DNA from: a bacterium
Lineage (GTDB): Bacteria > Patescibacteriota > Minisyncoccia > Sungbacterales > HO2-52-23
Reading direction: 5' to 3'
Assembly (NCBI GenBank): GCA_030697525.1
Contig: JAUYPW010000017.1
Location: 1 to 39,184 of the forward strand
DNA: 39,184 nt
Position 1 is the first letter of the stretch; each line of letters begins with the position of its first letter. A program made the position numbers and the translations under genes. The notes below the pieces were generated by a model that worked only from the letters and a program-made list of their open reading frames with translations, made no database searches and was not told where the DNA came from. Shown here one piece after another: positions 1 through 39,184 of this stretch.

Positions 1-155
1 CCAAATTCTCTCTTCCCTTCGGGTGAATCAATTCCCGCCCATCTTCTGCGTTACTTGTCGCTCGTGTATCTAAAGATACACTTCGCTCCTCGCGCCTTGA
101 ATCTGGGACGGGAATTGATTCACTAAATTGATGTTAGTTCGGAATCCTGGTCTCC
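1..155. repeat. 3' part of large multi-hairpin interspersed element (copy A), truncated by window start
   Basis: gaatcaattcccg...cgggaattgattc stem around cttctgcgtt..gtgtatctaaagatacac..cttcgctcctcgcgccttgaat core; shares core and ctaaattgat end with copies at 7005-7273 and 37113-37383. Confidence 0.85.
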
Positions 156-170
156 AGAAAGGAGGGGGAA

Positions 171-1127
171 ATGTTTAATAATAGATTTTCCTCGCCCAAA
201 ACAAAGGACACAGCTAATGATGCCCTGCAATTTGTTGGTAATGAGGTGGTTCTTTACCGCAAAGTCAGAAAAGATAAGGGCGGAGACGAACGGGTAGAAA
301 TTAAAAGGCTCCCCGTCTCCGCCTTATTTAAAGAACTGAAAAATACTCTGTACAATGAGAGGCTCATGGAAACTCCGCTTCTGCCCGAAGGTGTCCGTTA
401 CTTTGCCTACAAAGAAGATGTGGGTGAAGGGGTTTTGGTTCTGGAGCAGTTTCCCCAGTCAAGAACCGTAAACTGGACTGATAAAAAAAGCGGTGATGAC
501 CCCAGATATATAAGAAAAGTAAAGCTGGCTTTCCCTTTTGTAATTTTAATTTGTAAGATATCCGCCAAACTTGTGAATGAGGTAAGGGTATTTTATAGAA
601 CCTCTCCCATTAATTCTTTGGAAGACCCGCTTTTCCATACCAATCTTAGAAACACTTATCCGGATGTCTGTAAGATATGTCTCGGGATTATAAATACCGG
701 GCAAGCCTTTGGTGGAGATATTCTACCCAAACGCTCTAAGGGGAACTTAGTTGACCAAGCGGATCAGATCTTAAACAAGCTCTGGAATCGCTGCTTCAAC
801 GCCGATGTGGAAGATGAATTTGAGGAATCAAAACATCTGGATAAGAGAATTGCTTCTGTGGAGGCTTGGAGAAAAGCGACAGAAAAAGATGAGATGTTTC
901 CTTTGTCTATCCGCTGGAGAACATTCAGTAAAAATATAATAGGGGTGGTGAGAGAATTGGGTTATGGATATTTAGGACAAGAAGAGCCTCTTAATTCTTT
1001 GGCTGATTTGCTGGATATATTTTACTGTTGCGCGCCAGAAGTAAAGCCGAAGGCGCCAGTGATTCACAATTATGATGAAGGGACAATTGGTGATTATGAA
1101 ATGCAGGGAGGAGAATTTGATGGCTGA
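171..1127 (+). CDS. Prokaryotic E2-like protein (Prok-E2 family D / PRTRC protein B-like)
   Basis: SD aaaggaggggga just upstream; Cys-containing segment RNTYPDVCKICLG resembles the E2-like PNxxxxGxxCxG segment; followed by JAB, E1 and Ubl genes. Confidence 0.65.
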   Translation: MFNNRFSSPKTKDTANDALQFVGNEVVLYRKVRKDKGGDERVEIKRLPVSALFKELKNTLYNERLMETPLLPEGVRYFAYKEDVGEGVLVLEQFPQSRTVNWTDKKSGDDPRYIRKVKLAFPFVILICKISAKLVNEVRVFYRTSPINSLEDPLFHTNLRNTYPDVCKICLGIINTGQAFGGDILPKRSKGNLVDQADQILNKLWNRCFNADVEDEFEESKHLDKRIASVEAWRKATEKDEMFPLSIRWRTFSKNIIGVVRELGYGYLGQEEPLNSLADLLDIFYCCAPEVKPKAPVIHNYDEGTIGDYEMQGGEFDG

Positions 1128-1773
1128 AATAAGCTTCTATCTTAAGGATGAGGATTTTGAAAAGCCGCCGGAAGATATTTATTATCTTCTGGCGGCCAAT
1201 GGACTTTTCAAAATCACTAAAACCTTCGCCTTTACCGCCTCCACAGTTTCTTTTACCCCTCGCAAGGGAAAAGAGCTCAAAAGTCTGAAAGTGCATGAAG
1301 AGGAATTAAAACTGCATCTGCCCAAAAAAATTCCTTCCAGCATGTTTTTAGATTCTCTTGGTTTTTTTAGAGAAATTTACAGACTACACCAGAGCGAAGC
1401 CGAAGTACTGCTTTATTGGTCAGACAAAGAAAAGGAATATGTTTTAATCGTACCTGAACAAATGGCAGGAAGCATGGCGCTATCGGCAGAAGTCGGAGCA
1501 AATCCTAAAGGACTAGACCGTGTAGGCACGATGCACTCCCACGGAGATTTATGGGCTTTCCATTCCGAAATTGATGATAGAGACGAGGAACATGACGACG
1601 GATTACATATTACTTTTGGAGATGTAATGGATTTTCCTTCCATCTCCTGTTCGGTGGTTGTTGATGGAAGAAGATTCATGGTTCAGCCAAAGAATATTTT
1701 TGAACTTGAGCCGTTTAAACTACCGCTTGTGCCAAAAGCGTGGGTCAAGAAAGTTAAACCAATAAGGGGGTGA
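1120..1773 (+). CDS. JAB/JAMM (Mov34-type) metallopeptidase, putative Ubl deconjugase
   Basis: Exact HxHx7Sx2D motif (HSHGDLWAFHSEID); SD gggaggag before ATG at 1120; 8-nt overlap with upstream E2. Confidence 0.8.
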   Translation: MAEISFYLKDEDFEKPPEDIYYLLAANGLFKITKTFAFTASTVSFTPRKGKELKSLKVHEEELKLHLPKKIPSSMFLDSLGFFREIYRLHQSEAEVLLYWSDKEKEYVLIVPEQMAGSMALSAEVGANPKGLDRVGTMHSHGDLWAFHSEIDDRDEEHDDGLHITFGDVMDFPSISCSVVVDGRRFMVQPKNIFELEPFKLPLVPKAWVKKVKPIRG

Positions 1774-1779
1774 TAGGGT

Positions 1780-2673
1780 TTGTATCAAATCAAAGTTATA
1801 GGCATCGGCGGAATCGGCACAAATCTTTTATTTTTTTTACCCCGTTATCTGAACACCAAAACTCTTATTAATCATCAAGAACGATACTGCCTGTCTCTAA
1901 TTGACGGGGATAGCGTAGAACCCAAAAACCTTCAACGCCAAGCTTTTAGAGATTTTGGCCAAAAAGCGGAAGTAAAAAGTCGGGAACTTTCTGGAGAATT
2001 AAGGTTGCTGTCTATCCGGCCAGTTTGTGAGTATGTTGGCCGAGACAACATCTCTCAACTAATTGAATCCGGAGATATAGTATTCTTGTGCGTGGACAAT
2101 CACGAGACAAGAAAACTGATTTCTGATCACTGCGAAGTCCTTGAAGATGTAATACTAATTTCTGGAGGCAACGAATTAACCGATGGAAATGTTCAAACTT
2201 TTATACGGACGGGTAGTAAAAACTTAACCTATCCCATAACCAAGTTTCATCCGGAAATCCAAAACGCGACTGGAAAGACTCCCCGTGAGATGAACTGCGG
2301 AGAACTGGCGGCACGACCCGGAGGAGAACAGATTCTTGTAACCAATGTCGCTGTAGCTTCCCGAATGCTGGAAACTTTCTGGAAAGTAGAACAGGAAATG
2401 TTGGATAAAATAGGGGAAGTATATTTTGACCTAAAAGAGGGAACAACGAACACCATAGTAAGGAGTTTGAATCATGAACAAGCTGAAAAGCGGAAAGACG
2501 GTCAAACAAGAAAAGGAAGAAAAACCCAAAACAGTGCAGGACTGGAAAAGAAACAAAGCCCTGCAGGACGTCGAAAAAAAGTCCGGAATGGTGACCGCAA
2601 AGCATTGGATTCACAAACCAGTACAAAAAAAGGTCGCCGGAAAAAAAGTAAAAGATTTGCTAAAAGACCTTAA
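1780..2673 (+). CDS. ThiF/E1-like adenylyltransferase (Ubl-activating), TTG start, Lys/Arg-rich C-terminal tail
   Basis: GIGGIGTN, LIDGDSVEPKNLQRQ and CVDNHETRK motifs typical of the E1/ThiF Rossmann fold; candidate catalytic Cys in MNCGELAARPGG; SD aagggggtga. Confidence 0.85.
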   Translation: MYQIKVIGIGGIGTNLLFFLPRYLNTKTLINHQERYCLSLIDGDSVEPKNLQRQAFRDFGQKAEVKSRELSGELRLLSIRPVCEYVGRDNISQLIESGDIVFLCVDNHETRKLISDHCEVLEDVILISGGNELTDGNVQTFIRTGSKNLTYPITKFHPEIQNATGKTPREMNCGELAARPGGEQILVTNVAVASRMLETFWKVEQEMLDKIGEVYFDLKEGTTNTIVRSLNHEQAEKRKDGQTRKGRKTQNSAGLEKKQSPAGRRKKVRNGDRKALDSQTSTKKGRRKKSKRFAKRP

Positions 2674-2797
2674 AGATCTTTGGAATCTAGAAGACAATCA
2701 GATGGTTTTGGTTAATTCCGAAGAAGTTGGACTTGATCATATTTTGAAAGAAGGGGACGTGGTTGAGTTCGTGAAGAAATCTTCCCAGAAGGGATAA
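2474..2797 (+). CDS. Beta-grasp ubiquitin-like / ThiS-MoaD/PRTRC-C-like protein ending in Gly
   Basis: VLVNSEEVGLDHILKEGDVVEFVKKSSQKG resembles the ThiS/MoaD C-terminal pattern (NxE...LxxGDxVxxx...G); SD aaggag before ATG; located in an E1/E2/JAB operon. Confidence 0.75.
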   Translation: MNKLKSGKTVKQEKEEKPKTVQDWKRNKALQDVEKKSGMVTAKHWIHKPVQKKVAGKKVKDLLKDLKDLWNLEDNQMVLVNSEEVGLDHILKEGDVVEFVKKSSQKG

Positions 2798-2800
2798 TCT

Positions 2801-2843
2801 AATAACCAGCTTCCGCCAGTCGGCGGATAAGCTGGTTTTTTAT
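2801..2843 (+). terminator. Rho-independent terminator whose loop carries a tccgccagtcggcgga palindrome
   Basis: aaccagctt...aagctggtt followed by a T-run; palindrome inside the loop. Confidence 0.75.
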
Positions 2844-2876
2844 TAGAAATATGTTATGATTATAAATGATATTTAT

Positions 2877-2949
2877 CCGCCCCTAGCTCAATTGGTAGAG
2901 CAGCGGCCTTTTAAGCCGTTGGTTCCGAGTTCGAGTCTCGGGGGGCGGA
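2877..2949 (+). tRNA. tRNA-Lys (anticodon TTT)
   Basis: Acceptor ccgcccc/ggggcgg, D stem gctc/gagc, anticodon arm gcggc-cttttaa-gccgt, T arm ccgag-ttcgagt-ctcgg. Confidence 0.95.
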
Positions 2950-2951
2950 TT

Positions 2952-3986
2952 ATGAAAATACAGAAGCCAGAATTTTTCCGCAAAAGAGAAGACATACCCA
3001 AAGGAACAGTATTAATTGATATATTTACTAAAGCCCTTAAGGAGCTTTTTTTTATAGAGAATCTTGAATTAAAAGATCATCCGGCAAAAGCAAAAAAAAC
3101 TCTAAATAAATTTTTGAGGGGTGCGCCGGAAGGTGTTTGGATATATTATCCTTGGAGAAATACCGCAGTTCATTCTTTGCCGGAAAATTTATATTTTAAG
3201 TTGCGCACGGCTCGCAACCGAAACCTGATAAATGAAACCGAGCAGGATAACTACAGAAAAATGACAGCGGGGATAGCCGGACTTTCTGTTGGATCATCCA
3301 TACTTAACTCTTTGGTAATCAGCGGCGGCCCAAAGGTGCTTAAAATAGCTGATCCTGATATTGTGGATACTTCAAACTTGAACCGCCTAAAAGCATCTTT
3401 GTATGATGTTGGCAGAAAGAAGGTGGAGGTTGCCGCTAGAGCCGTCTGGGATATTGATCCTTTCGCTGAAATAGATATCTGGGACATAAAGCTGGATGAT
3501 CGGAACTTTAGAAAATTTGTAACTGGTCCTAAAAAATTAGAGGTTTTTATAGAGCAGACGGATAATTTATTTTTTAAATTTTTTTCCCGTCTTGTTTGTA
3601 GAGAAGAAAAAATTCCGGTTGTCATGGCCACCGATTACGGAGACGGGGTTATTGTTGACATAGAGCGTTTTGATCAGGAACCTTCAAGACCCATCTTTGA
3701 CGGCAGGGTTAAGGATATAAAAAATTTCAGGGGTTTGGATAAATTAAAAAAACTAGATTCTGCAAAGTGGCTTGAATTGGCCAATAAGGTTATAGGAGCA
3801 AATGCTCCCGCAAGGTTAAAAGAATCTTTGAAAGAAGTCGGGGAAACTTTGTCGGCGGTACCTCAACTCGGCACCAGCGCGTCTATGGCCGGTTCAGCGA
3901 TTTCCTATGTTCTAAGAAGAATAGCCAGCAAACAAAAAATGCCTTCGGGGAGACATATTATCAGTCTTGAAGATTTATTTTTATAA
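2952..3986 (+). CDS. ThiF/E1-like adenylyltransferase (Rv1355c-type, the family often associated with nitroreductase)
   Basis: GIAGLSVGSS, IADPDIVDTSNLNRLK and VGRKK motifs; ORF-track start at 2856 runs through the tRNA, so ATG at 2952 preferred. Confidence 0.75.
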   Translation: MKIQKPEFFRKREDIPKGTVLIDIFTKALKELFFIENLELKDHPAKAKKTLNKFLRGAPEGVWIYYPWRNTAVHSLPENLYFKLRTARNRNLINETEQDNYRKMTAGIAGLSVGSSILNSLVISGGPKVLKIADPDIVDTSNLNRLKASLYDVGRKKVEVAARAVWDIDPFAEIDIWDIKLDDRNFRKFVTGPKKLEVFIEQTDNLFFKFFSRLVCREEKIPVVMATDYGDGVIVDIERFDQEPSRPIFDGRVKDIKNFRGLDKLKKLDSAKWLELANKVIGANAPARLKESLKEVGETLSAVPQLGTSASMAGSAISYVLRRIASKQKMPSGRHIISLEDLFL

Positions 3987-3988
3987 TT

Positions 3989-5422
3989 ATGAAGGGATTA
4001 AAAAAAGCTTTAGCTATTTTCAGGGGAGCGGCTAAAAATATAGATGCCTATAAAAATTTTATCAAGGAGCATGGTATTCGCCCAGATAAGGTAAATAACA
4101 TAGCTGATTTTAAAAAAATACCGCTCACCGACAAAAGAAATTATTTGCTGGAATATGAACTGCCGAAGCTGTTTGCCAGAGGCAAAATACCCCCAATGGC
4201 TTACGCTAGCTCCGGTTCTTCGGGCAGACCTCTTTTTTGGTTCAGGGGAGACGACGGGGAAAAGGCAGGAACAGACATACATGAGAAAATATTTAAAAAC
4301 ATATTTAATATCCATAAAAATGATTCCACGCTAGTGGTAATATGTTTTTCTATGGGAGTTTGGGTTGCTGGAAATTATACTCTTGCCTGCTGCCGCGATC
4401 TTGCCAGGCGCGGATACAATCTCACCTCCATTTCCCCGGGAACCGAAAAAGAAGATATCTTTAATACCTTAAAAGACCTAGCTCCCAAATTTAAGAATTT
4501 GATTTTAGCAGGTTACCCGCCTTTTATTATGGATATAATAAACGAATTGCCGAGACGCCGAATTACTTTAAAAAACGATATCAGAGTCCTGACAGCCGGA
4601 GATAAGTTTTCAGAAGACTGGCGCGCAACCGTTTTAAAAACTCTAAAAATAAAAAACTTTGATTATGTGATTAGCATTTATGGTTCAGCGGATGCGGGAA
4701 TTATGGGTTTTGAGACCCCTTTAAGCATCTATCTGCGCCGCCTGGCAGTAAAAAATCCGCATATCTATAAAAAACTGTTTGGGGAGTCTTCGGTATTGCC
4801 GGCGCTTGTCCAGTACAACCCCGAATATATATTTTTTGAAGAAGTTGGAGGGGAGTTTGTGCTGACCACGGAAACTTCTGCCCCTTTGGTTAGATATAAT
4901 ATTCACGACACCGGCCGCTTGTTTTCTTATGATGACATGATAAGGGTAATAAAAGACGGTGGTTTGGAAAAAGATGCGCGTGAGCAGGGATTACTTGTAT
5001 GGAAGATGCCTTTCTTGGTGGTAGAGGGTAGATCTGATGTTGCGGTAACTTTCTATGCCTTAAATATTTATCCGGAGCATATAAAAATGAGCTTGGAGGA
5101 CAAACGTATATCCAAACTTATCTCCGGAAACTATTTTATCTATAATAAAACCATAAACAAAGGAAGGGTTCAAAAATTGTGTCTTAATCTTGAGCTAGCG
5201 CCCGGAGTTGAAACCTCCCAAGAAATCCAAGTTTTAACGACAAATATCTTTGTTGAAAATTTAAAAAAGGTTAACAGTGAGTTTAGGAAACTTCATTTAA
5301 GTCTGGAATCACGAGTCATACCTACTGTTAAAATTATTCCTCATGGGTCTGGGGGATTACGCGCAAAAAATACCAAGGGATTGGTTCAAATCGGAGGCAA
5401 AAAAGCCAAATTTTTGGTATAA
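3989..5422 (+). CDS. Phenylacetate-CoA ligase (PaaK)-like adenylate-forming enzyme
   Basis: P-loop-like ASSGSSGRP, AGYPPFI, IYGSADAG and VRYNIHDTG motifs. Confidence 0.8.
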   Translation: MKGLKKALAIFRGAAKNIDAYKNFIKEHGIRPDKVNNIADFKKIPLTDKRNYLLEYELPKLFARGKIPPMAYASSGSSGRPLFWFRGDDGEKAGTDIHEKIFKNIFNIHKNDSTLVVICFSMGVWVAGNYTLACCRDLARRGYNLTSISPGTEKEDIFNTLKDLAPKFKNLILAGYPPFIMDIINELPRRRITLKNDIRVLTAGDKFSEDWRATVLKTLKIKNFDYVISIYGSADAGIMGFETPLSIYLRRLAVKNPHIYKKLFGESSVLPALVQYNPEYIFFEEVGGEFVLTTETSAPLVRYNIHDTGRLFSYDDMIRVIKDGGLEKDAREQGLLVWKMPFLVVEGRSDVAVTFYALNIYPEHIKMSLEDKRISKLISGNYFIYNKTINKGRVQKLCLNLELAPGVETSQEIQVLTTNIFVENLKKVNSEFRKLHLSLESRVIPTVKIIPHGSGGLRAKNTKGLVQIGGKKAKFLV

Positions 5423-5430
5423 TAAAAAAG

Positions 5431-7020
5431 GTGAATAAAAACGAAACCATATTATTGGGAGGAGCCAGCACTCTTACTTTGGAGGATTGTTTTAAGATTG
5501 GCAATCAATACGCAGAAGTGCATCTACACCCTAAAGCAAAGAATATGATGCTGGATTCGCATCGCGTACTCACCGATTTTTTAAAAAAACGTCTGCCGGT
5601 TTACGGCTCTAACACTCACTTCGGCAATCAGGTAAATCTTCCCGATACCTTGCTTATCAAGGACCCCGATGAATATAAAGAGGGAGTAAATAAGAGACAA
5701 CTCAACCTGATAGAATCACATAACTGCGGCTTGGGAGCAGAAGTATCGCAGGAAATAGTCAGAGTAACAATGGCTCTGCGAGCTCATTGTCTGGCACTTG
5801 GATATTCGGGTGTGCGGCCGGAAGTGGCGGAACAGCTGATAAATTTTATAAATAAAAAAATACATCCCGTTGTCCGCACTTACGGTTCGGTAGGAGCCAG
5901 TGGAGACTTAATTCCGCTTTCAGCCATTGCCTCTGCCCTTTGTGGATTAGAAACAGATGTATATTTTATGAATAAAAAAGTATCGGCACAGCAGGCGATT
6001 AAAATGGCTGAATTAGATAAGCTTAATCCGGAGGTGAGAGAAGGCCTGGCTTTGGCTAATGGGACTTCTTTTATGACCGCCATAGCAACTCTTGCGGCCT
6101 ATAAACTCCAAAGACTTTTTAACAGCATGCTGGCCTCTCTGGCTTTGTCTTTGGAAGCCCTGGAAATAATAGGAGACGCTCACCATCCTTTGGTGCATAC
6201 GCTAAAACGCCAGAAAGGCGAACAGGAAATCAATAATTTTTTTCTAAATTTCTGGAAAGGAAGTCAACTTATAAAAAAACTAGACGATATAAGAAAAGAT
6301 ATTTCTGAAAAAATTAAAAACAAAGAAATCATAGAAAAAATTCCGGGTCTTCAAGACTATTATTCATTGAGATCAGTCGCTCAAGGGTTTGGGCCATTTA
6401 AAGAAAATCTTGAGCGCGCGGTTGCTTGGATTGAAGGAGAAATAAACTCTGTTAATGACAATCCGATTATTTCTGTAAAACCTCCTAAAATTTATCATTG
6501 CGCAAATTTTATGGGATATTACGTGACTGATTCCTGCGACATTCTAAAAATGGATATTGCTCAAGCCTCCACTTGGCTGCACGCCATTTTAGCTAATTTA
6601 GTGCATCCCAGAAAAAATTCTGGTCTGCCAGCAAACTTAGTCAAACAGCCGGGGATAAACAACGGGTTCCGCCCCATTCAAATTCTAGCCGCTTCTCTCG
6701 CGGTCCAGAACCGCAAACTTGCTCAAGCGCAACAATCTTTTATGTTGCCCACCGAAGGAGATAATCAGGATGTAAATAGTCTTGGCACTCATGCCGCCCT
6801 GGATTTAAAGAAATCGGTTGATAATCTGGAATATCTGGTATCAATTTTATTACTCGCATCCGTACAGGCTCTGGAACTGCGAGGATTATCTCTTGCATCT
6901 CTTGAAGCTCGCAAGATTCATCGCGCAATAAGAAAAGTTTCTTCGTTTTTAAATTCAGATCGGTCTTTGACTGTTGATATAGAGAAGGTTGTTGTCCTTA
7001 TGAAAGAGCACGGGATATGA
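5431..7020 (+). CDS. MIO-type aromatic amino acid ammonia-lyase (HAL/PAL/TAL superfamily), GTG start
   Basis: GSVGASGDLIPLS (MIO Ala-Ser-Gly), VYGSNTHFG, VNDNPI, EGDNQDVNSLG. Confidence 0.93.
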   Translation: MNKNETILLGGASTLTLEDCFKIGNQYAEVHLHPKAKNMMLDSHRVLTDFLKKRLPVYGSNTHFGNQVNLPDTLLIKDPDEYKEGVNKRQLNLIESHNCGLGAEVSQEIVRVTMALRAHCLALGYSGVRPEVAEQLINFINKKIHPVVRTYGSVGASGDLIPLSAIASALCGLETDVYFMNKKVSAQQAIKMAELDKLNPEVREGLALANGTSFMTAIATLAAYKLQRLFNSMLASLALSLEALEIIGDAHHPLVHTLKRQKGEQEINNFFLNFWKGSQLIKKLDDIRKDISEKIKNKEIIEKIPGLQDYYSLRSVAQGFGPFKENLERAVAWIEGEINSVNDNPIISVKPPKIYHCANFMGYYVTDSCDILKMDIAQASTWLHAILANLVHPRKNSGLPANLVKQPGINNGFRPIQILAASLAVQNRKLAQAQQSFMLPTEGDNQDVNSLGTHAALDLKKSVDNLEYLVSILLLASVQALELRGLSLASLEARKIHRAIRKVSSFLNSDRSLTVDIEKVVVLMKEHGI

Positions 7021-7273
7021 ACCAGTATCAGCTTTAGAAGCTAAAAAATGAGATGATTTCGCGGCACGACAACGAAGGTGTATGTTTACATACACCAAGG
7101 AGGAGTAACAAAGAAATCAACCATTTTTTAGCTTCCCCAGAGGGCGGGACAATTTACGTCATCTTCTGCGTTTCTCGTTGCTCGTGTATCTAAAGATACA
7201 CTTCGCTCCTCACGCCTTGAATATGACGTAAATTGTCTCCGCTAAATTGATACTGGTTCGTATCTCGCGCTCT
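7005..7273. repeat. Large multi-hairpin interspersed element (copy B)
   Basis: Outer stem gagcacgggatatgaaccagtatcagctttag / ctaaattgatactggttcgtatctcgcgctc enclosing two long hairpin arms; same architecture as 37113-37383. Confidence 0.92.
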
Positions 7274-7292
7274 AAGATGGTAAGATTAAGTA

Positions 7293-8366
7293 ATGACACC
7301 GGGACGGACCATTGAAGATATTTTAAATTTGGCGGTTTGGGCTCCCTCTGGCGATAATTGCCAGCCGTGGAGGTTTGAAGTTTATGACAACAAAATAGAC
7401 ATTTTTAATGTGCCGGATAAAGACAAAGCTCTTTATAATTTTCGGCAAAGCGGTTCCATGGTAGCTCACGGAGCTCTCATTGAAAACATTTTTATAATAA
7501 CCTCCCAGTTGGGTTATGAAGTACGCCCTTCTTTTCCTCCGGCTAAAGAAAAAAATAATTTGGTAGCCAGTTTAACTCTGACTGAATCGAAACCAAAAGA
7601 AGAACCTCTCTATAACTTCATCAAGGTTAGAACCACGAACAGAAAACCTTATAAAAAACACTATCTGTCTCCGGAAATTAAAGAAAATCTCCTGAACTCC
7701 GTCATTGGCGAGGGGGGTGTTGTCCTAATAGAAGACGAGAAGCAAAAGCATTTATTGGGACGATCTTTGAGCGCCAACGAGCAAATATTATTTGAGAATG
7801 CCGCTTTGCATAAGTCTTTTTTTAGCAATGTTGTTTGGAACAAGAGGGAAGAGCAGGAAAAAAAAAGCGGTTTATATTTAAAAACTCTGGAGCTTCCGCC
7901 GCCAGCCCGATTGGCTTTTCATTTGTTTAGCAGTTGGAACTGGCTTAAATTTCTTAACAAACTCGGACTGTCCAGATCAGTAGCCAAGACAAATGCAAAA
8001 ATTTATGGCTCCTGTGCAATCATGGGAGCGATTATAACGCCAAGCGAGTCTGATGAAGATTTTATAGCCGCGGGCAGGATGATGCAAAAAATTTGGCTCA
8101 AAGCAACCGCCTCGGGACTGGGTATGCAGATAATGGCTGGGTTGCCCTATTTGGCTAGAAGAGTTTTTGCCAACCAAGCAGATATGTTATCTGACACCCA
8201 CCATCAAATGATCAGAAATCATTACAGCCAAATTGAATCCATTGTGGACGGTAAAAATAAAAATATAGTTTTGTTATTTAGAATAGGTGATGGCGGAAAT
8301 CCGAGCGCTCGGTCTTCGCGTCTGCCAGCCGAAATAAAGGTTATTAAACCCTTTGTTTTGAAATAA
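7293..8366 (+). CDS. Nitroreductase-family-like protein (Rv1355c C-terminal type)
   Basis: N-terminal ILNLAVWAPSGDNCQPWRFEV FMN-binding pattern; C-terminal GLGMQIMAGLPYLARR and IVLLFRIGDG. Confidence 0.7.
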   Translation: MTPGRTIEDILNLAVWAPSGDNCQPWRFEVYDNKIDIFNVPDKDKALYNFRQSGSMVAHGALIENIFIITSQLGYEVRPSFPPAKEKNNLVASLTLTESKPKEEPLYNFIKVRTTNRKPYKKHYLSPEIKENLLNSVIGEGGVVLIEDEKQKHLLGRSLSANEQILFENAALHKSFFSNVVWNKREEQEKKSGLYLKTLELPPPARLAFHLFSSWNWLKFLNKLGLSRSVAKTNAKIYGSCAIMGAIITPSESDEDFIAAGRMMQKIWLKATASGLGMQIMAGLPYLARRVFANQADMLSDTHHQMIRNHYSQIESIVDGKNKNIVLLFRIGDGGNPSARSSRLPAEIKVIKPFVLK

Positions 8367-8369
8367 AAT

Positions 8370-9983
8370 ATGTTACAAAATCTTGATTTATTTGCCGTAG
8401 GAATAGCCACAGCCGCCATTGGTATTTTGGGTTTTGTGGTCTTCTTTAACAATCGAAAAAGCACTACCAATCGGTCATTTTTATTCTTTTCCATAACCAC
8501 CATTTTTTATGGTGTTTTTAATTACTTAGTCTATCAGTTCAGCGATCCCGAGTTGGTGCTTTGGTTTCTGCGTCTGGCTGTTTTTTTTGTGGTCTTGCAT
8601 GCTTTCGGTATTTTCCAAGTATTTTTTGTATTTCCAAAAGATAAGATTGAATTTTCAAAAACATATAAATTTATTTTAATTCCGCTGGTTGTTATTACGG
8701 CCCTGCTCACTCTAACCCCCTTTGTCTTTGAGCGGGTTTTGGATTTTTATCCAGACGGTCGGGTATCCAGAGTAACCAACGGCCCGGCCATACCCATATT
8801 TGGCGCAATGGTCGGCTTCCTTGTTTTGGGCGGAATTTTTATTCTACTGCGGAAAACAATTAAGGCTGTCGGGGTTGAGAAATCCCAATTTCAATTTGTA
8901 CTTATAGGATCGCTAATAACTTTTCCTCTGTATATATTTTTTAATTTTATCCTGCCGGCTCTTTATGGAAACTCCTGGTTTATACCGCTTGCTCCGGTTT
9001 TTTCCCTCCCTTTCACTCTACTTACAGCCTACGCCATAATAAAATACAAACTTCTTCACATGAAAGTTATTGCCACGGAATTTTTGGCCTTTCTGCTGAT
9101 TGTGTCTTCATTTTTTGAAATTACTTTGTCTAAAAATATAACCGAGATAATTTTCAGAAGCGGAGTTTTTGTCATATTATTTTTCACCGGTATTTTTCTC
9201 ATACGGAGTGTCCGAAAAGAGGTGGAGCAGAGAGAGAAAATGGAAATACTAAGCAGTGAGTTGGCAAAAGCCAATGAAGAATTAAAAAAACTAGACGTGG
9301 CCAAATCAGAATTTATTTCTCTGGCTTCCCATCAATTGCGAGCCCCGCTGACAGTTATAAGAGGATATGTATCAATGGCTTTGGAAGGAAGCTTTGGCAG
9401 GCTGGAAGAGAAGGCAAGACAACCCTTGCGAAATGTTCTTAGAGCGGCCGAGCAGTTGGTAAAACTGGTAGCTGATCTTCTGGATTTATCCAGAATGGAG
9501 TCCGGAAAGATAAGATATGAATTTGCGCAGAATAATTTGGTGCCGGTGGTGGAAGAGGTTGCGAGGGAATTTAAGGAGGTGGCCTCAAAAAAAGGAGTAA
9601 GTTTTTCTTTTCAAAATACGGCCGGCGAGTCTTTAAACTTTGCTTTTGACAAGGATAAAATCAGAGAGGTCGTGGTTAATTTTGTGGATAATTCCATAAA
9701 ATATTCTAAGCAGATAGTTGCGGCTAAATTAGAAGTTTTCGGCAACCGAGTGCGTTTCAGCATAAAAGACGACGGTATTGGAATGACTGCTGAAGATAAG
9801 AAAAAACTTTTTATAAAATTCTCTCGATCGGAGGAGGCTAGAAAAACCAACGCCGATGGGATGGGTATAGGACTTTATTTTGTAAAAAAAGTGGTGGAGG
9901 ACCACAAAGGCGAGGTGGGAGCAGAGTCGGAAGGATTGGGAAAGGGGAGCACTTTTTGGTTTGAAATACCACTTAAGAAATAG
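8370..9983 (+). CDS. Membrane histidine kinase (multi-TM N-terminus, HisKA + HATPase_c)
   Basis: About 7-8 hydrophobic helices, H-box FISLASHQLRAPLTVIRGY, N-box VVNFVDNSIKYS, G-boxes DDGIGM and GMGIGLYFVKKVVEDHKG. Confidence 0.93.
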   Translation: MLQNLDLFAVGIATAAIGILGFVVFFNNRKSTTNRSFLFFSITTIFYGVFNYLVYQFSDPELVLWFLRLAVFFVVLHAFGIFQVFFVFPKDKIEFSKTYKFILIPLVVITALLTLTPFVFERVLDFYPDGRVSRVTNGPAIPIFGAMVGFLVLGGIFILLRKTIKAVGVEKSQFQFVLIGSLITFPLYIFFNFILPALYGNSWFIPLAPVFSLPFTLLTAYAIIKYKLLHMKVIATEFLAFLLIVSSFFEITLSKNITEIIFRSGVFVILFFTGIFLIRSVRKEVEQREKMEILSSELAKANEELKKLDVAKSEFISLASHQLRAPLTVIRGYVSMALEGSFGRLEEKARQPLRNVLRAAEQLVKLVADLLDLSRMESGKIRYEFAQNNLVPVVEEVAREFKEVASKKGVSFSFQNTAGESLNFAFDKDKIREVVVNFVDNSIKYSKQIVAAKLEVFGNRVRFSIKDDGIGMTAEDKKKLFIKFSRSEEARKTNADGMGIGLYFVKKVVEDHKGEVGAESEGLGKGSTFWFEIPLKK

Positions 9984-9985
9984 TC

Positions 9986-10140
9986 GTGGGTCTCGGGTAT
10001 CCTGCTTTCATACACGACTCAGCTGTTCCAGCGACAGCTTCGCTAATGGTCGTCGCGATTTTCGTCCCGACTAGAGAGTCGGGACGAACCAAGCAAATCG
10101 CTCCTCCCGTTGTCTGAAATCAGGATACCGCTTGACCCGG
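9986..10140. repeat. Multi-hairpin intergenic element (copy D, related/analogous)
   Basis: Outer stem gggtctcgggtatcctgctttca / tgaaatcaggataccgcttgaccc; inner hairpins agctgt/acagct and ttcgtcccgac-tagaga-gtcgggacgaa; gtcgtcgc...cgctcctcc motifs shared with copies A-C. Confidence 0.75.
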
Positions 10141-10203
10141 TAGTAATTTATATTTGATTTTAAAAAATTTGGCTCGTTTTTGATATTGTGCTTAAATGAT
10201 TAT

Positions 10204-11604
10204 ATGCGTACTCTCACCAAAGACACGATAAATAAAATAGGGGAGAAGGTGATTTTAATGGGTTGGGTTGATGTAAGACGTGATCACGGCAAGCTTGTTT
10301 TTATTGACCTGCGGGATAGATGGGGATTGGTGCAGGTTATATTTAGCCCGGCTAATAAGGAACTTTTAAGCACTGCGGATCGTCTGCGAACGGAATGGGT
10401 AGTAAAAATTGAAGGGACAGTAAAAGAACGGCCCCAAGGAATGCAAAACCCGGAACTACCAACCGGCAGTGTTGAAATTGAAGCAACAGAGCTTGAGATA
10501 TTGAGCGAGTCCCAAACTCCGCCATTTTCTTTAAGTACTGATGGTTATGAAATAGGTGAGGAACACAGGATGAAATATAGATATCTAGATTTGCGTCGGC
10601 CAAGAATGAAAGAAAATATTATAATGAGAGATAGGATAATTAATTTCTGCCGTGATTTTTTGCACAAAAAAGATTTTGTGGAAATTGAAACGCCCATAGT
10701 CAGCAAATCAACTCCGGAAGGAGCCAGAGATTATGTTATTCCCTCAAGATTATACCCCGGTAAATTTTACGCCCTGCCCCAGTCGCCCCAACAATATAAA
10801 CAACTTCTTATGGTGGCTGGATTTGAAAGATATTTCCAGATAGCCCGCTGTTTCCGGGACGAAGACACCCGCGGAGACCGTCAGCCGGAATTTACCCAGC
10901 TTGATCTGGAAATGAGTTTCGTGGAAAGAGAGGATATTTTGAACTTGATGGAAGAAATGTTGATTTTGCTGGTAAAAAACTCTGCTCCTCACAAAAAGAT
11001 TTCTCAAGTTCCTTTCCCAAGAATTTCTTATAGCGAAGCAATGCAAAAACATGGAACTGACCGTCCGGATTTAAGGGAAAACAAAGATGATAAAAATGAG
11101 CTGGCGTTTGTCTGGATTTTAGATTTTCCTGTTTTTGAAAAAGATCAAAATACCAATAGCTGGACCTATTCTCACAATCCTTTTACGGCGCCCAAACCGG
11201 AATATTTGGATAATTTAATGAACGGGCGCGATTTAGATAAAATATTGTCTCAACAATACGATATAGTTTTGAACGGTTTTGAAGTCGGCGGAGGAGGAAT
11301 ACGAATACACAAAAAAGAGATTTTAGAAAAAGTATTCAAAATATTGGGACACTCTGAAGAAAAAATAAAGAAAAACTTCGGCCATATGTTGGAGGCTTTT
11401 GAAAATGGGGTACCGCCACACGGAGGCATAGCGCCCGGACTAGACAGATTAGTTATGATTCTCCGCGGTGAACCAAACATACGCGAAACCATAGCCTTCC
11501 CCAAAACAGGTGACGCAAGAGACTTAATGATGGAAGCGCCCTCGGAGTTATCTGGGGAACAGCTTAGGGAGCTTGGTATAGAGGTGATTAAAAAAATTAA
11601 ATGA
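10204..11604 (+). CDS. aspS: Aspartyl-tRNA synthetase (compact, lacks GAD insertion domain)
   Basis: MRTLTKDTINKIGEKVILMGWVDVRRDHGKLVFIDLRD; class II motifs FRDEDTRGDRQPEFTQLD and GIAPGLDRLVMIL. Confidence 0.95.
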   Translation: MRTLTKDTINKIGEKVILMGWVDVRRDHGKLVFIDLRDRWGLVQVIFSPANKELLSTADRLRTEWVVKIEGTVKERPQGMQNPELPTGSVEIEATELEILSESQTPPFSLSTDGYEIGEEHRMKYRYLDLRRPRMKENIIMRDRIINFCRDFLHKKDFVEIETPIVSKSTPEGARDYVIPSRLYPGKFYALPQSPQQYKQLLMVAGFERYFQIARCFRDEDTRGDRQPEFTQLDLEMSFVEREDILNLMEEMLILLVKNSAPHKKISQVPFPRISYSEAMQKHGTDRPDLRENKDDKNELAFVWILDFPVFEKDQNTNSWTYSHNPFTAPKPEYLDNLMNGRDLDKILSQQYDIVLNGFEVGGGGIRIHKKEILEKVFKILGHSEEKIKKNFGHMLEAFENGVPPHGGIAPGLDRLVMILRGEPNIRETIAFPKTGDARDLMMEAPSELSGEQLRELGIEVIKKIK

Positions 11605-12332
11605 CCAAGCAAGAGTTTCGCCTAAAACACGATGGCTTTGAGGGGCCTCTGGATTTACTGCTTGATCTTATTGAAAATGAAAAATTAGAAATCTCCCAAA
11701 TTTCTTTAGCCAAAGTTACGGATGAGTACATAAAGTATGTCAGGTCTCTTGCCAAGATGGATCCGGAGCAATTGGCAGAGTTTCTGGTGGTAGCGGCGCA
11801 ACTAATGCTGATAAAATCCAAGTCGCTTCTACCCGACCTTAAACTTGAGGCAGATGAAGAGGTCGGCATAGAGGAATTGCAGAAAAGACTGGCAGAATAC
11901 AAAAAAATTAAAGACCTAGCTAAAGAAATAAAAAATCTTGAAAACAAAAAACTGCGCATATTCACCAAGGAAGCTTATCTGGGAATTGATCCAATTTTTT
12001 ATCCACCGAAGAAGACTACTGTTCTGGTAATAAAAGAAATATTTACAGCCTTTCTCGATTCCATACCGAAAATAGAAAAATTGGCGGAGGAAAAAATAAA
12101 AAGAATCATATCTCTTGAGGAGAAAATAAACCACATCCGCTCTTTTATGCAGGAGGCCGTGGAAGGAGCTTTTTCACAAATTATAAAGGGGGCGAAAGGA
12201 AAGGTAGAGATAATAGTAAGTTTCTTGGCCATCTTGGAGCTCGCCAAGCAGAAATTTTTGGAGCTCGGGCAGGAAAAATCTTTTGGAGAAATAAAAATTC
12301 ATAAAAAGGCAAAAGATAGCGTTACTATATGA
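11601..12332 (+). CDS. scpA: Segregation and condensation protein A
   Basis: FEGPLDLLLDLIENEKLEISQISLAKVTDEYI; ATGA overlap with aspS. Confidence 0.93.
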   Translation: MTKQEFRLKHDGFEGPLDLLLDLIENEKLEISQISLAKVTDEYIKYVRSLAKMDPEQLAEFLVVAAQLMLIKSKSLLPDLKLEADEEVGIEELQKRLAEYKKIKDLAKEIKNLENKKLRIFTKEAYLGIDPIFYPPKKTTVLVIKEIFTAFLDSIPKIEKLAEEKIKRIISLEEKINHIRSFMQEAVEGAFSQIIKGAKGKVEIIVSFLAILELAKQKFLELGQEKSFGEIKIHKKAKDSVTI

Positions 12333-12877
12333 ATTTAAAATCAATTTTGGAATCAATTTTATTTGTCCACGGCGAACCGCTTTCCATAAAAAAGCTTATT
12401 AAAATAACGGAGCAAAAGGAAGAGGAGATTAAAGAAGCCTTAAACCAACTTGGCCAAGAATACAAAGATAGGGGATTAGTACTGATTAAAAAGGATAATG
12501 AATGGCAAATCGGATCCAACCCTAATAATACAAAATATATTGAAAAAATTATAAAAGATGAATTTTCGGAAGAACTGTCTCGTGCGGCCATTGAAACAGC
12601 TGCGATTATTGCCTACAAGGGTCCCGTAACCCGCATACAGATAGAACATATACGGGGGGTAAATTCCTCTTTTATAGTCCGTAATCTTCTCATGCGTGGG
12701 TTGATAGAGAGGGTGGAAAACCCCAAAGATGCGCGTTCTTTTTTATACAAAATAAGCGTAGATTTTTTAAAACACATGGGAATAGCTTCGATGGAAGAGC
12801 TCCCCGGTTTTATTGAACTTAGCCAGCAAAAGATAAGTATTGCCGAGGAACCAAATACAGATGGAGGCAAAAAATGA
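12329..12877 (+). CDS. scpB: Segregation and condensation protein B
   Basis: LESILFVHGEPLSIKKL...AAIETAAIIAYKGPVTRIQIEHIRGVNS; ATGA overlap with scpA. Confidence 0.93.
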   Translation: MNLKSILESILFVHGEPLSIKKLIKITEQKEEEIKEALNQLGQEYKDRGLVLIKKDNEWQIGSNPNNTKYIEKIIKDEFSEELSRAAIETAAIIAYKGPVTRIQIEHIRGVNSSFIVRNLLMRGLIERVENPKDARSFLYKISVDFLKHMGIASMEELPGFIELSQQKISIAEEPNTDGGKK

Positions 12878-13778
12878 TTATAAGCTACATATTCTTGTCG
12901 GTTGTCTGATACTGCTTGTATCAGTTTTATTTTCTATTAATAAAAAACCTGCTGGCAGGGCTCCATCTAAAACAGCTCTTGTATATGAGGCACTGGACCA
13001 AAAAAGGCCCGACACCCAAGCCGAATCTTACTTGGTAAAGATAGCGGGCGAGAACAAATATCTGCTTAAACAAAGAGAGTGGAAAAAATTTGCCCCGGCA
13101 AGCCTCACTAAGCTTTTGACGGCGGTCATCGCTGAAGAAGAACTAAACCCCTTTGAAAAAATAAATGTCTCGGCAGAAGCTAAAAATGTGGAGGCAAAAA
13201 TAAGTTCGGTAGAAAAAGGAGAGTGGCTGACCAAAGACGACCTCCTGAAATTGCTTCTCTCCGGATCGGCCAATGATATAGCTCGCGTGCTGACAGAAGA
13301 AATTGGACACCAGCACGGAACCAAAAGTATAGAGGGGGGTCTGGAAACATTCCAGCAATTAGCCAAAAAGAAAGTTGATGAGCTGGGTATGTACGATTCT
13401 TCCTTTAAAAATCCGGTTGGACTGGACGATCCGGAGCACTATACAACCGCACAAGATTTAGTTAAACTGGCCGAGCACATTTTATATAGGCATCCTAGAT
13501 TGTGGGATTTTTCTGTTTTTCACGAGGTAGAGATTTATACCGAGAGTGGCAAAGGTTATGTTATGAATAACACCAACGGCCTATTAAAAGAATTTCCGGC
13601 TATTTTGGGAAGCAAGACCGGCTTTACCGATAAGGCCCGAGATACCCTACTTATGCTTTATCCGGTACGCCCGGATAAAATAGCTATCGTAGTAATATTA
13701 AAATCAGAAAACAGAACCGAAGACGGCAGAAAAATTATAAATTGGCTAGACGGTTTAAAATATGGAACAAGAAATTAG
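12861..13778 (+). CDS. D-alanyl-D-alanine carboxypeptidase (peptidase S11, DacA-like)
   Basis: SxxK (PASLTK), SxN (SGSAND) and KTG (GSKTGFTD) motifs; N-terminal TM segment; start uncertain (12840 or 12861). Confidence 0.88.
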   Translation: MEAKNDYKLHILVGCLILLVSVLFSINKKPAGRAPSKTALVYEALDQKRPDTQAESYLVKIAGENKYLLKQREWKKFAPASLTKLLTAVIAEEELNPFEKINVSAEAKNVEAKISSVEKGEWLTKDDLLKLLLSGSANDIARVLTEEIGHQHGTKSIEGGLETFQQLAKKKVDELGMYDSSFKNPVGLDDPEHYTTAQDLVKLAEHILYRHPRLWDFSVFHEVEIYTESGKGYVMNNTNGLLKEFPAILGSKTGFTDKARDTLLMLYPVRPDKIAIVVILKSENRTEDGRKIINWLDGLKYGTRN

Positions 13779-14835
13779 TAGAATAATAAATGTTACGAAG
13801 GTTTTTGGTTTAGCGGCTGTAGCCTTTGCAGCAGCTATTTTATTGACTCCGATTTTAACTCATTTTTTATATAAATATAAACTTTGGAGAAAAACTGTTC
13901 GCGATACTTCTCCGGACGGTACTAAGACTCCTCTCTTTTCGGCATTACACAAAGAAAGAGAGACCAGGGTGCCGCGTATGGGGGGAATGCTTATTTGGAT
14001 AACCACTGTATTTTTAGCTTTTGCGGTTTGGGGAATTGCTCAAATAACCGAAAGCGCTTTTTGGGATAAAATTAATTTTCTTTCCAGAAATCAGACATGG
14101 CTTCCGATTTTGACTTTAATTTCCGCGTCTTTTCTTGGACTGGCAGATGATATTGCTCAAGTATTCGGCAAAGGCAAATATGTGGCCGGGGGCATAAGAT
14201 TCAGATATCGTCTTTGGGTTGTTTTTCTGATTGCTTTGGCTGGAGCCCTCTGGTTTCATTTCAAACTTGGTTGGCAGACAATTTATATACCAGGTCTTGG
14301 CAACATATTTATTGACGGCTGGTATATACCTCTTTTTGTTATTACGATGATTGTTCTTTTTTCTTCCAGCGTTATAGATGGCATAGACGGACTTGCCGGA
14401 GGGGTTTTTGCTTCTATTTTTGGAGCTTATTCGGCCATTGCTTTCTTTCGCAACCAAATAGACCTGGCTGCTTTCGGAGCAGTTATTGCCGGAGCGCTTC
14501 TGGCTTTTTTATGGTTTAATATACCGCCAGCCAGATTTTATATGGGAGAGTCCGGTATTTTAGGGCTTACAACGTCTCTCACAGTTATGGCTTTTCTGAC
14601 CGACTCGGTGGCGGTCTTGCCAATCATTGCCCTAGTTCCCATGGCCGAGGTGGCTTCCAATATAATTCAACTTGCCTCCAAAAGATTCAGGGGTAAAAAA
14701 GTTTTTTTGATTGCCCCACTGCATCATCATTTTGAAGCCAAAGGCTGGCCCCCGCACAAAGTAACCATGAGATTTTGGACAATAAGTATAATCTGTGCCA
14801 TAGTTGGCATGGTAATTGCCCTTATAGGAAGATAG
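13762..14835 (+). CDS. mraY: Phospho-N-acetylmuramoyl-pentapeptide-transferase
   Basis: VIDGIDGLAGG, GESGILGL, PLHHHFEAKGWPPHKVTMRFW. Confidence 0.95.
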   Translation: MEQEISRIINVTKVFGLAAVAFAAAILLTPILTHFLYKYKLWRKTVRDTSPDGTKTPLFSALHKERETRVPRMGGMLIWITTVFLAFAVWGIAQITESAFWDKINFLSRNQTWLPILTLISASFLGLADDIAQVFGKGKYVAGGIRFRYRLWVVFLIALAGALWFHFKLGWQTIYIPGLGNIFIDGWYIPLFVITMIVLFSSSVIDGIDGLAGGVFASIFGAYSAIAFFRNQIDLAAFGAVIAGALLAFLWFNIPPARFYMGESGILGLTTSLTVMAFLTDSVAVLPIIALVPMAEVASNIIQLASKRFRGKKVFLIAPLHHHFEAKGWPPHKVTMRFWTISIICAIVGMVIALIGR

Positions 14836-14862
14836 GTCTTTTATAGTAAGGAGGTGAGTATC

Positions 14863-14985
14863 ATGAGCGGACTTAGGGACTTTATTGAATTCATGGTACC
14901 AGACGCGGAACTCCGTATGATTTTGACAGCAATTGTAGTAATAGTTGTTCTGGCGACCGGTGTGGTTGCAATACTGCGGTACTAA
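14863..14985 (+). CDS. 40-aa single-TM small protein MSGLRDFIEFMVPDAELRMILTAIVVIVVLATGVVAILRY
   Basis: Perfect SD taaggaggtga, ATG-TAA ORF, hydrophobic helix, followed by a terminator; not in supplied ORF track. Confidence 0.6.
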   Translation: MSGLRDFIEFMVPDAELRMILTAIVVIVVLATGVVAILRY

Positions 14986-15018
14986 TAAAATAATATATTA
15001 TACAATTTAAACAACCAA

Positions 15019-15048
15019 AAGCTCACTGGTAAAGTGAGCTTTTTTGTT
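15019..15048 (+). terminator. Rho-independent terminator
   Basis: aagctcac-tggtaaa-gtgagctt followed by ttttt. Confidence 0.85.
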
Positions 15049-15062
15049 GTATAATTTTATAA

Positions 15063-16433
15063 ATGATTAGTTTTAAAAACAAAAATGTTTTAGTGGCGGG
15101 TTTGGGACTACATGGCGGGGGAGTGGGGACAGTAAAATTTTTAGCTAGAGAAGGAGCTAAGATTACTGTCACCGACTTACGTTCTCTAGAAGTCCTTCAG
15201 CCCTCTCTTAAGAAACTAGCCAAAATAAAAGGTATAAAATATTTTTTTGGGGAACATAAACTAGATGAATTTCTGAAAGCCGATTTTATACTAAAGGGGC
15301 CGGGTGTTAAACCAGACTCTGAATTTATAATTCAGGCCAAAAAACGAAATATACCAGTTTTAAATGATATCGCTATTTTTTTAAATAGCTGTCCTGCTAA
15401 AATAATAGGCATAACCGGAAGTCGTGGTAAATCTACCACAGCTTTTTTAATATGGAGGTTTCTGCAAGAAAAATTTAAGAAAATCTGGTTGGCAGGAAAC
15501 ATACGCAGATCTGTATTGGAACTTCTACCCAAAATAAAATCAAATGACTGGGTTGTACTGGAACTATCCAGCTTCCAGTTGCAGGATCTGGCCGATTCGG
15601 GTTTAGAAATCAAAGGCAAGCCGGAAATTTCTGTCATCACTAATATATACAAGGAACATCTCAACTGGCACAAGGATCCTGATGATTATTTAAAAGCCAA
15701 GGGCTATATAACAGCTTTTCAAAATAAAGAAAATTACCTGTTTTTAAATCCTTTGGATGAAAAACTAAAAAATATTGCTAAAATAAGTAGGGCTAAGATC
15801 ATCTACCCCGAACTTCAGAAAAATTTACAAACAGTGGTGGACCATAATCTGGGAAGCCACTATAGATCATCGGTAGCTCTAGCGGCAGGTGTAGCCGGGT
15901 TACTCGGAGTGAGCAAAGAACTTATAGAAAAAGATTTGCGCAGTTTCCATGGTCTCCCCGGAAGACAAGAAAAAATTAGAGAGCTTGACAGTATAAGTTT
16001 TATAAACGACACAACCTCCACCATGCCGGATTCCACCGTTGCCTGTGTAGAAAGATTTTGGAAATTAAAAGAAAAAGATAATAAAATAATATTAATAGCT
16101 GGCGGACAGGATAAGAATTTGGATTATGACTCTTTGGCCAAGATTGTAGCAGATAAAATTGAGGTTTTGGTTTTATTGCCAGGCACAGCCACAGAAAAAC
16201 TAGAGAAAGAATTAGGAATTAGGGATTACGAATCAAGATATAAAAAAATCCAGGATTCTAAATTAAAAATTCTATATTCTAAATCTATGGCCGGAGCAGT
16301 TAAAAAAGCCTACGTAGAAGCCAAGGCCGGGGATTATGTTTTATTAAGCCCTGGCGCTGCCAGTTTCGGACTTTTTCTAAACGAATTTGATCGTGGTAAA
16401 AAATTTACTGAAGCAGTAAAGAAATTAAAATGA
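15063..16433 (+). CDS. murD: UDP-N-acetylmuramoylalanine--D-glutamate ligase
   Basis: VAGLGLHGGGVGTVKFL, ITGSRGKSTTAF, GLPGRQEKIRE, INDTTSTMPDST, LLSPGAASFGLFLNEFDRGKKF. Confidence 0.95.
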   Translation: MISFKNKNVLVAGLGLHGGGVGTVKFLAREGAKITVTDLRSLEVLQPSLKKLAKIKGIKYFFGEHKLDEFLKADFILKGPGVKPDSEFIIQAKKRNIPVLNDIAIFLNSCPAKIIGITGSRGKSTTAFLIWRFLQEKFKKIWLAGNIRRSVLELLPKIKSNDWVVLELSSFQLQDLADSGLEIKGKPEISVITNIYKEHLNWHKDPDDYLKAKGYITAFQNKENYLFLNPLDEKLKNIAKISRAKIIYPELQKNLQTVVDHNLGSHYRSSVALAAGVAGLLGVSKELIEKDLRSFHGLPGRQEKIRELDSISFINDTTSTMPDSTVACVERFWKLKEKDNKIILIAGGQDKNLDYDSLAKIVADKIEVLVLLPGTATEKLEKELGIRDYESRYKKIQDSKLKILYSKSMAGAVKKAYVEAKAGDYVLLSPGAASFGLFLNEFDRGKKFTEAVKKLK

Positions 16434-17533
16434 AACAACAGTCTACCGGTCTAAACAAAACCTTGCTTTATGTAACTGCGGCACTATTTTGGGGCGGCTT
16501 GCTTGTGGTATTTTCCGCGTCCATGGTTCTTTCACAGAAACGTTTCGGTTCCGTAGGTTACTACACCATGCGCCAGCTTATATACGGAGGGGTCCCTGGC
16601 ATAATATTCATGCTCATAGCCTCCAAAATACCTTATACTTTTTGGAGAAAGGTGGCTTTGCCTCTTATGATATTGTCCTTTGTAATGCTGGCTTTGCTTT
16701 TTTTGCCGACACTGGGATTTTCCTTTGGAGGAGCAACCCGCTGGCTTAAACTGGGCCCCATCACCTTCCAGCCATCGGAAATATTAAAATTGACTTTTGT
16801 AATTTATTTAGCTTCGTGGCTAGATGCTAGACGTCAGGAAATAGCCAGTGTTTCTTATGGTCTTATACCTTTTGCCATGATGCTATCTTTTATAGGAATT
16901 TTTCTTATAATGCAGCCGGACTTTGGAACTTTGGGAATAATAGTTATCTCTGCCGGCTTACTTTATTTTTTGGGAGGCGGCAAGACCTCGCAAATAGTAA
17001 CCTTGTCCGCTCTTGGTCTTGTACTGGCTTTTTTACTGGTACAGATAGCCCCATATCGGATGAACCGTCTAAATGTATTCTTGAACCCCGATCTTGACCC
17101 AAAAGGAATAGGATATCATGCCAACCAAGCTTCAATTGCCATTGGTTCCGGTGGATTTTGGGGGGTTGGTTTCGGAAAAGGCCTGCAAAAGTATAACTAT
17201 CTGCCGGAGCCGATGGGTGATTCTATTTTTGCTATTTTTGCAGAGGAAATGGGGTTTTTGGGAGTTATGGCGATTCTCTTTTTATTTGCCATATTTTTTC
17301 GGCAGGGAATTAAAATAGCTAAAGGAGCTCCCGATTCATTCGGCCAGTTACTTGCCGGCGGTATAACTTTAAGTATTGCAACTCAAGTCTTCATAAATAT
17401 TGCCGCCATATCCGGTCTTTTCCCTTTGACCGGAATACCACTGCCTTTTTTCAGCTACGGAGGAACTTCGTTGGGGATGACTTTGGCCGGTGTTGGAATT
17501 TTGTTAAATATATCCAAATATGAGAGAATATAA
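16430..17533 (+). CDS. ftsW: Peptidoglycan glycosyltransferase FtsW (SEDS family)
   Basis: WLKLGPITFQPSEILKL, PEPMGDSIFAIFAEEMGFLG, TGIPLPFFSYGGTS; ATGA overlap with murD. Confidence 0.93.
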   Translation: MKQQSTGLNKTLLYVTAALFWGGLLVVFSASMVLSQKRFGSVGYYTMRQLIYGGVPGIIFMLIASKIPYTFWRKVALPLMILSFVMLALLFLPTLGFSFGGATRWLKLGPITFQPSEILKLTFVIYLASWLDARRQEIASVSYGLIPFAMMLSFIGIFLIMQPDFGTLGIIVISAGLLYFLGGGKTSQIVTLSALGLVLAFLLVQIAPYRMNRLNVFLNPDLDPKGIGYHANQASIAIGSGGFWGVGFGKGLQKYNYLPEPMGDSIFAIFAEEMGFLGVMAILFLFAIFFRQGIKIAKGAPDSFGQLLAGGITLSIATQVFINIAAISGLFPLTGIPLPFFSYGGTSLGMTLAGVGILLNISKYERI

Positions 17534-17554
17534 ACATTCAAATCTAGTAAAATT

Positions 17555-18679
17555 ATGAGAATATTGTTGGCCGGGGGAGGCACTGGAGGACATTTTTTCC
17601 CCTTAATTGCTCTGGCTAGAGAAATACGAGTTATTGCCGAAAAAAACCTAATTGTAGATCTTGATTTATACTATCTCGGAGCTCTAGATCAGGAAAAAAG
17701 CCAGACGCTAAAAAAAGAAGGCTTAATAGAGATTAAAGTCCTTACGGGAAAGTGGCGGCGTTATTTTTCTTTAGAAAATTTTCTGGATATTTTTAAATTT
17801 TTTTTAGGAATTTTACAATCTCTTTGGCATTTTTTCGTAATCATGCCTGATGTGGTATTTTCCAAAGGGGGTTATGGAGCCCTGCCAGCAGTTATTGGCG
17901 CAGTAATTTTCCGAATACCCCTCATGGTCCACGAATCCGACGCTATTCCCGGAAAAGTGAACCAGTGGTCAGCCAGATTTGCAGATAAAGTTGGGGTAGC
18001 TTTTGCCGGCGCAGCCGATTTTTTCCCTAAAGAAAAAACTGCTCTGGTGGGTATTCCCTTGCGCAAAAAGTTACTAAGTGGCTCACCTGTTTCGGCAAAA
18101 GAAAATTTAAATATAACTTCGGGGCTTCCTGTTTTGGGTTTTGTGGGCGGTTCTCAAGGAGCCCAGAAAATAAACGATGCTTTGTTGGGTATTTTAAAAG
18201 AGCTTGCTGGCGAATTTGAGATCATACATCAATGCGGAGAAAAAAATCTTTCGGATGTAAAAAGCGAAGCGGAGGTTATTTTAAATCCTGACTTGAAAAA
18301 TCATTACCATCTTTTTGGATTTATGAACGAGGAAGAAATTAGAGATTTTTATGCCGCGGCTGACTTAATAATCTCTCGGGCATCGTCTTCCATAATGGAG
18401 ATAGCGGCATCGGGTAAGCCGTCCATACTAATCCCCCTAAGCGGTGCCGCTCAAGACCATCAGAGAAAAAATGCTTATGAATACTCAAGAGTCGGAGCCT
18501 GTCTGATAGTTGAGGAAACAAACCTAACTCCGCATGTACTACTTAGAGATATAACCAAATTGATATCTGATAAAGAAAAAATAAAACAAATGTCGGATGC
18601 CGCTAAAAATTTTGCCAGACTTGATTCAGCCGAGATAATCGCCAGAGAGATCTTAGGCCTGGCAGTTCATAATTTATGA
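17555..18679 (+). CDS. murG: UDP-N-acetylglucosamine--N-acetylmuramyl transferase
   Basis: LAGGGTGGHFFPLIALA, FVGGSQGAQKIN, ISRASSSIMEIAASGKPSILIPL. Confidence 0.95.
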   Translation: MRILLAGGGTGGHFFPLIALAREIRVIAEKNLIVDLDLYYLGALDQEKSQTLKKEGLIEIKVLTGKWRRYFSLENFLDIFKFFLGILQSLWHFFVIMPDVVFSKGGYGALPAVIGAVIFRIPLMVHESDAIPGKVNQWSARFADKVGVAFAGAADFFPKEKTALVGIPLRKKLLSGSPVSAKENLNITSGLPVLGFVGGSQGAQKINDALLGILKELAGEFEIIHQCGEKNLSDVKSEAEVILNPDLKNHYHLFGFMNEEEIRDFYAAADLIISRASSSIMEIAASGKPSILIPLSGAAQDHQRKNAYEYSRVGACLIVEETNLTPHVLLRDITKLISDKEKIKQMSDAAKNFARLDSAEIIAREILGLAVHNL

Positions 18680-20094
18680 TCCGAACCCGTATAGCTCCAA
18701 GCCCAACAGGAAACCTGCATATAGGTACCGCGCGTACCGCCCTTTTCAATTATCTTTTCGCCAAAAAAATGGGAGGTAGGTTTATTGTCAGAATAGAAGA
18801 TACGGATATTGAAAGATCTAATAAGAAGTTTGAGAAAAATATAATTGAGGGGCTTAAATGGCTGGGTATGGGAGAGGACGAGGGACCTTTGGTGGGGGGG
18901 GATTATGGACCCTATCGACAAAGCGAAAGAACTAAAACTTATAAACCGTATATCGAAAAATTATTATCCGAATCAAAGGCTTTTTATTGTTTCCATTCTG
19001 AAAAAGAGTTGGCAGAAGAAAAAGAAAATTTAATGAAAAGTAAAAAACATCCGGTCCACCTTTGTGAATATAGAAACATATCCCTGGAGGAAGCCAACAT
19101 ATTGAGAGAGGCTAAAAATGATTACATAATAAGATTTAAAAATCATGTCGGCCGTAAAATTACTTTTAATGACCTGGTTAGAAAAGATCTATCTTTTGAT
19201 TCGGATTTAATCGGAGATTTTTCCATCGCTAAAAGAATAGATGTGCCTTTATACAATTTCGCGGTAGTGGTAGATGATGAAATAATGGAAATAAGTCACG
19301 TAATTCGCGGAGAAGATCATATTTCCAATACTCCGAAACAGCTTTTACTTATAGAAGCCCTGGGGTTCAAAAAACCCACATATGCGCATCTTCCCCTTAT
19401 TCTAGGATCGGACCGTTCTAAATTGTCCAAAAGGCACGGAGCAACTTCGGTGGATGAGTATAAGGATCTCGGCTATTTATCCGAATCTCTTTTTAACTTC
19501 ATGGCCCTGCTTGGTTGGAATCCGGGAGATGACAGGGAGATTTTATCTAAAGAGGAACTGATAGAATCATTCTCCATGGAAAAAGTCCAGAAATCCGGAG
19601 CCATATTTGATTTAAACAAGCTGGACTGGATGAATGGAGAATACATACGTAGAAAATCTATAGCTGAACTGGCCAAACTTAGCCAACCATTTTTAAAAGT
19701 AAAATCAAAAAAATATCTTGAAAAAATTTTAGAATTGGAGCAGTCTCGGATAAAAAAACTGTCCGAGCTCCCGGAAAAAGTGGATTATTTCTTTAAGGAA
19801 CCGTCTGCAGATAAAGATCTGTTGCGCTGGAAAAATATGACGGATGAGGAAATTAAAAGTTCTATTAAAAAACTGCTTGAACTACTTAAAGAAAACAAAG
19901 AACAAGATATAAAAATAATAGAAAAGGTGTTCTTGGAAGAGGCTGGAAAAATGGGGGATAGGGGGCGGCTTTTGTGGCCCTTGCGCTCGGCTTTATCTGG
20001 TAAAAAAGCTTCAGCCGGACCATTTGAAATCATATCTATATTAGGGGTAGAACAATCCATAAAAAGACTGGAGAATGCCCTGCAAAGCATATGA
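18676..20094 (+). CDS. gltX: Glutamyl-tRNA synthetase
   Basis: RIAPSPTGNLHIGTARTALFNYLFA (HIGH) and SKLSKRHGATSVDEYKDLGYL (KMSKS-like). Confidence 0.96.
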   Translation: MIRTRIAPSPTGNLHIGTARTALFNYLFAKKMGGRFIVRIEDTDIERSNKKFEKNIIEGLKWLGMGEDEGPLVGGDYGPYRQSERTKTYKPYIEKLLSESKAFYCFHSEKELAEEKENLMKSKKHPVHLCEYRNISLEEANILREAKNDYIIRFKNHVGRKITFNDLVRKDLSFDSDLIGDFSIAKRIDVPLYNFAVVVDDEIMEISHVIRGEDHISNTPKQLLLIEALGFKKPTYAHLPLILGSDRSKLSKRHGATSVDEYKDLGYLSESLFNFMALLGWNPGDDREILSKEELIESFSMEKVQKSGAIFDLNKLDWMNGEYIRRKSIAELAKLSQPFLKVKSKKYLEKILELEQSRIKKLSELPEKVDYFFKEPSADKDLLRWKNMTDEEIKSSIKKLLELLKENKEQDIKIIEKVFLEEAGKMGDRGRLLWPLRSALSGKKASAGPFEIISILGVEQSIKRLENALQSI

Positions 20095-21353
20095 AGACTT
20101 TTGCTTTTTTAAAAATATTGGCGGTTTTATTGTTTTTTTCTTTGGCTTTTTCGGCCACAGTATCCTGGGCCCAAACACCTGGAGAGTTAAAGAAGGTAAT
20201 CGACCAAAAAAATGAGGAAATACGCAGGCTTGAAGAAGAGGCTAAAAAATATAAAGACGAGGTGTACTCCACCGCGGAACGCGGCAAAACACTTAAAGCC
20301 GAATTGATCAGAATAGACAAAACAGTGAAGCAATTACGTAAAGATATAGATCTTACCGAGAAAAAGATGAAAAATACCGAACTGGAAATAAAAAAGACTG
20401 GTATTGAAATAAAGGAAAAAGACAGCTCTATAAAAAAAATGAATTTGGGTTTGGCCAACACTCTAAGAGTAATATATGAGAACGATGGCTTGGATTTGAT
20501 TGAGATATTACTGCAGGAAGGGGATATTGCGAAATTCCTAAGCCACATGGATTATACCGAGATTCTACAGTCTAAAATAACGGCATCAGTTTCTGATCTG
20601 AAAACCGTGCGAGGAGAACTAAAAACAAAAAAGGCGGAAGCCGAAGAAAAGAAAGAGAAGTTAAAAAATTTGGGGAAAACCCTGATAGCCAATAAACAAA
20701 CAAAGGAAGAAATACAAAAAGAACGCCAAAATCTTTTGGTGCTGACCAAAAACCAGGAAGCTCGTTATCAAGTGCTTTTAGAGGAAACCGAAGACAAACA
20801 AGAAGAACTTGAGAAAGAAATTGAAGACCTTGAAGAAAAATTACGTTTATTAATTGATCCAAGTTCTCTGCCGAAGGCTAAAAAAAGTTTTTTTGACTGG
20901 CCGATTGAAGGAATCTTGAGCCAGGGATACGGAGAGACTCCTTTTACAAAATCAAAGAAGGGTAGGCATTTTTATAAATTTCATAATGGCATAGATATAG
21001 CCGCACCTACCGGAACTCCTATTAAAGCGGCCGATGACGGAACAGTGCTGGGCACGGGCAATACGGATAACTACTGTCCAAAATCTTTGCAGGGTAAATA
21101 TACAGTTATTGACCATAAAAATAATTTGGCGTCTATGTACGCTCACCAGTCTTTAATAACCGTCTCTCAAGGACAACAAGTGAAGAGGGGAGATATAATA
21201 GGATATGTGGGCAGTACCGGAAAAAGTACCGGTCCCCATCTTCATTTTACGGTTTACGATTCCAGAACTTTGGAAATAAAAAAAGGACCGACGGGTGCGT
21301 GCGGTCCTGTGCCTATTGGAGGTTCTATAAATCCTTTGCAATACTTAGACTAG
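20091..21353 (+). CDS. EnvC-like coiled-coil M23 peptidase
   Basis: Signal peptide, long coiled coil, C-terminal HNGIDIAAPTGTPIKAADDG and GPHLHFTVYD LytM motifs. Confidence 0.93.
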   Translation: MKTFAFLKILAVLLFFSLAFSATVSWAQTPGELKKVIDQKNEEIRRLEEEAKKYKDEVYSTAERGKTLKAELIRIDKTVKQLRKDIDLTEKKMKNTELEIKKTGIEIKEKDSSIKKMNLGLANTLRVIYENDGLDLIEILLQEGDIAKFLSHMDYTEILQSKITASVSDLKTVRGELKTKKAEAEEKKEKLKNLGKTLIANKQTKEEIQKERQNLLVLTKNQEARYQVLLEETEDKQEELEKEIEDLEEKLRLLIDPSSLPKAKKSFFDWPIEGILSQGYGETPFTKSKKGRHFYKFHNGIDIAAPTGTPIKAADDGTVLGTGNTDNYCPKSLQGKYTVIDHKNNLASMYAHQSLITVSQGQQVKRGDIIGYVGSTGKSTGPHLHFTVYDSRTLEIKKGPTGACGPVPIGGSINPLQYLD

Positions 21354-21827
21354 TGATTTCATCATTTTTTGCCATTTTTCTTGGAACTCTTCCCCTTGTT
21401 TGCCCGTGTCGGCTAAATTGAAAGTCGGATTATCCCTCAAGTAATCAAACGCCGCTTCTACAAATTGAGAGACGGGGAAATGCACGCTCAAACTATTAAC
21501 ACCGTGAGATATTTCAACACGATGACTACCCATAGGAAGAGATATGGTGGGTTTTAGATATTGTATTCCGGAAAAATCTAGTTTAACTTTTTCCGCTATC
21601 ACTATTTTACTATCAAGATAAGCAGAATGCGTATCTAAACTCTTAGACAGCCATAAATTTTTATCAATCACGACGGCTATGGCATCTATAAAGAAAGCCT
21701 CATTTATCAACAAAATTAAATATTTTCTGCCATCAAAAATTCTTTCTACAAGTTTACCAACAAGGTCGTTGTATATGACAAAGTTAATTACCTCACATCC
21801 GGCTAGTTTGCTGACCCATGGCCGCAT
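21345..21827 (-). CDS. Hypothetical protein
   Basis: Strong SD taaggaggtaggg upstream of ATG; 160 aa; no family recognised. Confidence 0.7.
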   Translation of the reverse strand: MRPWVSKLAGCEVINFVIYNDLVGKLVERIFDGRKYLILLINEAFFIDAIAVVIDKNLWLSKSLDTHSAYLDSKIVIAEKVKLDFSGIQYLKPTISLPMGSHRVEISHGVNSLSVHFPVSQFVEAAFDYLRDNPTFNLADTGKQGEEFQEKWQKMMKSLV

Positions 21828-21903
21828 CCCTACCTCCTTATTTAAAATTATCTGTTTTCAAACAACCCGATCAGTTATAGCAGTATACTAGAAAATGGTC
21901 AAA

Positions 21904-22836
21904 TTATTTTAATGGATGGAATTTTTTGTGTGTGGATTCTGCATATTTATCGGAGGCATGCACATAGCGTGTTGTGGTGTGTAGAGACTCGTGTCCCAAA
22001 AGAACTTGTAGAGCTGCTGGATTGGCCCCTTGTTCGGCCAAATAAGTCGCAAAGCCGTGACGCAAAGAGTGAGCCGAGGTGGGTACATTTATACCCAACC
22101 GTTCGCGATATTGTTTTATTTTCATCTGCAAATAATTTGTAGAAATTCTAGACTTGGTGAGGTTTGCATTCCTCCCCCGGTAGGGGATAAAGAGAGCGGG
22201 GGAATCATCCTTTCGCATAGTTAAGTAATCATCAATTTTTTCTTTGGCGCGATCAGTCAAATAAACAAATCTTTCTTTTTTTCCTTTGCCGCGGATAAAA
22301 ATTTTTCCAGTTTTATCAATTTGATTTTTATCCAACGAAATTAATTCGGAAATCCGCATGCCAGTGGAGAAGAGGGTTTCCAGCATGGCGCTGTTACGCA
22401 GGACTATCTCCGGCGTTTTTTCAAATTCAGCGGGGGATTCAATCAGTCGTATTAAATCCTCAAGTTCGGCCACCCTGGGGTGTTTCTTGGGCATTTTAAT
22501 AAGTTTGATGGCCTCCGGCGCCACCGGAACTTCATAATCCATATCAATTAGATATTTCAGGTATCTCCTTAAGCTAGATATATTTCTATTTATGGAACCC
22601 GCGCTAAGCTGTTTTTCAGCCTTCTGGCCTTGGCTAGTGATACGATCCCGAGAGGTAAGGTGAGCCTTATATTGCTCCAAATGTTTTTTATTTAAATTAT
22701 TGAAATTTATTTCTATTTCATTTTTAATAAAACCTTCAAATACTTTTAGATCTCTTTCGTAATTATAAATAGTTTCTGGAGAATAATTGTTGGTCTGGAT
22801 GCTTAATAAAAAATCGTCTAGGTGGGGAAGTGGCAT
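21904..22836 (-). CDS. Tyrosine recombinase XerC/XerD family
   Basis: SAM-like N-terminus, STGMRISELISL, HSLRHGFATYLAEQGANPAALQVLLGHESLHTTTRYVH. Confidence 0.93.
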   Translation of the reverse strand: MPLPHLDDFLLSIQTNNYSPETIYNYERDLKVFEGFIKNEIEINFNNLNKKHLEQYKAHLTSRDRITSQGQKAEKQLSAGSINRNISSLRRYLKYLIDMDYEVPVAPEAIKLIKMPKKHPRVAELEDLIRLIESPAEFEKTPEIVLRNSAMLETLFSTGMRISELISLDKNQIDKTGKIFIRGKGKKERFVYLTDRAKEKIDDYLTMRKDDSPALFIPYRGRNANLTKSRISTNYLQMKIKQYRERLGINVPTSAHSLRHGFATYLAEQGANPAALQVLLGHESLHTTTRYVHASDKYAESTHKKFHPLK

Positions 22837-23133
22837 AATGTTGTATTCTTATTCCTTTTTACTATTTTCTTCTTACCTTATAATTGAGCATTAGGGATAT
22901 TATACTCAATTATATTATTAGTTGTGTTGGATTGGAAGCGGTGGTTATCCACATGCCTTGGAGCTACCCTTTATAGCCACAAAAGCTCTCGGAGATATAT
23001 CTTTTGACATCACTTCCCCACCTATTCTCTATATTTAGGCCAGGGGTGGTAAAAATTTTGCAACAAAAAATTCGGATTTCTCCGAATTTGATTTTAAATA
23101 TCAATCCCCTGGATACCCTGCATGGTAGGACGG

Positions 23134-23307
23134 TCATTTCTTTCTCCTTCTCTTGGTTGGCTTTAGGGGGTTTGATATTTCTGGAAATACCTTTCTCATT
23201 TTTTCTATCTCTCTATCGGTTTTTTTAATTATCCGCACTAAATCTTTTACAAGCTGATTAAATTGTTTATCTCGTGGTATAGGATTCTTTTCTCGTTTTG
23301 TTTTCAC
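23134..23307 (-). CDS. Small basic hypothetical protein (GTG start)
   Basis: SD aaaaaggaggtaaaa before GTG; protein MKTKREKNPIPRDKQFNQLVKDLVRIIKKTDREIEKMRKVFPEISNPLKPTKRRRKK. Confidence 0.6.
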   Translation of the reverse strand: MKTKREKNPIPRDKQFNQLVKDLVRIIKKTDREIEKMRKVFPEISNPLKPTKRRRKK

Positions 23308-23365
23308 TTTTACCTCCTTTTTATTGTCAAACAGCCAGTTGAAAGCTATAATCCAATATACTACC

Positions 23366-24595
23366 ATGCGTACTTCCTATTCATCAATAGATACATATCT
23401 TCAGTGCCCCCAAAAGTATAAATTCCAGGAGGTAGATAAAATAAGAGCTCCCAAGTCACGAGAGGCTATTTTTGGCACGGCCATACACAGCGCCCTGAAT
23501 TTTATGTTTAAGAACAACCCCCTTTTTCCTACTTTAGACGAGGTAGTGGATCACTTCCGGCAAAACTGGCCGGGATTGGAAAAACTAAATCAGGAAGCTA
23601 AACAAGATTCGTTAAAAACATTCTGGACAGAAAAAGAAGAAAAAGTATTATTTGAAGATGGTGTCCGGTTATTAAAGAGATTTTATGAAAAAAATGCACC
23701 TTGGAATTTTACCGTTCTTGAACTTGAGTCTCGGTTTGAAGTTCCTATTCAAGATGAGAAAACCGGCGAGGTGCATATTTTAGCTGGAATCATTGACAGA
23801 CTTGACAAAACACCAGAAGGTTATGAAATAATAGACTACAAAACCGGCAAAAAGATGCCCACCCAAGACTCACTTAAAACAAACTTGCAGTTATCGCTGT
23901 ATTCTCTGGGCATACAGAAAAAGTGGCCGCATTTGAATATAGAAGATATAAAATTAAGTCTTTATTTTCTGAAACATGAGGATAAACTAAGCACTAAAAT
24001 AGACGGAGAGGCCGCCAAAAAAACAAAGGAGCATGTTTTAAAAACGATTGCGGATATTCAAGACCACCTTCAGACAGGAAAAGAATTCGAGCCTATGCCC
24101 AGCGCCCTTTGTAATTGGTGCAGTTACCGTCCTATTTGTCCAGCGTGGAGACATTTATATAAAAAGATGCCCAGCGGCGAGGTACAACCGACAAAAGAAG
24201 AAATAGAAAAGACGATTAAAGATTTTTTGGAAATTAAAAAAGATGTAAAAACCAAAGAAGAAAAACTGGATCAACTGCAGGAGCAGATAAAAGACTATAT
24301 GGACAAAGAAAATCTTACTAGGGTTTTTGATGAAGCCGGAACCATCTCCAAAAAGAAAAACCAAAGATTTGAATATGATTGGACTGCGGTAAAAACTATT
24401 TTGGCCAACTTCGGCAAATGGGAAGAAGTTTTAAAGGCGGACGAGACTAAACTCAAGAAAATCATGGGGGAAATCCCTGAAAGTGCTAGGACAGAAATAG
24501 AAAACGCACGGAAGGTGAGTAAGGAGTACACAACAATTACAACGACGTTTAAAAGAGAGGCTGGCGTAGAAAATCCGGCGGAAAATATGGTTTAA
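23366..24595 (+). CDS. PD-(D/E)XK nuclease family protein (RecB/AddB/Cas4-like, probable Fe-S cluster)
   Basis: SSIDTYLQCPQKYKF, GTAIHSALN, AGIIDRLDKTPEGYEIIDYKTGK, CNWCSYRPICP cysteines. Confidence 0.9.
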   Translation: MRTSYSSIDTYLQCPQKYKFQEVDKIRAPKSREAIFGTAIHSALNFMFKNNPLFPTLDEVVDHFRQNWPGLEKLNQEAKQDSLKTFWTEKEEKVLFEDGVRLLKRFYEKNAPWNFTVLELESRFEVPIQDEKTGEVHILAGIIDRLDKTPEGYEIIDYKTGKKMPTQDSLKTNLQLSLYSLGIQKKWPHLNIEDIKLSLYFLKHEDKLSTKIDGEAAKKTKEHVLKTIADIQDHLQTGKEFEPMPSALCNWCSYRPICPAWRHLYKKMPSGEVQPTKEEIEKTIKDFLEIKKDVKTKEEKLDQLQEQIKDYMDKENLTRVFDEAGTISKKKNQRFEYDWTAVKTILANFGKWEEVLKADETKLKKIMGEIPESARTEIENARKVSKEYTTITTTFKREAGVENPAENMV

Positions 24596-24990
24596 AGCCC
24601 CGGACAATTTCCTGCAGGCTTGTATCCCCTATCCTCTGCTTCCTTTTTAGTCTCAAACCAAATTTTATTTTCTTCTTTTATCTTCTGTGCGCCAGGACAC
24701 CATGGGAAATGATAACTAGTACCGTTTTTAGAGCCGACAAATTCGCTTTTCAGTGCCGAAGTTATATTAGCCCGCCCCCCTGATTCTTGTCCTTGACCCG
24801 CCTCTTTCAACACTTCATTTTCCATATCTCCACTATCTATTGTAATAGGCTCCTTCGGAATCCATAAAAATGATAACCTACCCAAGCCAAAACCGGCCAT
24901 ACCAACAAGAAAGATAATAACCGCAATAACTAGGTCATTTTTGTTATTTTCATACCACAGCTTGATTTTTATAACCATATCAGGTATCAT
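24592..24990 (-). CDS. Membrane-anchored protein with Ada-like metal-binding C-terminus
   Basis: N-terminal TM; FVGSKNGTSYHFPWCPGAQKIKEENKIWFETKKEAEDRGYKPAGNCPG resembles Ada Zn-binding-like domains. Confidence 0.7.
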   Translation of the reverse strand: MIPDMVIKIKLWYENNKNDLVIAVIIFLVGMAGFGLGRLSFLWIPKEPITIDSGDMENEVLKEAGQGQESGGRANITSALKSEFVGSKNGTSYHFPWCPGAQKIKEENKIWFETKKEAEDRGYKPAGNCPGL

Positions 24991-25018
24991 AAATTATCGT
25001 ATTATTTAATAGGAAATT

Positions 25019-25303
25019 ATGGCGCATACAAAAAGTTCGGGATCAGCCAAATACGGCCGAGACTCCCAACCTAAATATCTAGGAATTAAGAAACAAGACG
25101 GAGAACGAGTAAAAATCGGTGATATTTTGATTCGCCAAAGAGGCTCTAAGTATCTGGCAGGCAAGGGGGTAAAAGTCAGCAAAGATGATACTATCTTCTC
25201 TCTCGTTAATGGATTAGTAAAATTTACAGTAAAACGAAAAATAAGGTTTGATGGTACAACTCGTCGTGCTCCTATGATCAGTGTTTTTCCTGAAAAAAAC
25301 TAA
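25019..25303 (+). CDS. rpmA: 50S ribosomal protein L27
   Basis: MAHTKSSGSAKYGRDSQPKYLGIKKQDGERVKIGDILIRQRGSKY. Confidence 0.96.
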   Translation: MAHTKSSGSAKYGRDSQPKYLGIKKQDGERVKIGDILIRQRGSKYLAGKGVKVSKDDTIFSLVNGLVKFTVKRKIRFDGTTRRAPMISVFPEKN

Positions 25304-26916
25304 CTGGAAGCCGCTTTTATAAAATCCCTGAAGAGTGGATGTGGATTAAATGGCCGAGACTTAAACTCCGGATGAAATTGAGTAGCCACAAAGAAAGGAT
25401 GATTTTTGAGCTCTATTATTTCCACCAGATTTCTTTCCGGATTAATTCCTGCAAAAATGAGCCCTTTGTTTTCAAGCACATCTCGAAAATCATTATTTAC
25501 TTCGTAACGATGCCGATGTCTTTCAGTAATTAGTTTAGCACCATATGCCTTAAAACTCTTTGTTCCCGGCAGGATCCGACAAGTATATGCCCCCAGACGC
25601 ATGGTTCCACCCATGTGTTTTTTATTTATATTAACCAACTGTTCTGGAAGAGTGTGTATTATGGGGTGCTTGGTATCGGCTTCAACTTCGGTTGTATGAG
25701 CACCTTTAAGACCGCATATATTGCGCCCAAATTCCACTACCGCCAGCTGCAATCCGTAACAAAGACCAAGAAAAGGAACTCGATTACGACGACAAAATTC
25801 AATAACTTTTATTTTCCCTTCTACCCCCCGCGAACCAAAACCCCCGGGAACAATTATTCCGTGATATTTTTTGAGCTCTTTTAAATTACGTGAATCTTTC
25901 TCGTAACTTTCTGCATTCAGCCAAGTTATTTCCGGCTTTAAATTATGATGCCAGGCTGCGTGTTTGACCGCCTCAATAACCGAGATGTAGGAGTCAGACA
26001 AAGTAAAAGATCCGGTTCCAAAATATTTTCCCACAATTCCAATCTTTACCGGAGTAGTGACGGTTCTTACCTTCTTGGCTAAATTTTCCCATTCTTTAAG
26101 TCTTCTGACTTTTGATTTTAGACCAAACTTAGCCAAAATCCGATCGCTTATTTTATCTTTTTCAAAATTAGCCGGTATTTCATAAATAGAATTTATATCC
26201 GGCGCGGAGATTACATCATCCTCCACAACATTACAAAAAGTTGCTATCTTTTTTTTGCGCGGCTCGTCCAGCGGCACTATCGATCTTGCAATAATTATAT
26301 CCGGCTGAATACCCACAAAATTCAGCGATCGCACCGCATATTGAGTGGGCTTGGTCTTCATCTCTCCGACCATCTTGGGAACCGGCAGATAACTTACCAA
26401 GATAATCTGCACATCCTGCGGCCGACGAAGTTTTAGCATGCGTGCCGCCTCTAAAAAAAGAGAGTTTTGATACTCCCCTACAGTGCCGCCGATCTCGGCA
26501 AGTATTATGTCTGCCCTCGCTTTTTTGGCCGCCGTATCAATTCTTTTTATAACCTCCTCCGGAATGTGCGGCACCACCTCTACACACTTTCCGCCATATT
26601 CAAGATTTCTTTCCTTATCTATAACGGTTTGGTATACCGATCCGGTGGTCATATAATTTTCTCTGGGCAAATCCTCTCCCAGAAATCTTTCGTAATTACC
26701 CATATCCTGATCACACTCCATGCCGTCTTCCGTAACAAAAACCTCGCCGTGCTCGATCGGGTTCATCGTACCGGCGTCCACGTTTATGTATGGATCTATT
26801 TTGACTGCTGTCACCCTAAATCCCCGGCTTTTGAGAATAGCTCCGATAGAAGCAGTGGTTACACCCTTCCCGATACCCGACATCACTCCCCCGCAGATAA
26901 AAATATACTTAGTCAT
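25300..26916 (-). CDS. pyrG: CTP synthase
   Basis: KYIFICGGVMSGIGKGVTTASIGAILKSRGF; glutamine amidotransferase PFLGLCYGLQLAVVEF. Confidence 0.97.
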   Translation of the reverse strand: MTKYIFICGGVMSGIGKGVTTASIGAILKSRGFRVTAVKIDPYINVDAGTMNPIEHGEVFVTEDGMECDQDMGNYERFLGEDLPRENYMTTGSVYQTVIDKERNLEYGGKCVEVVPHIPEEVIKRIDTAAKKARADIILAEIGGTVGEYQNSLFLEAARMLKLRRPQDVQIILVSYLPVPKMVGEMKTKPTQYAVRSLNFVGIQPDIIIARSIVPLDEPRKKKIATFCNVVEDDVISAPDINSIYEIPANFEKDKISDRILAKFGLKSKVRRLKEWENLAKKVRTVTTPVKIGIVGKYFGTGSFTLSDSYISVIEAVKHAAWHHNLKPEITWLNAESYEKDSRNLKELKKYHGIIVPGGFGSRGVEGKIKVIEFCRRNRVPFLGLCYGLQLAVVEFGRNICGLKGAHTTEVEADTKHPIIHTLPEQLVNINKKHMGGTMRLGAYTCRILPGTKSFKAYGAKLITERHRHRYEVNNDFRDVLENKGLIFAGINPERNLVEIIELKNHPFFVATQFHPEFKSRPFNPHPLFRDFIKAASS

Positions 26917-27353
26917 TCCGCATTTACTATTATTCTTACTTCACCCTCAATCCCTTGTGGAAATCTTATCTGCACCATCTTTTCTCCGGTAGTTTTTATA
27001 TGCTCATCATCGATCCAATCCTTTTCAATTTTAAATCCTTTTTGTTGCAAGGCTTCTTGGATATCGTTTTTGGTGACCGAGCCAAAAGCCCTGCCCCCAT
27101 CCCCCACTTTCATCTTGAAATTCAGGGTTATGGTTTTTAATTTTTCAGCCAATTTTTGATAAATTTCTTTTTCTTCGGTAAGTCCTTTTTCTTTTTTTTC
27201 TTTGGCTTGAGTAAGTTTTTTTAATTCCGCATCGCTGGCCTGCACAGCCAACTTTCTGGCAAATAAAAAATTGCGAGCGAAACCTTCGCTCACTTCTTTA
27301 ACCTCATTTTTTCTCCCAATTTTGGGAACATCTTGTAACAATACAATCTTCAT
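26913..27353 (-). CDS. rplI: 50S ribosomal protein L9
   Basis: MKIVLLQDVPKIGRKNEVKEVSEGFARNFLFARKLA; ATGA overlap into pyrG. Confidence 0.95.
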   Translation of the reverse strand: MKIVLLQDVPKIGRKNEVKEVSEGFARNFLFARKLAVQASDAELKKLTQAKEKKEKGLTEEKEIYQKLAEKLKTITLNFKMKVGDGGRAFGSVTKNDIQEALQQKGFKIEKDWIDDEHIKTTGEKMVQIRFPQGIEGEVRIIVNAE

Positions 27354-27385
27354 AACACAGAAAAAAACCCGTGACACAACAATAG

Positions 27386-28621
27386 CTATAACCCCCTTAG
27401 AACTTCTAGTCCTTTTTCCATAATAAGATCTTTGGGTTCTTTACCGTCTTTGGGTTCCTCTTTCGGCAACTCTACTTTAACATCCGGCTCAAGTCCAGTG
27501 CCGTTTATCTCAATTCCTTTGGGAGTCATCCATTTGGCAATCGTTATTTTAAGCGAAGAGCCGCCGGGCAAATCTTCCACTTCCTGCACCGAGCCTTTGC
27601 CAAAAGTTTTGGTCCCTACAAGCACTACTCCCAAATTATCTCTTAGGGCGCCTGCCAAAATTTCCGAGGCAGAAGCCGATCCTTCATTTACTAAAACAAC
27701 CATAGGAATATCTTTCAGGAGACGATAACCAGTAGAGCGATATACTTCCTCCGTCCCGTCATATTTTCTTTCTCTAGCGATAACTTGTCCCGAATCAAAA
27801 AACCAGCTAGCTATATCCACCGCCACCATAAGAAATCCTCCTGGATCATTACGTAGATCCAGAACTAATTTTTTAGAATCACTGTTGAAAAATTCTTGCA
27901 CAGCGCCCCTAAACTCTCTTGCGGCTCCTTCGGTAAAGGTCGCCAGTTTTATTACAAAAACCCCGTCAGGCTTTTTCTCGGTAGTTAAAACTTTTACCTT
28001 AATGGTGTCTCGTATTATTTTGATTTCTTTAGTCTGATCCAGTCCGTTGCGCAGAATTGTGAGCTTGACTTCAGTGCCTTTTTTGCCACGGATAAGTCGC
28101 ACCGCCTCATTTAAATTCAAATCTACCGTAGATTTGTCATCAATTTTAATAACCTTATCCCCCGCTTTAATTCCTGCGTTTTCGGCCGGGCTCCCGGCTA
28201 AAGGAGCGATCACGGTTAAAATTCCTTTTCTCATACCTATCTCCGCTCCAATACCATCAAAAGAACCCCTTATGTCCTCCTGAAATTGCTTTGATTCTGC
28301 CGGAGGCATAAATTCGCTGTGTGGATCTTTAAGGGAGTTTACCAGCCCCGATATGGCCCCGAAGACCATGTTTTTACGCTCTAATTTGTCTTTATCCACA
28401 TACTTTCCTTCCAGCCTAGACCAGACATCCCAAAACAAGCTAAAATCAACATTTTTATACTCCATAGGAGGCTGCTGGCCAAAGACGCCAAAAACCCTCT
28501 CCATAGCCGGCCTGTGGGCATGCCCATACCAAGCCCCAAACGCAAAAACAACCGCCAAGATACCTACTGCGGCCGCAACGAAATATAGCTTATCTAAATT
28601 TTTATGTTTTTTTTCGGGCAT
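27386..28621 (-). CDS. S41 family C-terminal processing protease (CtpA-like)
   Basis: N-terminal TM, PDZ domain GIGAEIG...GDKVIKID, catalytic GSASASEILAGAL and TFGKGSVQ. Confidence 0.94.
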   Translation of the reverse strand: MPEKKHKNLDKLYFVAAAVGILAVVFAFGAWYGHAHRPAMERVFGVFGQQPPMEYKNVDFSLFWDVWSRLEGKYVDKDKLERKNMVFGAISGLVNSLKDPHSEFMPPAESKQFQEDIRGSFDGIGAEIGMRKGILTVIAPLAGSPAENAGIKAGDKVIKIDDKSTVDLNLNEAVRLIRGKKGTEVKLTILRNGLDQTKEIKIIRDTIKVKVLTTEKKPDGVFVIKLATFTEGAAREFRGAVQEFFNSDSKKLVLDLRNDPGGFLMVAVDIASWFFDSGQVIARERKYDGTEEVYRSTGYRLLKDIPMVVLVNEGSASASEILAGALRDNLGVVLVGTKTFGKGSVQEVEDLPGGSSLKITIAKWMTPKGIEINGTGLEPDVKVELPKEEPKDGKEPKDLIMEKGLEVLRGL

Positions 28622-28670
28622 TTATTGTCTGATAAATACATTATTACAAAAAAATTAAAAAGCGTCAAAA

Positions 28671-28700
28671 TTGTCATTTCCCAGAAAAAATGTATTATAA
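28671..28700 (+). promoter_or_regulatory. Putative sigma70-type promoter for the S8 peptidase
   Basis: TTGTCA, ~16-nt spacer, TATTAT upstream of SD agaaggagg. Confidence 0.45.
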
Positions 28701-28736
28701 AATTGGTTGTTTAACAATATCCAGAAGGAGGATTTT

Positions 28737-30194
28737 ATGCCTTTTTTGATAGGAAGACTCAAGAAAGAAAAGTTGGGAGACGGCAAATGTCTGGAAGATA
28801 TTGACCGAGCAGGTTTTACTTGTCCTCATCAAAAGTCATCCAGAAAACCTTCATCTTCGCAGTTAAGCCAGAGAGAATTTTTGCTAAGAAGTATGCTCGC
28901 GGCAGATGAAAATACCGCCAGGTCCCTTATTGAAAAACATAAAGATAAATTTGATTATCTGGAAGTTGAAGCTCCGGTGTCTTTGCCACTCTACGCTGGA
29001 GATATGGGAAAATACGGAGGCCCTTACCAACCCCCTGTCTCTCCCCCATCTGCCATAACCACGCCAGATTTCAAACACCTTCAGAAGTATTTAAATGATC
29101 CGCCGGAAGGAATCGGTCTGAACTGGCTACTCGCTCATTTGCCAAAACGAATCGGTCTCCGTGGAGAGGGTATAAAAATAATTGATATTGAAGGCAACTG
29201 GAATAACCAACATGAAGACTTGCCGGATAACAATGGCGGTATAATTGCCGGAACTCCCCTGCAGGGAGACATATGGTTTAACCACGGCACAGCCGTCTTG
29301 GGAGTTTTGGGCGGAGATGATAACTACGGTGGAGTTTATGGCATTGCTCCCAAATCCGTGCATCTTCAGATATCGCAAGGTATGGGTATAGTAAATGCTA
29401 TTCTGCGCGCCGGACAAGAATTATCCTACGGAGATTTTCTTCTGTTGGAAATGCAGACTTCACCTCCCGCCGGAACTCCGGAGAGTATGTATCAGTATGT
29501 TCCGTTGGAATATTATGATTACTTTTTTGACGCGATTAAGTCTGTTACAGATCGCGGTATAGTGGTGGTAGAGCCGGGAGCCAACGGCTCGGCTTGGTTG
29601 GATGACCCCGTATTCAACAGAAAATTTGACCGTACTTTTCGGGACTCTGGAGCAATTATGGTAGGCGCCTGCAGTATAGATCACCCGCATTGGTCGCTTC
29701 AATTTTCCTCTCACGGTAGCCGTTTGGATATACGCGCTCCGGGAGAATATGGCATGACCTGCGGATATGGTGGCTACTACCGAGGCCCAAATCAACCCCA
29801 TCAGGATTACGAAGCCGCCTTTGGAGGAACTTCACTTGCATCACCGATAGAAACCGGTTGCGGCGAATTAGTTCAGGCTTGCCGTAAAGCGCAAGGATTG
29901 CCCCTGTTTAATTCAATCCAAATGCGAGATTTGTTTGTAACAACTGGCTCTCCCCAAGAAGACCCGTGGAATCCTGTTGGAAAATTTCCAAACTTGATTA
30001 AAGCCTTGCAATATGGAGCGCCTATTCCTGATATGAATTTATCCGGCAAATGCGATTTTGACGATTATTTCTTATTCGCTGAACTCTTCAATACAAATGA
30101 CCCAAGAGGCGACTTCAACGGAAACGGTTTGGTAGACATGGAGGACTTTAATATTTTTGCAGCGCAATTCAACGCCGACAATCCATCGGCATAA
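28737..30194 (+). CDS. S8 (subtilisin-like) serine peptidase with C-terminal dockerin-like EF-hand repeats
   Basis: Asp region IKIIDIEGNWNNQHEDL, His NHGTAVLGVLGG, Ser FGGTSLASPI; C-terminal GDFNGNGLVDMEDF loops; SD agaaggagg before ATG 28737. Confidence 0.9.
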   Translation: MPFLIGRLKKEKLGDGKCLEDIDRAGFTCPHQKSSRKPSSSQLSQREFLLRSMLAADENTARSLIEKHKDKFDYLEVEAPVSLPLYAGDMGKYGGPYQPPVSPPSAITTPDFKHLQKYLNDPPEGIGLNWLLAHLPKRIGLRGEGIKIIDIEGNWNNQHEDLPDNNGGIIAGTPLQGDIWFNHGTAVLGVLGGDDNYGGVYGIAPKSVHLQISQGMGIVNAILRAGQELSYGDFLLLEMQTSPPAGTPESMYQYVPLEYYDYFFDAIKSVTDRGIVVVEPGANGSAWLDDPVFNRKFDRTFRDSGAIMVGACSIDHPHWSLQFSSHGSRLDIRAPGEYGMTCGYGGYYRGPNQPHQDYEAAFGGTSLASPIETGCGELVQACRKAQGLPLFNSIQMRDLFVTTGSPQEDPWNPVGKFPNLIKALQYGAPIPDMNLSGKCDFDDYFLFAELFNTNDPRGDFNGNGLVDMEDFNIFAAQFNADNPSA

Positions 30195-30199
30195 ATTTA

Positions 30200-30234
30200 A
30201 AGCCGACTCATTTGAGTCGGCTGTTATTTTAATT
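30200..30234 (+). terminator. Rho-independent terminator after S8 peptidase
   Basis: aagccgactcatttgagtcggctgttatttt. Confidence 0.8.
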
Positions 30235-30255
30235 AAAATCCTAAATCATGATTTT

Positions 30256-30435
30256 CTGGCAAGCATGGTCGAGGCAATACAGTTTGCAGACAATCAAAAG
30301 TTGATTTGGCATGGTCGGCTTCTTAGACGCAAATCAACTTTTGCTTAGGGAGTCCGCCGCTGGGCGGACGAGCCGTGTCTGCGAACTGTGTTGCCGAGGC
30401 CTGCCTGCCGGCAGGCAGGGATCCATGCTTGCGAG
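30256..30435. repeat. Multi-branched inverted-repeat element (copy E) with internal cctgcctgccggcaggcagg palindrome
   Basis: Outer stem ctggcaagcatgg..ggcaatacagtttgcagaca / tgtctgcgaactgtgttgcc..ccatgcttgcgag; inner stems aaaagttgattt/aaatcaactttt and gtccgccgctgggcggac. Confidence 0.85.
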
Positions 30436-31755
30436 TTATTTTTTCTCCAAAAAATCGGTGGAGAAAATGTCATATATGTCTCCTGCGCCCATTACTATTA
30501 TTACATCTCCGGAATGAGCATGACTTTGGATAAATTTTACAGCTTCTTTCTGGTCTTTCAGGTGATGCACTTCTTTGCCGCGCCTGGCAATCTCCTGCGC
30601 CAGTTTTTCTGAATTAAATTGTTTTCTGGCTTCTTTGGTTTCGCGACCAGCTACATCATAAACCGGAACCAGACACAATAAATCAACCATATCAAAAGCT
30701 TCTACAAAATCATCCCAAAGATATCCGAGTCTTTGATACTGGTGTGGCTGATAAACACACACGATCCGGCGTATGGGGAATTTTTCTCTGGCCGCTTTTA
30801 TGGTTGCCCTTATCTCGCTCGGGTGATGCCCATAGTCGGTATAAACAAAAGCTCCGCGGATCATCCCCTTAAACTCAAACCTCCGCCAAATCCCCTGAAA
30901 TTGTGACAAAGCTCGCAAAATATCCGGTTCATGTATGCCCAAATATCGGCCAAGTTTTAAAGCCGCTAGCGCGTTGGAAACATTATGTTCCCCTGGGATT
31001 TTTAAAAGACTAGCGATTTTAGGAGCCTCTTTGTCGCGGAGCGAAAACCAAATTACTTTTTCTCCAAATTTTTTGACTATTTTTTTAAGACGAGGGTCGT
31101 CGGCATTGGCTACTATTTTGCCGCTGTCCGGTACTTTGGCCAGGTATTCTACAAATGTTTTTTCTATAGATTCTATATTTCCGTAGGTATCTAAATGATC
31201 CGCGTCCACGTTTGTCATAACCGCGATAGTCGGATGATAATTTAGCAAAGACCTGTTCCACTCATCAGCTTCCAAAACCAGATGGTGCCCCAATCCTTTA
31301 CGGAAATTAGATCCGCCGGCTGGCGGACCAAACTCACGAACTTTGGAACCAATTATTACCGTGGGGTCAAAATATCCTTCGGTAAGAACAAGGCCTATCA
31401 TGGCCGTGGTCGTACTCTTACCATGAGTTCCGGAAATGGTTATGGTCTTGTATTTCCAGGTAAGCTCCCCCACCGCCTGTGGATAACTTAAAACCGTAAG
31501 ATCTCTTTTGTGAGCTTCTTCAATTTCCTTGTTGTTGGCCACCACGGCGGGGGTGTATATGACCAAATTTGTGTCTTTGGGGATATTTTTCTTGTTGTGC
31601 GTGCCTATTTTTATCTTTGCCCCGAGTTTCTCAAGCTCCCGTGTAATTTCAGAAGGCTTTAGGTCAGAGCCACTCACCAAAGCCCCGGTTGAAAGATAAT
31701 ATTTAGCTAAGGCACTCACCCCTATTCCTCCTATGCCTACAAAGTGGACATGCAT
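30436..31755 (-). CDS. murC: UDP-N-acetylmuramate--L-alanine ligase
   Basis: MHVHFVGIGGIGVSALAKYYLSTGALVSGSDLKPS; ISGTHGKSTTTAMIG; DYGHHPSEIRATIKAAR. Confidence 0.96.
   Translation of the reverse strand: MHVHFVGIGGIGVSALAKYYLSTGALVSGSDLKPSEITRELEKLGAKIKIGTHNKKNIPKDTNLVIYTPAVVANNKEIEEAHKRDLTVLSYPQAVGELTWKYKTITISGTHGKSTTTAMIGLVLTEGYFDPTVIIGSKVREFGPPAGGSNFRKGLGHHLVLEADEWNRSLLNYHPTIAVMTNVDADHLDTYGNIESIEKTFVEYLAKVPDSGKIVANADDPRLKKIVKKFGEKVIWFSLRDKEAPKIASLLKIPGEHNVSNALAALKLGRYLGIHEPDILRALSQFQGIWRRFEFKGMIRGAFVYTDYGHHPSEIRATIKAAREKFPIRRIVCVYQPHQYQRLGYLWDDFVEAFDMVDLLCLVPVYDVAGRETKEARKQFNSEKLAQEIARRGKEVHHLKDQKEAVKFIQSHAHSGDVIIVMGAGDIYDIFSTDFLEKK
31312..31327. repeat. Short palindromic repeat inside murC
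   Basis: tccgccggctggcgga, perfect 16-bp palindrome; core shared with 2812-2827 and 34539-34554. Confidence 0.75.
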
Positions 31756-31826
31756 AATAAGTTTATTATAGCACTTTTTAAAGGCTTCAAAAAATACTGA
31801 TTTTATAGTATCTTGGATTTACAAAT

Positions 31827-32195
31827 ATGCGCTTAACACCCGACAAACGGTTACACTCCAAGGAACATCTGTTGGCAGATGACTTATCACAGATGATGTT
31901 GGAACCAAAAAGATTTGCCGCTTATCTTGGGCTGGCACAGCTGTATCAAGAATCCGATCTGCGTTCATTAGCCAAATATGTTATGCAAAAAGAAAGTTTA
32001 CCATTGGATGCCAGGGGCAAATATTTTTTTGGCGCCGTTAAGGGATTAAGAAAAAAGGCGGGGGCAAAATTAAAAAATACCAAGAAAAAATCTAAAAGAT
32101 TCAAAAAACTAAAAAATAAAAATGTCGGAAATAAAACCCATAGTAAAAGAGCCGGATCAAATTCTGCGAGCGAAAGCCAAGGATCTGCCGATTAA
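31827..32195 (+). CDS. Hypothetical protein with basic C-terminal tail, overlapping def by 74 nt
   Basis: Long ORF MRLTPDKRLHSKEHLLADDLSQMMLEPKRFAAYLGLAQLYQ..., non-random N-terminal composition. Confidence 0.6.
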   Translation: MRLTPDKRLHSKEHLLADDLSQMMLEPKRFAAYLGLAQLYQESDLRSLAKYVMQKESLPLDARGKYFFGAVKGLRKKAGAKLKNTKKKSKRFKKLKNKNVGNKTHSKRAGSNSASESQGSAD

Positions 32196-32670
32196 AGATA
32201 TAACCTCGCGTCGTATAAAAGAATTGATCAGCGGTATGAAAAAGGCCTTAAAAAACACTCCCGATGGAGTGGGACTGGCCGCGCCTCAAGTTGGAGAATC
32301 TCTCCGGATTTTTATTGTCTCGGAGGAGGCCGAGGAAATTGACCGTCTGTCCAAAGAAGACTTGTCCTCGGAAGAAAAAGAGGAAAAGCGAAAATCACAC
32401 AAAGAGAGAGACTGGAAATACTATGTTTTTATAAACCCGCTGGTGAAAAACAAGTCCAGGACAAAAGTAGATGGCCCCGAGGGTTGCCTTTCCGTTCCCG
32501 GAAAGTATGGAGATGTCCACCGAATGCAGAAAATAACGGTAGAGGCCCACGACGAGCACGGCAAAAAATTCACTCGTGGAGCTTCCAATTTTTTCGCCCG
32601 AGTAATACAGCATGAGTTAGACCATTTAGAGGGCACTCTCTTTATAGATAAGGCTAAAAATCTAAATTAA
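32122..32670 (+). CDS. def: Peptide deformylase
   Basis: GVGLAAPQVGE, EGCLSVPG, HELDHLEGTLF. Confidence 0.96.
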   Translation: MSEIKPIVKEPDQILRAKAKDLPIKDITSRRIKELISGMKKALKNTPDGVGLAAPQVGESLRIFIVSEEAEEIDRLSKEDLSSEEKEEKRKSHKERDWKYYVFINPLVKNKSRTKVDGPEGCLSVPGKYGDVHRMQKITVEAHDEHGKKFTRGASNFFARVIQHELDHLEGTLFIDKAKNLN

Positions 32671-33629
32671 TGGCTGGGAGGCCGAAAATAATTTTTTGGG
32701 GTACTTCAGAGTTTGCAGTCCCCTCTTTACAGTCACTAGTAAACAGCGGTTACTTAATTTCAGCTGTAATAACAAACCCAGACAAACCAATAGGCAGAAA
32801 ACAAATCTTAACTCCCTCGCCAATAAAGATTACTGCCGAGGAACATAAAATTCCAGTTTACCAGCCGACCAACCTAAAAACCTATAACCTAAAACCTATA
32901 ACCTCTTCGGTGGATTTATTTGTCGTTGCTTCTTACGGAAAAATCATTCCTCTGGAAATCCTACAAAGACCAAAGTATGGAGCTTTAAATATCCACCCCT
33001 CTCTTCTTCCCCGGTGGCGCGGGCCCTCTCCAATTCAGTACACTATTTTATCCGGTGACAAAGAAACCGGTGTGACCATTATGAAAATTGATGAAAAGAT
33101 GGATCATGGGCCAATTCTCGTTGGACGAGAATTGGAAACAACAAAACACAAATTACAAATTACAAAAATACAATACCGTGAACTGCATGATGAATTAGCT
33201 AATTTAGGAGCAAAATTGTTAATAGAAACTCTGCCTAAATATTTAGCTGGAAAAATTAAACCGATTCCGCAAGATGAGTCTAAAGCCACTTATTCCAAAA
33301 TCTTAACAAAAGAAGATGGAAAAATAACTTGGTCAAAGTCAGCCGAAGAAATTGAAAGACAAATACGAGCCTTCGATCCCTGGCCCGGAAGTTGGACTAA
33401 GATAAAATACAAAGACAGAGAATTGAGGATTGTCATTGAAGAGGCCGAGGTACTAAATGAAAACTCTGATAATCCTGCAGGTTTTATTTGGCAGTTGGGA
33501 GGAAATTTGTGTGTACAAACTGGTAAAGGTGTTCTGGCAATAAAAAAACTTAAAATTGAAGGTAAAAATAGTTTAAAAAGTGATGAATTTTTGCGGGGTT
33601 ATTCGGCGGTGTTAAATCATCAACTGTAG
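32670..33629 (+). CDS. fmt: Methionyl-tRNA formyltransferase
   Basis: KIIFWGTSEFAVPSL, NIHPSLLPRWRGPSPIQYTIL. Confidence 0.95.
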   Translation: MAGRPKIIFWGTSEFAVPSLQSLVNSGYLISAVITNPDKPIGRKQILTPSPIKITAEEHKIPVYQPTNLKTYNLKPITSSVDLFVVASYGKIIPLEILQRPKYGALNIHPSLLPRWRGPSPIQYTILSGDKETGVTIMKIDEKMDHGPILVGRELETTKHKLQITKIQYRELHDELANLGAKLLIETLPKYLAGKIKPIPQDESKATYSKILTKEDGKITWSKSAEEIERQIRAFDPWPGSWTKIKYKDRELRIVIEEAEVLNENSDNPAGFIWQLGGNLCVQTGKGVLAIKKLKIEGKNSLKSDEFLRGYSAVLNHQL

Positions 33630-33721
33630 ACCTATTTTAATATAAGTGATATAATAGTACTGGTGCTTAGGAGATTTTGTCCATAAATTTCTAACGATCT
33701 TTATAACAAGGAGATGTGATC

Positions 33722-33987
33722 ATGCCCAAATATCCCTTGAGGGGTTGTTTTATCCCTATTAGCAGTTTTTTGATAGGTGAGAGATGTCTTTGTTTATACA
33801 TGGATCCTGGAAAGAAATCTGCAAATTACAGTCTTTACTGGACTGGGGAGGAAAACCCTCTCCAGCACGGAATGACTGATCGCGAAGTTTTTAATATTCT
33901 TTCTAAACTATTGGAAGAGACTGCCACTAACCAGAAGCCAGAAGTTGTGGTCCAACCTAAGGGGATAAGAGGAAACAAAACAAAGAA

Positions 33988-33997
<10 letters not shown>
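33722..33997 (+). CDS. Hypothetical 91-aa protein
   Basis: SD aaggagatg upstream of ATG; followed by terminator-like hairpin. Confidence 0.55.
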
Positions 33998-35163
<1,166 letters not shown>

Positions 35164-35178
35164 CTACTGTATCAAAAA

Positions 35179-35210
35179 CCGGCTCACTTGACTAGAGCCG
35201 GTTTTAGTTG
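35179..35210. terminator. Terminator hairpin upstream of tgt / downstream of DUF167 gene
   Basis: aaaccggctcacttgactagagccggttt. Confidence 0.7.
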
Positions 35211-35425
35211 CCTATTTCAACCATCTTTATCCTGCCTGTTTCCCCTTTTATTATGCTAACTTTAGATTTTGCTACTCCAAAATAATCAGCCAGAACATCT
35301 ATTACTTCTTTATTGGCTTTTCCTTCAATCGGTGGAGATTTAACCGAGACGATATAATTTTGTCCTTCCAATTTTTCAACACCCGCAGTTTTTGCCCGTG
35401 GTTTAACTCTGACCAGTATCCTCAT
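35204..35425 (-). CDS. DUF167 (YggU-like) family protein
   Basis: RILVRVKPRAKTAGVEKLEG...VKSPPIEGKANKEVIDVLADYFGVAKSKVSIIKGETGRIK. Confidence 0.88.
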   Translation of the reverse strand: MRILVRVKPRAKTAGVEKLEGQNYIVSVKSPPIEGKANKEVIDVLADYFGVAKSKVSIIKGETGRIKMVEIGN

Positions 35426-35841
35426 GTCAATAAATTAAGGCCGATTTCCGCAGAAAATTCTCTGTTCAGTTCCCCGTCTGTGTGTATCAAAAACATCTCA
35501 CAGGTGGCGGCAACGGTAAGTTCTTTCACATGTCCTCCCCAGCATTTCATTTCCTCGTCCGAAAAAACTCCATGCGCGTGGATATATGGCCCCTCCTCAT
35601 GCCAAGAGAGATTGCCCGATAAATTTACTATCTCCAGTTTCTGGTCAAAAGTTTTTTCTGAATATTTTTTAGTATCGGGGTCATAATGCATCAGAATTAC
35701 CCTTCCAACCGCTCCAATGGCCGAAAAATATCCTGATCGAAAATTTTCTTTAGCACAAAAATCACGAAGAGATTCTAATACTTCCTCTCCGCGATCAAAT
35801 CGCAAAAAATATCTTCTTCCATCCTGCAATATTATTTTCAT
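35422..35841 (-). CDS. PPC/DUF296 domain-containing protein
   Basis: LRFDRGEEVLESLRDFCAKENFRSGYFSAIGAVGRV...GPYIHAHGVFSDEEMKCWGGHV. Confidence 0.85.
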   Translation of the reverse strand: MKIILQDGRRYFLRFDRGEEVLESLRDFCAKENFRSGYFSAIGAVGRVILMHYDPDTKKYSEKTFDQKLEIVNLSGNLSWHEEGPYIHAHGVFSDEEMKCWGGHVKELTVAATCEMFLIHTDGELNREFSAEIGLNLLT

Positions 35842-35844
35842 CTA

Positions 35845-36879
35845 TTAATCCCCTTTTAGAAATTTTAGGGTTTCTAAAATCATAAGCGACCACCAGCCTA
35901 TTAAAAGCCCGTACCAAAGCATTAGTTCAATAATATGAGCTCTTCTATCCCAAGACACTGTAAAGTTTTGGGAAGCAATTGTGTAAACCTCCTCCAGTGC
36001 GTCTAGTTTTTCTTTTACTGATTTTCGCCAGTCTTCCACTTTAAATTTCTTGGAAATAAGGTCGTAAAGTCTGGCCCAATACCAATCCCCAATCAATTTT
36101 ATTTCTCTCTCTAGGGCTTGAAATTCGTATATGGACCCCGACCTAACTAATATGGTTTCTTTTAGGGCTTTATTTATTTCATTGGCTTTAAAAAATATCT
36201 TAGCTTTGTCGGGGGCGTGCTCTATTAAACTCGCTACCCGATGCAAACGCTCATCCAAGTCTCTATCCAAAATACGGTAGCGCAAAAGCTGAAGATTGGC
36301 CAACTGGAAAAGCTCAATTGTGGGATCAAACTCTCCCTGCTGGTCAAAAATAAAAGCTCCGTCCCAGTCCACGATAACCATGTCATCTTTAGCATACTTC
36401 AGTTGGGAAGACAGCGTATATTCTATTTCTTTATCATCCAGAGGAATTTTTTCAGATTTGAGCAGACCGGCAATTACAGACTGGTGCTTAAAAAATTGCT
36501 CCGGCTCGCCTTCATAATCGGAAATACCGAAAACTGAATATTCTTCGCTCATCTCATCCACGTTCTTTCCGCCTTGTTTTTTTAAAACCTCGTGACAATA
36601 ATCAATTATTTTATCACGTAGGGAAATAATATCTTCAGAAAAAACGTTTTCCATCCCCATAGTAACTTCCGCTACCAAAAGATCCGGCTCATATGATTTT
36701 ATGGCCAGCTCCCCCTCCCGCCCCTCAATTCTTACTTTACTTTCTTTTACCAAAAATTGAGGCGGCATGGTCGTCTCAAAATAATGCGGCGCGCTCTTTA
36801 CCGTCGGAATCTGCTCTACTTTCCCCTTTTTAACCTTGACGGTTTGGCTTATGACAAAAGATACTAGTTTAGCCTTCAT
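35845..36879 (-). CDS. RMD1/DUF155-like protein with C-terminal TM
   Basis: Mid-protein FDQQGEFDPTIELFQLANLQLLRYRILDRDLDERL; C-terminal LDALEEVYTIASQNFTVSWDRRAHIIELMLWYGLLIGWW. Confidence 0.6.
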   Translation of the reverse strand: MKAKLVSFVISQTVKVKKGKVEQIPTVKSAPHYFETTMPPQFLVKESKVRIEGREGELAIKSYEPDLLVAEVTMGMENVFSEDIISLRDKIIDYCHEVLKKQGGKNVDEMSEEYSVFGISDYEGEPEQFFKHQSVIAGLLKSEKIPLDDKEIEYTLSSQLKYAKDDMVIVDWDGAFIFDQQGEFDPTIELFQLANLQLLRYRILDRDLDERLHRVASLIEHAPDKAKIFFKANEINKALKETILVRSGSIYEFQALEREIKLIGDWYWARLYDLISKKFKVEDWRKSVKEKLDALEEVYTIASQNFTVSWDRRAHIIELMLWYGLLIGWWSLMILETLKFLKGD

Positions 36880-36899
36880 ACTATTAATTATACCACACT

Positions 36900-37070
36900 T
36901 TATTTGCTTCTTTTAGTCTTTCCCTCCCACCGACTTGCTCTAAGATTTTTGGGATAATTTTTTAAGCCGGAAACTTGTTTCTGTATACTTTTTTTATATT
37001 TAAATCCGGACGGCGTGCGATAAGCCGGCATACCTTTCCGATTGCCTAACTTGTGGTGATTCTTGGGCAT
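36900..37070 (-). CDS. 56-aa very basic small protein MPKNHHKLGNRKGMPAYRTPSGFKYKKSIQKQVSGLKNYPKNLRASRWEGKTKRSK
   Basis: ATG-TAA ORF with TGGTATAAT 7 nt upstream; not in supplied ORF track (below length cutoff). Confidence 0.45.
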   Translation of the reverse strand: MPKNHHKLGNRKGMPAYRTPSGFKYKKSIQKQVSGLKNYPKNLRASRWEGKTKRSK

Positions 37071-37112
37071 TTATTAGATTATACCATATTTAGATGATAT
37101 AATAAATTGCTA

Positions 37113-37383
37113 AGACCGCGGGATACAAACCAGAATCAAGTTTAGAAGCTAAAAAATGAGATGATTTCGCGGCACGACGACGAAGGTGTGTCTTTAGACA
37201 CACCGAGGAGGAGTAACAAAGAAATCAACCATTTTTTAGCTTCCCCAGAGGGCGGGACAATTTTGACTATTCTTCCAGCGTTTCTCGTCGCTCGCGTATC
37301 TAAAGATACGCTTCGCTCCTCGAGCCTTGAATATAGTCAAAATTGTCTCCGCTAAATTGATACTGGTTCGTACCCCGCGGTCT
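37113..37383. repeat. Large multi-hairpin interspersed element (copy C)
   Basis: Outer stem agaccgcgggatacaaaccagaatcaagtttag / ctaaattgatactggttcgtaccccgcggtct; inner arms as in copy B with compensatory differences. Confidence 0.93.
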
Positions 37384-37419
37384 AATCCACAAAGGTCGCT
37401 AATTAAATAAAAAATCTTT

Positions 37420-37602
37420 ATGGAAAAAACTTGTGGTTGTGCGCATCATAAAGTTATGCCTGTTTTCGTGGTTCTCTTCGGACTCGCCTTCTTATTTCAG
37501 AATCTCGGTTGGTTGAGCCTTGGTTTTGTCAGTATGGCTTGGCCGGTGTTAGTGGTTTTAGCCGGTTTTACCAAGCTAACAAACTGTAAGTGCTGTAAGT
37601 AA
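37420..37602 (+). CDS. Small Cys-flanked membrane protein
   Basis: MEKTCGCAHHK...two hydrophobic segments...NCKCCK; terminator downstream. Confidence 0.65.
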   Translation: MEKTCGCAHHKVMPVFVVLFGLAFLFQNLGWLSLGFVSMAWPVLVVLAGFTKLTNCKCCK

Positions 37603-37627
37603 GGCCGCCGAATTATTATCTAGATAA

Positions 37628-37654
37628 ACCACCCCTATTTGGGGGTGGTTTATG
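37628..37654 (+). terminator. Rho-independent terminator
   Basis: aaaccacccctatttgggggtggttt. Confidence 0.8.
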
Positions 37655-37659
37655 TTTAT

Positions 37660-37688
37660 TTGACTTATGTGCAAAAATATGCTAAAAT
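37660..37688 (+). promoter_or_regulatory. Putative sigma70-type promoter
   Basis: TTGACT - 17 nt - TAAAAT upstream of the Cys-rich ORF. Confidence 0.65.
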
Positions 37689-37737
37689 AAGATAAAAGCA
37701 CCTGAATAAATTAATAATATCCAAAAAGGAGGTTTTT

Positions 37738-37995
37738 ATGGATGCGCCTTGTGTCGTGGTAAAGGATTTGAATGACGAGCCGCTGTGCGGATCAGGAGCA
37801 ACCAACGTTATCCATTGCAACGGCCTGAAAGATGTAAACTTTATCTTGCAAACCCTGAAGCCAAAAGAAAGGGTTTGCAAGTTCTGTTGCGCATATCTTG
37901 AGGCCGCCTGCAAAGGAGCAGGCATCGCTCTTGGCAATCCACACACCGTCGGGAACCCGTCCAAAGTCCTCGTCAATGCACTGAAAAGATTTTAA
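37738..37995 (+). CDS. Cys-rich hypothetical protein
   Basis: SD aaaaaggagg, own promoter; protein has 7 Cys including CKFCC. Confidence 0.65.
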   Translation: MDAPCVVVKDLNDEPLCGSGATNVIHCNGLKDVNFILQTLKPKERVCKFCCAYLEAACKGAGIALGNPHTVGNPSKVLVNALKRF

Positions 37996-38017
37996 CCCAT
38001 CAAAAGGGAGGTTCCAG

Positions 38018-39040
38018 ATGCGTACGAATCGTAACCTGTATGTGGCCTTGACCATTGTTTTATTGATTTTCGGTCTTATCTTAGCCTTTGGCGGATGTGG
38101 AAAGAATCCGGGGCTGACAGACCCGCCCACCAAAAACACCCCACCAGAAACTGCTCTCTCAATCCCAAACCACGATTTGTATATGGGAACCATAATCACC
38201 AACCGTTTTTCAATAAACGGCGGAGATGTTGGCTACCATAAAGATTATATCAGCCTGTTTGTGGGTTTGGCCTATATCACAGTTGAAAAGCTGGAAATCA
38301 AGATGTATAGAGATTCAGCTTTCTCGGTATGGGCATTGCCTTACGACAACGTAGTGGCCTCACTGAAAAGGTTTAGCCAATACGGTGGCCTTGGCGGGGC
38401 TTCCCAAACGTCAGAAATTATGACGGATATCTATATACCACCCAAAGTCACTTACTACTTTGAGGTGAAAGTATCCGTTTCTCTGGCTGATTCAAGATCG
38501 TTCTTGAGTATAAAAGTGGATGACCTTGTATTGGAAGAATTCAAACCAGGGAATCCTCCCAAAAGAGATACAGCAATTTTTATCTCTCTGGATACCTCAC
38601 CTGCCTCTTACTCGGTTTCCGGAGGCACGACTAATGCTCCGGGCCCCGTCCTTGTGGTTTCTGCCACAGGACAGCAGGACGTAGAATTCCGCTCTATGGG
38701 ATTTAAATTTGATGGGTCAAACATTTACACCCTTCTCAAATTCACAGTTTGGGATGGAGGTGAAAAAATAGGTGAGGGCGTGTTTGCCGGTTTTCAGAAA
38801 TTTACCAGAGTTAATTTTATCCGGGCCTTTAAAATTCATGGAGAGAGTTATAAATTTATACGAGTGTACTATGACATCTCTCCCACTGGCATTGGATTTC
38901 CGGCAAAACCTGGCGACACTGTCGCCGTAAACTTTGACGGCGATCATCCTGAAAATACAGTCGGTGTTGGATTGGTCACTGCAGACATCATTCACCCCAC
39001 AAGCCCAAGCACCAACGTGTCCAATATTGTAATCAAGTAA
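38018..39040 (+). CDS. Putative lipoprotein/secreted protein, beta-rich
   Basis: SD aaagggagg; N-terminal hydrophobic LLIFGLILAFGGC lipobox-like; TSPASYSVSGGTTNAPGPVLVVS. Confidence 0.7.
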   Translation: MRTNRNLYVALTIVLLIFGLILAFGGCGKNPGLTDPPTKNTPPETALSIPNHDLYMGTIITNRFSINGGDVGYHKDYISLFVGLAYITVEKLEIKMYRDSAFSVWALPYDNVVASLKRFSQYGGLGGASQTSEIMTDIYIPPKVTYYFEVKVSVSLADSRSFLSIKVDDLVLEEFKPGNPPKRDTAIFISLDTSPASYSVSGGTTNAPGPVLVVSATGQQDVEFRSMGFKFDGSNIYTLLKFTVWDGGEKIGEGVFAGFQKFTRVNFIRAFKIHGESYKFIRVYYDISPTGIGFPAKPGDTVAVNFDGDHPENTVGVGLVTADIIHPTSPSTNVSNIVIK

Positions 39041-39048
39041 AAACAAAG

Positions 39049-39081
39049 CCCCGCTCGCGCTTCCCGCAACGGGGCTTTTTC
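39049..39081 (+). terminator. Rho-independent terminator
   Basis: aaagccccgctcgcgcttcccgcaacggggcttttt. Confidence 0.85.
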
Positions 39082-39086
39082 ATATC

Positions 39087-39114
39087 TTGACTTTATATAT
39101 AAATATGATATAGT
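39087..39114 (+). promoter_or_regulatory. Putative promoter for gene truncated at window end (ATG 39182)
   Basis: TTGACT - 16 nt - TATAGT, then SD aaaaaggagg and ATG at the edge. Confidence 0.6.
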
Positions 39115-39184
39115 TGACTAAGGTTTAGTCCTTGAAAAAGTTAATAGTTCTCACTCATTTTATCCAAAAAGGAGGTTCTGGATG

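Follow-up and report, generated by a model that had tools for sequence, protein, structure and literature searches.

The window, that is, the whole analyzed stretch of 39,184 nt (G000:C7:1-39184; contig C7 of a 746 kb genome in 36 contigs), carries three copies of a multi-hairpin sequence, A, B, and C, whose stems differ in sequence from copy to copy and nevertheless remain complementary. A sequence-only reading had offered three explanations, a mobile cruciform or MITE, a structured RNA, or arms homogenized by template switching; the sequences and coordinates it gave for the three copies were confirmed (Table 1). Copies B and C are 86-88% identical and have the same folding energy, -126 kcal/mol, against means of -62 and -67 for their dinucleotide shuffles. 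The corresponding z-scores are -13.8 and -12.4, and none of the 200 shuffles was as stable. Copy A starts at the contig start; therefore, its 5' arm is absent from the assembly. Left-half copies at other contig ends (C18, GGAGACCAGGATTCGAACTAGCGTCA; C25 and C26) have an arm nearly as predicted for the partner of copy A. None of them can be assigned to copy A: they are consistent with the predicted arm, short of proof.

Table 1. Copies of the element, their parts, and genes of the cluster beside copy A, in window coordinates
Feature	Position	Strand	Remark
Copy A, right part only	1-155	+	end of arm 2, arm 3, and outer-stem 3' strand; cut by contig start
Copy A arm 3	24-122	-	model R1, 62.9 bits
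ORF without assignment, cluster beside copy A	171-1127		
Prok-JAB protease, cluster beside copy A	1072-1773		
ThiF/E1-like, cluster beside copy A	1780-2673		
ThiS-like modifier, cluster beside copy A	2474-2797		
Copy B, complete two-arm element	7005-7273	+	outer inverted repeat plus two arms
Copy B outer stem, 5' strand	7005-7036	+	
Copy B arm 2 (left arm)	7037-7135	+	core on + strand; model R1, 110 bits
Copy B core	7068-7113	+	GACAACGAAG, small hairpin 7077-7096, AAGGAGGAGTAACAAAG; conserved across hosts
Copy B arm 3 (right arm)	7144-7242	-	same module as arm 2; model R1, 49.9 bits, E 4.8e-10
Copy B outer stem, 3' strand	7243-7273	+	
Copy C, complete two-arm element	37113-37383	+	
Copy C arm 2	37145-37243	+	model R1, 112.8 bits
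Copy C arm 3	37252-37352	-	model R1, 50.3 bits

The genes beside copy A (171-2797) read as a ubiquitin-like conjugation set. A second cluster (2952-8366) comprises a ThiF protein, an ORF without assignment, an aromatic amino acid lyase, and a nitroreductase-like protein, and copy B sits between the latter two genes. The 5' strand of its outer stem provides the lyase ORF (5431-7020) with its last codons and the TGA stop codon (7018-7020).

In the full element, an outer stem of about 26 bp encloses two hairpin arms with a short spacer between them. The covariance model R1, built from arm 2, also matches the opposite strand 8-10 nt beyond that arm, where it scores arm 3 at about 50-63 bits. These scores exceed the 28-43 bits given by an arm against its own complement, which means that both arms are the same module in inverted orientation. 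The module has a stem and, after it, a purine-rich core (GACGACGAAG..GAGGAGGAGnrACrAAG) that surrounds a small variable hairpin; this core is present in each arm, in opposite orientation in the two. As judged from its letters, the core is readable as a helix (CGACGACGA with GAGGAGGAG) in which C-G pairs and tandem G-A mismatches alternate. The same genome also has lone arms with outer stems of their own (C3, C19, and C23). Across hosts, two size classes are observed, a one-arm form of about 165 bp and a two-arm form of about 275 bp, with stem lengths of 14-26 bp.

The distance from the start of the outer inverted repeat to the core is 62-68 nt in all hosts. When at least 17 of 20 bases were required to match, the repeat was detected at the expected distance for 94 of 124 core matches, in comparison with 0 of 218 control positions displaced by 700 nt; terminal inverted repeats, which are a criterion for MITEs, are present to this extent. 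From host to host the end sequences diverge, with an identity of 0.46 in the best register, whereas pairing between the two ends of a single element is 0.91, a figure raised by the detection threshold. In short, overall length and core are constant across hosts; the ends vary yet remain complementary.

Within the genome of the window, the compensatory stem changes described earlier for A, B, and C are real and extend to ten copies, two of which were put together from matching contig ends. Over these ten, the outer 19-bp stem is 96.3% paired, and both sides have changed at 13 of its 19 pairs, a level that did not occur in 500 shuffles. With the partner slid, the covariation score falls from 0.517 to 0.048-0.102. 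In nine copies, the between-copy differences of the 5' arm were compensated in 174 cases and uncompensated in 39. This genome has many end variants, each self-complementary and matched from left to right. In the relative G030 and in the genome G388, a single end sequence is common to all copies of the genome. The between-copy differences of the 5' arm in G030 are uncompensated for the most part (111 of 124, with 13 compensated), and private changes are among the uncompensated ones. Therefore, pairing is not maintained in every settled copy.

Constant geometry combined with changing but complementary ends, together with the covariation, suggests that the ends are probably recognized by fold and length rather than by end sequence. 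The single end sequence of all G030 and all G388 copies was counted against this recognition, as it is what an ordinary transposon with sequence-specific ends has.

Complementarity could instead be kept by template switching between the arms during replication (quasipalindrome correction), and not by selection on a moving element. The stem blocks of arm 3 in A, B, and C, which differ wholesale yet are complementary, would be in keeping with this. So would four core-deleted derivatives in G388, whose deletion points differ and lie at short repeats; these and several end-truncated derivatives are as expected, since long palindromes disturb replication. However, most of the G030 differences are uncompensated, and the unpaired core bases conserved across phyla are left unexplained. 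Because mismatches persist in the G030 copies, template switching, as proposed in the sequence-only reading, is unneeded as the main cause, while it may contribute. As the full explanation it seems very improbable.

Several other forms should be mentioned. Other palindromes are nested in element loops: CCTGCCTGCCGGTAGGCAGG in L004 (the C15b copy), and CCCGTTAGAAGT..ACTTCTAACGGG in the G030 copies L034 and L326. Six further G030 loci (L317, L322, L327, L329, L333, and L339) have lone element ends, YTA-GGGCTCTAGGACTCGAAC, followed by unrelated sequence; in L327, a 34-nt mini-hairpin is composed of two element ends only.

By DNA matching, about 20 copies were found in the genome of the window and about 15 in G030, and only 2 of 57 relatives gave matches. 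The covariance-model search that had been suggested for related genomes, run with the one-arm model R1, matched 72 of the 388 class genomes. In GTDB genomes, the exact core pattern was found in at least 113 stretches. Many of these are Patescibacteria, and the others include Schekmanbacteria, Planctomycetota, Omnitrophota, Myxococcales, Bdellovibrio relatives, and Acidobacteria. The Omnitrophota include 'Ca. Velamenicoccus archaeovorus' (NZ_CP019384), whose genome is complete; it is one of the high-copy hosts, together with Schekmanbacteria JACPHN01 and Yanofskybacteria. Most of the host genomes are metagenome bins, in which a stray contig is possible; repeated copies per genome make stray contigs unlikely as a rule. 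IMG/VR, phage records, and plasmids gave no match. The family picture of the sequence-only reading is correct as far as it went: the opposite orientation of the arms and the spread across phyla were absent from it.

The element is mobile, as its copies are dispersed and numerous, its distribution is patchy, and empty sites exist in relatives. This bears out the first of the three options. The empty sites, whose search had also been proposed, were found by joining flanks: L063 is empty in G278, and L072 and L073 are empty in the same-genus genomes G377 and G260. The junctions are not base-exact, because these relatives are only 75-87% identical. Both L072 and L073 are within 16S rRNA genes, and their insertion points read as apical loops of rRNA hairpins. 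L070 is about 50 nt upstream of a 16S gene; apart from the two copies inside 16S genes, the copies are located elsewhere. Three copies (L021, L025, and L065) have a tRNA gene (tRNA-Leu, tRNA-Glu) at a distance of about 10 bp or less.

No target duplication above 1-2 bp was seen at the three empty sites. Among 91 elements, duplications of 4-9 bp were no more frequent than with swapped flanks, and none of 3 bp was consistent; duplications of 1-2 bp may exist. The flanks show a preference for YTA before the element and TAR after it, with TA on both sides in many copies. Targeting of stop codons was considered and rejected: many ORFs end exactly at the junction, but the TAG or TAA there comes from the element itself.

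These flanks, as well as the terminal inverted repeats common to all copies in G388 and in G030, could be explained by an ordinary MITE that arose from a DNA transposon by deletion. The transposase would recognize the terminal repeats, at sites that read TA or YTAR, and the palindromes and the core would be incidental. However, no duplication of 3-9 bp was consistent across copies, and no transposon-sized autonomous copy with the same ends was found in G388 or G030, the two genomes searched. Furthermore, the core is kept across phyla while the ends change, and the several end variants in the genome of the window are each matched from left to right. An ordinary MITE is therefore considered unlikely.

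The two copies in 16S genes and the one just upstream, together with the very stable fold, might also indicate a structured RNA that serves the host, or an intervening sequence of the rRNA type, with pairing selected in the transcript. The mismatches of the outer stem bear on this. They show no strand preference in the genome of the window and G030 (15 G-U and 15 A-C), and the two-arm forms from many hosts are likewise without strand bias (48 and 46). In the one-arm forms, G-U is biased toward the core strand (24 versus 7, p = 0.003; related copies are not fully independent), which hints at folding of the core strand as a single strand. No Rfam family matched the window copies or ten loci with other copies at gathering thresholds. 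Most copies are intergenic and without orientation preference, presence among relatives is patchy, and pairing is lost in settled G030 copies. The structured-RNA option of the earlier reading is thus weak: the G-U bias of the one-arm forms points toward it, and the Rfam search and the outer-stem mismatches in the two genomes do not. It is given very little probability.

A further possibility is a REPIN-like element, mobilized as a single-stranded hairpin by a REP-associated Y1 (RAYT) transposase. It would agree with the symmetric YTAG..CTAR feet, the inverted hairpin pair, the lack of duplication, the chromosomal habit, and the core-strand G-U bias of the one-arm forms. The check for a REP-type transposase, which had been recommended earlier, was made with PF01797 and with a profile built from RAYT-like proteins specific to the class, and showed no association with carriers. 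RAYT-like genes are present in 42 of 72 carriers versus 178 of 316 non-carriers (p = 0.79), and the rates by the two profiles are 58% in carriers versus 60% and 56% in non-carriers. Moreover, G352, G253, G342, and G237 have no RAYT-like gene despite 8-10 element matches listed for each. This explanation was already disfavored and seems highly unlikely.

Other candidates for the mover or for the source of the ends were examined. No transposase family recurred in the flanking loci. The S23/IVP four-helix protein was rejected as a partner: it is encoded in 259 of 388 genomes, but the element was found at 0 of 30 S23 loci. On both sides of the S23/IVP genes at L287, L295, L297, L307, and L310, short degenerate repeats (e.g. 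TAGTTAG) stand in inverted runs; these repeats are unrelated to the element. A tRNA origin of the ends was also rejected. Their 3' strand resembles a tRNA T-loop (GTTCGAATCC), but the acceptor part occurs in none of the tRNAs of the genome, and other hosts have unrelated ends.

The element works like a REPIN or a structured MITE, yet lacks tested defining features of both. For the REPIN, the features lacking are the RAYT association and the REP tag; for the MITE, neither a duplication nor a parent transposon was found. The reading preferred here, at slightly better than even confidence, is a new family of non-autonomous, gene-less mobile palindromes, the ends of which would be found by fold and distance.

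More specifically, the element may move as a folded strand or cruciform. A putative recombinase acting in trans would bind the conserved core and locate the ends via stem pairing and a fixed distance, so that the ends would need complementarity more than a fixed sequence. Insertion would favor YTA/TAR sites, including gene ends and the loops at the tips of rRNA hairpins, positions at which a perfect hairpin might do the least harm, and settled copies would decay afterward. The most far-reaching version, in which any complementary outer stem of suitable length would do as ends and the element could thereby cross phyla, take new ends in every host, and land in rRNA hairpin loops, is rather doubtful.

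Among the closest known systems, REP and REPIN (BIME) sequences with RAYT transposases are small chromosomal palindromes, often inverted hairpin pairs, non-autonomous, situated at gene ends, and found in many phyla (PMC3733652). The present element shares all of these traits, but its nested arms are much larger, its loop holds a conserved core, its ends vary from host to host, and it has no dedicated Y1 association. REPs are further defined as hairpins of 20-40 bp with a GTAG or CGTC tag, and the element is flanked by YTA/TAR only. The CGTC-tagged REPs have 8-9 bp stems, a terminal CGTC tag, and no dedicated transposase known (PMC3733652). They resemble the element in being palindromic, cross-phylum, and without a known dedicated transposase; its stems, however, are 14-26 bp in units of 165 or 275 bp, and the conservation lies in its interior. 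MITEs and structured interspersed repeats of the ERIC, RPE, and Correia type are likewise gene-less and dispersed, with inverted terminal repeats and RNA-stable folds. The element differs from them in that no target duplication or parent transposon was found and in that one core is common to several phyla.

Intervening sequences of rRNA (IVS) and the short insertions in CPR rRNA genes, the latter left uncharacterized and without ORF or intron features (PMC11270868), are hairpin insertions atop rRNA stem-loops, and two copies of the element are of this kind. In contrast to such insertions, the element is mostly outside rRNA genes, has a defined core, and is absent beside the 30 S23/IVP genes examined. 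A further defining trait of rRNA IVS is RNase III cleavage with no ligation afterward. Some of the CPR rRNA insertions left uncharacterized in PMC11270868, which have neither ORF nor intron features, may be explained by the element.

These palindromes form a folded mobile family that crosses phyla and has no Rfam match, and no description of such a nested-hairpin family was found in the literature searched, the coverage of which was incomplete. The core-binding protein, once found, would directly test transposition that recognizes ends by structure rather than by sequence. It would also show who supplies the mover in hosts with very small genomes.
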